Source: Pseudomonas fluorescens (lineage in GTDB: Bacteria > Pseudomonadota > Gammaproteobacteria > Pseudomonadales > Pseudomonadaceae). Taken from it: a stretch of DNA of 64,000 nucleotides. Shown in pieces: positions 1-64,000 of the stretch (positions are counted from its first letter, which is position 1; every line of letters begins with the position of its first letter). The DNA is taken from NCBI RefSeq assembly GCF_000968015.1, contig NZ_LACH01000021.1, forward strand, positions 4,777 to 68,776, in the 5' to 3' direction. Under the pieces are notes generated by a model that saw only the letters and a program-made list of their open reading frames with translations, was not told where the DNA came from and did no database searches. Made by a program: the position numbers and the translations under genes.

Positions 1-31
1 CAGGCTGCGCCAGCTGCTACACGGACGTGTC

Positions 32-1096
32 TTACCGACGAACCAACGTGGCCAATCCTTCCTCAGCCAGACGCCGGGTCAGTTCTGCTGTGGTCATTTC
101 AACGCCCAGCGTGAATGCCTGACCCGCCCAGAGATTGCTGAAATCAGCTTCCCCCTTGGCACGCAACGGCATCAGCGCACCACCCGCCAGCGGGAACGCT
201 GGTGCTTTGTCGCTCATCGGCCCGAGTTCGCGCATCACCCGATTGAGAATGCCGCGCGCCGGGCGTCCGGTGAAAATGTTAGTGACGGCCGTTTCACTTT
301 CCTTGGCCGTGCGCAACGCCTTGTGATGAGACGCGCTGACTTTCGCCTCTGGCGTGAACAAGTACGCCGTGCCCACTTGCACCGCCGAAGCCCCTAACAG
401 GAAAGCCGCCGCGACGCCTCGCGCATCGGCAATCCCGCCGGCAGCAATCACCGGCACTTTCACCGCATCGACGATCTGTGGCACCAGCGCAAAGAGGCCC
501 ACCTGGCTGCTCAGATCATCACTGAGAAACATGCCCCGATGGCCACCGGCCTCGTACCCCATGGCGATGATCGCGTCACAACCCTGCTGTTCGAGCCAGA
601 TGGCCTCTTCGACGGTGGTGGCTGAGGAAAGGATTTTCGCTCCAGTGGCTTTCACGCGATCCAGCAGGGACTTTTCCGGCAGACCGAAGTGGAAACTCAC
701 GACTTCGGGGCGAAACTCTTCGATCACTTCGCAAGCCGCACTATCGAACGGCGCTCGATTGGACACTGGCGTCGGCGTGTCGAAGTCCACGCCAAGTTCC
801 CGGTAGTAGGGTTCCAGCAGAGTCTTCCAGTCTCGAGCGCGCTGCTCATCGGCGGCGGGAGTCTGATGGCAGAAGTAGTTGACGTTAATCGGGCGCTGAG
901 TGTGTTGACGAATCGTTTTCAGCTCCTCGCGCAACTGATCGATGCTCAACATGGCTGCCGGCATCGAGCCCAGGCCGCCGGCATTACTGGCTGCGATAAC
1001 CATGGCCGAAGTGGTCGCACCGGCCATGGGCGCCTGGATGATCGGCAGCTCAATGCCAAGCAGGTCAAGAATGCGGGTGTCTGGCCATTTGCTCAT
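32..1096 (-). CDS. Nitronate monooxygenase (NMO/2-nitropropane dioxygenase family)
   Basis: FMN-dependent TIM-barrel enzyme of 354 aa expected to oxidise alkyl nitronates, such as propionate-3-nitronate, with O2 in the cytosol. Seen in the sequence: the N-terminal FMN-binding strand PIIQAPMAGATT (residues 19-29), the motif GYEAGGHRG (180-188) whose His186 matches the catalytic base of class I enzymes, and AAGGIAD (218-224) plus GASAVQVGTAYL (235-246), typical of the phosphate-binding end. The ATG at 1096 is preceded by GGAGAATCC, a usable ribosome binding site. The length is normal for the family. It is divergent from the reductase gene at 1286 with 189 bases between them, so it is probably monocistronic. 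The substrate is inferred from the family only. Confidence 0.88.
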   Translation of the reverse strand: MSKWPDTRILDLLGIELPIIQAPMAGATTSAMVIAASNAGGLGSMPAAMLSIDQLREELKTIRQHTQRPINVNYFCHQTPAADEQRARDWKTLLEPYYRELGVDFDTPTPVSNRAPFDSAACEVIEEFRPEVVSFHFGLPEKSLLDRVKATGAKILSSATTVEEAIWLEQQGCDAIIAMGYEAGGHRGMFLSDDLSSQVGLFALVPQIVDAVKVPVIAAGGIADARGVAAAFLLGASAVQVGTAYLFTPEAKVSASHHKALRTAKESETAVTNIFTGRPARGILNRVMRELGPMSDKAPAFPLAGGALMPLRAKGEADFSNLWAGQAFTLGVEMTTAELTRRLAEEGLATLVRR

Positions 1097-1285
1097 TTGA
1101 AGGATTCTCCGACGTCATAACAGGGCAGGGACGGTAGGACCGTTTTTGTATCAGCAATGACCGATGCAAGGCCAGTCGAGTTTTCATTCCGTGCGTCACT
1201 CTTGGCTTAAAGTCGAGTACGGTGAAATGTGGCTATGTGTTATTCCAACTGCACGACAACTGAGTGATTCCATCTGGAGGCAGCA

Positions 1286-2269
1286 ATGTTCCAAGGCATT
1301 TTGATCGACAAAGACGACAGCGGTTACCGGGCCACACTGCAAGAGATCAATGACGATCAACTGCCCGAGGGCGATGTGACAGTGCGTGTGGCGTACAGCA
1401 CGCTGAACTTCAAGGATGGCTTGGCGATCACCGGCAGCAGCCCGGTGGTGCGAAAATTCCCAATGGTGCCGGGGATCGATCTGGCAGGGACTGTCGAAGT
1501 CAGCGGGCATCCGGACTACAAGGTCGGTGATCAGGTTGTACTCAATGGCTGGGGAGTTGGCGAAGGGCATTGGGGCGGACTGGCGCAGAAGGCTCGCTTG
1601 AATGGCGACTGGTTGATTCCGCTACCCAAGGAGTTCACCGCGGCGCAAGCGATGGCCATCGGCACGGCGGGTTACACGGCGATGCTGAGCATCCTGGCGC
1701 TGGAACATAATGGTGTGACACCCGAGCAGGGCGACGTATTGGTCACCGGTGCCAATGGCGGTGTAGGCAGTTTCGCCATCGCACTGCTGAGCAAGCTCGG
1801 TTATCGGGTGGTCGCGTCCACCGGCCGCACCTCTGAACACGACTACCTCAAGCAACTAGGCGCCAGCGAAATCATCGACCGCGCCACGCTGTCCGAGCCG
1901 GGCAAACCCTTGGCCAAGGAGCGTTGGGCGGCGGTCATCGACTCGGTCGGCAGCCACACCCTGGCCAATGCCTGTGCCAGCACGAAGGCCAACGGCACTG
2001 TCGCCGCGTGTGGCCTTGCGCAAGGTATGGACTTCCCGGCTTCAGTCGCCCCGTTCATTTTGCGCGGCGTGACCCTGGCCGGGATCAACAGCGTGACTCA
2101 GCCAAAAGCCAAGCGGATACTGGCCTGGAATCGTCTGGCCAAGGATCTAGACTTTACCTTGTTGCCGCTGATCAGCCACGAAATCGGCTTGAGCGAAGTG
2201 ATCGAGGCTGCACCGCGATTGCTCGCCGGTCAATTGCGTGGGCGGGTGGTGGTCGACGTCAATCGTTGA
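1286..2269 (+). CDS. Acrylyl-CoA reductase-like MDR oxidoreductase (AcuI/YhdH family)
   Basis: Zinc-free medium-chain dehydrogenase/reductase of 327 aa, the family of E. coli YhdH/AcuI, which reduces acrylyl-CoA to propionyl-CoA with NADPH. The GroES-like half shows STLNFKDGLAITG and PMVPGIDLAGTV (about residues 38-75). The nucleotide-binding half shows VLVTGANGGVGSFAIALL (about 151-168), a GxGxxG-type dinucleotide fold. No structural-zinc cysteine cluster is present, as expected for YhdH. The ATG at 1286 has a strong TCTGGAGGCAGC Shine-Dalgarno. It is followed after 52 bases by the GyrI-like gene on the same strand. The acrylyl-CoA substrate is a family inference; a general quinone or enal reductase is the alternative. 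Confidence 0.85.
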   Translation: MFQGILIDKDDSGYRATLQEINDDQLPEGDVTVRVAYSTLNFKDGLAITGSSPVVRKFPMVPGIDLAGTVEVSGHPDYKVGDQVVLNGWGVGEGHWGGLAQKARLNGDWLIPLPKEFTAAQAMAIGTAGYTAMLSILALEHNGVTPEQGDVLVTGANGGVGSFAIALLSKLGYRVVASTGRTSEHDYLKQLGASEIIDRATLSEPGKPLAKERWAAVIDSVGSHTLANACASTKANGTVAACGLAQGMDFPASVAPFILRGVTLAGINSVTQPKAKRILAWNRLAKDLDFTLLPLISHEIGLSEVIEAAPRLLAGQLRGRVVVDVNR

Positions 2270-2321
2270 CTGTTTCACCCTAAATCAAACAGACCAATTA
2301 CAGAGACAAGGATTATCGACC

Positions 2322-2810
2322 ATGGATGTAAAGCAGCGTGAAGTGCGGCCCTTTAGCGTCTCGGGGCTGCAAGTGCGCACCTGCAATGCCGCAGAGCAGC
2401 AACCAGGCACGGCGCGCATCGGCCCTATGTGGGAACAATTCTACGTTGAGGGAATCTTCGACAAGATCGCTCACAAGCAGCCGGATACCTTTGTGTATGG
2501 CGTCTATTCCAACTACGAGTCCGACGCTTCAGGCCACTTCGATGTGACTGCGGGGGTGGCGGTCACCGCGCCCTCCGAGGACTTTGCGCAGGTTCAGGTG
2601 GAGGGAGGCGAATACCTGGTGTTCAGCGCCAAAGGGGCGATGCCAGACAGCGTCATTCAGACGTGGGGCCTGATCTGGGCCTACTTTAAGGACAACCCGC
2701 AGGTTTGCCGCACGTTCGCCACAGACTTCGAGGTCTATACCAGCCCGGATTCAGTGTCGGTCTATATCGGCATTCAGGACTCGGACGGGTTTTCGCGCTC
2801 AAGCAACTGA
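2322..2810 (+). CDS. GyrI-like / AraC effector-binding domain protein
   Basis: Single-domain protein of 162 aa made only of the GyrI-like small-molecule-binding fold found at the C-terminus of many AraC and MerR regulators, without a DNA-binding part. Typical features are the start KQREVRPFSVSGLQVRT, the WEQFY segment near residue 37, the YGVYSNYESDASGHFDVTAG stretch in the middle and the late VYTSPDSVSVYIGIQ strand. I chose the ATG at 2322, preceded by ACAAGGATTATCGACC, because the sequence upstream in frame belongs to the preceding reductase gene. Its 3' end overlaps the end of the convergent ada gene by 37 bases. It could bind a hydrophobic small molecule or be a standalone sensor; the ligand is unknown. 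Confidence 0.82.
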   Translation: MDVKQREVRPFSVSGLQVRTCNAAEQQPGTARIGPMWEQFYVEGIFDKIAHKQPDTFVYGVYSNYESDASGHFDVTAGVAVTAPSEDFAQVQVEGGEYLVFSAKGAMPDSVIQTWGLIWAYFKDNPQVCRTFATDFEVYTSPDSVSVYIGIQDSDGFSRSSN

Positions 2811-3847
2811 CGCTTGCGCTCCACGCCCCAGCGATAGCCTGAAAGGTTGCCGTCGCTGCGCACCACACGGTGGCACGGAATCGCCACCGCCAGGTTGTTC
2901 GCGCCGCAGGCTTGAGCCACGGCGCGCATCGCTTTTGGCGCGCCGATTCGTTGAGCGATATCGGCGTAGCTGGCGGTGCTGCCGACGGGAATCTCCCGCA
3001 GGGCTTGCCAGACCCGTTCTTGAAAAGCGGTGCCACGAACATCCAGCGGCAAGTCCAGGCCCAGGGCCGGCGCTTCGATAAAACCTACAACCTTGGCGAT
3101 CAGTTGCTCGAAACTGTGATCGGCACCAATCAAATTCGCACGCCGAAACTTGTCTTGCAGATCGCAGACCAATTGGTGCGGATCATCGCCCAGCAGGATC
3201 GCGCAAACACCCCGTTCACTCTGCGCCACGAGGATCGCCCCCAGGGAACACTGACCGACGGCAAAACGAATGTCGTTGTTCTGACCGGCCGCACGGTAAT
3301 CACCGGGTTTCATGCCCAATAACTGATCGGCGGCTTCATAAAAACGACTGTTGGAGTTGAAGCCGGCGTCATACAGCGCGTCGGTCACTAAGCCCCCGTC
3401 TGCGAGTCGCTCACGGACCCTGCGGGAGCGATGGGCCGCGGCGTAGCCCTTGGGCGTCAGACCGGTCACCGCTTTGAACACGCGATGGAAGTGAAAGCTA
3501 CTCAGGCCCGCAGCAGAAGCCAACTCGCTTAGAACAGGCAGATTCTCCGCGGTTTCGATCTGGCGGCATGCGGCCGCGACGGTCGCGGCATGTTGCGCGG
3601 CGACGTCGCTTTGATCTTTCGCGGCGCGTTTGCTGGGGCGATAACCCGCGGCTTGCGCCTGCTCGGCCGTGTCGAAGAACTCGACGTTCTGCGGTTTAGG
3701 CAAGCGCGCCAGGCTGCTGGGGCGGCAGTAAATGCCGGTGGTTTTCACCGCATACACAAACTGTCCGTCTGCCCGGGGATCACGCGCGACCACGGCGGCC
3801 CAGCGCGGATCGTTCTCGGTGGCGATCTTTGTCGAATGGCTTGTCAT
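2774..3847 (-). CDS. ada: Ada: methylated-DNA methyltransferase / AraC-type regulator
   Basis: Adaptive-response protein. From the ATG at 3847 it has 357 aa (E. coli Ada has 354); an in-frame ATG at 3874 would add nine residues. Three parts are visible: an N-terminal methylphosphotriester domain (1-80), an AraC helix-turn-helix region with SSFHFHRVFKAVTGLTPKGY (about 115-135), and a C-terminal O6-methylguanine methyltransferase with PCHRV and acceptor Cys325. The N-terminal acceptor Cys41 (GIYCRPS) is kept, but the other three zinc cysteines of E. coli Ada (C42, C69, C72) are Ser45, Ser72 and Ala75. Zinc binding, and so the classic methyl switch, may be altered. It is the last gene of the operon, 86 bases after alkB counted from this start. 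The symbol is secure from overall similarity; the sensor mechanism is not. Confidence 0.9.
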   Translation of the reverse strand: MTSHSTKIATENDPRWAAVVARDPRADGQFVYAVKTTGIYCRPSSLARLPKPQNVEFFDTAEQAQAAGYRPSKRAAKDQSDVAAQHAATVAAACRQIETAENLPVLSELASAAGLSSFHFHRVFKAVTGLTPKGYAAAHRSRRVRERLADGGLVTDALYDAGFNSNSRFYEAADQLLGMKPGDYRAAGQNNDIRFAVGQCSLGAILVAQSERGVCAILLGDDPHQLVCDLQDKFRRANLIGADHSFEQLIAKVVGFIEAPALGLDLPLDVRGTAFQERVWQALREIPVGSTASYADIAQRIGAPKAMRAVAQACGANNLAVAIPCHRVVRSDGNLSGYRWGVERKRQLLERENPSES

Positions 3848-3933
3848 GGCTTCATGTCCGTTGATCCGTTTCATGCAGATTAACCAGCCGACGGGGTCGC
3901 TGCACCCCGGGTCTTGCGGTCGAATTCGAAGGC

Positions 3934-4599
3934 TTACCCGGCGGTACGAAAAGTGAAGTTGATCCGTTGTTCGCCCAGTCGCGGGTGTTGGCCATCCTTG
4001 ATCGGCAAGACCCCGTGATAACGCAAGCGATCCACACCACCCCAGACCACAATGTCGCCATGCAACAGCGGCACCCGTTGGCTTTTATCGCTGCGTTCGA
4101 AGCCGCCGAACAGGAACATCGCCGGCAATCCCAGGGACACTGAAACAATGGGCGCTGCGTAGGAAGTTTCGTCTTTGTCCTGGTGCAATGACATCTTGGC
4201 TCCGGGAACATAGCGGTTGATCAGGCAGGAATCAGGCACGAAATCCGCGAACCCTGCTTCCCGTGCCGCCGCTTGTGCCAGTTCAAAAAACACCTCGGGC
4301 ATTTTCGGCCAGGGTTTTCCGCTCAGCGGATCATGGCGGGTATAGCGATAACCGCTGCGGTCGGTGGTCCAGCCCAGCGCGCCGCAACTGCTCAAGGCCA
4401 CCGACATGGTAAAGCCCCCGGGCGTGATCATCTGCCGAAGCGGTGCCGCCGCCAGAACGGCCTCCAGTGCGGGCAGCAACTGATCCAGCCAGGGCAGGGC
4501 AAAGCCTCTGAGGACGCAGGACTGTTCGCCGATCCGATCGAGCCTGGGTTGCTGCTGGGGTTCGGCGTCGGCAAACAAGTCGAAGGTGATCGGGTTCAT
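3934..4599 (-). CDS. alkB: AlkB: 2OG-Fe(II) DNA dealkylase
   Basis: DNA repair dioxygenase of 221 aa that removes 1-methyladenine and 3-methylcytosine by oxidation, using Fe(II), 2-oxoglutarate and O2. All landmarks of E. coli AlkB are present: the start ITFDLFADAEP, the lid GGFTMSVALSSCGALGW (61-77), the iron ligands His139 and Asp141 in SLHQDKDE, distal His195 in RLRYHG, and the 2OG-binding arginines Arg212 and Arg218 in QRINFTFR. I chose the ATG at 4599 because E. coli AlkB starts at the same place, and because it lies four bases after the TGA of the upstream oxygenase gene. An earlier in-frame start would overlap that gene. It is translated within the repair operon. Confidence 0.95.
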   Translation of the reverse strand: MNPITFDLFADAEPQQQPRLDRIGEQSCVLRGFALPWLDQLLPALEAVLAAAPLRQMITPGGFTMSVALSSCGALGWTTDRSGYRYTRHDPLSGKPWPKMPEVFFELAQAAAREAGFADFVPDSCLINRYVPGAKMSLHQDKDETSYAAPIVSVSLGLPAMFLFGGFERSDKSQRVPLLHGDIVVWGGVDRLRYHGVLPIKDGQHPRLGEQRINFTFRTAG

Positions 4600-4603
4600 G
4601 GGG

Positions 4604-5308
4604 TCATAACGCGTCGTGAAAGATGATTCCAAGGGTATGCCGTTTTCCACTGTGCAGGCGACTCACGCCGTGGCGCAGGGTGACTCGGTAATAGCCACGA
4701 ACGCCTTTGACCGGTCGTTGGTTGACGGCAAAGATCAGCGCGTCACCTTTCTTCAGGCCAATGACCTGGGGACGCGACTGCATTCGAGGGCGCTGTTCCG
4801 TCAGCACGAACTCGCCACCGGTGAAATCGTCGTCGGGCTCTGACAGCAGAATCGCCACTTGCAGCGGGAAGACGTGTTCGCCGTACAGGTCCTGATGCAA
4901 GCAGTTGTAGTCCTGCGGTCCATATTGCAGCAACAACGGCGTCGGGCGTTCCTGACCGGCGGCATGGCAGCGTTCGAGGAACGCTTCATGGGTTTCCGGG
5001 AAACGGGTCGGCAGGTCCATGTGCTCGTACCAGCGATTGGCTATTGGCACCAGTCTCGGGTAAAGCGCACTGCGCAAACGGGCGACGATATCCGGCAACG
5101 GGTACCGGAAGTATTTGTACTCGCCACGGCCAAAGCCGTGACGAGCCATGATCACTTGCGAGCGAAATGGTTCGGCATTGGCATACAGAGCGCTGATGTC
5201 ATCGCACGTCTCGTGGCTTAACAGCGACCGGATGATCGCGCAGCCATCCTGATCGAGTTGCTGTTCCAGCGCTTCCCAGTCCAGTCCGTCGAGAGAACGC
5301 TCGCTCAT
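4604..5308 (-). CDS. 2OG-Fe(II) oxygenase (PF09859-like, predicted DNA repair)
   Basis: Dioxygenase of 234 aa distinct from AlkB. The iron-binding pair is His138-x-Asp140 in NCLHQDLYGEHVFPLQVAIL, and the distal histidine lies in RHGVSRLHSGKRHTLGIIF (His213 is the likely ligand). This ending resembles, from memory, the Pfam family PF09859 (Oxygenase-NA), predicted to act on damaged nucleic acid. Its start ATGA overlaps the stop of the ogt gene by four bases, and alkB begins four bases after its own stop, so the three genes are translationally coupled. That context strongly suggests a role in alkylation damage. No biochemical function is known to me; an amino-acid or protein hydroxylase is the alternative. 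Confidence 0.85.
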   Translation of the reverse strand: MSERSLDGLDWEALEQQLDQDGCAIIRSLLSHETCDDISALYANAEPFRSQVIMARHGFGRGEYKYFRYPLPDIVARLRSALYPRLVPIANRWYEHMDLPTRFPETHEAFLERCHAAGQERPTPLLLQYGPQDYNCLHQDLYGEHVFPLQVAILLSEPDDDFTGGEFVLTEQRPRMQSRPQVIGLKKGDALIFAVNQRPVKGVRGYYRVTLRHGVSRLHSGKRHTLGIIFHDAL

Positions 5309-5811
5309 CGCTGCGCCTCACGTTCCAGCAGTTGCCGTTTGCGCTCCAGCCCCCAGCGGTAGCCGCCGAGGCTGCCATCCTGACGCAGCACCCGATGGCA
5401 CGGCACGATAACCGCCAGCGGGTTTGCTCCGCAGGCATTGGCCACCGCCCGAAAAGCCGTGGGTTGACCCAGTTGTCGCGCGATATCCAGATAGCTGGCG
5501 GTTTCACCCACCGGTATTTGCCGCAGGGCCTCCCAGACTCGCCGTTGAAAGACGCTGCCTGTCAGATCCAGCGGCAAATCCAGGGTGGTGCGCGGGTCTT
5601 CGAGGTGGCGCAGGGTTTGCTCCAGCGCAGGCATCAAGCCTTCATCGCGCTGCGGTGCTTGTTGGCCGGGGAAGCGTTGCGAAAGATCGCGTTCCAGCAT
5701 TGCCAGATCATCACCGATCAACAGCGCACACAAACCCTCGGCGCTGAACGCGAGCAGCAAGACGCCAAGGCTGGAAGTGCCGCTGATGAAGCGAATCGAG
5801 GAAGTAAGCAT
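5305..5811 (-). CDS. ogt: Methylated-DNA--protein-cysteine methyltransferase (Ogt/MGMT)
   Basis: Suicide repair protein of 168 aa that transfers the methyl group of O6-methylguanine or O4-methylthymine to its own cysteine. The acceptor is Cys138 in IVPCHRVLRQDG, followed by the conserved GGYRWGLERKRQLLERE tail; FQRRVWEALRQIPVGETASY (about 90-109) is the helix before the DNA-binding helix-turn-helix. It resembles the C-terminal domain of the Ada protein encoded downstream, so the operon carries two such domains. The ATG at 5811 follows TTAAGGAGTCAGAAC. It is the first gene of the repair operon. The only weak match to an Ada-type AAAGCGCA box upstream is CAAGCGCC near 5878, which I do not call. 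Confidence 0.92.
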   Translation of the reverse strand: MLTSSIRFISGTSSLGVLLLAFSAEGLCALLIGDDLAMLERDLSQRFPGQQAPQRDEGLMPALEQTLRHLEDPRTTLDLPLDLTGSVFQRRVWEALRQIPVGETASYLDIARQLGQPTAFRAVANACGANPLAVIVPCHRVLRQDGSLGGYRWGLERKRQLLEREAQR

Positions 5812-5937
5812 GTTCTGACTCCTTAACCAAAGGTTGAGGTGGCCAGTCTAGGGAGCGGGAATGGAGGGAACACTCCGGCGCTTGCGGTTGAATTACAGAG
5901 GCAGGAGCAGACGTCCATGTTGTCGCTCCGGATCCCG

Positions 5938-6114
5938 TTACAACGCCTTGCTGACGCTTATTTCGCTGATGACGTCTTCGCTCGAGCCATGAAGAGCATC
6001 CAGCGCGGCCTTGGCTTCTTCTTCGGTGCCGTTTTCAAGCTGGGCAAATTCGAAGCGACGCTCACCATTGAGTTTGTATTTGATGACGTACTTGGTCGTT
6101 TGGGCCACGGTCAT
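5938..6114 (-). CDS. Small conserved-looking protein, 58 aa, function unknown
   Basis: A short open frame of 58 codons that reads MTVAQTTKYVIKYKLNGE at its start and VISEISVSKAL at its end. It lies 29 bases after the stop of the DUF1883 gene on the same strand and is preceded by AAGCAGGT as a moderate ribosome binding site. The composition is balanced and acidic in the middle (ENGTEEEAKAALDALHG), with alternating polar and hydrophobic residues that fit two beta strands and a helix. It does not look like an antisense shadow. I do not recognise a family. The spacing suggests co-transcription with the DUF1883 gene. Confidence 0.68.
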   Translation of the reverse strand: MTVAQTTKYVIKYKLNGERRFEFAQLENGTEEEAKAALDALHGSSEDVISEISVSKAL

Positions 6115-6143
6115 ACCTGCTTGTCTTGGTGTTTGGGTGTCAC

Positions 6144-6446
6144 TCAGCTCAGTTTCGTGCTGGAGCGGCGGATGATCTTGATGGTGTGAGTCAGGGTCGG
6201 TTTGCGAGTCACGCTGATCGGCCGACGGTTGACCGTGTCGATGGTGATGTTCCAGAAACCGGTGCTTGGCGCAGTAATCCGGGCCGGGAAGGTGTCGAAT
6301 GCACCACCGTGGTAAGTGTGGCGGCCGCCATTCTTGAAGCTGCGGAAATTAGCGTCGTTCATCAAGCGGATATTGCATGTTTGGGAGCATTGGATGACGA
6401 CGATGTCGTCTTCGTTGAGGTGCTCGCGCTGGTGGATAAATTTCAT
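6144..6446 (-). CDS. DUF1883 domain protein
   Basis: Protein of 100 aa matching, from memory, the DUF1883 family: MKFIHQREHLNEDDIVVIQ at the start, then SQTCNIRLMNDANFRSFKNG, a HTYHGGAFDTFPARITAP segment and the ending TIKIIRRSS. These proteins are small, beta-rich and cytosolic; their function is unknown. The ATG at 6446 is preceded by a strong CTGGAGGCGCCTC ribosome binding site. It heads a two-gene unit with the 58-aa gene downstream and is divergent from the lipoprotein gene at 6659. No regulatory signal is clear in the 212 bases between them. Confidence 0.85.
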   Translation of the reverse strand: MKFIHQREHLNEDDIVVIQCSQTCNIRLMNDANFRSFKNGGRHTYHGGAFDTFPARITAPSTGFWNITIDTVNRRPISVTRKPTLTHTIKIIRRSSTKLS

Positions 6447-6658
6447 GAGGCGCCTCCAGAAGGGCTTTTTCTACAAAATCAAAACGATAGCATGTGCGAT
6501 TGGCGCAGTTTATCAGCCCGAACGGGTTATTATCCGGTCGTCGAGGTCTGCTTTGACAATTAAAACCAGTTATACGGAATTCTATGTGCGATAAACGCAG
6601 CAAGCCTCGGAGAAAAACAGCATTTGTACTGTCGGAGTGTCTTTATCGGAGGTGTTGT

Positions 6659-7015
6659 ATGAAGTGGGGTGTACTGGTCCTGCCTATGGCGATAGCGATG
6701 AGTGGTTGTGCGAGTGTCTCGGAGATCAGTGAGACGCTGCCCACCATGAGCGTGATTTCAGGAAAGAAACCTCATGAATACGCGCAATGCCTGACCGAAA
6801 AACTGGCCAGCAGCCGGGGCGCCCTGCAAGTCGAGCCGCACAAGGACGGAATGCGAGTCATCGTGCCGCAGAAGTTCTCCTCGGGCCCGGCCGCGGTATT
6901 TGATATCGAAGACCGCTCCACTGGCAGCAGCATCAAGCTGCATGAGCGCATTTCCAATGTGCCGTTGCGCCCCATGGATGTACGCAATGCCGCTACTGCG
7001 TGCATTTCTGGCTGA
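6659..7015 (+). CDS. Small lipoprotein, 118 aa, function unknown
   Basis: The sequence starts MKWGVLVLPMAIAMSGCAS, a signal peptide with a lipobox and acceptor Cys at residue 17, so the mature protein should be lipid-anchored and lie in the periplasm or outer membrane. The mature part has about 100 residues, including KKPHEYAQCLTEKL with a second cysteine and a third cysteine four residues before the C-terminus (AATACISG), which could form a disulfide. I chose the ATG at 6659 because it gives a proper signal peptide and is preceded by ATCGGAGGTGTTG. A GC-rich hairpin follows the gene at 7041. I know no function for it. Confidence 0.8.
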   Translation: MKWGVLVLPMAIAMSGCASVSEISETLPTMSVISGKKPHEYAQCLTEKLASSRGALQVEPHKDGMRVIVPQKFSSGPAAVFDIEDRSTGSSIKLHERISNVPLRPMDVRNAATACISG

Positions 7016-7040
7016 TAGACTGTCGCCCGTCAGCACCGAT

Positions 7041-7065
7041 GCCGCCAAAGCAGCGCTTTGGCGGC
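7041..7065 (+). terminator. Hairpin terminator after the lipoprotein gene
   Basis: Perfect 11-bp stem GCCGCCAAAGC / GCTTTGGCGGC with loop AGC, followed by a weak T-rich stretch (ATTGTCATTT). It sits between the lipoprotein gene and the 76-aa gene. Confidence 0.6.
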
Positions 7066-7087
7066 ATTGTCATTTCTGGAGTCGAGC

Positions 7088-7318
7088 ATGAAGCGAGAGC
7101 AGGTACGGGAGCGCCATGCAGAGGGTCACATCTCTGCCACCCACGTGATTCAGAACCCGGCGAATCCGGGAGAATGGATCGTGTTTTTCAAGAAAAGCGC
7201 CGGGCGCAGTTATTTTCTGGTGGATGAAAACGACGAAGTCGAATCCTTCAGCAGCCTCGATGAATTGATCGAGACGGTGCGCGGTCTCGGGATCAAGTTC
7301 GCCGAAATTCACATGTAG
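7088..7318 (+). CDS. Conserved small protein, 76 aa, function unknown
   Basis: Short protein beginning MKREQVRERHAEGHISATHV and ending VRGLGIKFAEIHM. I recall similar proteins near galU in Pseudomonas genomes, but no function. It shows a beta-rich middle (EWIVFFKKSAGRSYFLVDEN) and an amphipathic helix (SSLDELIETVRGLG), and has no signal peptide. I chose the ATG at 7088, preceded by TGGAGTCGAGC, over an in-frame ATG ten codons earlier that has no ribosome binding site. Its stop lies 11 bases before the stop of the convergent lipoprotein gene. Confidence 0.78.
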   Translation: MKREQVRERHAEGHISATHVIQNPANPGEWIVFFKKSAGRSYFLVDENDEVESFSSLDELIETVRGLGIKFAEIHM

Positions 7319-7329
7319 GGCAGTGCGCC

Positions 7330-7611
7330 TTACTTGCAGACCACCACGACGCTGCGGTTCTTGTAGTTGCCGACGTCGACACCCAGCGTCTTCTCGCTTT
7401 CCTTGGTCGAAGGTGTTCCGTCGGTACCGACGATCCGATAGCCGGTGCCGGCGCAAGAGGCATCGGCTTTTTCGTAGCAGGTCGCCCAGGAATTGGCTTC
7501 CCCGGAACAGTCGATCGCCAGGCCTTGCTCGCCGTTGTTCAGGTAGGTCGTTTCCGAAGTGGCGCAGCCGCTCAGGGCCAGTACCGCGATCAGGGGCAGA
7601 AATTTATTCAT
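7330..7611 (-). CDS. Small lipoprotein, 93 aa, function unknown
   Basis: Starts MNKFLPLIAVLALSGCATSE, a signal peptide with lipobox LSGC and lipidated Cys16. The mature part contains three or four cysteines (AIDCSGEANSWATCYEKADASC and a Cys just before the C-terminal Lys) that may form disulfides. The GYRIVGTDGTP and VVVVCK segments are predicted strands. The ATG at 7611 is chosen for the signal peptide; the ribosome binding site is weak. A terminator separates it from the 62-aa gene upstream, so it needs its own promoter. I recognise it only as a small Pseudomonas lipoprotein. Confidence 0.78.
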   Translation of the reverse strand: MNKFLPLIAVLALSGCATSETTYLNNGEQGLAIDCSGEANSWATCYEKADASCAGTGYRIVGTDGTPSTKESEKTLGVDVGNYKNRSVVVVCK

Positions 7612-7703
7612 GTCGTTGTCGTCGTCAGGATGAAGGGGCTGAGGCTGTGACAGCGCTGGCATCAAAAGGTTATAGCGAATGGCCACTTGTTTGCAGGCAA
7701 TCA

Positions 7704-7731
7704 CAAAAAAGCCCTGCGCGAGCAGGGCTTG
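7704..7731 (-). terminator. Rho-independent terminator of the 62-aa gene
   Basis: Stem AAGCCCTGC / GCAGGGCTT around the loop TCGC on the minus strand, followed by a run of six T. It ends the 62-aa gene at 7750. Confidence 0.85.
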
Positions 7732-7749
7732 GGTCGAGTCGGGTGCTTC

Positions 7750-7938
7750 TCAGGGCTTGTCCTTGCCGCGACGCTTCGGGGCTGGGTGTTCGAGCTCCAA
7801 TACGGAGGCCACTTCAATCGCCAACGCCTCGGTCGGGAAAGGCCCGGCAATATTCTCGCCGCTGGCACTGTCTACCCACCACTGGCCGTCTTTCGCCTGA
7901 TTGATCAGGAACCCGTTGACACTTTTTGCTACCGACAT
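7750..7938 (-). CDS. Conserved small protein, 62 aa, function unknown
   Basis: Protein starting MSVAKSVNGFLINQAKDGQW and ending in a basic tail (PAPKRRGKDKP). The middle GPFPTEALAIEVASVLELEH looks like one helix after two short strands. The ATG at 7938 is preceded by AACGAGGCAGATAG. A clear rho-independent terminator follows directly, which supports a real, separately transcribed gene. It is divergent from galU, with 266 bases between them. I know no function. Confidence 0.72.
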   Translation of the reverse strand: MSVAKSVNGFLINQAKDGQWWVDSASGENIAGPFPTEALAIEVASVLELEHPAPKRRGKDKP

Positions 7939-8204
7939 CTATCTGCCTCGTTGGCTGGTTCAATCGCGCAATGATAGCGCCAAATGCGCTCAACCGGTGC
8001 TGATGGTGTAGGGTTGTGCGATTCGCGGCCGTGCAGATCTGATGGTCTGTGCTATCTATAAAGGCTGCGGAGCTATCTCGGGAACTATCCGCGAGAATAT
8101 TTCTCTATGATGGCATTGGTTGGCCAGTGCGGGGCATTGTAAGGTGCACGCCGCCTGATTAGACTGCGCCGAAACTCGTACACACAGCCCTATCAAGGAC
8201 TTTT

Positions 8205-9044
8205 ATGATCAAGAAATGCTTGTTCCCAGCAGCCGGTTACGGTACTCGCTTCCTGCCAGCGACTAAAGCCATGCCCAAAGAAATGCTGCCGGTGGTAAAC
8301 AAGCCACTGATCCAGTACGGCGTCGAAGAAGCACTGGACGCTGGGTTGACCGAAATTTCCATCGTTACCGGTCGTGGCAAACGCGCTCTGGAAGACCACT
8401 TCGACATCAGCTACGAGCTGGAAAACCAGATCAAGGGCACCGACAAGGAAAAATACCTGGTCGGCATCCGTAAACTGTTGGACGAGTGCTCGTTCTCCTA
8501 CACTCGCCAGACCGAAATGAAAGGCCTGGGCCACGCCATTCTGACTGGCCGCCCGCTGATCGGCGACGAACCGTTCGCGGTCGTGCTGGCGGACGACTTG
8601 TGCGTCAACCTCGAAGGCGATGGTGTCCTGACCCAGATGGTCAAGCTGTACGAGCAGTATCGCTGCACCATCGTTGCGATCCAGGAAGTGGATCCTATGG
8701 AAACCAACAAGTACGGTGTGATCTCGGGTGAGCTGATCGCTGATGATTTGTACCGTGTTCGCAACATGGTCGAAAAACCAGCCCCGGAAGACGCACCGTC
8801 GAACCTGGCGATCATCGGTCGTTACATCCTGACGCCGGATATTTTCGAGCTGATCAAGCAAACCGAGCCAGGCAAAGGCGGCGAGATTCAAATCACCGAC
8901 GCCCTGATGAAGCAGGCGAAAAACGGTTGCGTAATTGCCTACAAGTTCAAGGGCAAGCGTTTTGACTGCGGTGGCGCTGAAGGCTACATCGAGGCCACTA
9001 ACTTCTGCTTCGAGAACTTCTACAAGACTGGCAAGGCCTACTAA
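8205..9044 (+). CDS. galU: UTP--glucose-1-phosphate uridylyltransferase
   Basis: Makes UDP-glucose from UTP and glucose-1-phosphate, feeding lipopolysaccharide, exopolysaccharide and trehalose or glycogen synthesis in the cytosol. The protein of 279 aa has the nucleotidyltransferase signature FPAAGYGTRFLPATKAMPKE (7-26), PLIQYGVEEALDAG, the metal-binding ADDLC (about 129-133) and the late KFKGKRFDCGGAEGYIEA typical of GalU. The ATG at 8205 follows CAAGGACTTTT. A strong terminator follows at 9071. In P. aeruginosa galU and gor are also near neighbours, which fits this order. Confidence 0.97.
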   Translation: MIKKCLFPAAGYGTRFLPATKAMPKEMLPVVNKPLIQYGVEEALDAGLTEISIVTGRGKRALEDHFDISYELENQIKGTDKEKYLVGIRKLLDECSFSYTRQTEMKGLGHAILTGRPLIGDEPFAVVLADDLCVNLEGDGVLTQMVKLYEQYRCTIVAIQEVDPMETNKYGVISGELIADDLYRVRNMVEKPAPEDAPSNLAIIGRYILTPDIFELIKQTEPGKGGEIQITDALMKQAKNGCVIAYKFKGKRFDCGGAEGYIEATNFCFENFYKTGKAY

Positions 9045-9070
9045 TAGGCTCTGACCCGCTTGAATTGAAA

Positions 9071-9093
9071 AGCCACCTTCGGGTGGCTTTTTC
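9071..9093 (+). terminator. Rho-independent terminator of galU
   Basis: Stem AGCCACC / GGTGGCT with loop TTCG, then TTTTTC. It ends galU transcription before gor. Confidence 0.92.
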
Positions 9094-9176
9094 ATTTTCC
9101 GTCCCCATATCGTTTGCAGCGCTTGCCCAACGGATGTCTGCGGGTATGCTTGTGGACTGCCGAGGAGATTGAAAAA

Positions 9177-10535
9177 ATGGCCTACGATTTTGACCTTTAT
9201 GTGATTGGCGCCGGTTCCGGCGGTGTGCGGGCTGCGCGTTTTGCTGCCGGTTTTGGCGCGAAAGTGGCTGTAGCCGAGAGCCGCTACCTGGGTGGCACTT
9301 GTGTGAACGTCGGCTGTGTGCCGAAGAAGCTGCTGGTCTACGGCGCGCACTTCGCCGAAGACTTCGAGCAGTCTTCGGGTTTTGGCTGGACGCCAGGCGA
9401 AGCGAAATTCGATTGGGCGACGCTTATCGCCAACAAGGATCGCGAGATCAATCGCCTGAACGGCATCTATCGCAACCTGCTGGTTAATAGCGGCGTGACC
9501 TTGCATGAAGGCCACGCCAAAATCGTTGATCCGCACCAGGTCGAGATCAATGGCGAGCGCTACACCGCCAAAAACATCCTGATTGCTACCGGTGGATGGC
9601 CACAGATTCCGGAAATTCCGGGGCATGAGCATGCAATCAGTTCCAACCAGGCATTCTTCCTCAAAGAGCTGCCCAAGCGCGTTCTGGTGGTAGGCGGTGG
9701 TTACATCGCCGTCGAATTCGCCGGGATCTTCCACGGTCTGGGCGCCGACACCACGTTGCTTTATCGCGGTGAGCTGTTCCTGCGCGGCTTCGACGGTGCA
9801 GTGCGCAAACACCTGCAGGAAGAACTGACCAAGCGCGGCATGAACCTGCAATTCAACGCCGACATCGAACGTATCGACAAGCAGTCCGATGGCAGTCTGA
9901 AGGTAACCCTCAAGGATGGCCGTGAGCTGGAGGCGGACTGTGTGTTCTACGCCGCCGGTCGACGTCCGATGCTCGACAATCTTGGGCTGGAAAACACCGG
10001 CGTCAAACTCGACAAGAAAGGTTTCGTCGAGGTCGACGAGCAGTATCAGACGGCTGAGCCGTCGATTCTGGCGCTTGGCGATGTGATCGGTCGGGTTCAG
10101 CTGACGCCGGTCGCACTGGCCGAAGGCATGGCCGTTGCGCGTCGCTTGTTCAAGCCTGAGCAGTATCGCCCGGTCGATTACAAGATGATCCCGACCGCGG
10201 TGTTCAGCTTGCCGAACATCGGCACGGTCGGTTTCACCGAGGAAGAGGCCCGCGAGGCTGGTCACGATGTGGTGATCTTCGAAAGCCGCTTCCGTCCAAT
10301 GAAACTGACCCTGACCGAATGCCAGGAACGCACCCTGATGAAACTGGTGGTGGACGCCAAGACCGACAAGGTTCTGGGCTGTCACATGGTCGGTCCGGAT
10401 GCTGGGGAAATTGTGCAGGGCTTGGCGATCGCTTTGAAAGCTGGCGCCACCAAGCGCGATTTCGATGAAACCATCGGCGTGCACCCGACTGCTGCCGAAG
10501 AGTTCGTCACCATGCGCACGCCAGTCGCGGGTTAA
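9177..10535 (+). CDS. gor: Glutathione-disulfide reductase
   Basis: FAD/NADPH enzyme of 452 aa that reduces glutathione disulfide in the cytosol. The N-terminal FAD fold [20 protein letters not shown] (10-29) is followed by the redox-active disulfide motif [15 protein letters not shown] (about 40-54). The NADPH fold is [19 protein letters not shown] (about 171-189), and the C-terminal dimer domain ends with [13 protein letters not shown], which carries the catalytic His. I chose the ATG at 9177 after GCCGAGGAGATTGAAAA; the longer frame upstream lacks homology. Its stop overlaps the stop of the convergent KfrA-like gene by four bases. Confidence 0.96.
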
Positions 10536-11551
10536 TCGTCCTTTTGGGGCTCTGATGCGTCTGGCGCTGTCGCAATGACGGCCGCCAGGCGCACGCTCTC
10601 ATCGAGACTCGCCTGAGTCTTGAGCAACTCAATTTCCAGCGTTTTGTTGATCTGCGACTGCTCGTCGACGCTCTGTTTCAGCGACTGGCTTTCCAGTAGG
10701 GCAGCGCGCAAGCGTTCCTGGAGGAGGGTGCGTTCGCTGTCGATGCGGTTCACCTGTTCCAGCAACTGATCCTGTCGAACGTTGGTTTGCTTGAGTTGAT
10801 CCTGCAGCAGGCTCAACTCTCTCAGGGTGCCACGGTTCTCCGTCAATAAGCGCTCGTTGTCGCGGTGTAGTTGTGTGATCTCATCCTGGCGCACCAGTGC
10901 GCTCTGCTGGGCCTGACGCAACTCCATCTGAATCTGCTGCACCTGGCTTTCGTGGCGGCGTTGTTCCTGCTCGCGCTGTTCTTTTACGGCGTTGCGATAA
11001 TGTTCCAGGGCGTCGCGAGCGTGCAGGTGCTTTTCTTCCAGTGAGCGGATCTGCTCATCCTTGTCTTGCAAGCGTAATTCGAAATCGGCCAGCGCCTGGT
11101 TCAGACCGGCGTTGCGGGTTTGTTCGGTCTGCAGCATGGCGCGGGTTTCTAGCAGGGCCTCGGACTCTTGGGTCAGTGCCAGGCTTTGAATCTCGTATTG
11201 TTGATGCAATTCGCCATTGGTTTGTCGAGCTTCCGTCAGCTGTATTAGCAGCTCTTTTCGCTGCTGATCGAACTGCGCGCGTGCCTGATCAATGGGCTCT
11301 TGTGCCTGTTCCTTGAGGCGTTGCGCCAGGCGTGAGACCAAGCCTGCCAGCTCATCATCAATGGGCTCGGAAGGCGTTTCGACGCGCTCGCTGCCGTCAT
11401 CCAGTTCCTTCAAATAGCGGTGGATAGTGGTTTTTGAGCCGGTATTGCCCATCTCGATCCGTACCGCGTCGATGCTGGGGTTTTCGCCGCGAGCCAAAAT
11501 TGCCAAGCGTGCTGCCTGGACCACTGCTTTATTAACGCCGCCACGAGCCAT
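10532..11551 (-). CDS. KfrA-like DNA-binding coiled-coil protein
   Basis: Protein of 339 aa. Residues 1-60 ([20 protein letters not shown] ... [12 protein letters not shown]) match the N-terminal DNA-binding helix-turn-helix of the KfrA family, known from plasmid partition and replication regions, where KfrA represses its own gene. Residues 90-330 are an almost continuous coiled coil rich in Q, E, R and L, as in KfrA. The ATG at 11551 follows GTAGGAGAACTC. An inverted repeat lies 24-57 bases upstream of the start and could be an autoregulatory operator. It is divergent from a tyrosine recombinase. A role in chromosome organisation or in control of the recombinase is inferred only from this pairing. 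Confidence 0.85.
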
Positions 11552-11574
11552 GAGTTCTCCTACGATTTCGTACT

Positions 11575-11608
11575 GTGGTACATGCCACTTAAGTACACAA
11601 TGTACCAC
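11575..11608. promoter_or_regulatory. Inverted repeat upstream of the KfrA-like gene
   Basis: Perfect 9-bp arms GTGGTACAT (11575-11583) and ATGTACCAC (11600-11608) with 16 bases between them, located just upstream of the KfrA-like start. GTAC recurs inside the spacer. KfrA proteins of plasmids repress their own promoter, so an autoregulatory operator is a reasonable inference. Confidence 0.5.
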
Positions 11609-11729
11609 GCTAATGTAAAACTTAAAATACGCTTGGTATTCACGCGGGATATACTGGTATTACCCCGTATGATCAGCCCTGTGGCGCGTTTTCACCCGCC
11701 AAAGCGGTACGTTTTAGAGAGTTGAGCCG

Positions 11730-12674
11730 ATGACTGAGCTGGATCGTTACCTGCAAGCCGCCACCCGCGACAACACCCGTCGCAGCTATCGGGCGGCTAT
11801 CGAGCATTTCGAAGTCAGTTGGGGCGGCTTTCTGCCGGCGACCAGCGACAGCGTCGCGCGCTACCTCGTCGCTCACGCAGGCGTGCTGTCGATCAATACC
11901 TTGAAGTTGCGTTTGTCAGCTCTGGCGCAATGGCACAACAGTCAGGGTTTTCCTGACCCCACCAAGGCTCCGGTGGTGCGCAAGGTCTTCAAGGGCATTC
12001 GCGCGCTGCACCCGGCTCAAGAAAAACAGGCCGAGCCATTACAGCTTCAGCATCTGGAACAAGTGGTTGCCTGGTTGGAGCAAGAAGCGCAAATCGCAAA
12101 ATCTGAGCACGATCAACCGGCCCTTTTGCGGGCCAGACGCGACAGGGCGCTGATTCTGTTGGGCTTCTGGCGCGGCTTTCGGAGCGATGAGTTGTGCCGG
12201 TTACAGATCAAGCACGTGCAAGCGGCTGCCGGCTCAGGCATCACGCTCTATTTGCCGCGATCCAAGAGCGACCGCGAAAACCTCGGCAAGACCTATCAGA
12301 CGCCTGCGTTGCAGCGTCTGTGCCCGGTGCAGGCGTACATCGACTGGATCACCGAAGCCGCGTTGGTTCGCGGCCCCGTGTTTCGTGGTATCGACCGTTG
12401 GGGTCACCTGAGCGAGGAGGGGTTGCACGCCAACAGCGTGATCCCGTTACTGCGCCAGGCGCTGGAGCGTGCTGGCATCCCGGCCGAGCACTACACCAGT
12501 CACTCCTTGCGGCGCGGCTTTGCCACTTGGGCTCATCAGAGCGGGTGGGACTTGAAGTCGTTGATGAGTTACGTGGGCTGGAAGGATATGAAGTCCGCCA
12601 TGCGTTATGTTGAAGCCAGCCCGTTTCTCGGGATGACACCGCTCGCGGAAAAAACCATTGGCGCTGCTAAGTAA
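11730..12674 (+). CDS. Tyrosine recombinase / site-specific integrase
   Basis: Site-specific recombinase of 314 aa. The N-terminal SAM-like core-binding domain spans about 1-95, with TRRSYRAAIEHFEVSWGGFL. The catalytic domain has Arg151 in FWRGFRSDELCRL, Lys179 in PRSKSD, His258 and Arg261 in HSLRRGFATWA, Trp284 in place of the second His, and nucleophile Tyr293 in AMRYVEAS. All catalytic positions are therefore present. The ATG at 11730 follows AGAGAGTTGAGCCG. No phage or transposon genes and no obvious attachment-site duplication flank it, so it is a solitary recombinase paired divergently with the KfrA-like gene. Its DNA target is unknown. Confidence 0.9.
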   Translation: MTELDRYLQAATRDNTRRSYRAAIEHFEVSWGGFLPATSDSVARYLVAHAGVLSINTLKLRLSALAQWHNSQGFPDPTKAPVVRKVFKGIRALHPAQEKQAEPLQLQHLEQVVAWLEQEAQIAKSEHDQPALLRARRDRALILLGFWRGFRSDELCRLQIKHVQAAAGSGITLYLPRSKSDRENLGKTYQTPALQRLCPVQAYIDWITEAALVRGPVFRGIDRWGHLSEEGLHANSVIPLLRQALERAGIPAEHYTSHSLRRGFATWAHQSGWDLKSLMSYVGWKDMKSAMRYVEASPFLGMTPLAEKTIGAAK

Positions 12675-12819
12675 GTTTTCTTCTATTAATACGTCCGGCT
12701 AATAGCGAAAACCAATGAGCAGCATGAGCTTTGCCAATGAGCCATCCGGCAATCGAGTCGGTAGGATTCACTCCATCAACTTCTCAACCACACTTTTCAA
12801 CCCTGACGGAGAGTCATCG

Positions 12820-13383
12820 ATGCCTATCATCAACAGCCAAGTTAAACCGTTCAAAGCTGACGCCTTCAAAAATGGCGACTTCGTAAAAGTGTCGGACGCT
12901 GACCTGAAAGGCAAGTGGTCTGTCGTGTTCTTCTACCCAGCCGACTTCACCTTCGTTTGCCCGACCGAACTGGAAGACCTGGCTGACAACTACGACGCGT
13001 TCCAGAAGCTGGGCGTCGAGATCTACAGCGTTTCCACCGATACTCACTTTGCCCACGCTGCCTGGCACAACACTTCGCCAGCCATCGGCAAAATCCAGTA
13101 CACCATGATCGGCGACCCGACCCATGCCATCTCCCGCAACTTCGATGTCCTGATCGAAGAAGCAGGTCTGGCTGACCGTGGCACCTTCGTGATCAACCCT
13201 GAAGGCCAGATCAAAATCGTCGAACTGAACGACGGCGGTGTGGGTCGTGACGCTTCCGAGCTGCTGCGCAAAATCAAGGCTGCCCAGTACGTCGCTGCTC
13301 ACCCAGGCCAGGTTTGCCCAGCCAAGTGGAAAGAAGGCGAGGCCACTCTGGCTCCGTCCCTGGACCTGGTCGGCAAGATCTAA
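12820..13383 (+). CDS. ahpC: Alkyl hydroperoxide reductase peroxiredoxin subunit AhpC
   Basis: Typical 2-Cys peroxiredoxin of 187 aa that reduces H2O2 and organic peroxides in the cytosol. The peroxidatic Cys47 is in DFTFVCPTE and the resolving Cys166 in GQVCPAKW; the length equals that of E. coli AhpC. I chose the ATG at 12820, with GACGGAGAGTCATCG upstream, because [13 protein letters not shown] is the usual start. The reductase partner ahpF lies downstream after a terminator. OxyR control is expected from other Pseudomonas, but I could not find a convincing OxyR site in the 145 bases upstream. Confidence 0.97.
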
Positions 13384-13442
13384 GTCTGTGGATCGCATCA
13401 TCAGGGCGGGTTTCCGCACCTAAGTAAGCTGCAACCGCCCTC

Positions 13443-13480
13443 AAAAACGCCCGGGCGAGATTCGCTCGGGCGTTTTTTTA
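13443..13480 (+). terminator. Rho-independent terminator of ahpC
   Basis: GC-rich stem ACGCCCGGGCGA / TCGCTCGGGCGT (one mismatch) followed by seven T. It separates ahpC from ahpF. Confidence 0.93.
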
Positions 13481-13520
13481 TGTCTGCTTTTTATGAAATA
13501 CCAGAAAGGAAATCGCCCGT

Positions 13521-15083
13521 ATGTTGGACGCCAATCTTAAAGCCCAGTTGAAGTCATACCTGGAACGGGTCACCCAGCCGATCGAGATCATTGCATCCCT
13601 CGACGACGGTGCGAAATCCCAGGAAATGCTCGCTCTTCTGAAAGACGTTGCCAGTCTTTCCAGCCAAATTACCTTGCTCGACAACGGTGACGATGCACGT
13701 AAACCATCGTTCTCGATCAACCGCCCGGGTGCCGATATCAGCCTGCGTTTCGCCGGCATCCCGATGGGCCATGAATTCACATCCCTGGTGCTGGCCCTGC
13801 TGCAAGTCGGCGGTCACCCTTCGAAGGCCAGCGTCGAAGTGATCGAACAGATCCGTTCGCTCAAAGGCGAGTTCAACTTCGAGACTTACTTCTCGCTGTC
13901 CTGCCAGAACTGCCCGGACGTGGTCCAGGCATTGAACCTGATGGCCGTGCTTAACCCGGGCATCCGCCACGTCGCCATTGACGGCGCGTTGTTCCAGGCC
14001 GAAGTCGATGACCGTCAGATCATGGCCGTGCCCAGCATTTACCTGAACGGCGTGAACTTCGGTCAGGGTCGTATGGGCCTGGAAGAGATCCTCGCCAAGA
14101 TCGACACCAGCGGCATCGAGCGTCAGGCCGAGAGGATCAGTGCGAAAGAAGCTTTTGACGTACTGGTCGTCGGCGGTGGCCCGGCCGGTGCTTCGGCCGC
14201 GATCTACGCGGCTCGTAAAGGCATTCGTACCGGTGTGGCAGCTGAACGTTTTGGTGGGCAGGTGCTCGACACCATGGCCATCGAGAACTTCATCTCCGTG
14301 CAGGAAACTGAAGGGCCGAAACTGGCTGTGGCGCTGGAAGAGCATGTCAAGCAATACGACGTCGACATCATGAACCTGCAACGCGCCGACAAGTTGGTGC
14401 CGGGCAAGAACGGCGAGTTGCACGAAGTCCACTTCGCCAGCGGCGCGACCCTGAAAGCCAAGACTGTGATCCTGGCGACCGGTGCGCGGTGGCGTGAAAT
14501 GAACGTCCCGGGTGAGCAGCAATACCGCAACAAAGGCGTGGCGTACTGCCCGCACTGCGACGGTCCGCTGTTCAAAGGCAAGCGCGTGGCGGTGATTGGC
14601 GGCGGTAACTCCGGCGTCGAAGCGGCCATCGACCTGGCCGGCATCGTGTCCCACGTAACACTGCTGGAGTTCGACGTGCAGTTGCGCGCCGATGCGGTCT
14701 TGCAGCGCAAGTTGCACAGCCTGCCGAACGTGACTGTCATCACCAGTGCGCAAACCACTGAAGTGTTGGGCGACGGTCAGAAGGTCAACGGCTTGCGCTA
14801 CAAGGATCGTCAGTCGGACGAGTTGCGTACCGTCGAGCTGGAAGGGATCTTCGTGCAGATCGGTTTGCTGCCCAACACCGATTGGCTCAAAGGCACCATC
14901 GAGTTGTCGCCTCGCGGTGAGATCATCGTCGATGCCCGTGGCGAGACTTCGATGCCGGGCGTGTTCGCTGCCGGTGACGTGACCACCGTGCCGTACAAGC
15001 AGATCGTGATTGCGGTGGGCGAGGGCGCCAAGGCTTCCTTGAGCGCATTCGATCACTTGATCCGGACCTCGGCTCCGGCATAA
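13521..15083 (+). CDS. ahpF: Alkyl hydroperoxide reductase flavoprotein subunit AhpF
   Basis: NADH-dependent disulfide reductase of 520 aa that recharges AhpC. The N-terminal tandem thioredoxin-fold domain (1-195) has the redox pair in [10 protein letters not shown] thioredoxin-reductase-like part follows, with FAD fold [19 protein letters not shown] (about 215-233), the redox centre [20 protein letters not shown] (about 342-361) and the closing [17 protein letters not shown] motif. The length and order match E. coli AhpF (521 aa). The ATG at 13521 follows AGAAAGGAAATCGCCCGT. It is separated from ahpC by a terminator, so it is transcribed by partial read-through or from its own promoter. Confidence 0.97.
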
Positions 15084-15102
15084 AACCCGACGCTGAAAAC
15101 AC

Positions 15103-15135
15103 AAAAACCCCATGAGCGATCATGGGGTTTTTTGT
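15103..15135 (+). terminator. Rho-independent terminator of ahpF
   Basis: Stem AACCCCATGA / TCATGGGGTT around the loop GCGA, followed by TTTTG. Confidence 0.92.
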
Positions 15136-15151
15136 GTCTTGCAGATTCCAA

Positions 15152-15241
15152 TGTGGGAGCGAGCTTGCTCGCGATAGCGGTTTATCATTCAACATTGATA
15201 TCGACTGATCTACCGCTATCGCGAGCAAGCTCGCTCCCACA
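15152..15241. repeat. REPIN (paired REP palindromes), GTGGGAGCGAGC family
   Basis: Two inverted copies of the fluorescent-Pseudomonas REP core (TGTGGGAGCGAGCTTGCTCG), each extended by GCGATAGCGG, flank a spacer of about 30 bases. It lies between the ends of ahpF and gloA. Confidence 0.93.
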
Positions 15242-15259
15242 GGGGATCTGCGGTGAGTT

Positions 15260-15781
15260 TTACAGCGGTGCAGGCTGAATGATTTCGACCCAGTACGCAT
15301 CCGGGTCTTTGATAAAGGCCAGGCTCTTCATGCGGCCGTCATTCAGGCGCTTCTGGAAATCGCAGCCCAGCGCTTCGAAGCGCTCGCAGGCAGCGACGAT
15401 ATCCGGCACCGAGATGCAGATGTGGCCAAAACCGCGCGGGTCGGTGTTGCCGTTGTGGTAAGCAAAATCCGCGTCGTTCTCGGTGCCGTGGTTGTGGGTC
15501 AGTTCGAGAATGCCGGGGATCGACTTCATCCATTCAGTGCGGGCAGCGGCGTCGGCGGGGATCTGGTTTTTATCGACCAGCGCCAGGAAGTACAGGCTGA
15601 ACTCGGCTTCCGGGAAGTCGCGTTTTTCCACCAGTGAGAAACCCAAAATGCGCGTGTAGAAATCCAGCGACTTGGTGATGTCCTTGACCCGCAGCATGGT
15701 GTGGTTGAAGACGAACTTCTGGGTGGCGGTGTCAGGTTGGGCAGTCACGCCTGGGAAAGTGTTCAATTCGTGCAGGCTCAT
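15260..15781 (-). CDS. gloA: Lactoylglutathione lyase (glyoxalase I)
   Basis: Metal-dependent enzyme of 173 aa that isomerises the hemithioacetal of methylglyoxal and glutathione to S-lactoylglutathione. The vicinal-oxygen-chelate fold is visible: FNHTMLRVKDITKSLDFY (about 27-44, first metal-ligand His), the acidic ELTHNHGTEND, GFGHICISVPD (second His) and the final DPDAYWVEIIQP with the Glu ligand. The length fits the longer Pseudomonas and human-type glyoxalase I. I chose the ATG at 15781 because GGAGGGCCC lies just upstream; an in-frame start five codons earlier has no such site. Confidence 0.94.
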   Translation of the reverse strand: MSLHELNTFPGVTAQPDTATQKFVFNHTMLRVKDITKSLDFYTRILGFSLVEKRDFPEAEFSLYFLALVDKNQIPADAAARTEWMKSIPGILELTHNHGTENDADFAYHNGNTDPRGFGHICISVPDIVAACERFEALGCDFQKRLNDGRMKSLAFIKDPDAYWVEIIQPAPL

Positions 15782-15914
15782 GGGCCCTCCGGACAATAAG
15801 TGGGGCTAACGAATGGCGACAATGATACGCAAGGGCTCGGACATCACCAAACCCAAAGCGTCGGCTATTGCCTGACAGACGGGCGAGGCTCAGACTTTAC
15901 GGTTCAATCCGTGA

Positions 15915-16451
15915 GTGTTCATTGCAATGATTCGTTTCTGTAAATCGATGTTCGTCCTGATCTGCGTGCTTTCAGGTGTTAACGGCGCTCACGCAGACGA
16001 GCCAATCATGACCTGGCCCAACGGCTGGGAGGTCGAAACCGTCCCGCAAGATGACGCCAACGCCCAGGTGTCCCGTCAGCGAGCGGTGAAAAACGATCAA
16101 GACGGCACGCCGGTAATGGTGATGGAGTTGACCATGACTCAGGTGGAAAGTGGTCATCAGGTGAATCTGCAAGGTGTCTTGCTAGAGATGCGCAAATCGG
16201 TGCAGAAGGACTTCTCTCAAGGCGGTTATCAAAGTGTCTGCAACAAGATTCACCCGACGACGTTGAGCCGCTTATCAGCGCTGGAAACTACCTGCACAAT
16301 CACGCAGAACGGACGGCATGTGCTCTCTCAAACATTGGTTGCCGCCGTGGATGCCGATAAGGCCTATGTTCTTTCCTACGCGGGGCAGGCTGAGGTTTTC
16401 AAGGCAAGTCAGGAAGAAATAGACGCGGCCCGTAACAGCTTGAAACTTTAG
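15915..16451 (+). CDS. Periplasmic protein, 178 aa, possibly DUF4946
   Basis: A signal peptide MIRFCKSMFVLICVLSGVNG (from the internal ATG at 15927) with likely cleavage at AHA-DEP predicts a secreted periplasmic protein. The mature part has two cysteines (YQSVCNKIHP and LETTCTITQ) able to form a disulfide, and ends EEIDAARNSLKL. The overall look resembles the small Pseudomonas DUF4946 proteins, which is recalled and uncertain. The start could be 15915 or 15927; neither has a clear ribosome binding site. It is monocistronic, with a terminator of the convergent mvaT-like gene downstream. Function unknown. Confidence 0.75.
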   Translation: MFIAMIRFCKSMFVLICVLSGVNGAHADEPIMTWPNGWEVETVPQDDANAQVSRQRAVKNDQDGTPVMVMELTMTQVESGHQVNLQGVLLEMRKSVQKDFSQGGYQSVCNKIHPTTLSRLSALETTCTITQNGRHVLSQTLVAAVDADKAYVLSYAGQAEVFKASQEEIDAARNSLKL

Positions 16452-16582
16452 TTAAATATTTCAATGGCTGCCGGTTGCAGCGCATTCTGAAATCTTTAGA
16501 TACCCAAACGGATTAAGCACAAAGTTAGTCAGCAAGTAATGAGTTGATCGACGCCAATCGTTGCATTTAGAAGGCATCCATG

Positions 16583-16613
16583 AAAAAGCCCTGCATTGGC
16601 AGGGCTTTTTTGT
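16583..16613 (-). terminator. Bidirectional rho-independent terminator
   Basis: Stem AAAAAGCCCTGC / GCAGGGCTTTTT with loop ATTG and T-runs on both strands. It ends the mvaT-like gene (minus) and can also stop the periplasmic-protein gene (plus). Confidence 0.93.
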
Positions 16614-16625
16614 CACCGCGAGTGC

Positions 16626-16988
16626 TTAGCCACGCAGCCAGGAATCAACGGTAGCTGCACCGTATTGTTCCTTCCAGGCTTTCAGGCCGCGGTGGTTGCC
16701 ACCCTTGGTTTCAATCAGTTCACCGGTGTGCGGATTCTGATAAACCTTGACCACGCGAGCGCGGCGGGTTTTAGGCGTTGCCTGTTGCAGACCGGATTTT
16801 GCCGGGTTCGGATCGAGAATGGCGATGATGTCGCGCAAGCTCTTGCCGTAGGTTTTCATCAGCCCCTGGAGCTTTTCTTCGAATTCGATTTCTTTCTTGA
16901 GCCCGGCATCATTCTTCAAGGTTTCCAGCTGCTTGAGCTGCTCTTGAAGGGCCTTTTCAGCTGCACGAAATTCAGCGAGTCTGGACAA
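16626..16988 (-). CDS. MvaT/MvaU-family H-NS-like xenogeneic silencer
   Basis: Pseudomonas H-NS analogue of 120 aa that coats AT-rich DNA and silences acquired genes. The N-terminal oligomerisation helix SRLAEFRAAEKALQEQLKQL is followed by GLKKEIEFEEKLQGLMKTYG and SLRDIIAILDP. The C-terminal DNA-binding domain has RRARVVKVYQNPHTGE and a tail GGNHRGLKAWKEQYG. The start is a TTG at 16988: the frame has no nearby ATG, GGAG lies eight bases upstream, and family members begin with the same SRLAEF. MvaT and MvaU cannot be told apart here with certainty, so no symbol is given. A 230-base AT-rich promoter region lies upstream. Confidence 0.93.
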   Translation of the reverse strand: MSRLAEFRAAEKALQEQLKQLETLKNDAGLKKEIEFEEKLQGLMKTYGKSLRDIIAILDPNPAKSGLQQATPKTRRARVVKVYQNPHTGELIETKGGNHRGLKAWKEQYGAATVDSWLRG

Positions 16989-17220
16989 TATCTTTACTCC
17001 AATAGTGTGTTTGGCTGATACCAACCGCAAACAAAGCTATAAGCCAAGAGCCTTGAAGCGACCCGGTGATAATGGCTCACCTGCTAATCTAGAGCAGGCA
17101 TGAAAAATTGTAGTAGTTAATTGGCCAAGAGTAAATCCTGTCTTTTTCTTCATGTAACAACAGTAGTATTTTGATTCAAATGGTGGGCGATCTCCTTGTC
17201 TCGTGGCTTAGCGTCGCTAG
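16989..17220. promoter_or_regulatory. AT-rich upstream region of the mvaT-like gene
   Basis: Stretch of 232 bases with AT content clearly above the neighbours, containing runs such as TGAAAAATTGTAGTAGTTAA near 17100. It presumably holds the mvaT promoter; no individual box is called. I see no gene in it. Confidence 0.45.
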
Positions 17221-17328
17221 TTAATGGTGACTTAATGCGTTAATGAAGTCCGCGCCGGGCATCGGCGGGCCGAACAGATAACCTTGCAGGAAGTTCACGC
17301 CGTGGGCGGTCAGTGGCATTTGCGAAAC
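17221..17328 (-). pseudogene. 3' remnant of an EAL-domain (c-di-GMP phosphodiesterase) gene
   Basis: On the minus strand the bases read SQMPLTAHGVNFLQGYLFG, then PPMPGADFINALSHH and a stop. The NFLQGYLFGPPMP piece is the highly conserved last part of EAL phosphodiesterase domains found in many Pseudomonas GGDEF-EAL proteins. Nothing recognisable of the other 230 or so EAL residues precedes it: the sequence upstream runs into an unrelated intergenic stretch and then the lysR gene at 17432. It has no plausible start. It is best read as the leftover of a deleted gene between mvaT and lysR. Confidence 0.7.
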
Positions 17329-17431
17329 CTGTCACGATGAAATAGGGCTCTCAATTGCTGGCAGGACGGGACGCCTTCCAAGAAGAGTTCAGGTAGAGGC
17401 CATGATAGTTGGCCCTCGGCACGTGTGCCGC

Positions 17432-18304
17432 TCAACGGTAGTTCAGGCGCTCGGCCAGTTTGATAAAAGCCAGCGCCGCTGGGGATGACTGGCGCTGGTC
17501 GAGTACCGCCAGTCCAACTTGGCGTGTGACCGGTGGCGATAGCGGTTTTTTCACGTAGCGACTGTCGCGACCATCGGGCAATGAGCCTTCGGCGACGACG
17601 GTCAACGCATCGCCTCGGCCAACGGTGTCCAGCGTGCTCAGCAGTTGCGAGCAGCGATAACGGATGTTGGGAGTCAGCCGGGCGGCACTGAACAGTCGCG
17701 ACACCAGTTCCGACGAACCGGCCTCGGTCAATACAAAGGGGTCGTTGCACAAATCGCTCAGGGTCAGGCTGTCGCGACGGGCCAGCGGATGATCGACGGG
17801 CAGCAGCGCGACCATCTGGTCTTCGATCAGCGCAAAGGTGTCGAACCGCTCCTCGGGCAACACCACGAAGCCGATATCGATCCGACGCTCCTCCAGCCAC
17901 TGGATCACCTGCCGGTCCGGGCCTTCGTCAATGTGGACCTCGATGCCCGGGTGAGCCGCGCGGTAATGCTGCAGGATCAGCGGCAGCAGTTTGATCGATG
18001 AGGTCGGGCCAAACGAGCCGATGCGCAAGGTGCCGCGTTTCATTCCGCGAGCATCGGCCGCTTCCTGGCGCAAGGTGTTGGCCAGGCCCAGCATCGCCCG
18101 GGCGCGCAGCAAAAGCTGGTGGCCGATGTCGCTGAGTTCGACCCGGGACTGATGCCGGCGCAGCAGCTCGACGCCCAATTCCTGTTCCAGCGACTTTAGG
18201 GCGTGAGAGACCGCGGATTGGGAAATCCCCAAGCGATTGGCTGCCGCCGTAAAACCGTGAAGCTCGGCGACCAGAGAAAATATCTCCAGTTGGGTCAGGG
18301 TCAT
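17432..18304 (-). CDS. LysR-family transcriptional regulator
   Basis: Regulator of 290 aa. The winged helix-turn-helix spans 1-60 (MTLTQLEIFSLVAELHGFTA, then ANRLGISQSAVSHALKSLEQ), and a periplasmic-binding-protein-like effector domain covers about 90-290, with LRIGSFGPTSSIKLLPLILQ as its first strand. It is divergent from the EamA exporter gene at 18384 with 79 bases between them, so it most likely controls that exporter and itself. The palindrome ATGAGT-ATTT-ACTCAT overlaps its own start codon. The effector is unknown. Confidence 0.9.
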   Translation of the reverse strand: MTLTQLEIFSLVAELHGFTAAANRLGISQSAVSHALKSLEQELGVELLRRHQSRVELSDIGHQLLLRARAMLGLANTLRQEAADARGMKRGTLRIGSFGPTSSIKLLPLILQHYRAAHPGIEVHIDEGPDRQVIQWLEERRIDIGFVVLPEERFDTFALIEDQMVALLPVDHPLARRDSLTLSDLCNDPFVLTEAGSSELVSRLFSAARLTPNIRYRCSQLLSTLDTVGRGDALTVVAEGSLPDGRDSRYVKKPLSPPVTRQVGLAVLDQRQSSPAALAFIKLAERLNYR

Positions 18305-18383
18305 GAGTATTTACTCATTTTACGATGAGAAGGTATTAGTCGAATGATACGTCATCTCCCCCGACTTCTGGTTCTGGAAACCT

Positions 18384-19328
18384 ATGACGACCTATGAGCA
18401 GAGCCTGTCCAACCCTTCGGATGTGCCGGTTTATCTGAAACTGGCTGCCGTCACCATGATCTGGGGCGGCACCTTTGTCGCCGGGCGGTTTCTGGCCGAC
18501 AGCCTCAGCCCCTTGTTTGCCGCCAGCCTGCGATTCTTGCTGGCCAGTGTGGCGTTGCTGGTGTTTCTGCTACTGGCCCGCGTGCCGCTCGCAAGGCCCA
18601 GCCCCAGGCAATGGCTGCAATTGACGCTGCTGGGTTTTTTCGGGATCTTTTTCTACAACCTGTGCTTCTTTTATGGTCTGCACTACATCAATGCTTCGCG
18701 GGCGTCATTGATCGTGGCGTTGAACCCGGCCGTGATCGGGCTGGCGTCATGGCTGTTGTTCAAGGAGCGCTTGAATCGAGCAAAAGTTGTCGGAATCGCG
18801 ATCTGCATTGCCGGGGCGAGCCTGGTGATCGTCAGCCGCGACCCGCAATTGCTGGCCGGCAACGCCGACGCGTGGATCGGCGATCTGTTGATCTTCGGCT
18901 GTGTGCTCGGTTGGGGCGTTTATTCGCTGTTCTCCAAAGATCTGAATCAAACCCTGGGCCCGGTGCAAACGGTGACGTACTCGATTCTGTTGGGCACGCT
19001 GATGCTATGGGTCACCAGTGCTGTTCGCGGTGAGTTGAGTGTTGCTGCACTCGCCAGCCTCGGACCAACGCAATGGATGAGCCTGATGTACCTGGGCGTA
19101 TTGGGTTCGGCGCTGGCCTATATCGGCTATTACGACGGCATTCGCAAAATCGGCGCGACGCGTTCAGGTGTGTTCATCGCCCTCAACCCGCTGACCGCGG
19201 TGATCCTCGGTGCGCTGCTGTTGGGCGAGCAGTTGACCCTGACGATATGCCTGGGAGGAGGGCTGATCCTCGTGGGGATTATCCTGTGCAACAAACCCCT
19301 TGCGCGGGCAGGGAAAAAGGGGATTTGA
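18384..19328 (+). CDS. EamA/DMT-family inner-membrane transporter
   Basis: Drug/metabolite transporter of 314 aa with about ten hydrophobic segments arranged as two EamA repeats, for example MIWGGTFVAGRFLADSLSPL (29-48) and GVYSLFSKDLNQTLGPVQTV in the second half. Such proteins export amino acids or other small metabolites through the inner membrane. It lies divergently next to a LysR gene, the usual arrangement for a regulated exporter. The ATG at 18384 is accepted although the ribosome binding site (TCTGGAAACCT) is moderate. The substrate cannot be told from the sequence. Confidence 0.9.
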   Translation: MTTYEQSLSNPSDVPVYLKLAAVTMIWGGTFVAGRFLADSLSPLFAASLRFLLASVALLVFLLLARVPLARPSPRQWLQLTLLGFFGIFFYNLCFFYGLHYINASRASLIVALNPAVIGLASWLLFKERLNRAKVVGIAICIAGASLVIVSRDPQLLAGNADAWIGDLLIFGCVLGWGVYSLFSKDLNQTLGPVQTVTYSILLGTLMLWVTSAVRGELSVAALASLGPTQWMSLMYLGVLGSALAYIGYYDGIRKIGATRSGVFIALNPLTAVILGALLLGEQLTLTICLGGGLILVGIILCNKPLARAGKKGI

Positions 19329-19436
19329 TACAGAAGGCGGACAAACCGATTTACGCTGTGTAGAATCGGGTTACGCATATAAGAATAATCGTCTTCTGGC
19401 AGCAGAAGCCTCGCCCGCAAGAGCCTTGGGTCGACA

Positions 19437-19541
19437 ATGAAGAGTTTCGGGTTTCAATTGATCTACGGTGACTTCCTCGCCCGCAGCGTGCGGGGCATCT
19501 CCTGCGCGCCACCCGCCGGTCTCAGCATTGCTAGCAACTAA
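19437..19541 (+). CDS. Possible 34-aa leader peptide upstream of hpd
   Basis: A short open frame of 34 codons beginning MKSFGFQLIYGDFLARSVRG and ending GLSIASN lies 39 bases before the hpd start. The ribosome binding site is poor. The CCTCGCCCGCA word occurs twice around it (about 19409 and 19475). It may be a leader peptide or simply part of a structured 5' untranslated region. I list it because nothing else explains the 252-base gap. Confidence 0.28.
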   Translation: MKSFGFQLIYGDFLARSVRGISCAPPAGLSIASN

Positions 19542-19580
19542 CGATCCGTTAATTGACAAGAAAATGATGAGGCGCCGACC

Positions 19581-20657
19581 ATGGCAGATTTATACGAAAA
19601 CCCAATGGGCCTGATGGGCTTTGAATTCATCGAATTCGCATCGCCGACCCCGAACACCCTGGAGCCGATCTTCGAGATCATGGGCTTCACCAAGGTCGCG
19701 ACCCACCGTTCCAAAGACGTGCACCTGTATCGCCAGGGCCAGATCAACCTGATCCTCAACAACGAACCGCACAGCGTCGCTTCGTACTTCGCGGCCGAGC
19801 ACGGTCCGTCGGTGTGCGGCATGGCGTTCCGCGTCAAGAATGCCCAGCAGGCGTTTGCCCGGGCCCTGGAACTGGGCGCCCAGCCGATTCACATCGAAAC
19901 CGGCCCGATGGAACTGAACCTGCCCGCGATCAAAGGCATCGGCGGTGCGCCGCTGTACCTGATCGACCGTTTCGGCGAAGGCAGTTCGATCTACGACATC
20001 GACTTCGTGTTCATCGAAGGCGTTGACCGCAATCCGGTCGGGGCTGGCCTGAAGATCATCGACCACCTGACCCACAACGTGTATCGCGGTCGCATGGCCT
20101 ACTGGGCCAACTTCTACGAGAAGCTGTTCAACTTCCGCGAGATCCGTTACTTCGACATCAAGGGTGAATACACCGGCCTGACCTCCAAGGCCATGACCGC
20201 GCCGGACGGCATGATCCGCATCCCGCTGAACGAAGAGTCGTCCAAGGGCGCCGGTCAGATCGAAGAGTTCCTGATGCAGTTCAACGGCGAGGGCATTCAG
20301 CACGTTGCCTTCCTGTCCGATGACCTGATCAAGACCTGGGATCACCTGAAAAGCATCGGCATGCGCTTCATGACCGCGCCGCCGGAAACCTACTACGAAA
20401 TGCTTGAAGGTCGTTTGCCGAACCACGGTGAGCCGGTTGATCAACTGCAATCGCGCGGCATTCTGCTGGACGGTTCGTCCGAGTCAGGCGACAAGCGTCT
20501 GCTGTTGCAGATCTTCTCGGAAACCCTGATGGGCCCGGTGTTCTTCGAATTCATCCAGCGTAAAGGCGACGATGGTTTCGGCGAGGGCAACTTCAAGGCT
20601 CTGTTCGAATCCATCGAGCGCGACCAGGTTCGTCGTGGCGTGCTCTCCACCGACTAA
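19581..20657 (+). CDS. hpd: 4-Hydroxyphenylpyruvate dioxygenase
   Basis: Fe(II) enzyme of tyrosine breakdown that turns 4-hydroxyphenylpyruvate into homogentisate. The protein of 358 aa closely resembles P. fluorescens HPPD. The three iron ligands are His162 in [12 protein letters not shown], the His in [12 protein letters not shown] (about 241) and the Glu in [20 protein letters not shown] (about 323). The N-terminal open barrel starts [16 protein letters not shown]. The ATG at 19581 follows ATGATGAGGCGCCGACC. Downstream is a strong terminator shared with rarD. Homogentisate is also the precursor of pyomelanin; no other tyrosine-pathway gene lies next to it. Confidence 0.97.
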
Positions 20658-20671
20658 GCCGTTTCAGATGT

Positions 20672-20712
20672 AAAAAAGCCCGGTCAGCAGCAATGCTGGC
20701 CGGGCTTTTTCG
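20672..20712. terminator. Bidirectional terminator between hpd and rarD
   Basis: Long stem AAAAAAGCCCGG ... CCGGGCTTTTT with the inner part TCAGCAGCAATGCTGG; T-runs are present on both strands. It serves hpd (plus) and rarD (minus). Confidence 0.93.
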
Positions 20713-20720
20713 TGCCGGTC

Positions 20721-21608
20721 CTACATCGATTTTCGTCGATGCCGGACCAGATGTTTGAACCCTTCGAACACCAGAACCACCACCGCCAACCAAATCGGGA
20801 TGTAGGTCAGCCACTCACCGGGCTTGATGCTTTCCCCCAGCAGCAACGCGACGCCGAGCAACAGCACCGGCTCGACGTAACTCAACAACCCGAACAGGCT
20901 GAACGGCAGCAGCCGACTGGCGATGATGTAAACCACCAGCGCCGAAGCACTGATCACCCCGAGCAGGGGGATCAGCAGCGACAGCCATGGGTGTTGATCG
21001 AACACGGCGAAACCCTGTTCACCGCCCTGAACGAACCAGAACGCCACGGGCAACATCAACGCCATGTCCATCCACAAACCGCCGAGGTTGTCGGTCGCCA
21101 GTCGCTTGCGCAGGATGAAGTAGAGCGGATAACCGATGACGACCAGCAAGGTCGCCCAGGAAAATCCGCCGACCTGATACAGCTCGTTCAGCACGCCGAG
21201 GGACGCGAAAAACACGGCAACCTTTTGCAGGTAAGACAGTCGCTCGCCATAGGCAACCCGCCCGGTCAGGACCATGGACAGCGGCAACAGGAAGTAGCCC
21301 AGGGACACGTCGAGGCTATAGCCGTTGAGCGGCGCCCACATGAATAGCCAGAGTTGCAAGCCAAGCAGCGTCGCGGAAAGGATCAGGCCGGCAAGCAGTT
21401 TTGGTTGGCCAACCAGCCGCCGAAAAAGGGCGACCACGCGTTTCCATTCACCGGAGACCACCATAAACACGGTCATGCATGGCAGGGTCAGCAGCATTCG
21501 CCAACCGAAGATTTCCACGCCGCTCAAAGGCGTGAGCAGCGAGGTGTAGTAATACATGACGGCAAACAGCACCGAGGCTGAAACCGATAGAGCGATACCT
21601 TTAGACAA
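20721..21608 (-). CDS. rarD: RarD-type EamA permease
   Basis: Inner-membrane protein of 295 aa with about ten transmembrane helices, matching the RarD branch of the EamA/DMT superfamily: VMYYYTSLLTPLSGVEIFGW near the start, FMWAPLNGYSLDVSLGYFLL in the middle and a basic C-terminus GFKHLVRHRRKSM. RarD was first described as a chloramphenicol-sensitivity protein; its substrate is unknown. The start is a TTG at 21608, preceded by GCGAGGACAG; family members begin with the same MSKG, and no ATG lies close. The RarD name rests on overall resemblance. Confidence 0.88.
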   Translation of the reverse strand: MSKGIALSVSASVLFAVMYYYTSLLTPLSGVEIFGWRMLLTLPCMTVFMVVSGEWKRVVALFRRLVGQPKLLAGLILSATLLGLQLWLFMWAPLNGYSLDVSLGYFLLPLSMVLTGRVAYGERLSYLQKVAVFFASLGVLNELYQVGGFSWATLLVVIGYPLYFILRKRLATDNLGGLWMDMALMLPVAFWFVQGGEQGFAVFDQHPWLSLLIPLLGVISASALVVYIIASRLLPFSLFGLLSYVEPVLLLGVALLLGESIKPGEWLTYIPIWLAVVVLVFEGFKHLVRHRRKSM

Positions 21609-21715
21609 ACTGTCCTCGCGAAGTTGAACGTGAAACGGGCGCAGAGGATACGTGGTTTTTGTGCTGAATATTGGGCGGGTGATCGATATTTACCACATCG
21701 CTTTGAATGTCAGAC

Positions 21716-21794
21716 CGCCTTCGCGAGCAGGCTCACTCCCACATTTGACCGTGATCGACCTAAGAACCCTGTGGGAGCGAGCTTGCTCGCGATA
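21716..21794. repeat. REPIN, GTGGGAGCGAGC family
   Basis: Two inverted REP copies, 21716-21743 (one base changed, CTCACTCCC) and 21769-21794, separated by 25 bases, between rarD and the aldo/keto reductase gene. Confidence 0.9.
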
Positions 21795-21798
21795 AATC

Positions 21799-22812
21799 TC
21801 AAGCCAGGCGCGGTTTACGCCCAGACACAAAGTGGCTCACATCATTAAACCCCGGCGTCGACGCATGCCCGGGCACAACCAGCGAATCAATAAACGCCTC
21901 ATCCTCAGCCGTAATCTTCACCGCCAGCGCCTTAGTGTAGGCATCCCATTGTTCTTCGGTGCGCGGCCCAACGATGGCCGAGGTGACGGCGCTGTTGTTC
22001 AGCACCCAGGCGATGGCGAATTCGACGATGCCCACGCCGCGACCCTCGGTGTACTGCTGGATCTGCTGAGCGATGCGCAGGGATTCGACGCGCCATTCGG
22101 TTTCCAGAATGCGTTTGTCTGCGCGGCCGGCGCGGCTGTTGGCATCCGGTTTCACGTCCGGCGCGTATTTACCGCTGAGCACACCACGAGCCAGCGGACT
22201 GTAAGGCACCACGCCCAGGCCATAGTTTTGCGCGGCGGTGATCTGCTCGGTTTCCGCCTGGCGGTTGACGATGTTGTACAGCGGCTGACTGATCACCGGC
22301 CGGTCGACGCCCAGTTGGTCGGCCACACGAATCACCTCGGCGATGCGCCAGCCACGGTAGTTCGACAACCCCCAATAGCGAATCTTGCCCTGGCGGATCA
22401 AATCGCCGATGGCCGACACCGTGACTTCCAGCGGCGTGTTGTGATCTTCGCGGTGCAGGTAATAGATGTCGAGATAATCGGTGCCCAGGCGAGTCAGACT
22501 GGCATCGATGCCATTGAACAGGTGCTTGCGACTCAGGCCGCTGCGGTTTGGAACGCCGTCCACCGGGCCGAAACCGACCTTGGTCGCCAGCACCCATTCG
22601 TGGCGGTTACCGGCAATCGCTTCGCCGACGATCTCTTCGGAGCGGCCGTTGGTGTAAACGTCCGCGGTGTCGATGAAATTGATGCCCTGGTCCCAGGCCT
22701 TGTCGATGATCCGCAGGGAATCTTCGGTGCTGGTCTGTTCGCCGAACATCATGGTACCCAGAGTCAGGGTGGAAACCTGTAAACCCGAATGACCCAGCGT
22801 GCGATAGCTCAT
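21799..22812 (-). CDS. Aldo/keto reductase
   Basis: NADPH-dependent (beta/alpha)8-barrel oxidoreductase of 337 aa. The catalytic tetrad is visible: Asp in FIDTADVYTNGRSEEIVGEA with Tyr a few residues on, Lys in EWVLATKVGFGP (about 81) and His in LDIYYLHREDHNTPLE (about 118). The NADPH-binding end includes SAIVGPRTEEQWD. The closest look is to the YajO/Gpr-like group, which acts on aldehydes. The ATG at 22812 follows AAAAGGATTTCGTC. It is flanked by REP elements on both sides and probably is monocistronic. The natural substrate is unknown. Confidence 0.92.
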   Translation of the reverse strand: MSYRTLGHSGLQVSTLTLGTMMFGEQTSTEDSLRIIDKAWDQGINFIDTADVYTNGRSEEIVGEAIAGNRHEWVLATKVGFGPVDGVPNRSGLSRKHLFNGIDASLTRLGTDYLDIYYLHREDHNTPLEVTVSAIGDLIRQGKIRYWGLSNYRGWRIAEVIRVADQLGVDRPVISQPLYNIVNRQAETEQITAAQNYGLGVVPYSPLARGVLSGKYAPDVKPDANSRAGRADKRILETEWRVESLRIAQQIQQYTEGRGVGIVEFAIAWVLNNSAVTSAIVGPRTEEQWDAYTKALAVKITAEDEAFIDSLVVPGHASTPGFNDVSHFVSGRKPRLA

Positions 22813-22905
22813 GACGAAATCCTTTTACCGGTGGGAGAAAGGCTCAATCAAATACCAGAATGGTGGGGCGGAGCAAACGGAAATATCGAACATCCCCGGA
22901 CGAAA

Positions 22906-22931
22906 CTGTGGGAGCGAGCTTGCTCCCACAG
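22906..22931. repeat. Single short REP palindrome
   Basis: CTGTGGGAGCGAGC / GCTCCCACAG form one compact palindrome of 26 bases rather than the usual pair; it lies between the aldo/keto reductase and MFS genes and could act as a terminator-like hairpin. Confidence 0.85.
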
Positions 22932-22947
22932 GGGATTGGTCAGCGCG

Positions 22948-24258
22948 TTACACCCGCAACGTGCGCGTCATGCGCAACGCCAACAAACTCCCGCAAACAA
23001 TCACGCCCGCCAGCAGGTAAAGCGCGGCATCGGTCGACCCGGTGCTGTCCTTGACCCAACCCACCAGATACGGACTCAGGAAACCGGCCATCTGCCCCAT
23101 GGAGTTGATCAACGCCAAACCACCCGCCGCAGCGCCCGCGCTCAGCAGCGCAGTCGGCACCGGCCAAAACATCGGCAGGCCGGTGAGGGCGCCCATAGTG
23201 GCGATGGTCAGGCCGAGGATGGCGATGGCCGGCGTAGTCGAAAAGTTCACAGCGATCAGCAAACCGACCGCACCCATGAGCATCGGCACCACCAAATGCC
23301 AGCGGCGTTCTTTACGCAGGTCCGCCGAGCGGCCGACCATCAACATGAACAGCGCCGCCAGCAGATACGGAATCGCACTCAACCAGCCAATCACCAGGTT
23401 ATCGCTGAAGCCCAGGTTTTTGATGATCGACGGCAGCCAAAAGTTGATCGCGTAGACGCCGCTCTGGATGCAAAAGTAGATCAGGCCGAAGGCCCAGATC
23501 GCCGGGTTCTTGAACACGGCCTGCAGCGAGTCGGTGGTAGTTTTCGGTTTGTTGGCCAGGTCTTCGGCGTGGTCGGCTTCCAGCACCGAGCGCTCGAACG
23601 GCGTGAGCCATTTAGCGTTGGCGTAACTGTCGCTCAACAGGAAGTAGGCGAGGGCGCCGAGGATCACGGTTGGGATACCTTGCAGCAGGAACATCCACTG
23701 CCAGCCCGCCAAACCCGCCTGGCCTGCGCCGAAGTGGTTGAGAATCCAGCCGGAAAACGGGCTGCCGAGCAGGCCGGACACCGGGATCGCCGACATGAAC
23801 AGCGCCATGATGCGGCCCCGGCGGAAGGTCGGAAACCACTGCGAAAGGTAGAGCACCACGCCCGGGAAAAACCCGGCTTCAGCCGCGCCGGTGAACAGGC
23901 GCAAGGTGTAGAACTCGGTCGGTGTGGTGACGAACAGCAAACAGGTCGAGAGCGAGCCCCAGACGATCATCATCAGCGCGATCCAGCGGCGCGGGCCGAA
24001 TTTGGTCAGGGCCAGGTTGCTCGGTACGCCACACAACACGTAACCGATAAAGAAGATCCCGGCCCCGAGGCCGTACACGGTTTCGCTGAATTTCAGTGCG
24101 TCGAGCATCTGCAGCTTGGCAAATCCAACGTTCACCCGGTCGAGGTAGTTGAATAGGTAGCAGATGAAAATGAAGGGGATCAAACGCAGGGTAATGCGTT
24201 TGTAGACGGCGTTTTTTTCGTCAACGATGGCCTGGGTAGCGGCGGCGCTCTGTGACAT
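22948..24258 (-). CDS. MFS transporter, anion:cation symporter (hexuronate/glucarate-like)
   Basis: Major facilitator of 436 aa with 12 transmembrane helices. The start RITLRLIPFIFICYLFNYLD is followed by RVNVGFAKLQM, the classic signature of the ACS family (GudP, GarP, phthalate and tartrate carriers). The loop GPRRWIALMMIVWGSLS after TM2-3 also fits. I chose the ATG at 24258, with AGAGAGCCCGCC upstream; the open frame extends a further 50 codons but shows no transporter sequence there. It is divergent from the CdaR-like regulator at 24428 with 169 bases between, so it probably imports a sugar diacid or glycerate. The substrate is inferred from context. Confidence 0.9.
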   Translation of the reverse strand: MSQSAAATQAIVDEKNAVYKRITLRLIPFIFICYLFNYLDRVNVGFAKLQMLDALKFSETVYGLGAGIFFIGYVLCGVPSNLALTKFGPRRWIALMMIVWGSLSTCLLFVTTPTEFYTLRLFTGAAEAGFFPGVVLYLSQWFPTFRRGRIMALFMSAIPVSGLLGSPFSGWILNHFGAGQAGLAGWQWMFLLQGIPTVILGALAYFLLSDSYANAKWLTPFERSVLEADHAEDLANKPKTTTDSLQAVFKNPAIWAFGLIYFCIQSGVYAINFWLPSIIKNLGFSDNLVIGWLSAIPYLLAALFMLMVGRSADLRKERRWHLVVPMLMGAVGLLIAVNFSTTPAIAILGLTIATMGALTGLPMFWPVPTALLSAGAAAGGLALINSMGQMAGFLSPYLVGWVKDSTGSTDAALYLLAGVIVCGSLLALRMTRTLRV

Positions 24259-24427
24259 GGCGGGCTCTCTCTTTATTATGATTTTTTGCGATGCAAGGGT
24301 AACGTTGACCGCCCGGTGAGTCTCGACCACCGCTTGGGTCATTGTCTTTGTGCCTGAGCACAGGGTTTGCAACCAAGGCCTGTGCGGGTGAACAATCCGC
24401 TCCATCACGCTTTCAAGGATCCCCGCT

Positions 24428-25540
24428 ATGTTCGAACTCGATCACGACCTGGCCCAGGACATCGTCGACCGGGCGATGGCCATCCTGCCGTACAACGTCA
24501 ACGTCATGGACAGCCAGGGGCTGATTCTCGGCAGCGGCGAACCGGAGCGGGTCAACACCCGCCATGAAGGCGCGCAACTGGTGCTGGCCAACGGGCGAGT
24601 GGTGGAAATCGACGCCCAGACCGCGATCCATTTGAAAGGCGTGCAGCCGGGCATCAACCTGCCGCTGTTACTCGATCAACGGTTGATTGGCGTGCTGGGC
24701 ATCACCGGTGAACCCGAGCAATTGCGCACCTATGCCGAGCTGGTGCGGATGACCGCCGAGATGCTGGTCGGCCAGCGCAATCAGCAGGCTGAGCAGCAAT
24801 GGCGACGACAGCGTTGCGACGATCTGCTGGCGTTGCTGCTCAGTGAGGCCGGGGATTCGCCGCGCCTGATCGACGAAGCGCAACAACTGGGGCTCAAGCC
24901 GCAGATCACGCGGGTGCCGTACCTGTTCGAGTTAGGGATGGAACACGGCCCGGGGCAAACCGTCGAGGCGCTCAGTGCCTGGCTGACTTCGCGTTACCCG
25001 GACAGTTGGTGCGTGAGTTCGGCCAAGTCGTCGTTGCTCTGGTGCCGGCCCGCCGCGCAGGCGATCGAGAACGATCGGTTGCTGGAAAAACTCGACGGCC
25101 TCGGCTGGAACATTCTGCGCATTGCCGTGGGTGGACAGGCCGATGGGCTGTCCGGGCTGCGTCGTTGCTATCGACGTGTCGGCGACTTGCTGGCTTATGG
25201 GCGAGATGTGCTGCCGCATTCCCGTTTACTGACGCTCAACCGTTACCGGTTGCCGGTGATGCTCTGGCGGCACCGCAACGACGACGCACTGGACGAGTTG
25301 CTCAAGCCGCTGCGCAAAGTCATCGCCAAGGATGGCAACGGCCAACTGCTGGCGACCCTGCGCAGCTGGTGCGATCACGATGGTCAGAGCCAGGCGTGTG
25401 CCGATGCGCTGGGCATCCATCGCAATAGTTTGCGCTACCGGATGGAGCGGATTGCCGAGCTTAGCGGTGTTGATCCGTTAAAGCTGGACGGAATGCTCGC
25501 GCTTTACCTCGGCGTGCAACTCCTTCCCCAAACCGACTGA
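24428..25540 (+). CDS. CdaR-type sugar-diacid regulator
   Basis: Transcriptional regulator of 370 aa. The N-terminal putative sugar-diacid recognition domain (1-135) begins MFELDHDLAQDIVDRAMAIL and contains VMDSQGLILGSGEPERVN. The C-terminal PucR/CdaR helix-turn-helix lies at about 320-365 with DALGIHRNSLRYRMERIAEL. E. coli CdaR activates galactarate, glucarate and glycerate genes; the divergent MFS gene and the downstream glycerate kinase fit that role well. The ATG at 24428 follows CAAGGATCCCCGCT. A long REP-like inverted repeat follows the gene and likely ends the transcript. I do not give the symbol because orthology is not tested. Confidence 0.9.
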   Translation: MFELDHDLAQDIVDRAMAILPYNVNVMDSQGLILGSGEPERVNTRHEGAQLVLANGRVVEIDAQTAIHLKGVQPGINLPLLLDQRLIGVLGITGEPEQLRTYAELVRMTAEMLVGQRNQQAEQQWRRQRCDDLLALLLSEAGDSPRLIDEAQQLGLKPQITRVPYLFELGMEHGPGQTVEALSAWLTSRYPDSWCVSSAKSSLLWCRPAAQAIENDRLLEKLDGLGWNILRIAVGGQADGLSGLRRCYRRVGDLLAYGRDVLPHSRLLTLNRYRLPVMLWRHRNDDALDELLKPLRKVIAKDGNGQLLATLRSWCDHDGQSQACADALGIHRNSLRYRMERIAELSGVDPLKLDGMLALYLGVQLLPQTD

Positions 25541-25554
25541 TACATACGATCCCC

Positions 25555-25648
25555 GTAGGAGCTGCCGAAGGCTGCGATCTTTTGATCTTGATTTTAAGCG
25601 AGCCGAAAAGAGCAAGATCAAAAGATCGCAGCCTTCGGCAGCTCCTAC
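25555..25648. repeat. Long inverted repeat, GTAGGAGCTGCCGAAGGC family
   Basis: Two perfect 36-base arms (25555-25590 and 25613-25648) starting GTAGGAGCTGCCGAAGGCTG, separated by 22 bases. It is a second REP family, unrelated in sequence to the GTGGGAGCGAGC family. It lies between the cdaR-like and glycerate kinase genes. Confidence 0.92.
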
Positions 25649-25777
25649 ATTGATCGGTAGGAATGGAGAGGGTTTTGTGGAAATGAACAATAATCGACAT
25701 GGCCGCTTGTGCAGCGGACCGGCGTTATTGTTCGTGCCTGCTGGCAGCATGGAACGCATTGGAACTGGAGAATTCGC

Positions 25778-26920
25778 ATGAAAATCGTCATCGCCCCCGA
25801 TTCGTTCAAGGACAGCCTGAGTGCCCAGGGTGTGGCTGATGCCATTGCTCTGGGGTTGGCGCAGGTTTGGCCCGATGCGCTCCTGGTCAAATGCCCGATG
25901 GCTGACGGCGGGGAGGGGACCGTCGAGTCGATTCTGGCGGCGTGCGAGGGCGAACTGCGCCAGACCCCCGTTCGTGGGCCACTCGGTGCAACGGTTGAGG
26001 CCGCTTGGGGTTGGCTGCCCCAGAGCCACACCGCGATCATCGAAATGGCCGAGGCCAGTGGCTTGCAACTGGTTCCGCCGGGCAAGCGTGATGCGTGCTT
26101 CAGCAGCACGTTCGGCACCGGCGAATTGATCCGCGCGGCGCTCGATGCCGGGGCGCAACGGGTGATTCTGGCGATTGGCGGCAGCGCCACCAACGACGGC
26201 GGGGCGGGTGCAATGCAAGCCTTGGGCGTCAAACTGCTGGACGCGCATGGCCGAACACTGGCACCGGGTGGTCTGGCGCTTGGACAGCTGGCCCGCATTG
26301 ATCTGAGTGAAATCGACCCGCGCCTGGCCGAGGTGCGCTTCGACATCGCCGCCGACGTCAACAGTCCACTGTGCGGCCCTCAAGGTGCCTCTGCGATTTT
26401 CGGCCCGCAAAAAGGGGCATCACCCGAGCAAGTCCAACAACTGGATCGCGCGCTCGGGCACTTTGCCGAACGCTGCGCTGAGGTCCTGAACAAAGACGTA
26501 CGTGACGAACCGGGCAGCGGTGCGGCAGGCGGCCTGGGGTTTGCCGCCAAGGCGTTTCTGGGGGCGCAGTTCAAGGCCGGGGTCGACGTGGTCGCCGAAC
26601 TGGTCGGCCTGGACGATGCGATCAAGGGCGCCGACCTGGTCATCACCGGAGAAGGCCGTTTCGATGCTCAGACCCTGCGTGGCAAGACACCGTTTGGTGT
26701 GGCGCGCATTGCTCGGCAGCACGGCGTGCCGGTGATCGTCCTCGCCGGAACACTGGGTGAGGGTTATCAGGCGCTGTACGAACATGGCATCGATGCCGCG
26801 TTTGCCTTGGCCAGTGGACCGATGACGCTGGAGCGTGCGTGTGCCGAGGCACCACGGTTGTTGCGGGAACGGGCGAGTGATATTGCGCGGGTTTGGCGGG
26901 TGGCCGCTCGCAAACCCTGA
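25778..26920 (+). CDS. Glycerate kinase (type 1, GarK/GlxK family)
   Basis: Phosphorylates D-glycerate to 2-phosphoglycerate with ATP, the last step of glucarate, galactarate and glyoxylate use. The protein of 380 aa starts MKIVIAPDSFKDSLSAQGVA, the family signature, and shows CPMADGGEGTVESILAACEG (about 46-65), IGGSATNDGGAGAMQALGVK (about 132-151), GSGAAGGLGFAAKAFLGA (about 247-264) and VITGEGRFDAQTLRGKTPFG (about 289-308). I chose the ATG at 25778 after ACTGGAGAATTCGC. It shares direction with the CdaR-like gene but is separated from it by a strong inverted repeat, so co-transcription is uncertain. Confidence 0.94.
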   Translation: MKIVIAPDSFKDSLSAQGVADAIALGLAQVWPDALLVKCPMADGGEGTVESILAACEGELRQTPVRGPLGATVEAAWGWLPQSHTAIIEMAEASGLQLVPPGKRDACFSSTFGTGELIRAALDAGAQRVILAIGGSATNDGGAGAMQALGVKLLDAHGRTLAPGGLALGQLARIDLSEIDPRLAEVRFDIAADVNSPLCGPQGASAIFGPQKGASPEQVQQLDRALGHFAERCAEVLNKDVRDEPGSGAAGGLGFAAKAFLGAQFKAGVDVVAELVGLDDAIKGADLVITGEGRFDAQTLRGKTPFGVARIARQHGVPVIVLAGTLGEGYQALYEHGIDAAFALASGPMTLERACAEAPRLLRERASDIARVWRVAARKP

Positions 26921-26935
26921 AGCCGTACGATCACC

Positions 26936-27081
26936 TGTAGCAGCTGCCGAGCCTGCGAGGCTGCGTTCGACTGCGAAGCAGTCGTGAAGTCATGCGGCGC
27001 GGTGTGTCAGGAAAAACCGGTGGCCGGATTAACGACTGCTGCGCAGTCGAACGCAGCCTCGCAGGCTCGGCAGCTGCTACA
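26936..27081. repeat. Long inverted repeat, TGTAGCAGCTGCCGAGCC family
   Basis: Arms of about 39 bases beginning TGTAGCAGCTGCCGAGCCTG (26936 on) and ending at 27081 face each other across a spacer of roughly 65 bases; smaller inner stems GACTGCGAAGCAGTC and GACTGCTGCGCAGTC are present. It is a third REP-like family. The remaining bases to the chemoreceptor start at 27260 hold no gene that I can see, only the presumed promoter. Confidence 0.9.
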
Positions 27082-27259
27082 ACCTCCTGAAATTTATTTC
27101 TCAACGCCCCGCAAAAATCCTCATCCCCTGCCGATACAGCTATCAGGCGCACACAAACCTATTCCAACAGTGGCGCCAAACTGAACGCGCGTGCGCCACC
27201 GCCCGCCATTCAGCGATCACGCAAGGATGCTCGTAGCTCCATCACCCGAGAATCATCCT

Positions 27260-28885
27260 ATGTCACTGCGTAATCTGAATATCGCGCCTCGAGCTTTCCT
27301 GGGTTTTGCCTTCATTGCCTTGCTCGTCATCGTGCTGGGTGTGTTTGCGGTGAACCGCATGACGAGCATCCATCAAGCCTCCATCGACATGGAAACCAAG
27401 CAGCTGCCCAGCGTCGGGTATCTCGGCAACCTGACGGAAAACGTCCTGCGTCTGCGCATTCTTTCTTTCCGGGTGTTGGTCAACCGTGATCCGAACGCGT
27501 TGCAGGAAGCCCAGACGCGTATCGGCGTGCTGGTCGACAAGGTTCGCAGCGCACAATCGAGTTATGCCGCGTTGTCGGCCACCCCGGAAGAGGCCGCGCT
27601 GTACAAGACGTTCACGGCAACGCTGGACAGCTACCTGCAAGCCCAGACCCAGATGCTGGAGCTATCGCGCCAGAACAAGCTCGATGAGATGCGCACGCTG
27701 ATCAACACCCGGATCAAGGACGGTACGGACCAGATGGGCGAGCAACTGAACAAACTGGTGGCGCTGAATAATTCCGATGCGAAAACCGCATCGGCCGCAG
27801 CGGGCGAGCAGTACCACAGCGCGATTACCGGCATCATCGTCGTGGCGGTCATCGCGGCGCTGATGACCGTGCTGCTGGCCTGGCTGCTGACCCGCAGCAT
27901 CGTCACACCGCTGAACCGTGCGTTGCAGGCGGCGCAAACCATCGCGGGCGGCAACCTGACCAATGTCATTGAGGTCGACGGCAAGGACGAACCGGCCCGT
28001 TTGCTCGGCGCCTTGTCCACGATGCAGGCCAGCCTGCGCAAAACCATCGAACAGATCGCCGGTTCCGCCACCCAACTGGGTGCCGCTGCTGAAGAACTCA
28101 GCACGGTCACCCAAGAAGCGTCCCGCGGTCTGCAACAGCAGACCAACGAAATCGAACAGGCCGCCACCGCGGTCAACGAAATGACCGCCGCCGTGGAAGA
28201 AGTCGCGCGCAACGCGGTGTCGACGTCCGAAGCCTCCAACCAGTCGACCCAGGCCGCCCGCGAAGGTCGTGACCGTGTGGTGGAAACTGTCGGCGCGATC
28301 CAGACCATGACCCACGATGTGCAAAACACCTCGGTGATGATCGAAGGCCTGGCCACTCAGGGGCGCGACATCGGCAAGGTGCTGGACGTGATCCGCGCTA
28401 TCGCCGAACAGACCAACCTGCTGGCACTGAACGCTGCAATCGAAGCCGCCCGTGCCGGTGAAGCCGGGCGCGGTTTTGCGGTGGTGGCGGACGAGGTCCG
28501 GGCGCTGGCCCATCGCACCGCGCAATCGACCCAGGAAATCGAAAAAATGGTCGCCGGCATCCAGAACGGCACCGGCCAAGCGGTCTCCTCAATGCAGCAA
28601 AGCAATCAACGCACCCAAAGCACCCTGGAAATGGCCCGCGCCGCCGGCGTTGCGCTGGAGCAGATCACTCAGTCGATCCAATTGATCAACGAACGCAACC
28701 TGGTAATCGCTAGCGCGTCCGAAGAACAGGCCCAGGTGTCCCGCGAAGTTGACCGCAACCTGGTGAACATCCGCGACCTGGCCACCCAGTCCGCCGCCGG
28801 TGCCAATCAGACCAGCGCCGCCACTCACGAACTGTCGCGCCTGGCCGTGGATTTAAATGCCATGGTGGCGCGTTTCGTGATTTGA
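27260..28885 (+). CDS. Methyl-accepting chemotaxis protein
   Basis: Membrane chemoreceptor of 541 aa. Order of parts: TM1 at about 13-32 ([18 protein letters not shown]), a periplasmic four-helix-bundle sensor (about 33-188), TM2 at about 192-212, HAMP (213-265), then the signalling coiled coil whose hairpin tip is [20 protein letters not shown] followed by [17 protein letters not shown]. No C-terminal CheR-docking pentapeptide is seen. I chose the ATG at 27260 since [17 protein letters not shown] is the usual start of this group. The ligand is unknown; the aminotransferase 41 bases downstream may hint at an amino-acid signal, which is only inference. Confidence 0.94.
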
Positions 28886-28926
28886 GATAGGGTTGAGGCT
28901 TGGAACCCGCGCGACTGGAGAATTAC

Positions 28927-30114
28927 ATGCGCTATTCAGCCTTGACCAAACGAATTGCCGGTGACGGCGCAGCGGCCTGGCAGATTCATGACCGAGCACT
29001 GGAATTAATCGAGCAGGGCGTTGATGTGCTGCTGCTATCGATCGGCGATCCCGACTTCGATACGCCGCAGCCCATCGTCCAGGCGTGCATCGATAGCTTG
29101 TTGGCCGGTGACACCCACTACCCGTCAGTACGGGGCAGTCGGGGGTTGCGCGACAGCATTGCCAACCGCCATCGACGTCGCAGTGGTCAAGCGGTGGATG
29201 CCGATCATGTGATCGTGCTGCCGGGCGCGCAATGTGCGGTGTATTCGGTCGCGCAATGCCTGCTCGACCCGGGCGATGAAGTGATCGTCGCCGAGCCGAT
29301 GTACGTGACCTATGAAGGCGTGTTTGGTGCCTGCGCAGCCAAAGTGGTGCCGGTGGCGGTGCGCCCCGAAAACGGCTTTCGGGTCGATCCGGCGGATGTC
29401 GCAGCGCTGATCACACCCAAGACCCGCGCCATTTTGCTCAACAGTCCGAACAATCCTTCCGGCGCCAGTTTGCCGCTGATGGTCTGGCAGGAACTGGCAT
29501 CGCTGTGTATTCGTCATGACCTGTGGCTGATCAGCGACGAGGTTTATAGCGATCTGTTGTACGAAGGCGAGCACATCAGCCCGGCGAGCCTGCCGGGCAT
29601 GGCCGAGCGCACCGCGACCATCAATAGCCTGTCCAAATCCCACGCCATGAGCGGTTGGCGAGTGGGCTGGGTGATCGGGCCAAAACCCTTGGCCGAACAC
29701 TTGGTGCACCTGTCGTTGTGCATGCTGTTTGGCATTCCGGATTTCATTCAGAACGCTGCGCAATTGGCGCTGGATGAGGATCTGCCGGAAGTGGCGTTGA
29801 TGCGCGAGGAGTATCGCCAGCGTCGCGACCTGGTGTGCGCGAGCCTGAGTGATTGCCCGGGCATCCGGCCGATTCGGCCTGATGGCGGGATGTTCGTGAT
29901 GATCGATGTACGCCAGACCGGGTTGTGTGCCCAGAGTTTTGCCGAGCGGCTGCTGGAAGGTTATGGCGTGTCGGTGCTGGCGGGTGAAGCGTTCGGACCG
30001 AGTGCGGCGGGGCATATTCGGTTGGGGTTGGTGGTGGATCAGCCGAAGCTGGCGGATGCGTGCCAGCGGATAGCGTTGTGTGCGGCGAACCTTCTGGAGG
30101 CGCGCCGGGCCTGA
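28927..30114 (+). CDS. PLP-dependent class I/II aminotransferase
   Basis: Fold-type I aminotransferase of 395 aa, close to the aspartate/arginine-pyruvate group. Landmarks are LLSIGDPDFDTPQPIVQA (about 34-51), the tripeptide region SPNNPSGA (about 175-182), the cofactor Asp in LWLISDEVYSDLLYEG, and the Schiff-base Lys in NSLSKSHAMSGWRVGW (about 239). The C-terminal Arg that binds the carboxylate is in GHIRLGLVV. I chose the ATG at 28927, with ACTGGAGAATTAC upstream. It starts 41 bases after the chemoreceptor gene and could be read from the same transcript. A REPIN follows. The amino donor is unknown. Confidence 0.92.
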   Translation: MRYSALTKRIAGDGAAAWQIHDRALELIEQGVDVLLLSIGDPDFDTPQPIVQACIDSLLAGDTHYPSVRGSRGLRDSIANRHRRRSGQAVDADHVIVLPGAQCAVYSVAQCLLDPGDEVIVAEPMYVTYEGVFGACAAKVVPVAVRPENGFRVDPADVAALITPKTRAILLNSPNNPSGASLPLMVWQELASLCIRHDLWLISDEVYSDLLYEGEHISPASLPGMAERTATINSLSKSHAMSGWRVGWVIGPKPLAEHLVHLSLCMLFGIPDFIQNAAQLALDEDLPEVALMREEYRQRRDLVCASLSDCPGIRPIRPDGGMFVMIDVRQTGLCAQSFAERLLEGYGVSVLAGEAFGPSAAGHIRLGLVVDQPKLADACQRIALCAANLLEARRA

Positions 30115-30138
30115 AAGTTTGCGTTGCCATTGCCGGCC

Positions 30139-30216
30139 TCATCGCGAGCAAGCTCGCTCCCACATGGGATCTTTGGCGTTCACAAAACCCTGTGGGAGCG
30201 AGCTTGCTCGCGATGA
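30139..30216. repeat. REPIN, GTGGGAGCGAGC family
   Basis: Inverted REP pair (CATCGCGAGCAAGCTCGCTC at 30140 and its complement ending near 30215) with 25 bases between, located between the converging aminotransferase and kguD genes. Confidence 0.93.
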
Positions 30217-30239
30217 CTGCTTGACAGACGCTAGATTCC

Positions 30240-31226
30240 TTAAGCCTTCCAAGCCCCGGCATTCACCAGATTCTTCGGCCGCTCACCCGCCAGCGCCGCC
30301 AGCAGATTGTCCACCGCACACGTGGCCATCGCCTCCCGCGTTTCATGCGTCGCGGAGCCAATGTGCGGCGTCGCTACCACGTTGTTCAGTTGCAACAGCG
30401 GCGAGTCGGTGTTCAGCGGTTCGCGTTCGAACACATCCAGCCCCGCAGCGCGAATCTGCCCGTCACGCAAGGCCTGGATCAGAGCCACCTCGTCCACCAC
30501 CTTGCCCCGTGAAATGTTAATGAAGATGGTTTCTGGGCGCATCAGGGCGAATTGCTCCGCGCCAATAAGCCCTTCGGTTTCAGCGGTCAGCGGCAATGTC
30601 AGGCAAACGAAATCCGCCTGCTGCAACAGCTCCGGCAAGCTTCGGTATTGCGCGTTGAATCGCTGCTCGACCGCCGGTTTTGGCGAGTGGCTGTGGTAGA
30701 TAACCGGCATACCAAAACCAAAATGCCCGCGCTGGGCCAACGCCTCACCGATCCGCCCCATGCCAATGATGCCAAGGGTTTTACCGTGCACATCGGTACC
30801 GAACTGCGTCGGGCCGACATTGCGGTTCCACTGGCCGGCGCGAACCATGTTCGCCAGTTCCACCACGCGCCGGGCGGTCGCCAGGATCAGCGCGAAACCG
30901 GTGTCGGCGGTGGTTTCGGTGAGCACGTCCGGGGTGTTGCTGAGCAGGATCCGTCGTTCGGTCAGGTAGTCGATGTCGTAGTTGTCGACCCCCACGGAGA
31001 CGCTGGCGATGGCTTCCAGGTCAGGTGCCAGATCCAATAATCCGGCATCCAGCTTCAGACTCGCACCGAGCAACCCGTGGGCGCGGGGCAGGGCCTCGCG
31101 CAGCGTTGCCAGGCCGTCGGCATTGAGGTTGTCGATCAGCGTCACCTCGGTCTGCTCGTGCAGGCGAGCCATCAGCAGCGGCGAGAGTTTCTTGTACAAC
31201 ACAACCTGCTTTTTCATCGTCTTCAT
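30240..31226 (-). CDS. kguD: 2-Ketogluconate-6-phosphate / 2-hydroxyacid reductase KguD
   Basis: D-isomer-specific 2-hydroxyacid dehydrogenase of 328 aa. The NAD(P)-binding motif is LGIIGMGRIGEALAQRG (about 150-166); the catalytic Arg is in INISRGKVVDE, Glu in DVFEREPLNT and His in VATPHIGSATHETRE. In Pseudomonas, KguD reduces 2-keto-6-phosphogluconate to 6-phosphogluconate in the peripheral glucose pathway. The gene order kguE-kguK-kguT-kguD with ptxS upstream matches P. putida and P. aeruginosa, which supports the symbol. The start could be 31226 or the ATG three codons on. It is the last gene of the operon, 12 bases after kguT. Confidence 0.92.
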   Translation of the reverse strand: MKTMKKQVVLYKKLSPLLMARLHEQTEVTLIDNLNADGLATLREALPRAHGLLGASLKLDAGLLDLAPDLEAIASVSVGVDNYDIDYLTERRILLSNTPDVLTETTADTGFALILATARRVVELANMVRAGQWNRNVGPTQFGTDVHGKTLGIIGMGRIGEALAQRGHFGFGMPVIYHSHSPKPAVEQRFNAQYRSLPELLQQADFVCLTLPLTAETEGLIGAEQFALMRPETIFINISRGKVVDEVALIQALRDGQIRAAGLDVFEREPLNTDSPLLQLNNVVATPHIGSATHETREAMATCAVDNLLAALAGERPKNLVNAGAWKA

Positions 31227-31238
31227 CTCAACTTCAAT

Positions 31239-32537
31239 TCAGGAATGAGCAGCCGTCGACCGTTGCACAACGGCCTTGGCCACGACCCGGTCACTGGCGC
31301 CGGGCTTGAGAAAAATCGTCAGCACCACCGAGAGCATCAACGCGCCGCTCATCAACAGATAAGAAGCACCCGGCGAGCCGGTGGAGCTGTTCAAGTAGCC
31401 CACCAGATACGAACCGCCAAACGAACCGAGCGCGCCCATGCTGTTGATCAGCGCCATGGCGCCACCCGCGACGTTGGCCGGCAGAATTTCCGGGACGATG
31501 GCGAAAAAAGGTCCATACGACGCATACATGCAGGCACCCGCGATCACCAGCAAGGTGTAGGACCACCAGAAGTGTTCGGCGCCCAAAGCGTAGGATCCGT
31601 AGAACGCAATCGAGGCGATCAGCAGTGGCGGCCAGACAAAGCGTTTGCGCTTCTGCAATTTGTCCGAGCCCCAGGACACCAGCAACATGCCGATCACCGC
31701 CGCCAGATACGGCAGCGAGGAAAGCCAACCGGCCTCGATCATGTCCATCTGCGCACCGGCCTTGAGGATCGACGGCAGCCAAAGTACGAAGCCGTAAACG
31801 CCAATGCTCCAGCAGAAAAACTGCAAGGCGAGGATGATCACCTTCGGCGAGCGGAAGGCTTCGGCGTAGTTCTTCACCGCTTTGATGCCGACCTGTTCGG
31901 CAGCCAAAGCGCTTTGCAGATCCTGCTTCTCTTGATCGGTCAGCCACTTGGCTTGAGCGGGACGATCATCGGCCAGACGCCACCAGATAAATGCCCAAAG
32001 CACCGCCGGCAGACCTTCGATAATGAACATCCAGCGCCAGCTGAAATGCTGCACCAGATAGCCCGACACCACCGACATCCAGAGCATGGTCACCGGGTTG
32101 CCGAGGATCAGGAAGGTGTTGGCGCGCGAGCGTTCGGCACGGGTGAACCAGTGGCACAGGTACACCAGCATCGCCGGCATCACCGCGGCTTCGACCACGC
32201 CGAGCATGAAGCGAATCACGACCAGCCAGTAGGCGTTGGAGACGATCCCGGTCAACGTGGCCAGGCCACCCCAGAGAATCAGGCTGACGAAAATCAGCTT
32301 CTTGACACTGTGCTTCTGGGCGTAGATTGCGCCCGGCACCTGGAAGAAGAAGTAGCCAAGGAAGAACAGTGCGCCAAGCATCGACGACAGGCCCGGCGTG
32401 ATCATCAGGTCGGCAGCCATCCCGGAGGCGGCAGCGAACCCGTAGTTGGCGCGGTCCAGGTACGCCAGGCTGTAGGTGATGAACACGATGGGCATGATGT
32501 ACCACCAGCGGCGGGCGGCGAGTGTTGCGGTTTTCAT
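31239..32537 (-). CDS. kguT: 2-Ketogluconate transporter KguT (MFS)
   Basis: Major facilitator of 432 aa, ACS family, with 12 transmembrane segments. It begins MKTATLAARRWWYIMPIVFI, then SLAYLDRANYGFAAASGMAA, the family signature around TM1. The long central loop includes WLTDQEKQDLQSALAAEQ. Its place between kguK and kguD in a ptxS-linked operon identifies it as the inner-membrane importer of 2-ketogluconate. The ATG at 32537 follows CAGGAGCACCACT. A REPIN sits in the 102 bases between kguK and this gene and may lower read-through. Confidence 0.92.
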   Translation of the reverse strand: MKTATLAARRWWYIMPIVFITYSLAYLDRANYGFAAASGMAADLMITPGLSSMLGALFFLGYFFFQVPGAIYAQKHSVKKLIFVSLILWGGLATLTGIVSNAYWLVVIRFMLGVVEAAVMPAMLVYLCHWFTRAERSRANTFLILGNPVTMLWMSVVSGYLVQHFSWRWMFIIEGLPAVLWAFIWWRLADDRPAQAKWLTDQEKQDLQSALAAEQVGIKAVKNYAEAFRSPKVIILALQFFCWSIGVYGFVLWLPSILKAGAQMDMIEAGWLSSLPYLAAVIGMLLVSWGSDKLQKRKRFVWPPLLIASIAFYGSYALGAEHFWWSYTLLVIAGACMYASYGPFFAIVPEILPANVAGGAMALINSMGALGSFGGSYLVGYLNSSTGSPGASYLLMSGALMLSVVLTIFLKPGASDRVVAKAVVQRSTAAHS

Positions 32538-32603
32538 AGTGGTGCTCCTGAGCTTGTTGTTTTTGTCGCAGCAGGTAACGGGTTAAATCTTCAGTGATTG
32601 TTA

Positions 32604-32691
32604 TGGCCTCTTCGCGAGCAGGCTCGCTCCCACAGGGAGCTACGTTGGAATGCGATCCCATGTGGGAGCGAGCCTGCTCGCGAAGGCGGCC
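32604..32691. repeat. REPIN at the kguK 3' end, partly coding
   Basis: Inverted REP pair: 32604-32635 (GGCCTCTTCGCGAGCAGGCT start) and 32661-32691. The right copy and part of the spacer encode the last residues and stop codon of kguK. Confidence 0.93.
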
Positions 32692-33626
32692 TCAAATTCG
32701 GCGATCATTTCGGATCGATCAGGCAACCCCTCCATATCCCCACGGCTCTGCACCGCGCGGCTGCCAATCCAGTTGGCACGCTTCACGGCGTCGGCAAAGC
32801 TGTGGTTTTCCAGCAGGGCGCTGATCATGCCGACGGCAAATCCATCGCCGGCACCGACGGTGTCGACCACCGTTTCCACCGGCACGCCCGCCACAAACCC
32901 CTGATCCAGATGGGTGCGGTAATACGCACCGTGCGGGCCCAGTTTGATCGCGACGGCTTCGGCGCCCAGGTCGAGGTAAAACGCCGCGATGTCGGCCGGG
33001 TCTTCAAAACCGGTCAGCAAGCGGCCTTCGCTCAACCCCGGCAGCACCCAATGGGCGAGGGCAGCGAGGCGGTTGATCTCGGTAATCATCTGTTGTTCGC
33101 TGGCCCACAGGCTCGGACGCAGGTTCGGGTCGAAGGACACGCTACGCCCGGCATCGCGCATGCGGGTCATCAACTCGAAAGACATTTCCCGCGCCGTTTC
33201 GGACAGCGCCGGCGGAATGCCGGTGGCGTGCAAGTGCCGGACGTTGAGTAATTCAGGTACGATCGACTGCCGCGACAGATGACTCGCCGCCGACCCACGA
33301 CGGAAATACTCGACCACTGGATCGCTGCCATCGTCGGTGCGCGACTTGAGTTGAAAACCGGTGGGGTGTGCGGTGTCGATGGCGACGTGGCTGCAATCCA
33401 GGCCTTCTTTCTCCAGGGTCTCGATCACGAATCGTCCCAGCGAATCAGCGCCCACCCGGCTCAACCAGGCCACGTTAAAACCCAACCGCGACAAGCCAAT
33501 GGCGACATTGCTGTCGGCCCCGGCAATGCGTTTGTGGAAGTGGCCAACGTCGGCTAAATCACCGTTCTGCTCGGCGACGAACATCGCCATGGTTTCGCCG
33601 AACGACAGGATATCGATCTCAGACAT
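32640..33626 (-). CDS. kguK: 2-Ketogluconokinase KguK (PfkB family)
   Basis: Ribokinase-like sugar kinase of 328 aa that phosphorylates 2-ketogluconate to 2-keto-6-phosphogluconate. It begins [20 protein letters not shown]; the substrate-binding GGxxxN-type motif is [16 protein letters not shown] (about 35-50), and the PfkB signature 2 with the catalytic Asp is [19 protein letters not shown] (about 250-268). I chose the ATG at 33626, which has TTTGGAGAGCGCTC upstream and overlaps the end of kguE by eight bases. The last residues [16 protein letters not shown] are encoded by a REP element, so the normal C-terminus seems to have been replaced. Confidence 0.92.
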
Positions 33627-34401
33627 GAGCGCTCTCCAAACGGGTTTGACCGAGGCGGGCGAGGGTGGCGACATGCTCAGTGGTCAACTGCACCAGGTCG
33701 TCGCCTTGCAACGGATATTCCGCGGCGCGCATGACGCCTTGGGCCATGTGCCTCAGCAGTTGTTCCCACAGATGCAGGTCGCTGGCGGCCGGCGGTATGG
33801 CGACCAGTTTGCCGTCGGCCCGGCGTGTCACGGCTTTGCAGTGCACGTAGCCGACGTGGCGACCGAGCAACCGCGCGGCGCTGGCGGCCGACTGGTCTTG
33901 CCAATGCCAGTTACCTATATCGAAAGTCATTTTGACCGGCAGGTTGTGTTGCTCGACTTCAGCGAAAAACCGTTGGAACGGCTCGATGCGACCGCCGTGC
34001 AGGGTTTGATCGTTTTCCACCAGCAACTGCACCGCACTTTTGCCCAGTATGCGGGCCAAGGTCTGGAGGTCGCTGTTGTCGGTGAAATAGCCCAGGGACA
34101 CTTTCAGCCATTTGGCACCGAATGCCTGGGCGTGCTGCAGTGCGCTGATCAGTTCGGGATTGGGTTTGGACTGGCCGGCCAGCCACAATTCCATCGGCGA
34201 GGAATACACGCTGTCGAGGCCTTGGGCCTGAGTGGCGTCAGCCAGTTGCGCGGGGTCTTCGACGGTCAGCAGTTCTTCGCGCCATTCGATGCACGTGGCG
34301 CCAGCTGCTGCCAACACCTCGATGAAGCTGCCCTGGCCGCGTTGGCGAACAAGGTCGGCGCCGTAGCTCGACAGACTGATGGAAACGGGTGGTTTATTCA
34401 T
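33619..34401 (-). CDS. kguE: KguE: sugar-phosphate isomerase/epimerase-like TIM barrel
   Basis: First gene of the kgu operon; 260 aa, xylose-isomerase-like TIM barrel. Possible metal-binding positions are the Glu in [11 protein letters not shown], the Glu in [10 protein letters not shown], the Asp and His in [10 protein letters not shown] and the His in VGYVHCKAV. Its exact step in 2-ketogluconate use is not established to my knowledge. Seen here: ATG at 34401, and a PtxS operator centred 20 bases before it. The operon is therefore likely repressed by PtxS until 2-ketogluconate is present. Confidence 0.9.
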
Positions 34402-34414
34402 TGTTGTATACCTC

Positions 34415-34428
34415 TGAAACCGGTTTCA
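34415..34428. promoter_or_regulatory. PtxS operator at the kgu promoter
   Basis: Perfect 14-base palindrome TGAAACCGGTTTCA, which is the operator sequence reported for PtxS of P. putida. It lies 13 bases upstream of kguE. Confidence 0.93.
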
Positions 34429-34480
34429 TTTTTGTTCAAAAAAATATTGATGTGGAGTTGTGCGGTGTTCTTCAGTGCCT

Positions 34481-34574
34481 CATCGTCGGATCGCCGCCCG
34501 GAGCAAGCTCGCTCCCACATAGAACGCGGTGCACTTGTGGGAGCGAGCTTGCTCCGGGCGGCGATCCGACGATG
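34481..34574. repeat. REPIN with 39-base perfect arms between kguE and ptxS
   Basis: Arms 34481-34519 and 34536-34574 are perfect complements. They contain the REP core but carry the outer extension CATCGTCGGATCGCCGCCCG, unlike the other copies. The 16-base loop is TAGAACGCGGTGCACT. Confidence 0.93.
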
Positions 34575-34586
34575 GGGCCAGTCCAG

Positions 34587-35612
34587 TCACCGAGAGTTTC
34601 CAAGGGTCGACCCACGCACAATCAACCGCGCCGAAAAATCCAGGGTCCGCACCGCCCCGACATCACCGCGCAAACGCTTGAGCAAACACTCAAACGCGCT
34701 GGCGCCAATCTCGGCCGTCGGCTGGGCGAGGGCGGTGATCCCGCTGCCCACCAGTGGGTACCAGTCCAGATCATCGAGGGCGATCAGGCCGACGTCCTCG
34801 AACAGATTGCACTTCAGTTCACGCAACGAATGGGTGCTGGCCAACGCAGCGATTCCGTTGGCGCAGAACAGCGCTTTCGGGCCGGGGCCTGGCGTTTCGA
34901 GGAAGGTTTTCAGTTGGGCGGTCAGTTCACTACCGGTCTCGACGAGGGTGCCTCGCAGGGCCGGGCGTTGTTCGATCTGCGCCTTGAAGCTGCTGACCCG
35001 CTCGATCCGCGAACTGGTGCCGTCAAACGGCTCGGTCACCAGCAGCACATCGCGATAGCCGCGCTCCTGCAAATGGGTGAGGGCCATTTCAACGGCGGCA
35101 GGATTGTCCAGCCCGACCAGATCACTCTCGAGTTGTTCGACCTTGCGATCCACCAACACCAGCGGCATTTCCCGATGCAGTTCTCGTAACTCGTCGCGGT
35201 GATGACCGAGGGTGTTCACGATCAACCCTTCGATGTTGTAGGAACGCAGCAGGGCCAGGTGCTGGCGTTCCTGCTCGTCATCGCGATCGGTGTTGCACAC
35301 CACCAGGCTGTAGCCGTGCTGACGGCAGGCGGTTTCCACCCCGTGCATCACGGCTATCGAATAAGGGTTGCGGATATCGGCCACCAGCATGCCGATCAGG
35401 CGAGTGCGCCCCCGTTTCAGGCCGCGGGCCATCTGGTTCGGGCGATAGCCGAGTTCGGCGATTGCCTGCTCGATGCGCAGGGCGATGGCATCGGAGAGCA
35501 GGGCGCGGTCATCGCCGATGAAGCGCGAGACGCTGGCCTTGGAGACCTTGGCGTGTTCGGCGACGTCGAGCATGGTCACGCGGCTGCGCTGGGCGGCGGA
35601 GAAATCGTTCAC
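34587..35612 (-). CDS. ptxS: PtxS, LacI-family repressor of 2-ketogluconate genes
   Basis: Repressor of 341 aa. The LacI helix-turn-helix is VTMLDVAEHAKVSKASVSRF (about 12-31) and the hinge region is NQMARGLKRGRTRLIGMLVA. The periplasmic-binding-protein-like core (62-341) binds the ligand, 2-ketogluconate in studied Pseudomonas. The start is a GTG at 35612, preceded by ACAAGGTCCACCACC; it gives the family length (about 340 aa). Earlier in-frame starts would run into the operator at 35663. The gene is flanked by two PtxS operators, so it represses both kguEKTD and itself. It is on the same strand as, and upstream of, the kgu operon. Confidence 0.95.
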   Translation of the reverse strand: MNDFSAAQRSRVTMLDVAEHAKVSKASVSRFIGDDRALLSDAIALRIEQAIAELGYRPNQMARGLKRGRTRLIGMLVADIRNPYSIAVMHGVETACRQHGYSLVVCNTDRDDEQERQHLALLRSYNIEGLIVNTLGHHRDELRELHREMPLVLVDRKVEQLESDLVGLDNPAAVEMALTHLQERGYRDVLLVTEPFDGTSSRIERVSSFKAQIEQRPALRGTLVETGSELTAQLKTFLETPGPGPKALFCANGIAALASTHSLRELKCNLFEDVGLIALDDLDWYPLVGSGITALAQPTAEIGASAFECLLKRLRGDVGAVRTLDFSARLIVRGSTLGNSR

Positions 35613-35662
35613 GGTGGTGGACCTTGTTATTGGTGTCGTTGCAGTTCTGAACATCATGCTTC

Positions 35663-35676
35663 TGAAACCGGTTTCA
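35663..35676. promoter_or_regulatory. PtxS operator at the ptxS promoter
   Basis: Second perfect TGAAACCGGTTTCA palindrome, 51 bases upstream of the ptxS GTG start, consistent with autorepression. Confidence 0.93.
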
Positions 35677-35765
35677 GGAAACACCATCGGTACCGTCGCA
35701 GTCAACTGGATTGTGTTGAGTGACCGGTCAGATACCTGATGATTTCCGACAGACGGTGGCTTTAC

Positions 35766-35781
35766 CTGTCAGATTTGACAG
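35766..35781. promoter_or_regulatory. Palindrome CTGTCA-N4-TGACAG, left edge of the island
   Basis: CTGTCA-GATT-TGACAG, 72 bases upstream of the 281-aa gene. A near-identical site (14 of 16 bases) occurs at 42252-42267, upstream of the gene at the other end of the island. A shared operator is the likely reading. Confidence 0.55.
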
Positions 35782-35853
35782 TAGTCAACGCCCGGATGTC
35801 GGCGCTTAATTTCTTGCACGTGAAGGGCAATACAACAAAGCGAGAAATTATTC

Positions 35854-36699
35854 ATGCCACCACCTATTGACCCACTTGCAGCAGGGAGCACCTCCGATGC
35901 GGGCGTACTACTTGACCCTGTTCGGGTGCGGGGAGTCGACCCAGCGGATTCTGCTGGGACACTGCCGGACGATGCGAAACAAAATGGCATTGTTTGCATC
36001 ATTCCCCGCTGGCCGGCGTTCCCAACAGACGCTCGTATTGATCGTGTCGAAATCTTCCTGGTTGGAAACCCCAATTCGATTGCGCAACGCAACTATGGCG
36101 TTGCCGATGATGCAGCGGAGTTTCTTATTCCGATAGGGTCGACATCACTTCCAGATCTGCCTACGTTTGAAATCATGTACACGGTTCGTTCGGTCAACAT
36201 TACGACGTCCCCGTCACGGCGCTTGACGTTTGCAATTGTTGCGCCGCCAAAAGTGCTAAAAGAAGCAACTTTTCCCGATGCGAGCCGTTGGGGCTATATC
36301 TACTGCACTAAAGACAATCCTCAGGATCCTGATTCTTTATATGTTTGGGAGGGAATACGCATCCTTGTTCCGTTCGACAATCGTTTTCAACTGTTGGATG
36401 TCATCGAGCTGGTTTGGCAGGGGTGGGACTCTTTAAACGGATCAGGGACGGCTTTGACGCCTGCATTTACGTTCACCGGGACGGTAACAGATGTCACCAA
36501 CAAACAGCCGGTTTCGATCGTTATACAACCGTTTGTCCCGCATATCGAACCTATGCGTGACAACGATTCTGCCACCGTAAGTTATTTGCTGTTGCGCAAT
36601 GGGATTCCCATCTTCAGCTCTTTTACAGGGCTGGTGAAAATAGACAGAGTCATTCCGGGTATCAGTGGTTTTTGTTCGGATGCAAGTTGGATGAAGTAA
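35854..36699 (+). CDS. Beta-rich protein of unknown function, 281 aa
   Basis: I do not recognise this protein. It begins MPPPIDPLAAGSTSDAGVLL, has no signal peptide or transmembrane segment, and consists of alternating short strands rich in V, I, T and P, such as FEIMYTVRSVNITTSPSRRL and ELVWQGWDSLNGSGTALTPA. The latter recalls Ig-like or jelly-roll beta sandwiches. It has two cysteines. The start at 35854 has only a weak ribosome binding site (GCGAGAAATT). It is followed after 100 AT-rich bases by a longer gene of similar style, so the two likely form a unit. GC content and codon choice look lower than in the flanks, suggesting acquisition. Confidence 0.72.
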   Translation: MPPPIDPLAAGSTSDAGVLLDPVRVRGVDPADSAGTLPDDAKQNGIVCIIPRWPAFPTDARIDRVEIFLVGNPNSIAQRNYGVADDAAEFLIPIGSTSLPDLPTFEIMYTVRSVNITTSPSRRLTFAIVAPPKVLKEATFPDASRWGYIYCTKDNPQDPDSLYVWEGIRILVPFDNRFQLLDVIELVWQGWDSLNGSGTALTPAFTFTGTVTDVTNKQPVSIVIQPFVPHIEPMRDNDSATVSYLLLRNGIPIFSSFTGLVKIDRVIPGISGFCSDASWMK

Positions 36700-36799
36700 G
36701 AGCGTTGCTGTAACTGAAAAGCGACTGATGTTGGCGATAAACGCTGTTGTCGATGATGTAAGGATTGATATTGATTTTTTAGCGTAATGGAGAAAGCAC

Positions 36800-38890
36800 A
36801 TGACAATTTATCAAGCTGGGACATCGAGACAGGAAAATGGAATACTGGTTGCTCCTACTCCTGAATTACCGGATGGTCGCGGCCCCAACTCCGATATTAT
36901 TCCTTTGGCTGCAATTCCTGTGGGGGGCGATCTCACGCTGTTACTGGATACAAGCGTCTGGCTGACACCAAATGGTCGTGATCAGGTGGCGCTGGAGTTC
37001 ACACGAACCCAGCCACCTCCTAATCCACTTCCGTCAGACTTCACAAGGCTTCCACGTGTTCCGCTCGGTGCTGTAGCGACCAGGCCTCCTAAATTTTCGG
37101 TCACATTACCTGCCCAGAATCTGGGAGAGAATGCAACGCCAGCTGGCCCGACACCGATTTGGGTGCGGTGCGTTCTTTTTGAGCGGGGCCTCAACCCGTT
37201 GTCATCAGCTGTCACGCAGTTGTTCATTGACCGTACCGCGCCCTGGCAAGCGAAACCGGTACAGACAGGACCAAACCCTGGGGCAACTCCCGGCGCGAAG
37301 TCGACCCCGCTGGTGACCTTTCCCAATGCACCGACCCCCAGTACGCTAATCGACGATACGTGGGCGGTTCTCCCGGGCAATGCGAACGGGTTGATAGTTG
37401 ATGTCGACCTGACTTACCCCAATTTTCAGGCAACAGACCGCCTCACACTTTATGCGGCGGGCACCCGAACCGACCCCCCTCAGGTGGCGCCCATCTTCGA
37501 TGCCGTTGTCCCTCCCGACGGTGAAGTGACGATTCCGATTCCAGTGCTGCGAGCTGTGACCACAGGCAGGGTTCAGATCTGGTTTCGCCTTACCGATGTG
37601 GCGGGCAACTTCAGCAACTATTCGGTGAACTACAGGAACTTGAGGTTTCTGCCATTACCTGTGTTGGGTGATCCGGTCGTCCCATCGGCCTCGGACGGTC
37701 TTGTAGATCTGAACGATGTGCGTGCAGGTGTTACGGTAAGGGTCGCGCGGCCGACAGACGCACTCAACACTGACAGCGTGAGTTTGAAGTGGGGGGATGA
37801 AACAGCCGAAGACCTTCCGTTCAATACCCTCAATGAACTGATATTCACCATTCCCTGGGCAAAGTTGCGAAACGAATATTTCTCGAAACAGATTGGTACA
37901 GTCTACGAGCTGCCCGTGTTGGTCAAGGCTGATTTAATGCGTGGCGGTAGCTCTATCAGCGATTCGCAGACAACGGTAAATACGGACTACTCGGTGGCCG
38001 GTACCCCTTATCCGGTCGATCTGATTAATCCGCCCGGTGAGTTCAATACTGAGTTCAAACAATTGATCGTGCGGGGCCAACCTCCTGTCGTTGATAACAC
38101 ACTCGGCCCGCAGGATGTCAATCAAACCGCTACGATTTATATTGATCTTACACCCGTGAGTGGCGCGATATGGCCAGATCCGGAATTGGGTGACATGGTA
38201 ACCGTTAAGTACCGGGGAGATATGGGCGAAGTCGTCGTGGTTTCCGAGCCGCTGACGACAGGCAATATCAATACAGAAATTGAACTTGATCTGCCTTACA
38301 GCATCGTCGGCCCAGGTGGTCTAGGGGAGCAGGAAATCTGGTGGGAAGTTGAAAATCCCAATCGCAACAACATTCAGAAAGCGGCAGAAACAAAGCTGAC
38401 GATCAATACGGTAATCATCAATCTGGATGCACCGGAGTTCGTACGGCCGCCCGCAGATGGCACTGTAGATCCGTTCATCATTTGCGAGAGTTTGACCGGT
38501 ACTGATCACGTAGCGAGATTCCGGATTCCGCCAAATAGCCATTTCGTCGCCGGTATGGATATCACCTTCAACTGGCGTGGGTTCCGCACGGATGATTATT
38601 TAACGCCGGCGCCGACTGATACTGAGTTCACCGAAACTCGGGCAATTACCACTCCTGAGCTGACGGCCGGGATGATCTTTGATGTTGGGCCTTATGATCC
38701 GGTGATTCGCAATGTTCCAGTACCTCCACCGACAACCCCGGATCCCGATGACTTTTACGCTGGTTATGCGAAAATCTGGTATTCGACACCGACTGTGCCC
38801 ACATCGGGAGTAACGGAAATGACGATTTATTTGCTCAATGCCGACTTCTTGTACTGTGAGTCGGAACCGGGTTGGGCTCCCGCACCATAA
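36800..38890 (+). CDS. Large multi-domain beta-rich protein of unknown function, 696 aa
   Basis: Unrecognised protein of 696 aa with no signal peptide, starting MTIYQAGTSRQENGILVAPT. It reads as a chain of about five or six beta-sandwich units, with recurring features such as GDLTLLLDTSVWLTPNGRDQ, VDVDLTYPNFQATDRLTLYA and VTVKYRGDMGEVVVVSEPLT. Each unit starts with a proline-rich linker (for example APEFVRPPADGTVDP). It has few cysteines. The ATG at 36800 follows AATGGAGAAAGCAC. The second half of the 281-aa protein upstream has a similar texture. A surface, toxin-accessory or structural role is possible, but nothing in the sequence proves it. A hairpin follows at 38920. Confidence 0.75.
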   Translation: MTIYQAGTSRQENGILVAPTPELPDGRGPNSDIIPLAAIPVGGDLTLLLDTSVWLTPNGRDQVALEFTRTQPPPNPLPSDFTRLPRVPLGAVATRPPKFSVTLPAQNLGENATPAGPTPIWVRCVLFERGLNPLSSAVTQLFIDRTAPWQAKPVQTGPNPGATPGAKSTPLVTFPNAPTPSTLIDDTWAVLPGNANGLIVDVDLTYPNFQATDRLTLYAAGTRTDPPQVAPIFDAVVPPDGEVTIPIPVLRAVTTGRVQIWFRLTDVAGNFSNYSVNYRNLRFLPLPVLGDPVVPSASDGLVDLNDVRAGVTVRVARPTDALNTDSVSLKWGDETAEDLPFNTLNELIFTIPWAKLRNEYFSKQIGTVYELPVLVKADLMRGGSSISDSQTTVNTDYSVAGTPYPVDLINPPGEFNTEFKQLIVRGQPPVVDNTLGPQDVNQTATIYIDLTPVSGAIWPDPELGDMVTVKYRGDMGEVVVVSEPLTTGNINTEIELDLPYSIVGPGGLGEQEIWWEVENPNRNNIQKAAETKLTINTVIINLDAPEFVRPPADGTVDPFIICESLTGTDHVARFRIPPNSHFVAGMDITFNWRGFRTDDYLTPAPTDTEFTETRAITTPELTAGMIFDVGPYDPVIRNVPVPPPTTPDPDDFYAGYAKIWYSTPTVPTSGVTEMTIYLLNADFLYCESEPGWAPAP

Positions 38891-38919
38891 CCATCGCATA
38901 AAAGTTCAGAGCTGAATTC

Positions 38920-38944
38920 GCCGGGAGAGAATGGCTCTCCCGGC
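38920..38944 (+). terminator. Hairpin after the 696-aa gene
   Basis: Perfect 10-bp stem GCCGGGAGAG / CTCTCCCGGC with loop AATGG, but no T-run follows. It may be a weak terminator or a transcript-stabilising hairpin. The rest of the 253-base gap to the autotransporter holds nothing else clear. Confidence 0.5.
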
Positions 38945-39143
38945 AGTGCTGTCGCTGTCTGTCGTCAAAAGCACAGATTGTATTTCGCAGGTAAGGAATA
39001 AATCCAACTCATAAAAGGAATAGTCCTACATAGAAGGTTCTAAGTTGTAGGTATTCTCCGGCGCGGCCAACGACGGACGTCTTATGGAGCATCTCTGTGA
39101 ATCGTCTTTCTACCGTCTCGACAGAACTCAGAGAGTAGTGACT

Positions 39144-41588
39144 ATGAAGTTTGAAAAGATACGAGGACTGACAGTTATAAAGTTTACAGGTGTGCTCTCT
39201 TATGCAGTGGCCATAATGGCCGTTTCAGAGTCCGCTTATTCGCGAAATCTTCTGCCGGGAGAGGTGGAAACTATCTCCAGTGGTGCAACGCCTGAAGCGT
39301 GGTTTATCCCCGCAACGGCAACTCTAAACATTAACGGTGCCGGTGCGCTGAATATCGGCGTCGGTGGTGGAACACTCAACGCCGATACCGCTGTCACATC
39401 ACAGATAGACGCATCTGCTGATGCCCACGTCAATCTGGCCCAGTCCTCGGTGACCAGCACAGGTTTTGATGCCGCACTCGCATTGACTGACAGTTCGGCG
39501 ACGGTCACCGGCAGTACGTTGACCAGTCAAGGCAGGGCAATGTCTTTGGCTCGCGACCTGCAAATACCGGTAGGATCAACGGCGACCGTGTCCAACAGCA
39601 CTTTGCTCGGAGGCATATCCGGTGCTGCGGTTACGTCGCTCAGCACCCTGAACCTGGTTGATACCCGGATGGAAGGGACGGATTCGGATGGCATCGGTCT
39701 GGAACTGTTCGGTGGCCACGCTAATGTCAGCGCAGGCAGCCGGATTATCGGTGGGCTCAATGGCGTCATGTTCGGGGAAGATACTGTGCTGAATCCCGGC
39801 GATGTTATGGGGCAGAGCCAGTTGAAGCTGGACGGATCAACCGTGCAAGGACGCGCTGGCGCTGCGATCAGTGTCGATTTTTCTACCCCAGCCGGCCAGC
39901 CGGTATTGATTGAAGTAAACAACGGTTCCAGCCTGATCGGAGGCAACGGCAATATCCTGGAGGTAATCGATGGCGCCGCTGCCCGATTCCAGGTCGACAA
40001 CAGCAAGCTGTCTGGCAACATCGAAGTCGCTGAGGGTGGAGAGGCCAGCGTACTGTTGCGAAACGGTGCGGGCCTTGACGGCAATCTGGTCAACGTTGAT
40101 TCGGTCACGCTCGATACGCAAAGCTCCCTGACCGGCAACATCCAGGGTTCCGGAGCCGGCGTGGTGACGCTGGACAATAGCGCGGTCTTGCATGGCGCCG
40201 TCACCGGCGTCAGCAACATGTCGATCAGTCGTGGTGCAGAGTGGAACATGGTCGGTAGCAACGCTCTCACCCGCCTCGACCTGCAGGGCGGCAGCGTACG
40301 CTTCGGGACGAATCAGGCGTTCACTCGCCTGGACATAGCCAACCTGTCAGGCAATGGTCAGTTCCTCATGGACACGGATGTTGCTACCGGAGAGACGGAT
40401 TTTTTGAATGTCACGCAATCCGCCTCCGGCCAGCATGAGCTGGTGGTGGCTGCTACTGCCAGCGAGCCGGTCAGTGGCGCACCGGTCAAGGTGGGCAACA
40501 TCGCCGCGGGGGATGCGCAGTTTTCCTTGAAAAACGGTCAGGTGGATGTCGGTGCTTTAGCCTACAAACTGGTGAAAGAAGGCGAAGGGCTGTTCCTGCA
40601 ACCCGATGCGTCAAGTCCGAGCACGGGGTCAAAAACAGCCCTGGCAATTGCCGGCACCGCCCCCACAGTGATTTATGCTGAAATGACTACCCTTAATACT
40701 CGCCTCGGCGACCGCCGCATGGCCGGCACCCAGCCTCGGGCGCGATCCGTCGCTGCCCTGGACTCGGATTCTCAAGGCTCGACATCCGGTGTCTGGATAC
40801 GTACTTACGGAAATCAGTACAACGTCAAAAATGCATACGGTGACGGCTATAAACAAAATCAGACAGGAGTCTCCGTGGGTGTGGATACGCCTCTGTCGGC
40901 GGTGGGTGACGGTCAATGGCTGATCGGCGCCTTTGGTGGTTACAGCACCACTCGCCTGGATCTGACGCGCGGCAGTTCTGGCTCGATCGATAGCGTTTAT
41001 CTGGGCACTTACCTGACCTGGTATGACGAAGAGACCGGGTATTACGTGGATACCGTCGCCAAGGTCAACCGTTTCAATAACGACGTTAAGGTCACACTGA
41101 GTGATGACTCTCGAACAAAGGGCAATTTCGATAACCTGGGCGTGAGCGGATCTGTCGAGGTCGGCAAGCACATCGTCTTGAACAAAGGCTATTTCATCGA
41201 ACCTTCTGCACAGCTCGGTGCGGCGGCTGTGGAGGGCAAAACGTACCGTCTGGACAATGGATTGCATGTGGACAGCGATGAGACCCGGTCTTTGCTTGGC
41301 AAGGTCGGCATGACCGTTGGCCGTGAATTGGTTCTGGACAACGGCGGCAAGATTCAGCCCAGACTGCATGCCGCCGTCAGCCATGAGTTTGTCAACAGTA
41401 ATCGTGTGAGTGTGAACGACACTGACTTCAACAATGATTTGTCCAGCACCAGCCTGGAGTTGACCGGCGGGCTGAACTGGATACCGGCGAACGATAAGTG
41501 GCAGGTTTATGCAGAACTCGGTACCAGTCGTGGCACCAAGGTTGACCAGGAGCTGGGAGGAAGCGTGGGCTTGAGTTATAACTTTTAA
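39144..41588 (+). CDS. Autotransporter with pertactin-like passenger and outer-membrane barrel
   Basis: Type Va secretion protein of 814 aa. A long signal region MKFEKIRGLTVIKFTGVLSY, then AVAIMAVSESAYS, precedes a passenger (about 35-520) rich in G, S, T, V, N and D with the repeated pattern of a beta helix, such as DAALALTDSSATVTGSTLTS and GNLVNVDSVTLDTQSSLTGN. The autotransporter barrel covers about 540-814, starting GVWIRTYGNQYNVKNAYGDG and ending GGSVGLSYNF with the terminal Phe needed for insertion. I chose the ATG at 39144 because it directly precedes the signal peptide. A strong terminator follows. The passenger has no protease or lipase motif that I can see, so an adhesin is most likely. 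Confidence 0.92.
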   Translation: MKFEKIRGLTVIKFTGVLSYAVAIMAVSESAYSRNLLPGEVETISSGATPEAWFIPATATLNINGAGALNIGVGGGTLNADTAVTSQIDASADAHVNLAQSSVTSTGFDAALALTDSSATVTGSTLTSQGRAMSLARDLQIPVGSTATVSNSTLLGGISGAAVTSLSTLNLVDTRMEGTDSDGIGLELFGGHANVSAGSRIIGGLNGVMFGEDTVLNPGDVMGQSQLKLDGSTVQGRAGAAISVDFSTPAGQPVLIEVNNGSSLIGGNGNILEVIDGAAARFQVDNSKLSGNIEVAEGGEASVLLRNGAGLDGNLVNVDSVTLDTQSSLTGNIQGSGAGVVTLDNSAVLHGAVTGVSNMSISRGAEWNMVGSNALTRLDLQGGSVRFGTNQAFTRLDIANLSGNGQFLMDTDVATGETDFLNVTQSASGQHELVVAATASEPVSGAPVKVGNIAAGDAQFSLKNGQVDVGALAYKLVKEGEGLFLQPDASSPSTGSKTALAIAGTAPTVIYAEMTTLNTRLGDRRMAGTQPRARSVAALDSDSQGSTSGVWIRTYGNQYNVKNAYGDGYKQNQTGVSVGVDTPLSAVGDGQWLIGAFGGYSTTRLDLTRGSSGSIDSVYLGTYLTWYDEETGYYVDTVAKVNRFNNDVKVTLSDDSRTKGNFDNLGVSGSVEVGKHIVLNKGYFIEPSAQLGAAAVEGKTYRLDNGLHVDSDETRSLLGKVGMTVGRELVLDNGGKIQPRLHAAVSHEFVNSNRVSVNDTDFNNDLSSTSLELTGGLNWIPANDKWQVYAELGTSRGTKVDQELGGSVGLSYNF

Positions 41589-41602
41589 CCAGATCTGCTG
41601 CA

Positions 41603-41635
41603 TAAAAAAGGAAGCTTAAAAGCTTCCTTTTTTTA
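41603..41635. terminator. Bidirectional terminator after the autotransporter
   Basis: Stem AAAAAAGGAAGCTT / AAGCTTCCTTTTTT around a two-base loop, with A and T runs on both sides; it can serve the autotransporter (plus) and the 166-aa gene (minus). Confidence 0.93.
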
Positions 41636-41653
41636 TTACTTGTTGAGGGCAGT

Positions 41654-42154
41654 TTACTTTCGGCGCAAGTCGACGTTATCGGTCAAAAATTCTGCAGAAA
41701 TAGGGAATACTTCACCGCCGCTCTCCCCCCCATGGTCAAATGTGCCGACGAAAGTTCCGGATAGTGTTTTTTCGGATTCGTCAACTTGGATGTTGAGAGT
41801 GCCGCTGACTCCTACGTGTAAAGTACCGTTCACAGGGTGCGAATAGTAAGTTATTGCGATACGTTCGCTATCCAAAGATATGGGCAGGCTGCCTGTTTCA
41901 GGCTTTGTATAAAAAACAACTTCGATAGAACGCGTCATGCCATTTTCGGTATGGCCTGCGCTTAGCCGCCAATACTTGCCGGTGGGATAATCCACCAAAT
42001 CGAGCGAAGGTGCAGAGGTTGAGCGGAAACTCAGTGGCTCAGGAATTTTGCTGTGTATATATCGGGGATTAGAATCGCCATTTATCGTGGCGGACAAGAA
42101 CGTTTGCGCAACGGTTGGTTGAATTGTCGCGTAGGCCCGGGCTGCGAAGCTCAT
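41654..42154 (-). CDS. Protein of unknown function, 166 aa
   Basis: Unrecognised beta-rich protein beginning MSFAARAYATIQPTVAQTFL and ending AEFLTDNVDLRRK. It has no signal peptide and no cysteine. Strand-like stretches RIAITYYSHPVNGTLHVGVS and TLSGTFVGTFDHGGESGGEV suggest one beta sandwich, perhaps lipocalin- or jelly-roll-like. I chose the ATG at 42154, preceded by TATGGAGATAAACTC. It is convergent with the autotransporter, and its promoter region carries the same palindrome as the promoter of the 281-aa gene at the far end. A joint role with the island proteins is inferred. Confidence 0.7.
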   Translation of the reverse strand: MSFAARAYATIQPTVAQTFLSATINGDSNPRYIHSKIPEPLSFRSTSAPSLDLVDYPTGKYWRLSAGHTENGMTRSIEVVFYTKPETGSLPISLDSERIAITYYSHPVNGTLHVGVSGTLNIQVDESEKTLSGTFVGTFDHGGESGGEVFPISAEFLTDNVDLRRK

Positions 42155-42242
42155 GAGTTTATCTCCATACATGATAGTTAGAGGCATCCAAAGACTGAGC
42201 AGTCCTAATCCTGGATGCTGTATGGAAACTTAAATCTGGCCT

Positions 42243-42276
42243 AGCTGTAAACTGTCAGGGTTGACAGTTTACAGCT
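42243..42276. promoter_or_regulatory. Palindrome at the right edge of the island
   Basis: Perfect 15-base arms AGCTGTAAACTGTCA / TGACAGTTTACAGCT with loop GGGT; the inner CTGTCA-N4-TGACAG matches the site at 35766. It lies 88 bases upstream of the 166-aa gene. Confidence 0.6.
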
Positions 42277-42431
42277 GCTAAATATTGTGATTTTTCTAAC
42301 GCGGCGTGACGTTCCTGTCTGGCACTTGATCCTGCAAAACCGCAAGTAGCGTCAGATGTAAAGATTAATCAGTTATAAAGCGCTGCGCAGCGAGACACAA
42401 ACAGCAGAACACCGATGAGTTGGTAGAATTT

Positions 42432-43073
42432 TCAGCCGAACAGCCCTGCTGCAATGTTGATCGAAAAGCCCAGAATCGCGGTATTGAACACGAACCCGAT
42501 CAACGATTGCGCCAGAACGATCTTGCGCAAATCCCGGGTGGCGACACCAATGTCCGATGTCTGCACTGCGACGCCGATGGTGAACGAGAAATACAGGAAG
42601 TCCCAATAGTTTGGGGTGGTCAGCCCTTCGGCAAAACGCAGGGCCGGTTCCTTGCCGTCCCAGGTGTAATACAGCCGCGCATAGTGCACGCTGAAGATCA
42701 CGCCAATCAGAAGCCATGAACCAATCACCGTGAGGGCGGTGAAACCGTAGTGCATGAGCTTGCGGGTAGTTTCCAGATCCTTGCTGCCGGCCAGTTCGAA
42801 TGTGATGGTCGCCAGACTGGCCAGTGCCGCGATGCACACGACAAACAGCACCAGCCCGGCGTTTTCGTCTTCGACCTCGGCAATGCGCTTCACATCCGGT
42901 GCTTTGGCGCGCGCGGTGAGCCAGAGCATCAGGATCAGGTAAGTCCAGACTCCGGCATTCCAGCCGAAGAGGATTTTGCTGATGATCGAGTCGGCCGGCG
43001 CCAGAATGCCCACGGCAATGCCGAGCGTGGTGGCGGCGGACAGGCGAGGGTGGGTGCGGGCGAGGAAGGGCAT
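42432..43073 (-). CDS. DUF1345 membrane protein
   Basis: Inner-membrane protein of 213 aa with five or so hydrophobic helices, including [35 protein letters not shown] and [20 protein letters not shown]. The block [12 protein letters not shown] and the following [20 protein letters not shown] are, from memory, characteristic of the DUF1345 family, a relative of two-TM ion channels by fold prediction. Its function is unknown. The ATG at 43073 is preceded by GAGTTCAC, a weak site. It is separated from the RND genes by a REPIN and is probably monocistronic. Confidence 0.88.
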
Positions 43074-43157
43074 GTGAACTCGATGCGTCAGGGCTTTGCA
43101 AACACCTTAGCCCAGCGCATCCCGTTGTGACCACCAAGCTATAGGCGATGAGGCTTC

Positions 43158-43249
43158 CTGTGGGAGCGAGCTTGCTCGCGATGGCGGCGTAACAGCCAAC
43201 ATAGATATTGACTGTTATGGCCTCATCGCGAGCAAGCTCGCTCCCACAT
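43158..43249. repeat. REPIN, GTGGGAGCGAGC family
   Basis: Inverted REP pair with the extension CGCGATGGCGGC on one side and ATGGCCTCATCGCG on the other; it lies between the DUF1345 and RND permease genes. Confidence 0.93.
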
Positions 43250-43266
43250 TAGGCCGGTGGTGTGGG

Positions 43267-46200
43267 TTAGAGGTCTTTATGCCGCTTGCGGACCAACTTC
43301 ATCACCACCACAAAAAACACCGGCACAAACACCACCGCCAGCGTCGCCGTGATCATCCCGCCAATCACCCCGGTGCCGATGGCTTGCTGGCTCGCCGAAC
43401 TGGCCCCGGTGGCAATCGCCAGCGGCACCACACCGAGAATGAACGCCAGCGACGTCATCACAATCGGCCGCAGGCGCAGGCGCGCGGCTTGCAGGGTGGC
43501 GTCGATCAAGTCGTGGCCTTCGTCGTACAGGCTCTTGGCGAATTCGATGATCAGGATCGCGTTCTTCGCCGACAGGCCGATGATGGTGATCAGCCCGACC
43601 TTGAAAAACACGTCGTTGGGCATTCCGCGCAAGGTCACGGCCAGTACCGCGCCGAGCACGCCGAGCGGCACCACCAGCAGCACCGAGGTCGGAATCGACC
43701 AGCTCTCATACAACGCGGCCAGACACAGGAACACGATCAGCAGCGACAACCCGAGCAGGATCGGTGCCTGACTGCCAGACAAGCGTTCCTGCAACGACAA
43801 CCCGGTCCATTCCTGGCCCAATCCCGCCGGCCCTTGCGCCACCAGCCGTTCGATTTCGGCCATGGCTTCGCCGGTGCTGTGACCGGGCGACGGTTCCCCG
43901 GAAATGCTGATCGCCGGGTAGCCGTTGTAGCGAGTCAATTGCGCCGGGCCTTGAGTCCATTTGGCCTGGACGAAGGCCGACAGCGGGACCATTTTCCCGG
44001 TGCTGTTGCGCACGTGAATCTTCAGCAGATCGGCGACCTGACTGCGCTGATCGCCTTCAGCCTGAACCACCACACGCTGCATCCGCCCCTGATTGGGGAA
44101 GTCGTTGATGTAGGCCGAACCGACGGCGGTGGACAGCACATTGCCAATGTCGGCAAAGGACACACCCAGCGCGTTCGCCTGTTTGCGGTCGACGACCAGT
44201 TGCACCTGCGGCGCTTCGGCCAGCGCGCTTTCGCGCACGTTGATCAGGATCGGACTTTTCTCGGCGGCAGCGAGCAATTCACTACGCGCCTGCATTAACG
44301 TGGCGTGGCCAAGACCGCCACGGTCCTGCAAGCGGAACTCGAAACCGCTGGAGGTGCCCAGACCGTCAACCGGCGGCGGCAGTACTGCAAACGCTACGGC
44401 GTCCTTGATCTGGCTCAACGCGATGTTGGCGCGATCGGCAATGGAACTGGCCGAGTCGTCGCTACCCCGGTCAGACCAGTCTTTGAGCGTGGTAAACGCC
44501 AACGCCGCGTTCTGGCCGCTGCCGGAGAAGCTGAAACCGAGAATTACCGTGCTGTCGCCAACGCCGGGTTCAGTGGCGTTGTGCGCTTCGATTTGCTCAA
44601 CCACCTGCACCGTGCGGTTCTTGCTCGCGCCCGGTGGCAGTTGGATGTCGGTGATGGTGTAACCCTGATCCTCCACCGGCAGGAACGAGGAGGGCAGTCG
44701 ACTGAAGCACACCCCCAATCCGATCAGCAGCACGCCGTAGATCAGCAGGTAACGGCCAGAGCGTTTCAACGCATAGGCGACCCAGCCCTGATAACGCTCG
44801 GTCAGTTGCTCGAAACGCCGGTTGAACCAGCCGAAAAATCCGCGCTTCTCGTGATGTTCGCCCTTGGCAATCGGCTTGAGCAACGTTGCGCACAGTGCCG
44901 GGGTCAAGGTCAGGGCGAGGAACGCCGAGAACAGAATCGAGGTGGCCATCGACAAGGAGAACTGCCGGTAAATCACCCCGACCGAACCCTGCATGAACGC
45001 CATCGGAATGAACACCGCCACCAGCACCAGCGTGATGCCGATGATTGCGCCGGTGATCTGCTTCATTGCTTTGCGCGTTGCCTCTTTGGGCGACAGGCCT
45101 TCAGTGGCCATGATGCGCTCAACGTTCTCCACCACCACAATCGCATCATCCACCAGGATGCCGATGGCCAGCACCATGCCGAACATGGTCAGCACGTTGA
45201 TCGAAAACCCCAACGCCAACATGGTCGCAAAGGTGCCCATCAGCGCCACCGGCACCACCAGGGTTGGAATCAGCGTGTAGCGGATGTTTTGCAGGAACAG
45301 GAACATCACCGCAAACACCAGCAACATCGCCTCGCCAAGGGTGTAAACCACTTTGGTGATCGAGACTTTGACGAAGGGCGAGGTGTCGTACGGGATCTTG
45401 TATTCCACGCCAGCCGGGAAGTAGCGCGCCAATTCGTCCATCTTCGCCCGCACCAATGTGGCAGTGCTCAAGGCATTGGCGCCCGGTGCTAACTGCACGC
45501 TGACGGCGGTCGACGGTTTGCCGTTGAGGCGCGTGGAGAACTGATATTCCTGACTGCCGATCTCGACGCGTGCCACGTCTTTGATGCGCACAGTTGAGCC
45601 GTCGGGATTGGCTTTCAGGACGATGTCGGCGAACTCTTCCGGCGTAGACAACTGGCCTTTGACCAGAATGGTCGCGGTGATTTCCTGAGTGGTGCGGGTC
45701 GGCAAGTCGCCGATGCTGCCCGCCGACACTTGTGCGTTCTGCGCGACGATGGCGGCGTTGACGTCAGCCGGGGTCAGGTTGAAACCGATCAGTTTCTGCG
45801 GGTCGATCCAGATCCGCATCGCCCGTTCGGCACCGTACAGCTGCGCCTTGCCGACGCCGTCCAGACGCTTGATCTCGTTCATCACGTTGCGCGCCAGGTA
45901 ATCGCTGAGCGCCACGTCGTCGAGCTTGCCGTCGCTGGAGGTGAGGGTGATCAGCAGCAGGAAACCGGCGGAAACTTTCTCCACCTGCAAACCTTGTTGC
46001 GTCACCGCTTGAGGCAAGCGCGACTCGACCACTTTCAGACGGTTTTGCACATCGACCTGAGCCATTTCCGGGTCAGTGCCCGGCTGGAACGTTGCAGTAA
46101 TGGTCGCACTGCCGAGGCTGCTTTGGGATTCGAAATACAGCAGATGGTCCGCGCCGTTGAGTTCTTCCTCGATCAGGCTGACCACGCTTTCGTCCACGGT

Positions 46201-46365
46201 CTGCGCCGAAGCACCGGGGTACACGGCGTAGATTTCGACTTTCGGCGGCGCGACGTTGGGGTATTGCGCCACTGGCAACTGTGGAATGGCCAGGGCGCCG
46301 GCCAACAGGATGAACAGCGCAACCACCCAGGCGAACACCGGGCGATCGATAAAGAACTGCGGCAT
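43267..46365 (-). CDS. RND multidrug efflux permease (HAE1 family)
   Basis: Proton-driven inner-membrane pump of 1032 aa that exports drugs or other amphiphiles through a tripartite complex. It starts MPQFFIDRPVFAWVVALFIL, the standard HAE1 N-terminus, and has 12 transmembrane helices and two large periplasmic loops. The proton-relay Asp pair is in MVLAIGILVDDAIVVVEN (TM4, near 406-407) and the matching Lys in LSAKNAILIIEF (TM10). The C-terminus VMKLVRKRHKDL is short. It follows its adaptor gene by 15 bases. No outer-membrane channel gene is next to it, so a general OprM/TolC-type channel must be borrowed. The substrate is unknown. Confidence 0.95.
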   Translation of the reverse strand: MPQFFIDRPVFAWVVALFILLAGALAIPQLPVAQYPNVAPPKVEIYAVYPGASAQTVDESVVSLIEEELNGADHLLYFESQSSLGSATITATFQPGTDPEMAQVDVQNRLKVVESRLPQAVTQQGLQVEKVSAGFLLLITLTSSDGKLDDVALSDYLARNVMNEIKRLDGVGKAQLYGAERAMRIWIDPQKLIGFNLTPADVNAAIVAQNAQVSAGSIGDLPTRTTQEITATILVKGQLSTPEEFADIVLKANPDGSTVRIKDVARVEIGSQEYQFSTRLNGKPSTAVSVQLAPGANALSTATLVRAKMDELARYFPAGVEYKIPYDTSPFVKVSITKVVYTLGEAMLLVFAVMFLFLQNIRYTLIPTLVVPVALMGTFATMLALGFSINVLTMFGMVLAIGILVDDAIVVVENVERIMATEGLSPKEATRKAMKQITGAIIGITLVLVAVFIPMAFMQGSVGVIYRQFSLSMATSILFSAFLALTLTPALCATLLKPIAKGEHHEKRGFFGWFNRRFEQLTERYQGWVAYALKRSGRYLLIYGVLLIGLGVCFSRLPSSFLPVEDQGYTITDIQLPPGASKNRTVQVVEQIEAHNATEPGVGDSTVILGFSFSGSGQNAALAFTTLKDWSDRGSDDSASSIADRANIALSQIKDAVAFAVLPPPVDGLGTSSGFEFRLQDRGGLGHATLMQARSELLAAAEKSPILINVRESALAEAPQVQLVVDRKQANALGVSFADIGNVLSTAVGSAYINDFPNQGRMQRVVVQAEGDQRSQVADLLKIHVRNSTGKMVPLSAFVQAKWTQGPAQLTRYNGYPAISISGEPSPGHSTGEAMAEIERLVAQGPAGLGQEWTGLSLQERLSGSQAPILLGLSLLIVFLCLAALYESWSIPTSVLLVVPLGVLGAVLAVTLRGMPNDVFFKVGLITIIGLSAKNAILIIEFAKSLYDEGHDLIDATLQAARLRLRPIVMTSLAFILGVVPLAIATGASSASQQAIGTGVIGGMITATLAVVFVPVFFVVVMKLVRKRHKDL

Positions 46366-46380
46366 AAAAAAGCGTCCTGC

Positions 46381-47538
46381 TTACTGACCAGAAGCCTGGG
46401 CAAGTGGAAGAGGGGTGTCGTCGATCTGCACTTTTTCGCCGGGGCGGGCGTGTTGCAGGCCTTCAGTGACGATGCGGTCACCGGGCTTGAGTCCGGCGGT
46501 GACGATCCAGCGATCGTTCTGCACGGCGCCCAGTTCGACCGGTTGCTGGCCGACCCGCTGTTCGGCGTCGAGCAACAGCACTTGGGCGATGCCGGCGCTG
46601 TCACGCTGAATGGCCCGTTGCGGCACGCTGATGCCTTGCTGAATGACCGCTTGCTCCAGACGCACGCGCACGAAGCTGCCCGGCAGCAAGTCGAGGTCCG
46701 GGTTGGGGAATTCGCTGCGCAGAATGATCTGACCGGTGCCGGGGTCGACGGTGATGTCGGTGAACAGCAGCTTGCCCGGCAACGGATAGAGACTGCCGTC
46801 GTCCTGGATCAGCGTGGCTTTGGCCTGATCCTGACCGACCTGCTGCAACTGGCCGGAACGGAATGCCCGGCGCAGGTCGTTGAGTTCGCGGGTCGATTGG
46901 GTGAGGTCGGCGTGAATCGGGTTCAGTTGCTGAATCAACGCCAGCGGTGTGGTTTCGTTCTGCCCGACCAGTGCGCCTTCGGTCACCAGTGCACGGCCGA
47001 TGCGCCCGGAGATCGGCGCCGTGACCGTGGCGTAACCCAGGTTGAGTTTCGCCCGCTCCACGGCGGCTTTGTTCGCGGCGACGTCGGCAGCGGTTTGCCG
47101 GGCATTGGCCCGGGCGTTGTCATAATCCTGACCGCTGATGGCATTGCCTTCGATCAACTGCGCGTAACGCTGCTCTTGCAGGCGCGCCTGGAACGCATTG
47201 GCTTCAGCCTTGCGCAACGCCGCTTCGGCGCTGTCCAGGTCTGCCTTGAACGGCGCCGGGTCGATTCGGAACAACACTTCGCCCTTTTTCACATCGCTGC
47301 CTTCACGGAACGCCCGTTGCAACACCACCCCGGCAACCCGGGCACGGACTTCGGCAATCCGTGGCGCGGCAATCCGCCCGCTCAGTTCACTGGTGATCGA
47401 CAAGGGGCTGGCCTGGATGGTTTCGATGCGAACCGTGGCCAGAGGTGCCTGTTCTTCGGCCGTGGAGGCCTTGTCACAAGCGCTCAGCGTCACCGCCAGT
47501 GCAATCAGGCTGAGCCTGGCAAGCAGATACTTTGACAT
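46381..47538 (-). CDS. RND efflux periplasmic adaptor lipoprotein
   Basis: Membrane fusion protein of 385 aa. It begins MSKYLLARLSLIALAVTLSA with the lipobox cysteine at residue 21 (SAC-DKA), so it should be anchored in the inner membrane. The lipoyl halves are RIAEVRARVAGVVLQRAFRE and NLGYATVTAPISGRIGRALV; a helical hairpin (about 100-165) rich in A, E and R lies between them, followed by the beta-barrel domain. I chose the ATG at 47538 because the open frame further upstream has no adaptor sequence and crosses a REPIN. It is the first gene of the pump operon, divergent from the two-component system. Confidence 0.94.
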   Translation of the reverse strand: MSKYLLARLSLIALAVTLSACDKASTAEEQAPLATVRIETIQASPLSITSELSGRIAAPRIAEVRARVAGVVLQRAFREGSDVKKGEVLFRIDPAPFKADLDSAEAALRKAEANAFQARLQEQRYAQLIEGNAISGQDYDNARANARQTAADVAANKAAVERAKLNLGYATVTAPISGRIGRALVTEGALVGQNETTPLALIQQLNPIHADLTQSTRELNDLRRAFRSGQLQQVGQDQAKATLIQDDGSLYPLPGKLLFTDITVDPGTGQIILRSEFPNPDLDLLPGSFVRVRLEQAVIQQGISVPQRAIQRDSAGIAQVLLLDAEQRVGQQPVELGAVQNDRWIVTAGLKPGDRIVTEGLQHARPGEKVQIDDTPLPLAQASGQ

Positions 47539-47694
47539 GTAATACCCCAATAATGACCCCCAGCATCCTACGGGGAGACGACGAGGGTAGCGGTGAAGCT
47601 TTGTAGGCGCGGTGTGAAATTGTGTAAGGGTTTTACTCACGGGCGGGCGCAGGCGTATATCCTTCACGGCTTGAAACTTTTTGCGACGGTCAGG

Positions 47695-47796
47695 CCGCCT
47701 TCGCGAGCAAGCTCGCTCCCACAGGGATCTGAGTGGACACAGACTTTGTGAACACCACCGGACACTGTGGGAGCGAGCTTGCTCGCGATAGCGGTG
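47695..47796. repeat. REPIN in the pump/two-component intergenic region
   Basis: Inverted REP pair (GCCGCCTTCGCGAGCAAGCT start and TGTGGGAGCGAGCTTGCTCG near 47766) with about 45 bases between. It ends about 34 bases before the response-regulator start. Confidence 0.92.
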
Positions 47797-47829
47797 TATC
47801 TGGCGCCACTGCACTTTTTGGAAACACCC

Positions 47830-48531
47830 ATGCCCAACATCCTCCTGGTCGAAGACGACACCGCGCTCTCCGAATTGATTGCCAGTTACCTGGAACGCAA
47901 CGGCTATAGCGTCAGCGTGATCAGCCGTGGTGACCATGTGCGCGAACGTGCGCGGGTCAATCCGCCGGACCTGGTGATCCTCGACCTGATGCTGCCGGGG
48001 CTCGATGGCCTGCAAGTCTGCCGCTTGCTGCGCGCCGATTCGGCCACGTTGCCGATCCTGATGCTCACCGCCCGCGACGACAGTCACGATCAGGTGCTGG
48101 GCCTGGAAATGGGCGCCGACGACTACGTCACCAAACCCTGCGAACCGCGCGTGTTGCTGGCCCGGGTGCGGACGTTGTTGCGGCGCAGCAGCCTCACTGA
48201 ACCGCAGACGGCCAATGACCGCATTCTGATGGGCAATCTGTGCATCGACCTGTCCGAGCGCACCGTGACCTGGCGTGAGCAACTGGTCGAGCTGTCCAGC
48301 GGTGAATACAACCTGCTGGTGGTGCTCGCTCGGCATGCCGGCGAAGTGCTCAGCCGCGACCAGATTCTGCAACGCCTGCGCGGCATCGAGTTCAATGGCA
48401 CCGATCGCTCGGTGGACGTGGCGATTTCCAAGCTGCGGCGCAAGTTCGACGACCACGCCGGCGAGGCGCGCAAGATCAAGACCGTGTGGGGCAAGGGTTA
48501 CCTGTTCAGCCGTTCCGAGTGGGAATGCTGA
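47830..48531 (+). CDS. OmpR/PhoB-family response regulator
   Basis: Two-component regulator of 233 aa. The receiver domain (1-118) has the acidic pair in LLVEDDTALS, the phospho-acceptor Asp52 in LVILDLMLPGLDG, Thr in MLTARDDS and Lys in DDYVTKPCEP. The winged-helix output domain (about 130-233) ends GTDRSVDVAISKLRRKFDDH and KTVWGKGYLFSR. I chose the ATG at 47830, which starts at the usual MPNILLVEDD; an open frame upstream is only REP sequence. The kinase gene starts four bases after its stop. It is divergent from the RND pump and a good candidate for its regulator. Confidence 0.94.
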   Translation: MPNILLVEDDTALSELIASYLERNGYSVSVISRGDHVRERARVNPPDLVILDLMLPGLDGLQVCRLLRADSATLPILMLTARDDSHDQVLGLEMGADDYVTKPCEPRVLLARVRTLLRRSSLTEPQTANDRILMGNLCIDLSERTVTWREQLVELSSGEYNLLVVLARHAGEVLSRDQILQRLRGIEFNGTDRSVDVAISKLRRKFDDHAGEARKIKTVWGKGYLFSRSEWEC

Positions 48532-48535
48532 GTCG

Positions 48536-49837
48536 ATGTTCAGAATCCTGTTTCGCCTGTACCTGGTGACCATCGTTTCGTACAGCGCGGCGATCTATCT
48601 GGTGCCTGACGTGGTGATCAAGGTCTTCCAGGAGCGCTTTGTCACCTACAACCTCGATTATTCCCGCGGGCTGCAAACCCTCATCGTCAAACAGTTTCAC
48701 GCCGTGCCCCCGGAGCAGTGGCCGGCCTTGGCCGCGGAGATGGACAAGGAATTCCAGCCCCTGCACATCGTCCTGACCGGTAACGACGATGCCGATTTCA
48801 CCCCTAATGAGCGCAAGCGTTTGCAGCGTGGCGAGCACGTCGTGCGCATTGGCGACTGGGGCTGGCGCACCCTGGCGGTGTCGCCGCTGAACGAGCGGAC
48901 GGTGGTGGAGATGGTCGTGCCGCCAGACCCGATGGACGTCAGCCTGTTGTACTGGAGCATCAACGTGCTGATCGGCGCGACCATGCTCGCCTGCCTGTTG
49001 CTGTGGTTGCGCCCGCACTGGCACGACCTGGAACGCCTCAAAGGTACGGCTGAACGATTCGGCAAAGGCCACTTGAGCGAGCGCACGCAGATTTCCAAAA
49101 GCTCCAACATCGGCAGCCTGGCCAACGTCTTCGACACCATGGCCGGTGATATCGAGAACTTGCTCAACCAGCAGCGGGACCTGCTCAATGCCGTCTCTCA
49201 CGAATTGCGCACGCCCCTGACACGACTGGATTTCGGCCTGGCGCTGGCACTGTCCGACGATTTACCCGCCGCCAGCCGCGAGCGTCTGCAAGGTCTGGTC
49301 GCGCACATTCGCGAGCTCGATGAGCTGGTGCTGGAACTGCTGTCCTACAGCCGCCTGCAAAACCCGGCGCGGCTGCCGGAGCGGGTCGAGGTGTCGCTGG
49401 ATGAATTTATCGACAGCATCCTTGGCAGCGTCGACGAAGAACTGGAATCCCCGGACATCGTTATCGATGTGCTCCTGCACGGACAACTTGAACGCTTCGC
49501 CCTCGACCCAAGACTGACTGCCCGCGCTATTCAGAACCTGCTGCGCAATGCGATGCGCTACTGCGAAAAACGCATTCAGATTGGTGTGCGGGTGTGTGCC
49601 AAGGGGGCTGAAATCTGGGTGGACGATGACGGGATCGGTATTCCGGATGAGGAGCGTGAGCGGATTTTCGAACCGTTCTATCGACTGGATCGCAGTCGGG
49701 ATCGGGCGACTGGCGGGTTTGGTCTGGGGTTGGCGATCAGTCGACGGGCGCTAGAGGCTCAGGGCGGTACGCTCACCGTCGAAGCGTCGCCGCTGGGTGG
49801 GGCACGGTTCCGTTTGTGGTTGCCCACCTCAGCCTGA
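48536..49837 (+). CDS. Sensor histidine kinase
   Basis: Membrane kinase of 433 aa, RstB-like in layout. TM1 spans about 7-27 (RLYLVTIVSYSAAIYLVPDV), then a periplasmic sensor of about 110 residues, TM2 at about 143-163 (INVLIGATMLACLLLWL) and a HAMP domain. The dimerisation domain has the phospho-acceptor His222 in LNAVSHELRTPLTRLDF. The ATPase domain has the N box NLLRNAMRYCEK, G1 DDDGIGIPDEE and G2 GGFGLGLAISRR. The ATG at 48536 lies four bases after the stop of the response-regulator gene. The signal is unknown; the neighbouring efflux genes suggest a membrane or drug stress. Confidence 0.94.
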   Translation: MFRILFRLYLVTIVSYSAAIYLVPDVVIKVFQERFVTYNLDYSRGLQTLIVKQFHAVPPEQWPALAAEMDKEFQPLHIVLTGNDDADFTPNERKRLQRGEHVVRIGDWGWRTLAVSPLNERTVVEMVVPPDPMDVSLLYWSINVLIGATMLACLLLWLRPHWHDLERLKGTAERFGKGHLSERTQISKSSNIGSLANVFDTMAGDIENLLNQQRDLLNAVSHELRTPLTRLDFGLALALSDDLPAASRERLQGLVAHIRELDELVLELLSYSRLQNPARLPERVEVSLDEFIDSILGSVDEELESPDIVIDVLLHGQLERFALDPRLTARAIQNLLRNAMRYCEKRIQIGVRVCAKGAEIWVDDDGIGIPDEERERIFEPFYRLDRSRDRATGGFGLGLAISRRALEAQGGTLTVEASPLGGARFRLWLPTSA

Positions 49838-49867
49838 AATGAGCCCCCAGCCTAGTGACAAAACCAA

Positions 49868-50644
49868 TCACGCGCTCAGCCGGCCTCTCAACAATTTCGC
49901 CATGTCCTCCAGATCCGCCACCGGGTTATGCCCGATCAACATCCAGGCATGTTCCATGTCAGCCCAATAGACAATGTTCATCCCGTACCGGCGCTCCTGG
50001 GCGAAATGCCGGCTGCCGCTGTTGGAGCGGGTGACGCACAGCGCCATGGGGCCGTGCGTCGGGTCCAGGTAGGTAATTTGGGCAATGGCGACACCGTCGT
50101 ACTCGAGTATTTGCGCGCGCTTGAACTCGGACCGTGGCAGGGCCAGTTTCGCCGGCACAAGATTCAGGCCAAGACGTGCATCGATGGTCCGCAGTTGCGC
50201 TCGCTGAGCGGCTTCGTCAGTGGCCAGATGGTCCAGGGTTTGCGGCACGTAAAGCGACATGTACTCGGCCACCAGCCCGCGCCAGTTTTCCTTTTGCTGG
50301 CTCAACCGCCAACCGAGGAACAGCCGATCCGCCACCACACCACTCAACACCAACCCGGCGGCCGCCGCGAGAAACCAGCGCCGATTCATGGCTGGGCGTT
50401 CAGGTGAAGGCAAGGTGTCGAGCATCGATTGCAAGCGGTCCACGGGCGCCTGTCGGCCCAACTCGTCGTAGGCCGCCTTGAACGGCAGGTTGCTGCGGGC
50501 CAGCCATTGCAGGCGCAGGTTGAGCGTCGGGTTCTCGGCAATGGCCGCGTCGATGCGGGTGCGCTGTTCGTTGTCGAGCTGGTTGTCGAGGTAGGCCACC
50601 AGTTGCTCATCCGAGGGTACCGTCGGGCGTGCGTGATCGTTCAT
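49868..50644 (-). CDS. Anti-sigma factor (single-pass membrane)
   Basis: Protein of 258 aa with a cytosolic N-terminal anti-sigma domain (DEQLVAYLDNQLDNEQRTRI, about 12-31), one transmembrane helix (RRWFLAAAAGLVLSGVVADR, about 89-108) and a periplasmic part of 150 residues. It overlaps the end of the ECF sigma gene by four bases (ATGA), the typical sigma/anti-sigma coupling. No zinc-binding His/Cys motif is seen, so it is not the ZAS type. The periplasmic sequence YMSLYVPQTLDHLATDEAAQ resembles, from memory, other unnamed Pseudomonas anti-sigma factors. The signal sensed is unknown. Confidence 0.9.
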   Translation of the reverse strand: MNDHARPTVPSDEQLVAYLDNQLDNEQRTRIDAAIAENPTLNLRLQWLARSNLPFKAAYDELGRQAPVDRLQSMLDTLPSPERPAMNRRWFLAAAAGLVLSGVVADRLFLGWRLSQQKENWRGLVAEYMSLYVPQTLDHLATDEAAQRAQLRTIDARLGLNLVPAKLALPRSEFKRAQILEYDGVAIAQITYLDPTHGPMALCVTRSNSGSRHFAQERRYGMNIVYWADMEHAWMLIGHNPVADLEDMAKLLRGRLSA

Positions 50645-51168
50645 CGACGTTCTCCTGTGGAAGGGTTCGGCACGGTGTGCAATGGCGGGTATTCGGCCAG
50701 TTTTGCGCGTGCCGCAGCCAGGCGACTCATGACAGTGCCGATGGGGACGTCCAGCACGTCGGCCACTTCGCGGTAGGACAAGCCCTCGACGTAGGCGAGA
50801 AACACCGTTTCGCGTTGGGTTTCGGGCAGGGCATCAACGCGCCGAATCACCTGAGCCGCGAGGACATGGGTTTGCGCCGCATACTCGCCATCGAACGACA
50901 AGGCGTTGTCGGCATCCACCAGCCCTTGTCCATGACGCACTCTTCGGGAGCGAACTTCGTTGAGCCAGATCGAGTGCAGAATACTCAGCAACCAGCGGTC
51001 CATGCGCGAGCCCGGGATAAACTGCCCGGCACGCTCGAGCGCCCGCACGCAGGTGGCCTGCACCAGGTCTTCGGCGACATGCCGTTGCCGGGACAACAGC
51101 AGGCCGTAGCGCCATAAACGCGCCAGGTGCTGGCCCAGTTCTGCCCGTATTGCCTGATCGCTGGCGAT
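50641..51168 (-). CDS. ECF RNA polymerase sigma factor (unusual start)
   Basis: Extracytoplasmic-function sigma factor. Region 2 begins with RLWRYGLLLSRQRHVAEDLV and includes MDRWLLSILHSIWLNEVRS; region 4 has LPETQRETVFLAYVEGLSYR and EVADVLDVPIGTVMSRLAAA, the helix-turn-helix. The frame contains no ATG or GTG before region 2. Three readings are possible: an ATC start at 51168, five bases after GGAGG; a CTG at 51138; or a TTG at 51096, which would cut off the first helix of region 2. I list the longest version because homology extends upstream of the TTG. It lies 24 bases after the TPR gene and overlaps the anti-sigma gene by four bases. Confidence 0.85.
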   Translation of the reverse strand: MASDQAIRAELGQHLARLWRYGLLLSRQRHVAEDLVQATCVRALERAGQFIPGSRMDRWLLSILHSIWLNEVRSRRVRHGQGLVDADNALSFDGEYAAQTHVLAAQVIRRVDALPETQRETVFLAYVEGLSYREVADVLDVPIGTVMSRLAAARAKLAEYPPLHTVPNPSTGERR

Positions 51169-51192
51169 GGCGACCTCCGTCTGCTCGGTGTG

Positions 51193-51729
51193 TCAGGTTT
51201 TCGATGAATCGTTGATGGCTTCGGCCAGGTCCTGGTATTCCTCGCAGGTGGTGCTGCCGCAGATGGATTTGATTTGCTGCAACTGTTCTTGAGCGAGGTC
51301 CAGCCTACCTTTGATCACATACGCTTCGCCGAGGTATTCGCGAACTTGTGCGTAGTGCGGGTCAAGTTTGACCGATTGCAGGTAATAACCGATGCCTTCG
51401 TCGGTCCGCCCCAGTTTACGCGTGGCGTAGCCGCGATAGTTCAAGGCTTTGGCGGTGTTTGGCTGTTTGAGGGTGTCGAGCAGGGCCAGCGCTTCCTCGT
51501 AGCGACCGTCCTTGGCCAGTCGATACGCGTAATCGGTGCGCTCGGCGTCTGGTACCAGGCTGCTGGTTTGCTTGAGGCATTTTTGCGACCGGGAGTCGAA
51601 GACCTGCCCTTTGGGGCAATTGGGTCGTGCGGGGGCTTCATCGCCACCACCATTGGCGAACGCCAACGAACTGGACAATGCGACTGCCAGCAGCAACTGG
51701 ACGGTTAACACAGCGAAACGGGTGTTCAT
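51193..51729 (-). CDS. Secreted tetratricopeptide-repeat protein
   Basis: Protein of 178 aa with a signal peptide (MNTRFAVLTVQLLLAVALSS, then SLAFANGG) and probable cleavage after AFA. After a short cysteine-containing spacer (NCPKGQVFDSRSQKCLK) come TPR-like helices, about 66-160, with YAYRLAKDGRYEEALALLDT and GYYLQSVKLDPHYAQVREYL. Such periplasmic TPR proteins mediate protein contacts. It is the first gene of a unit with the ECF sigma and anti-sigma genes and may belong to their regulon or feed them a signal; that is inference. The ATG at 51729 follows TGTGGAGCATCGCCC. Confidence 0.88.
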   Translation of the reverse strand: MNTRFAVLTVQLLLAVALSSSLAFANGGGDEAPARPNCPKGQVFDSRSQKCLKQTSSLVPDAERTDYAYRLAKDGRYEEALALLDTLKQPNTAKALNYRGYATRKLGRTDEGIGYYLQSVKLDPHYAQVREYLGEAYVIKGRLDLAQEQLQQIKSICGSTTCEEYQDLAEAINDSSKT

Positions 51730-51928
51730 GGGCGATGCTCCACAGGTTAACTCTCAGGGGCGATGAAAGATGAACACCGCAGGGTGAACAATTATTCATT
51801 TCGTTCTGGCGGTCTGTGCAAGGAAAGCTCAAATCGAAGCGTTATGCTCGACAGCATTCGTTGTCGATCTGGAGCACTGTCATGAAAGATCAGGTCCATC
51901 ACTCGGCGGCTGCCGGCTATAGAACCGG

Positions 51929-52882
51929 CTAGCCCAATAACCGAATCGGTTGTCCCGCAGACCAGGCTTGAATGTCCTCGATCATCTGCGAGAAAAACTG
52001 GTGGTAGTTTTGCTGGCTGACATACCCGACGTGGGGCGTGGCCAGCACATTGTCCAGGGTTCTGAACGGATGATGAGGCGGCAAGGGTTCCTGCTCGAAC
52101 ACGTCCAGCGCAGCGCCTGCCAGTCGCCGTTTCTGCAACGCCTTGATCAACGCGGACTCATCGACAATCGGACCACGGGCCGTGTTGACCAGCAGCGCCG
52201 AGGGTTTCATCCAGTCCAGCGCCTGGGCGTCCACCAAGCCTCGGCTGCGATCGCTGAGCACCAGATGGACCGACAACACATCGGCCTGTTCGAACAGTTC
52301 CTGCTTGCTGACGTAGGTCACGCCGACCTCGGCCGCACGTTCGGCGGTCAGGTTCTCGCTCCAGGCAATCACCCGCATGCCGAACACTTGACCGAACTGG
52401 GCAACGCGAGTGCCAATGCTGCCCAGACCGAGGATCGCCAGGGTCTTGCCGTGCAGATCGCCACCCAGGCTTTGCTGCCATAAACCGGCGCGCAGGGCGT
52501 TGGCTTCGACGACCAGGTTGCGGGTCGCCGCCATGATCAGCGCCCAAGTCAGTTCCGGCGCGGCGTGCTTGTAACTGTCGGTGCCACAGACCTGAATGCC
52601 CAGCGTTGCGGCGGCTTTCAGGTCCAGCGCGGCGTTGCGCATGCTGCCAGTGGCCAGCAGCTTGAGTTTCGGTAAGCGCCGCAGCAGGTCCTCGTCGAAA
52701 CGGGTGCGCTCGCGCATCACGCAGATCACCTCGAACTCGCCTAGCCGTGCCGCCAGGGTTTCGTTGTCGGCAGGGTAGTCATGGAGGAAGCTCACTTCAC
52801 CGATGTCGTCCAGCACCGACCAGTCCACCACATCACGGGCCACGTCCTGCCAGTCATCAATCACCGCAATCTGCACTGCCAT
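51929..52882 (-). CDS. D-2-hydroxyacid dehydrogenase family protein
   Basis: NAD(P)-dependent oxidoreductase of 317 aa of the D-isomer-specific 2-hydroxyacid family. The dinucleotide motif is LAILGLGSIGTRVAQFGQVF (about 150-169). The catalytic triad is Arg in LLVNTARGPIVDESAL, Glu in LDVFEQEPLPPHHP and His in LATPHVGYVSQQNYHQF. It may act on glycerate, glyoxylate or related hydroxyacids. The ATG at 52882 follows TGAGGTAAGGCTG. The alpha/beta hydrolase gene lies 13 bases upstream on the same strand, so both are likely co-transcribed. It is a paralogue of KguD in this window, but not close. Confidence 0.9.
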   Translation of the reverse strand: MAVQIAVIDDWQDVARDVVDWSVLDDIGEVSFLHDYPADNETLAARLGEFEVICVMRERTRFDEDLLRRLPKLKLLATGSMRNAALDLKAAATLGIQVCGTDSYKHAAPELTWALIMAATRNLVVEANALRAGLWQQSLGGDLHGKTLAILGLGSIGTRVAQFGQVFGMRVIAWSENLTAERAAEVGVTYVSKQELFEQADVLSVHLVLSDRSRGLVDAQALDWMKPSALLVNTARGPIVDESALIKALQKRRLAGAALDVFEQEPLPPHHPFRTLDNVLATPHVGYVSQQNYHQFFSQMIEDIQAWSAGQPIRLLG

Positions 52883-52895
52883 CAGCCTTACCTCA

Positions 52896-53921
52896 TCAAT
52901 GAACGGGGTTGGTTTTGTTCAGCCAGGCGAGCAGGGCCTGGTGGAATTGTGCCGGTTCTTCCATTTGCGGCGCGTGGCCCATGCCGGGGAATTCGACCAG
53001 CGTCGACCGGGGAATCAGTTTTGCCACCTGCTTGCCGAGGACGTTGTAGTGACCGAGTTTCGCCTTGACCTCGGGCGGTGCGATGTCGCTGCCGATGGCG
53101 GTGGTGTCGGATGTACCGATCAGCAGCAAGGTCGGCATCTTCAGGTCCTTGAACTCGTAGTACACCGGTTGGGTGAAGATCATGTCGTAGATCAGCGCCG
53201 AATTCCACGCCACCTGCGTATGCCCCGGCCCTTTGTTCAGCCCGGCGAGCATGTCTACCCAGCGATCGAATTCAGGTTTCCAGCGGCCGCCGTAATAGGT
53301 GTTGCGTTCATAGGTGCGGATGCCTTCGGCCGTGAGTTTCAGCTCGCGCTCATACCATTGATCAACCGTGCGATAGGGCACGCCGAGGGCTTTCCAGTCT
53401 TCCAGGCCGATGGGGTTGACCAGTGCCAGTTGTTCAACTTGATCGGGGTATTGCAGCGCATAGCGGGTAGCGAGCATGCCGCCGGTGGAATGCCCGAGAA
53501 TACTGGTCTTCTGAATGCCCAGGGCCTTGAGCAGTTGCTGGGTGTTGGTCGCCAGTTGCTGGAAGCTGTACTGATAGTTGTCCGGTTTACTGGAGGTGCA
53601 AAAACCGATTTGATCCGGGGCGATGACCCGGTAACCGGCCTCGCTCAGGGCCTTGATCGAAGTGTCCCAAGTGGCACCGCAGAAGTTCTTGCCGTGCATC
53701 AGCACCACGATGCGTCCATTGGCCTTGCCGTGAGCAGCGACATCCATATAACCCATTTGCAGGGATTTACCCTGGGACTCAAAGGCGAAATGCTTGACTG
53801 TGTAGGGGTACTCGAAACCCTGCAGCTGCGGTCCATATTCCGGGCCTTCGGCGTGGGCGATGACAGGCAATGCAGCGGTCAGCAGCAGGCCGGGCAGCCA
53901 GCGGGAGCGGGTGAGGGACAT
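52896..53921 (-). CDS. Secreted alpha/beta hydrolase
   Basis: Hydrolase of 341 aa with a signal peptide (MSLTRSRWLPGLLLTAALPV, then IAHAEG) and cleavage after AHA, so it is periplasmic. The nucleophile elbow is SILGHSTGGMLATRYAL, with Ser in GHSTG (about 150), preceded by the oxyanion motif VVLMHGKNFCGATW. The acid and the final His (GMGHAPQMEEPAQFHQALL) complete the triad. I chose the ATG at 53921 because AATGGAGTTCCCC lies directly upstream. It probably cleaves an ester or lactone. It is followed after 13 bases by the hydroxyacid dehydrogenase gene; lactone opening followed by oxidation is one inferred possibility. Confidence 0.9.
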   Translation of the reverse strand: MSLTRSRWLPGLLLTAALPVIAHAEGPEYGPQLQGFEYPYTVKHFAFESQGKSLQMGYMDVAAHGKANGRIVVLMHGKNFCGATWDTSIKALSEAGYRVIAPDQIGFCTSSKPDNYQYSFQQLATNTQQLLKALGIQKTSILGHSTGGMLATRYALQYPDQVEQLALVNPIGLEDWKALGVPYRTVDQWYERELKLTAEGIRTYERNTYYGGRWKPEFDRWVDMLAGLNKGPGHTQVAWNSALIYDMIFTQPVYYEFKDLKMPTLLLIGTSDTTAIGSDIAPPEVKAKLGHYNVLGKQVAKLIPRSTLVEFPGMGHAPQMEEPAQFHQALLAWLNKTNPVH

Positions 53922-54005
53922 GGGGAACTCCATTGGAAATCGGCCGATGCTGGATCGGCATGATTAGGGCGACATTAAACACAGGCAATCGCCGTGGATG
54001 ATCGT

Positions 54006-54440
54006 TCAACCCATCCAGCCCACTGTGGCCATGGCCAACACACCATAACGGGCGCCTTTGGCAAGGGTCACGATCAGCAGGAATCGCCCCAGCGGCTCGC
54101 GCATCACACCGGCCACCAAGGTCAGCGGATCACCGATCACAGGCACCCAGCTCAGCAGCAACGACCACTGGCCGTAACGCTGATAATGAACCCGGGCTTT
54201 TTCCAGATGGCGCGGGCTGACCGGAAACCAGCGCCGATCACGAAACCGCTCGATACCGCGCCCCAGCCACCAGTTCAGCAGTGACCCCAGAACGTTGCCC
54301 AATGTCGCCACGGCGAGCAGCGACCAGAGCCAATACTTGCCGCTGAGCAACAGCCCCACCAACACCGCTTCGGACTGCAAGGGCAGCAAGGTTGCCGCAC
54401 CGAATGCGGCGAAGAACAGCCCGAAGTACGCACCAAACAT
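54006..54440 (-). CDS. YqaA-type small membrane protein (SNARE-associated/VTT)
   Basis: Inner-membrane protein of 144 aa with four or five hydrophobic helices, of the YqaA branch of the DedA/VTT family. Typical parts are GAATLLPLQSEAVLVGLLLS, ATLGNVLGSLLNWWLGRGIE and WVPVIGDPLTLVAGVMREPL. DedA relatives move lipids across the inner membrane; the function of YqaA is not known. The start ATG overlaps the stop of the DUF411 gene by one base (TGATG), so the two are translationally coupled. I therefore prefer 54440 over a TTG at 54443. Confidence 0.9.
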   Translation of the reverse strand: MFGAYFGLFFAAFGAATLLPLQSEAVLVGLLLSGKYWLWSLLAVATLGNVLGSLLNWWLGRGIERFRDRRWFPVSPRHLEKARVHYQRYGQWSLLLSWVPVIGDPLTLVAGVMREPLGRFLLIVTLAKGARYGVLAMATVGWMG

Positions 54441-54886
54441 CAATGGGCGGGGTAGTCCGCCACCACCACGTCAGTGCCGTCTTTTTTCAGGCCGATCACT
54501 TGATACGCATCACTCATGCCGTCCATTTCCATGCCGGGTGAACCCATGGGCATGCCGGGGGCGGCAACGCCCAACAGATCGTCGCGCTTGCTCAAGGCCA
54601 GCACCTGATCGGCGGGGACATGACCTTCAACGAATTTGCCGTTGATCAAGCCGGTATGGCACGACGCCAGGCGCGGAGGCACGCCGTGCTGTTGCTTGAA
54701 TTCGCTCATGTTGGCTTCGACGTGATCGTCGACTTTGAAGCCGTTGGCTTCCAGATGGCTGATCCATTTTTTGCAGCAACCGCAATTGGCATCGCGGTGA
54801 ACCTCGATCGGGATCAGGTCGGCGGCCTGGGCCAGGGAGGAAATAAACAGGGCGCTCAGGGCGACCAGACGCAGGTGGGTTCGCAT
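54440..54886 (-). CDS. DUF411 putative metal-binding protein
   Basis: Exported protein of 148 aa with a signal peptide (MRTHLRLVALSALFISSLAQ, cleavage near AQA-ADL). The mature part has the family hallmark HRDANCGCCKKWISHLEANG (about 30-49), a CxCC site suited to copper or another soft metal. It also carries a conserved RLASCHTGLINGKFVEGHVP stretch and a methionine-rich loop GMPMGSPGMEMDGM. DUF411 proteins are often found with copper-resistance genes and look thioredoxin-like by fold. The downstream YqaA-type gene overlaps by one base. No copper operon is adjacent. Confidence 0.92.
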   Translation of the reverse strand: MRTHLRLVALSALFISSLAQAADLIPIEVHRDANCGCCKKWISHLEANGFKVDDHVEANMSEFKQQHGVPPRLASCHTGLINGKFVEGHVPADQVLALSKRDDLLGVAAPGMPMGSPGMEMDGMSDAYQVIGLKKDGTDVVVADYPAH

Positions 54887-54992
54887 GGGGAATCTCGTTT
54901 CGAATGGCGGCCAAAAAAATGCATTCTGACCATTTTAGCCGGCATCGAGGCAGGAGATTGTTTCGAAGTAATACGGCTAACGCAAAATCATT

Positions 54993-55087
54993 TGTGGCGA
55001 GGGGGTTTACCCCCGTTCGGCTGCACAGCAGTCGTAGATTTTATGGGGCCGCTTCGCAGCCCAACGGGGGTAAACCCCCTCGCCACA
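54993..55087. repeat. Long inverted repeat, TTGTGGCGAGGGGGTTTACC family
   Basis: Two arms (TGTGGCGAGGGGGTTTACCC from 54993 and GGGGGTAAACCCCCTCGCCA ending near 55087) face each other across about 45 bases, with inner stems CTGC...GCAG. It is a fourth REP-like family. A spurious short reading frame crosses it. Confidence 0.9.
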
Positions 55088-55112
55088 GGGAGCGTGGGTA
55101 ACTCAAGAGCGG

Positions 55113-55223
55113 TTAACGGACCTTGAACCGCCCCATGATCGCGCTCACGCGACTGTTGGCTTCCAGCAGTTGTTGGGTATTGATCTCGCTGGCCTGACCG
55201 CTTTTCACCAGTTCGTCGATCGA
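55113..55223 (-). pseudogene. 3' remnant of a chemoreceptor (MCP) gene
   Basis: The minus strand reads SIDELVKSGQASEINTQQLL, then EANSRVSAIMGRFKVR and a stop. This matches the C-terminal end of Pseudomonas methyl-accepting chemotaxis proteins (…INTQQLLEASNRVSAIMGRFKV, from memory). Nothing of the other 500 or so residues precedes it: the upstream sequence is unrelated and leads directly to the aldo/keto reductase stop at 55267. It has no start. The likely history is deletion of a chemoreceptor gene. Confidence 0.6.
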
Positions 55224-55266
55224 GGGCCACTTGTTCTTCGGTGTGACGCAGCGGGCCAGGTGTTGG

Positions 55267-56262
55267 TTACCGGTCAAGCAACTTCATGACTTCCTCCGGG
55301 TAACGTAAGCCAGCCGTGGCATTGGCCGGGAATATCGCTTCCAGCGCTTGCAAGTCTTCACCGCTGAGTTTCACGTTCAGCGCGGCCACATTTTCTTCCA
55401 GGTATTTACGTTGTTTAGTCCCCGGAATCGGGATTACGTAATCACCCTGAGCCAGTACCCATGCGAGTGCCAGTTGACCGGCGGTCACGCCTTTTTCTGC
55501 GGCCAGGTCCTGCACTTGCTGCACCAGCAACAGATTCCTGGCGAAATTCTCGCCTTGAAAACGCGGGCTGAAACGACGGTAGTCGTCTGCCGCAAAATCA
55601 TCAGGGCTTTTCAGCGCTCCGGTGAGAAAACCACGGCCCAAAGGGCTGTAGGGGACGAAGGCGATTCCCAGTCGCTGACACGCAGCCAGACAACCGTTTT
55701 CCTCCTGATCGCGGCTCCACAACGAATACTCGCTTTGCAGTGCACTGATCGGATGAACCTTGTGTGCCCGCTCAAGCGTTGCGGCCGAGGCCTCGCTCAA
55801 ACCCAGGTACCGAACCTTGCCGGCTTTCACCAGGTCGGCCATGGCGCCGACGGTTTCCTCGATGGCCACCTGCGGATCGATGCGGTGCTGGTAATACAAA
55901 TCCAGGGTCTCGACACCGAGGCGCTTCAGGGTGCCGTCGATAGAGGCGCGAATGTACTCCGGTCGGCCGTTGACGCCTCGCGCAACCGGATTGCCCGGGT
56001 CGCGGACGATCCCGAATTTGCTGGCCAGAAACACCTGGTCGCGTTTGCCGACGATGGCTTTGCCGATCAGTTCTTCGTTGGTGTGCGGGCCGTACATGTC
56101 AGCGGTGTCGAGCAGGTTGATCCCCAACTCCAGCGCGCGGTGCAGAGTGGCCGTGGCTTCGCGGATGTCCACGCCAGTCGTGTAGAAATCGGTCATGCCC
56201 ATGCAGCCCAGACCTATCGCGCTCACTTGTGGACCATTTTTACCCAGTTGACGTGTGTGCAT
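55267..56262 (-). CDS. Aldo/keto reductase
   Basis: NADPH-dependent oxidoreductase of 331 aa, group of plant and yeast-like AKR13 enzymes. Catalytic Asp and Tyr are in [20 protein letters not shown], Lys in [11 protein letters not shown] and His in [15 protein letters not shown]. The NADPH-binding end is [20 protein letters not shown] chose the ATG at 56262, preceded by CAGGGAGCTGATTTC; the frame continues upstream without family sequence. It is divergent from a LysR gene 118 bases away, which likely controls it. The substrate is unknown. Confidence 0.93.
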
Positions 56263-56380
56263 GAAATCAGCTCCCTGTGAATGTGGAGTCCATTGTTGAC
56301 CTCGACAGAAACAAGATAAACCGGCTAAAACTGCTATCACTGTTCGTAATTTCTAAATAATCAGCCGGTAAGCAAAAGCA

Positions 56381-57307
56381 ATGGACCGTTTTAACGCCAT
56401 GCGCGTATTCACTCGAATCGTCGAATTGGGCGGCTTTGCCAAGGCGGCGGATAGCCTGCAATTGCCCCGGGCCTCAGTGACCATTCTGATCAAGCAACTG
56501 GAGGCGCATCTCGGTGTGCAACTGCTGCAACGCACGACGCGGCAGATCAGCCTGACGCTCGACGGCGCGGCCTATTACCCTCGTTGCGTGCGGTTGCTGG
56601 CGGACCTGGAGGAAACCGAAGCGGTGTTCAGCGCTGCACGCAACAACCCCAAGGGACTGTTGCGCGTGGACATGCCAGCGGGCGTAGGACGCTTGATGGT
56701 GATCCCGGCATTGCCGCAATTTACTGCCCGGTATCCCTTGATCGAGCTGGAAATCGGCTTGAATGACCGGCCTGTCGACCTGATACGCGAAGGCGTCGAT
56801 TGCGTGCTGCGGGGCGGCGACGCACTGGACGATTCTCTGGTGGCGCGGCCGCTGGCCATGCTGGACCAGGTCACGTGTGCCAGCCCCGACTACTTGAAGC
56901 GATTCGGAACGCCTCAGTGCCTGGCTGACCTTGGAGGCCATCAGATGGTGGAGTACTTCTCCAGCAGCAACGGCAAGCGGTATGGGCTGGAGTTCATGGT
57001 CAATGATCAGGTTCAGGTCATTAATCTACCCAAGCAAGTCTCGGTCAACAGTGCCGATGGTTATCTGGCCGCTTGTGAGGCGGGGTATGGTTTGGTCCAG
57101 ACTCCGTACTACCACGTAGCCCGCCAGCTGAGCGAAGGCCGTTTGTGCGAAGTTCTCAGGACGGTGCCGACACCGGGGATGCCGCTGACGGCGCTCTACC
57201 CGCCACACCGCCAGTTGTCCCGGCGGGTGAGGGTGTTTGTCGACTGGCTGGTGGAGCTTTGCGCGCAGCCGGGCAATGACTTTTATCGAAAAGACTCACG
57301 CGCCTGA
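56381..57307 (+). CDS. LysR-family transcriptional regulator
   Basis: Regulator of 308 aa. The helix-turn-helix covers about 1-60 with MRVFTRIVELGGFAKAADSL and PRASVTILIKQLEAHLGVQL. The effector domain (90-300) begins LLRVDMPAGVGRLMVIPALP. It looks like the AaeR/YafC branch that controls neighbouring oxidoreductases, and is divergent from the aldo/keto reductase gene. Its last 152 bases are overlapped on the other strand by the end of the GNAT-protein gene, so one of the two 3' ends may have changed by recombination. Confidence 0.92.
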   Translation: MDRFNAMRVFTRIVELGGFAKAADSLQLPRASVTILIKQLEAHLGVQLLQRTTRQISLTLDGAAYYPRCVRLLADLEETEAVFSAARNNPKGLLRVDMPAGVGRLMVIPALPQFTARYPLIELEIGLNDRPVDLIREGVDCVLRGGDALDDSLVARPLAMLDQVTCASPDYLKRFGTPQCLADLGGHQMVEYFSSSNGKRYGLEFMVNDQVQVINLPKQVSVNSADGYLAACEAGYGLVQTPYYHVARQLSEGRLCEVLRTVPTPGMPLTALYPPHRQLSRRVRVFVDWLVELCAQPGNDFYRKDSRA

Positions 57308-58241
57308 GCGGGCGTTGTTCGCCGCTACTGTGCATGTTGGCGATTTGCTGTAAGTCATCATGCAGTTGTTGCATGCGCGGGCAGTGCAGGTTGAGGTGCC
57401 GAGCCAGTACCCCTCGATGAAACAGGGCGAACCACCCTTTACTGCCAGGTGCAGGCATCAGCCCGGTAAAGGTGAAGCCAAGGGCCGCCAAATTGCGAAA
57501 GTCCTGGGCAAAGAGCAGTGACATCTGAAGTCTGGCCGAGATCAGCCAGTGCCGGGGCAATTGACCGATCTGGTCAAGCAGACGTTTGGTCAAACGCTGA
57601 ATGACCATGTCGAATCTTTTATGGTGTTGCTTGAGTTGCAAGGGCAGAGAAGACAACGGCGTCGTGTCCGGATGAGTCCCGAACACGGAACACAAGTGCT
57701 GCATAAACCCCCGGCAGCTGTCAGGCCATGGGATGTCGGGGAGCGGTCGCGTATGTCCTTCGACAACGTAACACCCCATTACGATGGTTTCCGGCAGTGG
57801 CTCAGCGAAGGGCGAAGGGACGTAGTCAGGAAGCAAACCCGTGCTGTGGAAGCCGATGTTGGCTGCCATGCGTTGCGTGTAAGGATGGTGGGTTACTTGT
57901 TTGATCGAAACGCCCTTGAATCCCAGAGAATGTGACCGCGACAGTAACTCCCGGCCCAGACGGGTCGCGATATTCTGGCCCTGCGCGGCGGGATGCACCA
58001 CGCTCAGGGCGAGTTCTGTAGTGTCCGAAAGAGTGTCATGGCACAGCGCTGCATGGCCCAGAACGCGTATGCCGTCCACCGCCAGCATCGACTTCCAGCG
58101 CCTCTCGGCATTGTGCTGATTGATCATATTCGGCAAGTAAACATCCGGCTGAACGTAATGATCGCCATAGACCTCGCGAAACAACTGGCTCACGGCACGT
58201 GCGTCGGATGGCCGATAGGGTCGAAAAATCAAATGTGGCAT
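57156..58241 (-). CDS. GNAT-like N-acetyltransferase in the luxCE-type cluster
   Basis: Protein of 361 aa. The first part (about 1-160) looks like a GNAT domain: FRPYRPSDARAVSQLFREVY, the acetyl-CoA-binding ALSVVHPAAQGQNIATRLGR (about 79-98) and KGVSIKQVTHHPYTQRMAAN. The middle (about 200-320) is unrecognised. The last 50 residues (SSGEQRPLRRVSLFDKSH, then a stretch rich in A, P, S and G) are antisense to the end of lysR and look like read-through rather than evolved protein. The ATG at 58241 overlaps the stop of the adenylation-enzyme gene by one base (TGATG) and has CCGGAGACTGCG upstream, so it is coupled to that cluster. Confidence 0.8.
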   Translation of the reverse strand: MPHLIFRPYRPSDARAVSQLFREVYGDHYVQPDVYLPNMINQHNAERRWKSMLAVDGIRVLGHAALCHDTLSDTTELALSVVHPAAQGQNIATRLGRELLSRSHSLGFKGVSIKQVTHHPYTQRMAANIGFHSTGLLPDYVPSPFAEPLPETIVMGCYVVEGHTRPLPDIPWPDSCRGFMQHLCSVFGTHPDTTPLSSLPLQLKQHHKRFDMVIQRLTKRLLDQIGQLPRHWLISARLQMSLLFAQDFRNLAALGFTFTGLMPAPGSKGWFALFHRGVLARHLNLHCPRMQQLHDDLQQIANMHSSGEQRPLRRVSLFDKSHCPAARKAPPASRQTPSPAGTTGGVAGRAPSAASPVSAPS

Positions 58242-59530
58242 CACGCAGTCTCCGGCGACGGTGCGTCATAAATGCGCAAGTCCAGGACCCGCAGTTGTTT
58301 GCCGGAACGTGGGTGCAGCTTTAGTGCTGCGACATCGCAGGACAGCACTCGCAACTCCAACAGACCCTCGCGGCTCAGTTCCTCGATGGCGGGATAGTGT
58401 TCAACCAGCGCCTCGTACAACGCTCGGCACACCGGTACGGTGGCCATTGATAGCGCTGAGGGAACCCACTTCACACACAAAATATCCTTGTATCCGTCAT
58501 GTTCGATCAGCAATTGCCATTGGTCGTTGTGGGCAATGCGTTGGACGATCTGCTGGATGTCATCGATCAGCAGCGACAGCACCCCGACTCGCACGCGCTG
58601 GCTGTGTGCGCTACGTCCCTTGAGGGCGAATTTGCGCTTCGGGGTTGAGCCGGGTTCGCGCCAGCACGCGCGGTCGCCCACCGGATAACGCAGCAGTGGC
58701 ATGAGCCGGCGAGTCAGATTGGTCACCACCAACAATCCGGTACGATCGCATTCTTCGATGACTTCGCCGGTGAGCTCATCGACGATCTCCAGCACGGTGT
58801 GTGGTTCAAACACCCGATGCTCGCCCAAGGCGCAGTCGCGCCCGCTGGCCCCGATAAGGCCGGCGTCTACACTGGCGTAGCCAATGGAAGCAATGCGCAC
58901 GTTAGGAAACACGTCGGTGAGGATTGCCAACTGCGGGGCAAACAGGCTTTCGCCGCCGTACAACAACGTTTCAACCCCGCACAATACTCGCCGATGCTGG
59001 TTAAGGTAGGCCGCGAATCGCAGCAGCTGTGCCGGTACGCCGACCAGCACGTTGATCCGGTGCTGATCAATCGCATTGGCCAGGACATCCAGCTCGACGT
59101 GTCCGGTAAACGGAAATTCGCAAATGGATCGCCTGACATGTGCCAGGGCGTCGTGGATGAACAGAAAACTGGCGTAGAGATCACCGGAAAAAAACAGATT
59201 GGCGACACGGTCGCCGTCGTTCAACTGAGAGGAGAAACTTTCTCCAAACGTACTGACCAGTACTTGCCATTCGCTATAGGTGTACACCGTCAGTTTGCCC
59301 TGGCTGGTCGATCCGCCGGTTTTAAACGCCAGCGCATCGTCGATCTTTCCGGTCAGGACCGGCCAATGACTCAAATCATGGCTGTCAGCCCAATAGTCTG
59401 CCGCATTGGTCAGCGGTAGATCTTTTAGTGTAATACCGTGCGGCGGTAAGTGTTCCAGTTGCTGGCGGTAGAAATTTGAATGTTGTCGTATATAAGGCAG
59501 CAGTTGTTCGAGCGAATAAGTTGATTTCAC
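58241..59530 (-). CDS. PaaK-like adenylate-forming enzyme
   Basis: ANL-superfamily enzyme of 429 aa, related to phenylacetate-CoA ligase. The phosphate loop is AFKTGGSTSQGKLTVYTY (about 68-85), then DRVANLFFSGDLYASFLFIH, the A5-like IASIGYASVDAGLIG (about 218-232) and the A7-like LRYPVGDRACWRE. It shares these motifs with the C-terminal half of the neighbouring 800-aa fusion protein, so the two are paralogues. It starts with GTG at 59530, six bases after AGAGAG. Its substrate is not known; by family it activates a carboxylic acid as an acyl or aryl adenylate and passes it to CoA or a protein thiol. Confidence 0.85.
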   Translation of the reverse strand: MKSTYSLEQLLPYIRQHSNFYRQQLEHLPPHGITLKDLPLTNAADYWADSHDLSHWPVLTGKIDDALAFKTGGSTSQGKLTVYTYSEWQVLVSTFGESFSSQLNDGDRVANLFFSGDLYASFLFIHDALAHVRRSICEFPFTGHVELDVLANAIDQHRINVLVGVPAQLLRFAAYLNQHRRVLCGVETLLYGGESLFAPQLAILTDVFPNVRIASIGYASVDAGLIGASGRDCALGEHRVFEPHTVLEIVDELTGEVIEECDRTGLLVVTNLTRRLMPLLRYPVGDRACWREPGSTPKRKFALKGRSAHSQRVRVGVLSLLIDDIQQIVQRIAHNDQWQLLIEHDGYKDILCVKWVPSALSMATVPVCRALYEALVEHYPAIEELSREGLLELRVLSCDVAALKLHPRSGKQLRVLDLRIYDAPSPETA

Positions 59531-59595
59531 TGGATGCTCTCTTTTTATCAGGCGTCTTGATGGTTTAAGACAAACTGTGAGTAGTGGGTGATGGT

Positions 59596-61998
59596 TTATT
59601 TTCTTTTATCAATAACCAACGGTGTTTTGCCGCTGTGTTTGTTTCGAGTGAACGTTTGCTCCGTGCACACTTGAACTTCGACAGTTAACAGTTTGGCGTT
59701 TACGGCATTGGCCAGCGCTTCATGGTTCAGCAATGCGTTATGAAGCTGATCAGCGTCTGCATCCGTTAGAACTGTCAGCCGCTCGACGCCATCAGGGGCG
59801 TAGTCGAGAACAATCTGAATGGGTGCGCCGACACTATCCTGCAGAGCCGAAGGCGAAATGAACTCCGTGCCCATTCGCACCAGTTTGCCGTGGCGCTGGA
59901 GCAGTTCGAATCGGGGAGAGTCCAGACCGCACGGGCAGGCTCCAGGTATCCAGCGACCGGTGTCGCCCACATCATATCGGCGCACGGTCTGGCCTTGCCG
60001 TGCTCGTGAAGTAAACAACAGGCGCCCGATCTCATTGGCCTGAACCGGTTCATCCCGTTCGCTCTGCACAATTTCCAGATGCTGGGTATCGCACATCAAG
60101 TGAAACACCCCGTTCGCGGTGGCTGCGCACGCATGCCCCAAGGGACCGGCGTCGACGGAGCCATAAATCGCCGAGCGGATCATCGAGACCCCGCAGCTTT
60201 CCATGAGGCTCAGGCTGGTTTGGCCCGGATGCTCGCCGCCGAGGAACACTTTGCCTATACCTGCGTACGCGCGGAGTCGGGCCTGCTCGTTGAAGAACAG
60301 ACGATGCAAGGTACTCGGCATGCCAATCAGCACGGTGACTCGCTGGTCGACGATCAGTTGGGCGATTTCGCAGAAGTCATCGTCCTGGGGCGCACCCATG
60401 GGGAAATGTGTGACGCCCATCTGTTCCAGTATCTTGGTAAAACTGAGGAACCCTCCGTACAGGCTGCCGCCGTAAAACAGGTTCATGACCCGGTCCTGTG
60501 AAGGATCGAGCCCGGCGGCGAACAGGCCGTCGGCCGCTGCGCGCATCTGCCGTTGAAAGTCGCGATAGCTGAAGCCGGCGAGGGCCGGAGTGCCGCTGCT
60601 CCCTCCTGAGCGAAAATACAATTGCGCCGCGACGCCCATCGGCTGGGTCGTGAAGGTGTTTTTGTCCATGATCGGCGCATGGGCGGTGTCGGGGGCGGGC
60701 GGGACCAGGTCGAGCGTTGCACGGCCCGTCAGCACCTCAGGTGCCAGACTCACCGAGAGGCGGCGACTCAGACGCGTCAACGCGTATACGCCATCATGGG
60801 GCTCACCGGCGTAGCCGTCATGAATCCCCGCGCAAGGCGCAATACGGGTGACCCCAGCGTTGACCAGCGTTCGCACAAGGCCTGGCGTTTCTGCCGGAGA
60901 GCAAATCAGCGCGCAGCTTTGCAGGACGGTGCGCCAGGGCAACAGCGTCTCGGCGATCAAGTGTTGCGGCACGGGTTTGAGCAGCACTGTACGAAACAGC
61001 GGCGAAGGCGCGAGCGTCTGATGGTGTTCCCAGATGATCCGCCATCCGTCGCCGGCCCAGACCTGGCCGCTCTGGTTCGCAAAACAGTAATCCAGTTGCG
61101 CCATGGCCGTGCGGGTGGTGATCTCGCACGCTTCCTGGTCCGTGGGCACCAACGCCGGCCAGTGCGACGCACGACGCGTGAAGGCTTCGCTCAAACGCTT
61201 GCCGAGGTCCTGCAGGATGGCTGGATCGTTGCTGTCCACCAGCACCCATTGCGGACTGGAACACGCTTGCTGATCCAGACTGCAAACCTCATCCACCAAC
61301 GCATCCAGCGCCGAAGCGTTGGCCGCGTCAGGCGACAGATAAGCGAAACTGATCCTATGCCCCCAATCGATCCAGCGACATCCGGTGGGGATCTGCTGAC
61401 GAATCGCCTTGAGCGCCTTTTCACCGCCCCAGGCTGACACGCCATCGGCCTGAGCGCAGAGTTCGGCTATCCGGGAAGTGCCCACGGGCAGCACAGCGAC
61501 GAATTCGGCAAGCCTGCCACGGGTGTCGCACTTCACGAAGGCAGCCAGCAATTGCGCAGTCAAACCCGCATCGCTGGCGCTGGGGCGTAACCAGTTAATG
61601 TTACCGGCCAGCAGGCTTTCGAGAACCGCGCAGAACGCCAGCATCGGCGCATTGCCCGGCGTCACATGCACCACCAGCCCCAGGGGGTGCCAGCTTTCAA
61701 AGTGTGGCTGCCGGTAGTCGATACGTCTCAGCGAACGGGGTTGCGAACCCAGTTCCCGCTCAAGCTTCGTACTCAGGTTGCTGCGCTGGCAGAACTCGAT
61801 CAGCCCCTGACATTGATCGTCGTCCAGAGGCAGGTTCAGGCTGCGAGTCTGTAGTTGCGTGGCGAAACGAGCCGCGGTTTCGATGACGGTCTCGCTGTCG
61901 ATCGGTGCAGAAAGCAATCCGGGCATTTGTTTTCGAAGGCTGTCGAGGGCGCTTTCCGGGGTGACATCGTCACGCAGCTGGCCATTGATGAGGTACAT
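59596..61998 (-). CDS. LuxC-type acyl-CoA reductase fused to a PaaK-like adenylation domain
   Basis: Fusion of 800 aa. Residues 1-430 are a LuxC (PF05893-type) fatty-acyl reductase: VVHVTPGNAPMLAFCAVLES (109-128), the nucleotide-binding GVSAWGGEKALKAIR (about 186-200) and the catalytic Cys246 in LDQQACSSPQ. Residues 445-800 are an ANL domain with the phosphate loop YFRSGGSSGTP (461-471), RSAIYGSVDAGPLGHAC, VRRYDVGDTGRW and a final Lys-rich NKHSGKTPLVIDKRK. The fusion could activate an acid and reduce it to an aldehyde in one chain. The ATG at 61998 is one base after the stop of the LuxE-like gene and has GGAGGGGCTTGAT upstream. No frameshift is seen at the junction. Confidence 0.88.
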   Translation of the reverse strand: MYLINGQLRDDVTPESALDSLRKQMPGLLSAPIDSETVIETAARFATQLQTRSLNLPLDDDQCQGLIEFCQRSNLSTKLERELGSQPRSLRRIDYRQPHFESWHPLGLVVHVTPGNAPMLAFCAVLESLLAGNINWLRPSASDAGLTAQLLAAFVKCDTRGRLAEFVAVLPVGTSRIAELCAQADGVSAWGGEKALKAIRQQIPTGCRWIDWGHRISFAYLSPDAANASALDALVDEVCSLDQQACSSPQWVLVDSNDPAILQDLGKRLSEAFTRRASHWPALVPTDQEACEITTRTAMAQLDYCFANQSGQVWAGDGWRIIWEHHQTLAPSPLFRTVLLKPVPQHLIAETLLPWRTVLQSCALICSPAETPGLVRTLVNAGVTRIAPCAGIHDGYAGEPHDGVYALTRLSRRLSVSLAPEVLTGRATLDLVPPAPDTAHAPIMDKNTFTTQPMGVAAQLYFRSGGSSGTPALAGFSYRDFQRQMRAAADGLFAAGLDPSQDRVMNLFYGGSLYGGFLSFTKILEQMGVTHFPMGAPQDDDFCEIAQLIVDQRVTVLIGMPSTLHRLFFNEQARLRAYAGIGKVFLGGEHPGQTSLSLMESCGVSMIRSAIYGSVDAGPLGHACAATANGVFHLMCDTQHLEIVQSERDEPVQANEIGRLLFTSRARQGQTVRRYDVGDTGRWIPGACPCGLDSPRFELLQRHGKLVRMGTEFISPSALQDSVGAPIQIVLDYAPDGVERLTVLTDADADQLHNALLNHEALANAVNAKLLTVEVQVCTEQTFTRNKHSGKTPLVIDKRK

Positions 61999-61999
61999 A

Positions 62000-63130
62000 T
62001 CAAGCCCCTCCCAGCAATTCGGAAGCCGCCATGGCGCAGCTGCGGCTAGCGGTGGTGCCAGCGCGTCCGTGCAGCTCGAACCAATCGGTCGTCAGGCCGC
62101 ATCCACAATGTGCGCCGGGGTGTAATGTCGCGAGATCGCCCATGACCACCGCGTGAGCAGGGCTTGACGAAATGTATGGGGAGACGAATTCCAGCAAGCC
62201 GCGCTGGCCGTATGGCTGGATCGTGAAATCGGATGGGTTGCGCACGAAAACCTTCGAGTAAATGGGGACATGAAAATGATGGCGGGCACATTGGATATAG
62301 GGCACGGCATGCTCGACGGCACCGTAACCATCCCGGCAGCGGGACAGGTCGACACCCAATTGCCGATTGATTCGGGCATACAACTCAAGCAGGGGAATCT
62401 CTCGTGCTGCCTGGGTTTTCCAGCCACCCCCCAAAAACACCAGTGACTGAGCGGGCAACTTGAGATTCGGTGCGCAGGTGTTTTCCATGTGGTGTAGCGC
62501 ATGGGAAAGAAACGCAGGAAATCCGAGAATCCGCACAGGCAATCCCTCGTCGGCAAACTCCTGCAAGGCGCGAATCACGCCAAACAGGTCGAACTCGTGA
62601 CCTTCACCCGTCCGGCGCAATCCGTAGACGACCCGATTGACGGGCGCATAGCTGCAGAGAAACTGGTCGGTGTAAGTGGTGCCCAAGGTGATGGCCGCCT
62701 CGGGCTCGTAGCTCAGGAGCAAGTAGTTGCAGGGGCTGTCCGGCGTATCCCAGCCGTAGTGCCGGAAAACGTGGCTCACCATGCCTTGAGCCGCAGCCAT
62801 GCTGCGAGGGTCATAGCGCATGCGACTTTTCTGGCCGCTGGTGCCAGACGATGTCAGCTCCAGCGCGCCTTCGCCGGTGGGGCCGAACAACACGTGACGT
62901 TTGAAATAGTTGGCGAAAATCGGTGGCAACCTGGACCAGTCATCCAGTGTCTCCAGGTCCTTTGCCTCTAGCCCGTTGGCGTTTAGCCAGCGTTCGTAGC
63001 CAGGCGTGTGGTGACAATGAAACAGGCTGATTTCCCCCATCGCCTGGTCAAACAGACCCTCGGGTACGGAATCCAGGCAATAGGGTTGCGCTAACGCGCA
63101 GAGCGCATCGGTGTGGGGTAAATGGATCAT
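62000..63130 (-). CDS. LuxE-like acyl-protein synthetase
   Basis: Protein of 376 aa of the LuxE (PF04443-type) family. In bioluminescent bacteria LuxE activates a fatty acid with ATP and holds it on a C-terminal cysteine before LuxC reduces it. The ATP loop is LELTSSGTSGQKSRMRYD (about 90-107). The C-terminal FELHGRAGTTASRSCAMAAS carries Cys365, matching in place the acceptor Cys364 of Photobacterium LuxE. I prefer the ATG at 63130 over a TTG three bases earlier; AGTAGGTC lies upstream. It is downstream of the MFS exporter gene by 21 bases and directly upstream of the LuxC fusion. No luxAB genes are seen. Confidence 0.88.
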   Translation of the reverse strand: MIHLPHTDALCALAQPYCLDSVPEGLFDQAMGEISLFHCHHTPGYERWLNANGLEAKDLETLDDWSRLPPIFANYFKRHVLFGPTGEGALELTSSGTSGQKSRMRYDPRSMAAAQGMVSHVFRHYGWDTPDSPCNYLLLSYEPEAAITLGTTYTDQFLCSYAPVNRVVYGLRRTGEGHEFDLFGVIRALQEFADEGLPVRILGFPAFLSHALHHMENTCAPNLKLPAQSLVFLGGGWKTQAAREIPLLELYARINRQLGVDLSRCRDGYGAVEHAVPYIQCARHHFHVPIYSKVFVRNPSDFTIQPYGQRGLLEFVSPYISSSPAHAVVMGDLATLHPGAHCGCGLTTDWFELHGRAGTTASRSCAMAASELLGGA

Positions 63131-63151
63131 CAATAGACCTACTGTGTGGTG

Positions 63152-64000
63152 TCAGACGGCAAGCGCGATGTGAGAGCGCCGCAGAAACAGGCTTAGGGGT
63201 GCCAGGCACAGAAGCCCCGCGATACCCGCCATCCAAGCGAACGATTCGTGGCTGTCACCGGCACCGGCGGCCGCAATAAGCGAGCCGCCACCGCCCATGA
63301 CGGCGATCGAGATCATGCCGATCATGGCCGAGACCAGACCTTTGCTGTCGTCGCTGGCGAACAGCGCAAGCCGGTACAGCGCGGCATTGCTCATGCCCAG
63401 CCCCACGGCGTAGAGCGTCAGGCAACTGATCAGCACGACTGTCGAAGCACCGTAGAAGCTGACGGTGACTAGCGCGATGACCCCGCCGCAAAACGGCCAC
63501 AGGGCGTATCGGATCAGTGATGGCAGTTCAATGTTGGCAATCAGTCGGTTGAGGATCAGATTGCCGAGAATGACTGCCGCAAACACCGGGATTTGCCACA
63601 GGCCATAGTGCAGGGTTGAAAGCCCCTGGTTGTGGATCAGCAAGAGCGGCGCCAACCCGATCCAGGCAATCAAGGGCAGGCTCATCACGCCCAGTGCGAC
63701 TGCGGCGCAAAGGAATTGCGGGTTAGTCAGCAACGCGGCATAGCGGCGCACAGTGCCGTGCCATTCAAAGCGCACGGCTTCCAGTCGCTGACCGTCGTGG
63801 CGCAGGGTGCCCACGGTTTCCGGCATGCACAGGTAAAGCCCGAGCCAGATGATCACGCCGCTGATACCCAGCAGTAAAAACAGTTCCCGCCAGGACAACC
63901 ACTCCAGCAGCAGACTGCCGAGCAACGGCCCCAGAAGCGGGGAGAGCAGCGCAACGTTCCCCAACAACGCCATGATTTTGACCGCGTCGGCTTCGCAGAA
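63152..64000 (-). CDS. MdfA-like MFS exporter, incomplete at the window edge
   Basis: C-terminal 282 residues of a major facilitator; the start lies beyond the window. It resembles E. coli MdfA from about TM4 onwards: ALLGNVALLSPLLGPLLGSL, LSWRELFLLLGISGVI, ALGVMSLPLIAWIGLAPLLL and GMSNAALYRLALFASDDSKG. MdfA exports lipophilic cations and neutral drugs using protons. Its stop is 21 bases from the start of the LuxE-like gene, so it is the first visible gene of the minus-strand cluster and may export the product of that cluster or give self-protection. The substrate is unknown. Confidence 0.88.
   Translation of the reverse strand, partial: FCEADAVKIMALLGNVALLSPLLGPLLGSLLLEWLSWRELFLLLGISGVIIWLGLYLCMPETVGTLRHDGQRLEAVRFEWHGTVRRYAALLTNPQFLCAAVALGVMSLPLIAWIGLAPLLLIHNQGLSTLHYGLWQIPVFAAVILGNLILNRLIANIELPSLIRYALWPFCGGVIALVTVSFYGASTVVLISCLTLYAVGLGMSNAALYRLALFASDDSKGLVSAMIGMISIAVMGGGGSLIAAAGAGDSHESFAWMAGIAGLLCLAPLSLFLRRSHIALAV

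What the first reader, a model, noticed from the sequence alone, without database searches (positions are those of the whole stretch)
59596..61998. LuxC reductase and PaaK-like adenylation domain in one 800-aa chain
LuxC normally works with separate LuxE and LuxD. Here the reductase half (catalytic Cys246) is joined in frame to a complete adenylation domain (loop YFRSGGSSGTP at 461-471), while a separate LuxE-like protein is also present. A one-chain carboxylic acid reductase built from LuxC would be an unusual design, differing from classic CAR enzymes (adenylation-PCP-reductase).
Basis: partly seen in the sequence, partly recalled or inferred. Interest (0 to 1): 0.7.

Follow-up and report, generated by a model that had tools for sequence, protein, structure and literature searches.

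The report
Leupeptin-type enzyme LeupB in Pseudomonas
The unusual two-part protein is real, but it is the Pseudomonas version of an enzyme from a known gene set that makes leupeptin-like protease inhibitors (small peptides ending in an aldehyde), and probably not a new stand-alone acid-reducing enzyme.

Summary
In detail: 59596-61998(-) encodes one 800-aa chain with a LuxC reductase half (Cys246 conserved) and a PaaK-like adenylation half. It is no assembly artefact: 72 of 398 sampled genomes of the genus carry it full length, as do Xenorhabdus, Photorhabdus, Chromobacterium, Salmonella-plasmid and Streptomyces loci. It belongs to a conserved cassette: (MFS)-LuxE-[LuxC::PaaK]-PaaK-GNAT. So the chain is LeupB of a leupABCD-type leupeptin operon (Li et al. 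2020, not readable here). Leupeptin needs three carboxylate activations, one reduction and one acetylation; the operon encodes three adenylating units, one reductase, one GNAT. LuxE keeps its likely acyl-carrying Cys (88 of 89, one gap), so LuxE most likely feeds the LuxC half while the fused PaaK half makes a peptide bond. The 'one-chain carboxylic acid reductase' is less likely but not excluded. The Pseudomonas product is untested.

The parts
59596..61998 (-). LeupB: LuxC::PaaK fusion, 800 aa
   Evidence: conserved cassette in 95 loci
60760..61815 (-). LuxC (acyl-CoA/acyl-protein reductase) domain, residues 62-413; fold match to LuxC of 7xc6 spans residues 1-414
   Evidence: PF05893 E 4.8e-110; VIA-align Z 21.8, 381 aligned, but rmsd 18.7
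61261..61263 (-). codon of Cys246, the expected acyl-accepting Cys of the reductase half
   Evidence: C in 92 of 92 aligned LeupB sequences; aligned with the Cys of 7xc6 LuxC
59599..60741 (-). PaaK-like adenylation domain, residues 420-800
   Evidence: VIA-align to 4r1m_A, Z 28.7, 357 aligned, rmsd 4.2; NCBIfam hits
60586..60618 (-). P-loop YFRSGGSSGTP, residues 461-471
   Evidence: S464, G465, G466, S467 in 92 of 92; G469 in 91 of 92
62000..63133 (-). LeupA: LuxE-like acyl-protein synthetase, 377 aa from TTG (an ATG follows at once, at 63130)
   Evidence: PF04443 E 4.1e-19; 7xc6_E E 9.8e-13; start codons
62036..62038 (-). codon of Cys366 of LeupA, aligned with Cys364 of Photobacterium LuxE
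   Evidence: alignment; C in 88 of 89, the other a gap
58241..59530 (-). LeupC: stand-alone PaaK-like ligase, 429 aa
   Evidence: 52% identical to its counterpart in L144
57156..58244 (-). LeupD: GNAT N-acetyltransferase, overlaps the end of leupC by 4 nt; residues ~314-362 are an unusual tail
   Evidence: PF00583; GNAT fold, best rows Z 14-15; tail pLDDT <50; 8-nt gap against relatives
63152..64000 (-). MdfA/Bcr-like MFS exporter, cut by the window end (full gene L112:3929-5191, 420 aa)

Best explanation
The chain is LeupB, the second enzyme of a leupABCD-type operon that makes a leupeptin-like N-acyl peptide aldehyde without an NRPS. Proposed route: LeupD (GNAT) acetylates the first amino acid. 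The two PaaK-like units (the C-terminal half of LeupB, and LeupC) activate the acyl or peptidyl acids as AMP esters and join them to the next amine, making the two amide bonds. LeupA (LuxE-like) activates the C-terminal carboxylate, takes it onto Cys366 and passes it to Cys246 of the LuxC half of LeupB, where NAD(P)H reduces the thioester to the aldehyde. The MFS protein exports the product. Shown here: gene identity, conservation, key residues, and identity of the cassette with published leupABCD. From print (seen only as passages in citing papers): leup operons make leupeptin through AMP-dependent ligases and a reductase. Inferred: which adenylating unit does which step, and that the Pseudomonas product is leupeptin or a close analogue.
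For: Primers leupA_f and leupB_r (PMC8283571) match locus L144 with 0 mismatches and give 1,235 bp, the published size; leupA_f lies in the LuxE gene and leupB_r in the fusion gene (about codon 47). LuxE start to GNAT stop is 5,828-5,837 bp there (published 5,831), with an MFS gene adjacent as published. L144 is 63/55/52/38% identical to window LuxE/fusion/PaaK/GNAT. In 95 loci tblastn finds LuxE in 95, second PaaK in 95, GNAT in 90, MFS in 74 (several misses are stretches cut short). Cys246 in 92/92; LuxE Cys366 in 88/89 with one gap; S464, D679, R696 and K791 of the adenylation half in 92/92. 7xc6 is a solved LuxC-LuxE complex. PMC11212599 passage: leupeptin comes from separate AMP-dependent ligases plus a reductase in X. 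bovienii. Part count fits the chemistry (recalled): three adenylating units for two amide bonds plus one reduction, one reductase, one acetyltransferase.
Against: Li et al. 2020 could not be read, so its own assignment of each Leup enzyme is unknown to me. No Pseudomonas product was seen in the capped paper listings. LeupD is only 38% identical to its counterpart and the window copy has an unusual tail. The LuxC part of the model fits 7xc6 with rmsd 18.7, and both active-site loops have pLDDT <50, so domain contacts cannot be judged. LeupB adenylation domains as one clade have weak support (69/27). In Streptomyces the gene order differs and the window GNAT finds no match at 1e-8.
Confidence: 0.8

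Rival explanations
1. One-chain carboxylic acid reductase: the PaaK half activates an acid and hands it to Cys246 of the LuxC half in the same chain; LuxE and the second PaaK do other steps.
For: Both halves keep the residues expected for catalysis. GriC (AMP-binding) and GriD (reductase) of grixazone biosynthesis act as a carboxylic acid reductase, so an adenylating protein plus a reductase can suffice (PMC10179220 passage).
Against: A LuxE-like protein with the Cys expected to feed LuxC is in 95 of 95 cassette loci and would be surplus for the reduction; leupeptin needs two ligases besides the activation for reduction.
Confidence: 0.12
2. Same enzymatic logic, different product (not exclusive with the best explanation): the Pseudomonas cassette makes another N-acyl peptide aldehyde (other amino acids or acyl group) or its pyrazinone.
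For: LeupB and LeupC are only 55% and 52%, and LeupD 38%, identical to L144. Leup products are reported to vary: a lysine analogue in K. oxytoca, a homoarginine form from Xenorhabdus/Photorhabdus (PMC11480411 passages).
Against: Adenylation-core residues and cassette make-up are strongly conserved; no specificity code could be read.
Confidence: 0.3
3. Assembly or annotation artefact: two neighbouring genes joined by error.
For: None. Two of 74 genus members with a strong match have the gene in two pieces (G280, G293), which looks like local damage.
Against: Full-length uninterrupted match in 72 of 398 genomes of the genus, in named assemblies of six other genera (Xenorhabdus, Photorhabdus, Chromobacterium, Rugamonas, Burkholderia, Parachitinimonas), and in Salmonella and Streptomycetaceae plasmid records.
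Confidence: 0.01

Closest known systems
leupABCD leupeptin operon (Li et al. 2020, Angew. Chem. 59:17872, not read; described in passages of PMC8283571, PMC11480411, PMC11212599)
   Same: Same genes in the same order with an adjacent transporter; published primers, amplicon size and operon length fit homologue L144. LeupB there is the same LuxC::PaaK fusion, 55% identical.
   Different: The host here is Pseudomonas; ligases and GNAT are divergent; no homologue of the window MFS gene was found in 10 Xenorhabdus and 1 Photorhabdus loci. Product not shown.
LuxC-LuxE fatty acid reductase (PDB 7xc6, Photobacterium phosphoreum)
   Same: LuxC Cys and LuxE Cys364 both aligned and kept.
   Different: No LuxD, LuxA or LuxB among the six window proteins scanned; LuxC carries a fused PaaK-like domain; the likely substrate is a peptide acid, not a fatty acid (inference).
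GriC/GriD carboxylic acid reductase of grixazone biosynthesis
   Same: AMP-binding protein plus a reductase giving an aldehyde (PMC10179220 passage; that they resemble PaaK and LuxC is recalled).
   Different: Two separate chains, aromatic acid substrate; sequences not compared here.
PaaK-like AMP ligases NatL2 (6siw/6tm4), ClxA (9s3l/9s45), AjiA1 (6wuq)
   Same: Same fold as the C-terminal half (Z 23-24, 264-278 aligned).
   Different: Solved as chains of about 400-440 residues, without a reductase part; their reactions are recalled, not tested.
Classic CAR (A-PCP-R) and NRPS-made peptide aldehydes
   Same: Adenylation followed by reductive release (recalled).
   Different: Here no carrier domain was found, and the reductase is of LuxC/ALDH type.

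Membership tests
leupABCD leupeptin operon | Four-gene cluster leupA-D with adjacent transporter | tested here: met
   Window order MFS-LuxE-LuxC::PaaK-PaaK-GNAT; same order in L144, where the leupA/leupB primers match exactly
leupABCD leupeptin operon | Homology of each gene to the published operon | tested here: met
   63/55/52/38% identity to L144; the published strain CAV1374 itself was not fetched; L144 is tied to it by primers, amplicon and length
leupABCD leupeptin operon | Production of leupeptin | not testable with these tools
   Needs mass spectrometry of a deletion mutant
LuxC reductase (PF05893) | Domain over gathering score and catalytic Cys | tested here: met
   368.6 bits against cut-off 21; Cys246 92/92
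LuxC reductase, light-making type (NF052251) | Equivalog cut-off of 750 bits | tested here: not met
   63.1 bits
LuxE acyl-protein synthetase (window gene 62000-63133) | PF04443 over cut-off and Cys near the C-terminus | tested here: met
   69.1 bits against 24.9; Cys366 aligned with Cys364 of 7xc6_E
Phenylacetate-CoA ligase PaaK proper (TIGR02155) | Equivalog cut-off of 646.3 bits | tested here: not met
   46.1 bits: PaaK-like, not PaaK
Classic CAR | Carrier (PCP) domain between adenylation and reductase domains | tested here: not met
   No carrier domain in Pfam at E 0.01; order is reductase then adenylation
Carboxylic acid reductase in the enzymatic sense | ATP- and NAD(P)H-dependent reduction of an acid by this chain alone | not testable with these tools
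   Needs purified protein

The most novel reading that the evidence does not exclude
Carrier-protein-free thiotemplate assembly: the C-terminal amino acid is first loaded on LuxE Cys366, the PaaK half of LeupB (held next to LuxC by the fusion) and LeupC then build the peptide on this protein-bound thioester, and the finished chain moves to LuxC Cys246 for reductive release. LuxE would act as the 'carrier' and the fusion would organise ligation and release on one scaffold.
Probability: 0.12. Interest if true: 0.6.

Novelty: new member of a known kind. Interest (0 to 1): 0.33.

Why it matters
It puts a leupeptin-type protease-inhibitor operon in about a fifth of the sampled genomes of this Pseudomonas genus (72 full length of 398), many of them soil or plant species (recalled), where a secreted protease inhibitor could matter for hosts, predators or competitors. 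It also gives a function to a gene annotated, in the records seen, only as 'acyl-CoA reductase' or 'AMP-binding protein', and a testable division of labour for making peptide aldehydes without an NRPS.

Tried and rejected
Assembly error: rejected. Supply of a fatty aldehyde for light: not favoured; no LuxD- or LuxAB-like protein among the six window proteins scanned, and the LuxC and LuxE equivalog models are far under cut-off. LuxE-LuxC clusters of another kind: L113 and L114 show a LuxE::LuxC fusion beside a 387-aa gene (not searched) and a 522-aa gene, a different arrangement. The other four 822-833-aa frames of that genus were not opened.

My first guess that leupA was the GNAT gene (from the primer's first letters) was wrong: the primer lies in the LuxE gene. 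Among 29 loci scanned for the primers (17 Enterobacterales-side, 12 of L071-L082) the best match of either primer had 6-8 mismatches. In the genus search 2 of 20 genomes carry the fusion: one with 0 and 0 mismatches, the other with 4 and 2, both giving 1,235 bp.

My ORF caller lost LuxE in 6 loci and the fusion in 1, and took the fusion for the second PaaK in 2 and the reverse in 1; tblastn gave the counts used. Rows not in the LeupB residue counts: 3 of 95 (L070 not called, L122 and L138 too short). Of 15 family hits, 9 were used in the 95. One of three outgroup stretches (L148) gave no protein for the tree. No sigma-70-like promoter in L112 5000-6000. No E. coli genome matched by megablast, which would miss a 60%-identical copy. 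A search of the own genome for PaaK proper gave only this cassette and part of a large NRPS-sized frame, all under cut-off.

I do not claim that the Pseudomonas operon is absent from print: the listings I saw in searches named none, but several listings were capped and Li et al. 2020 is not held.

Full report
What is there. The ORF at 59596-61998(-) is 800 aa, ATG to stop, without interruption. Residues 62-413 match Pfam LuxC (E 4.8e-110) and 462-799 match PaaK-type models; phmmer against the PDB gives LuxC of 7xc6 for the first half and PaaK-type ligases for the second. An AlphaFold2 model (mean pLDDT 82.8, pTM 0.77, 31 sequences) shows two parts: 1-414 with an aldehyde-dehydrogenase/LuxC fold (7xc6_A, Z 21.8, 381 aligned, rmsd 18.7) and 420-800 with a PaaK fold (4r1m_A, Z 28.7, 357 aligned, rmsd 4.2). 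The large rmsd for the first half, and pLDDT under 50 at 244-248 and 463-471, mean that active sites and domain contacts are not reliable.

It is no artefact. Of 398 genomes sampled in the genus, 72 have the chain full length without stops and two have it in two pieces; 99 others have only weak matches (173 in all at E <= 0.001, counted by hand). That the genus is Pseudomonas is inferred from the 92-94% identical named loci. That scan of named genomes found 126 relatives and kept 80, matching from residue 1-21 to 796-800, in Pseudomonas, Xenorhabdus, Photorhabdus, Chromobacterium, Rugamonas, Burkholderia, Parachitinimonas and an Enterobacterales MAG. Six of 42 matching plasmid records have it over 80% or more of the length: two Salmonella (51%) and four Streptomycetaceae (38-42%).

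The surroundings are constant. Upstream on the same strand: a LuxE-like protein (62000-63133, 1 nt before the fusion) and an MdfA/Bcr-like MFS gene (63152 to beyond the window end; complete in L112). Downstream: a second PaaK-like protein (58241-59530) and a GNAT protein (57156-58244) overlapping it by 4 nt. In 95 loci (80, the own locus, 3 plasmid records, 2 genomes of the genus, 9 of 15 family hits) tblastn finds LuxE in 95, the second PaaK in 95, the GNAT in 90 and the MFS in 74. The five GNAT misses are three stretches cut short and two Streptomycetaceae records (in one of which a GNAT gene is annotated). The 21 MFS misses are 10 Xenorhabdus, 1 Photorhabdus, 2 Streptomycetaceae (in one an MFS gene is annotated) and 8 stretches of about 5 kb, so the counts are lower bounds. 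In Streptomyces sp. NBC_00158 the five annotated genes are in another order.

What it is. The part list suggested leupeptin, Ac-Leu-Leu-argininal (recalled). A 2024 paper states that leupeptin comes from a non-NRPS pathway with separate AMP-dependent ligases for the amide bonds and a reductase for the aldehyde in X. bovienii (PMC11212599, passage, citing Li et al. 2020). PMC8283571 (passages) gives leupABCD of strain CAV1374 as 315353-321183, an adjacent transporter, and primers leupA_f and leupB_r with a 1,235-bp product. In L144 both primers match with 0 mismatches and give 6078+20-4863 = 1,235 bp. leupA_f lies in the LuxE gene, leupB_r in the fusion gene (about codon 47). LuxE start to GNAT stop is 5,828 or 5,837 bp depending on the start codon chosen (published 5,831), and an MFS gene is adjacent. 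So leupA to leupD correspond to LuxE, LuxC::PaaK, PaaK and GNAT. Identities to the window proteins are 63, 55, 52 and 38%.

How it most likely works. Two amide bonds and one reduction need three carboxylate activations; the operon has three adenylating units (LuxE, the LeupB C-half, LeupC), one reductase and one acetyltransferase. LuxE Cys366 aligns with Cys364 of Photobacterium LuxE (its role as acyl carrier is recalled) and is C in 88 of 89 aligned sequences, with one gap (L033). LeupB Cys246 is C in 92 of 92; S464, G465, G466, S467, D679, R696 and K791 of the adenylation half are kept in 92 of 92 (3 of 95 rows not in the alignment). Since LuxE works with LuxC (7xc6 is such a complex; the chemistry is recalled), I assign LuxE to the reduction and the two PaaK-like units to amide bonds. 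This assignment is inference. A tree of 15 LeupB adenylation domains, 16 LeupC and 2 outgroup ligases puts LeupC in one clade (100/99) and the LeupB domains on one side of a weak branch (69/27); the tool warns of long branches. LeupD folds as a GNAT (residues ~3-168, best rows Z 14-15); the rest of it is barely tested by the listed rows.

Against the one-chain reductase. The fusion did not appear without LuxE in any of the 95 loci. I give it 12%.

Rarity of the fusion. In 398 genomes across the phylum, LuxC at E <= 1e-30 occurs in 18, with 19 matches. Eight sit in frames over 800 aa: two are this LuxC::PaaK type (the window, and G687, which matches the Xenorhabdus griffiniae VH1 contig of L073 in length), and six belong to one distant genus, of which the two opened are LuxE::LuxC fusions.

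Novelty. The chain is a new member of a known kind. What I can add is its wide presence in Pseudomonas and an explicit proposed role for the fused half. The original paper was not readable, so it may already list Pseudomonas and may assign the domains.

Noticed in passing
window 57156-58244: The window's leupD has an 8-nt gap near its 3' end compared with four close relatives (L003, L004, L006, L007), so the frame runs past their stop into the neighbouring LysR gene (56381-57307, + strand); natural or a sequencing slip.
   Followed up: partly
L113, L114 (unnamed genus g101, other class): A LuxE::LuxC fusion of 820 aa next to a 387-aa gene and a 522-aa gene: a different one-chain LuxE/LuxC design that might deserve its own look.
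   Followed up: no
L138 (G927): Decayed-looking cassette: LeupB ends at 481 aa and LeupC is reduced to 160 aa, as if the two adenylation regions had been deleted together.
   Followed up: no
L121 (Salmonella enterica plasmid CP054717.1): The four leup-type genes lie on a plasmid typed as conjugative (IncFIB, IncFII) with recombinase genes on either side and a 121-aa piece of the MFS gene.
   Followed up: partly
L112:6523-8910 (+): A 795-aa gene that looks like a penicillin-acylase-type protein (judged by eye, no domain search) stands upstream of the operon; a gene of similar length and orientation is seen in many Pseudomonas loci (not counted).
   Followed up: no
L123:12989-14356: In Streptomyces sp. 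NBC_00158 three genes annotated as peptidase inhibitor family I36 lie on the other strand just beyond the leup-type cassette.
   Followed up: no
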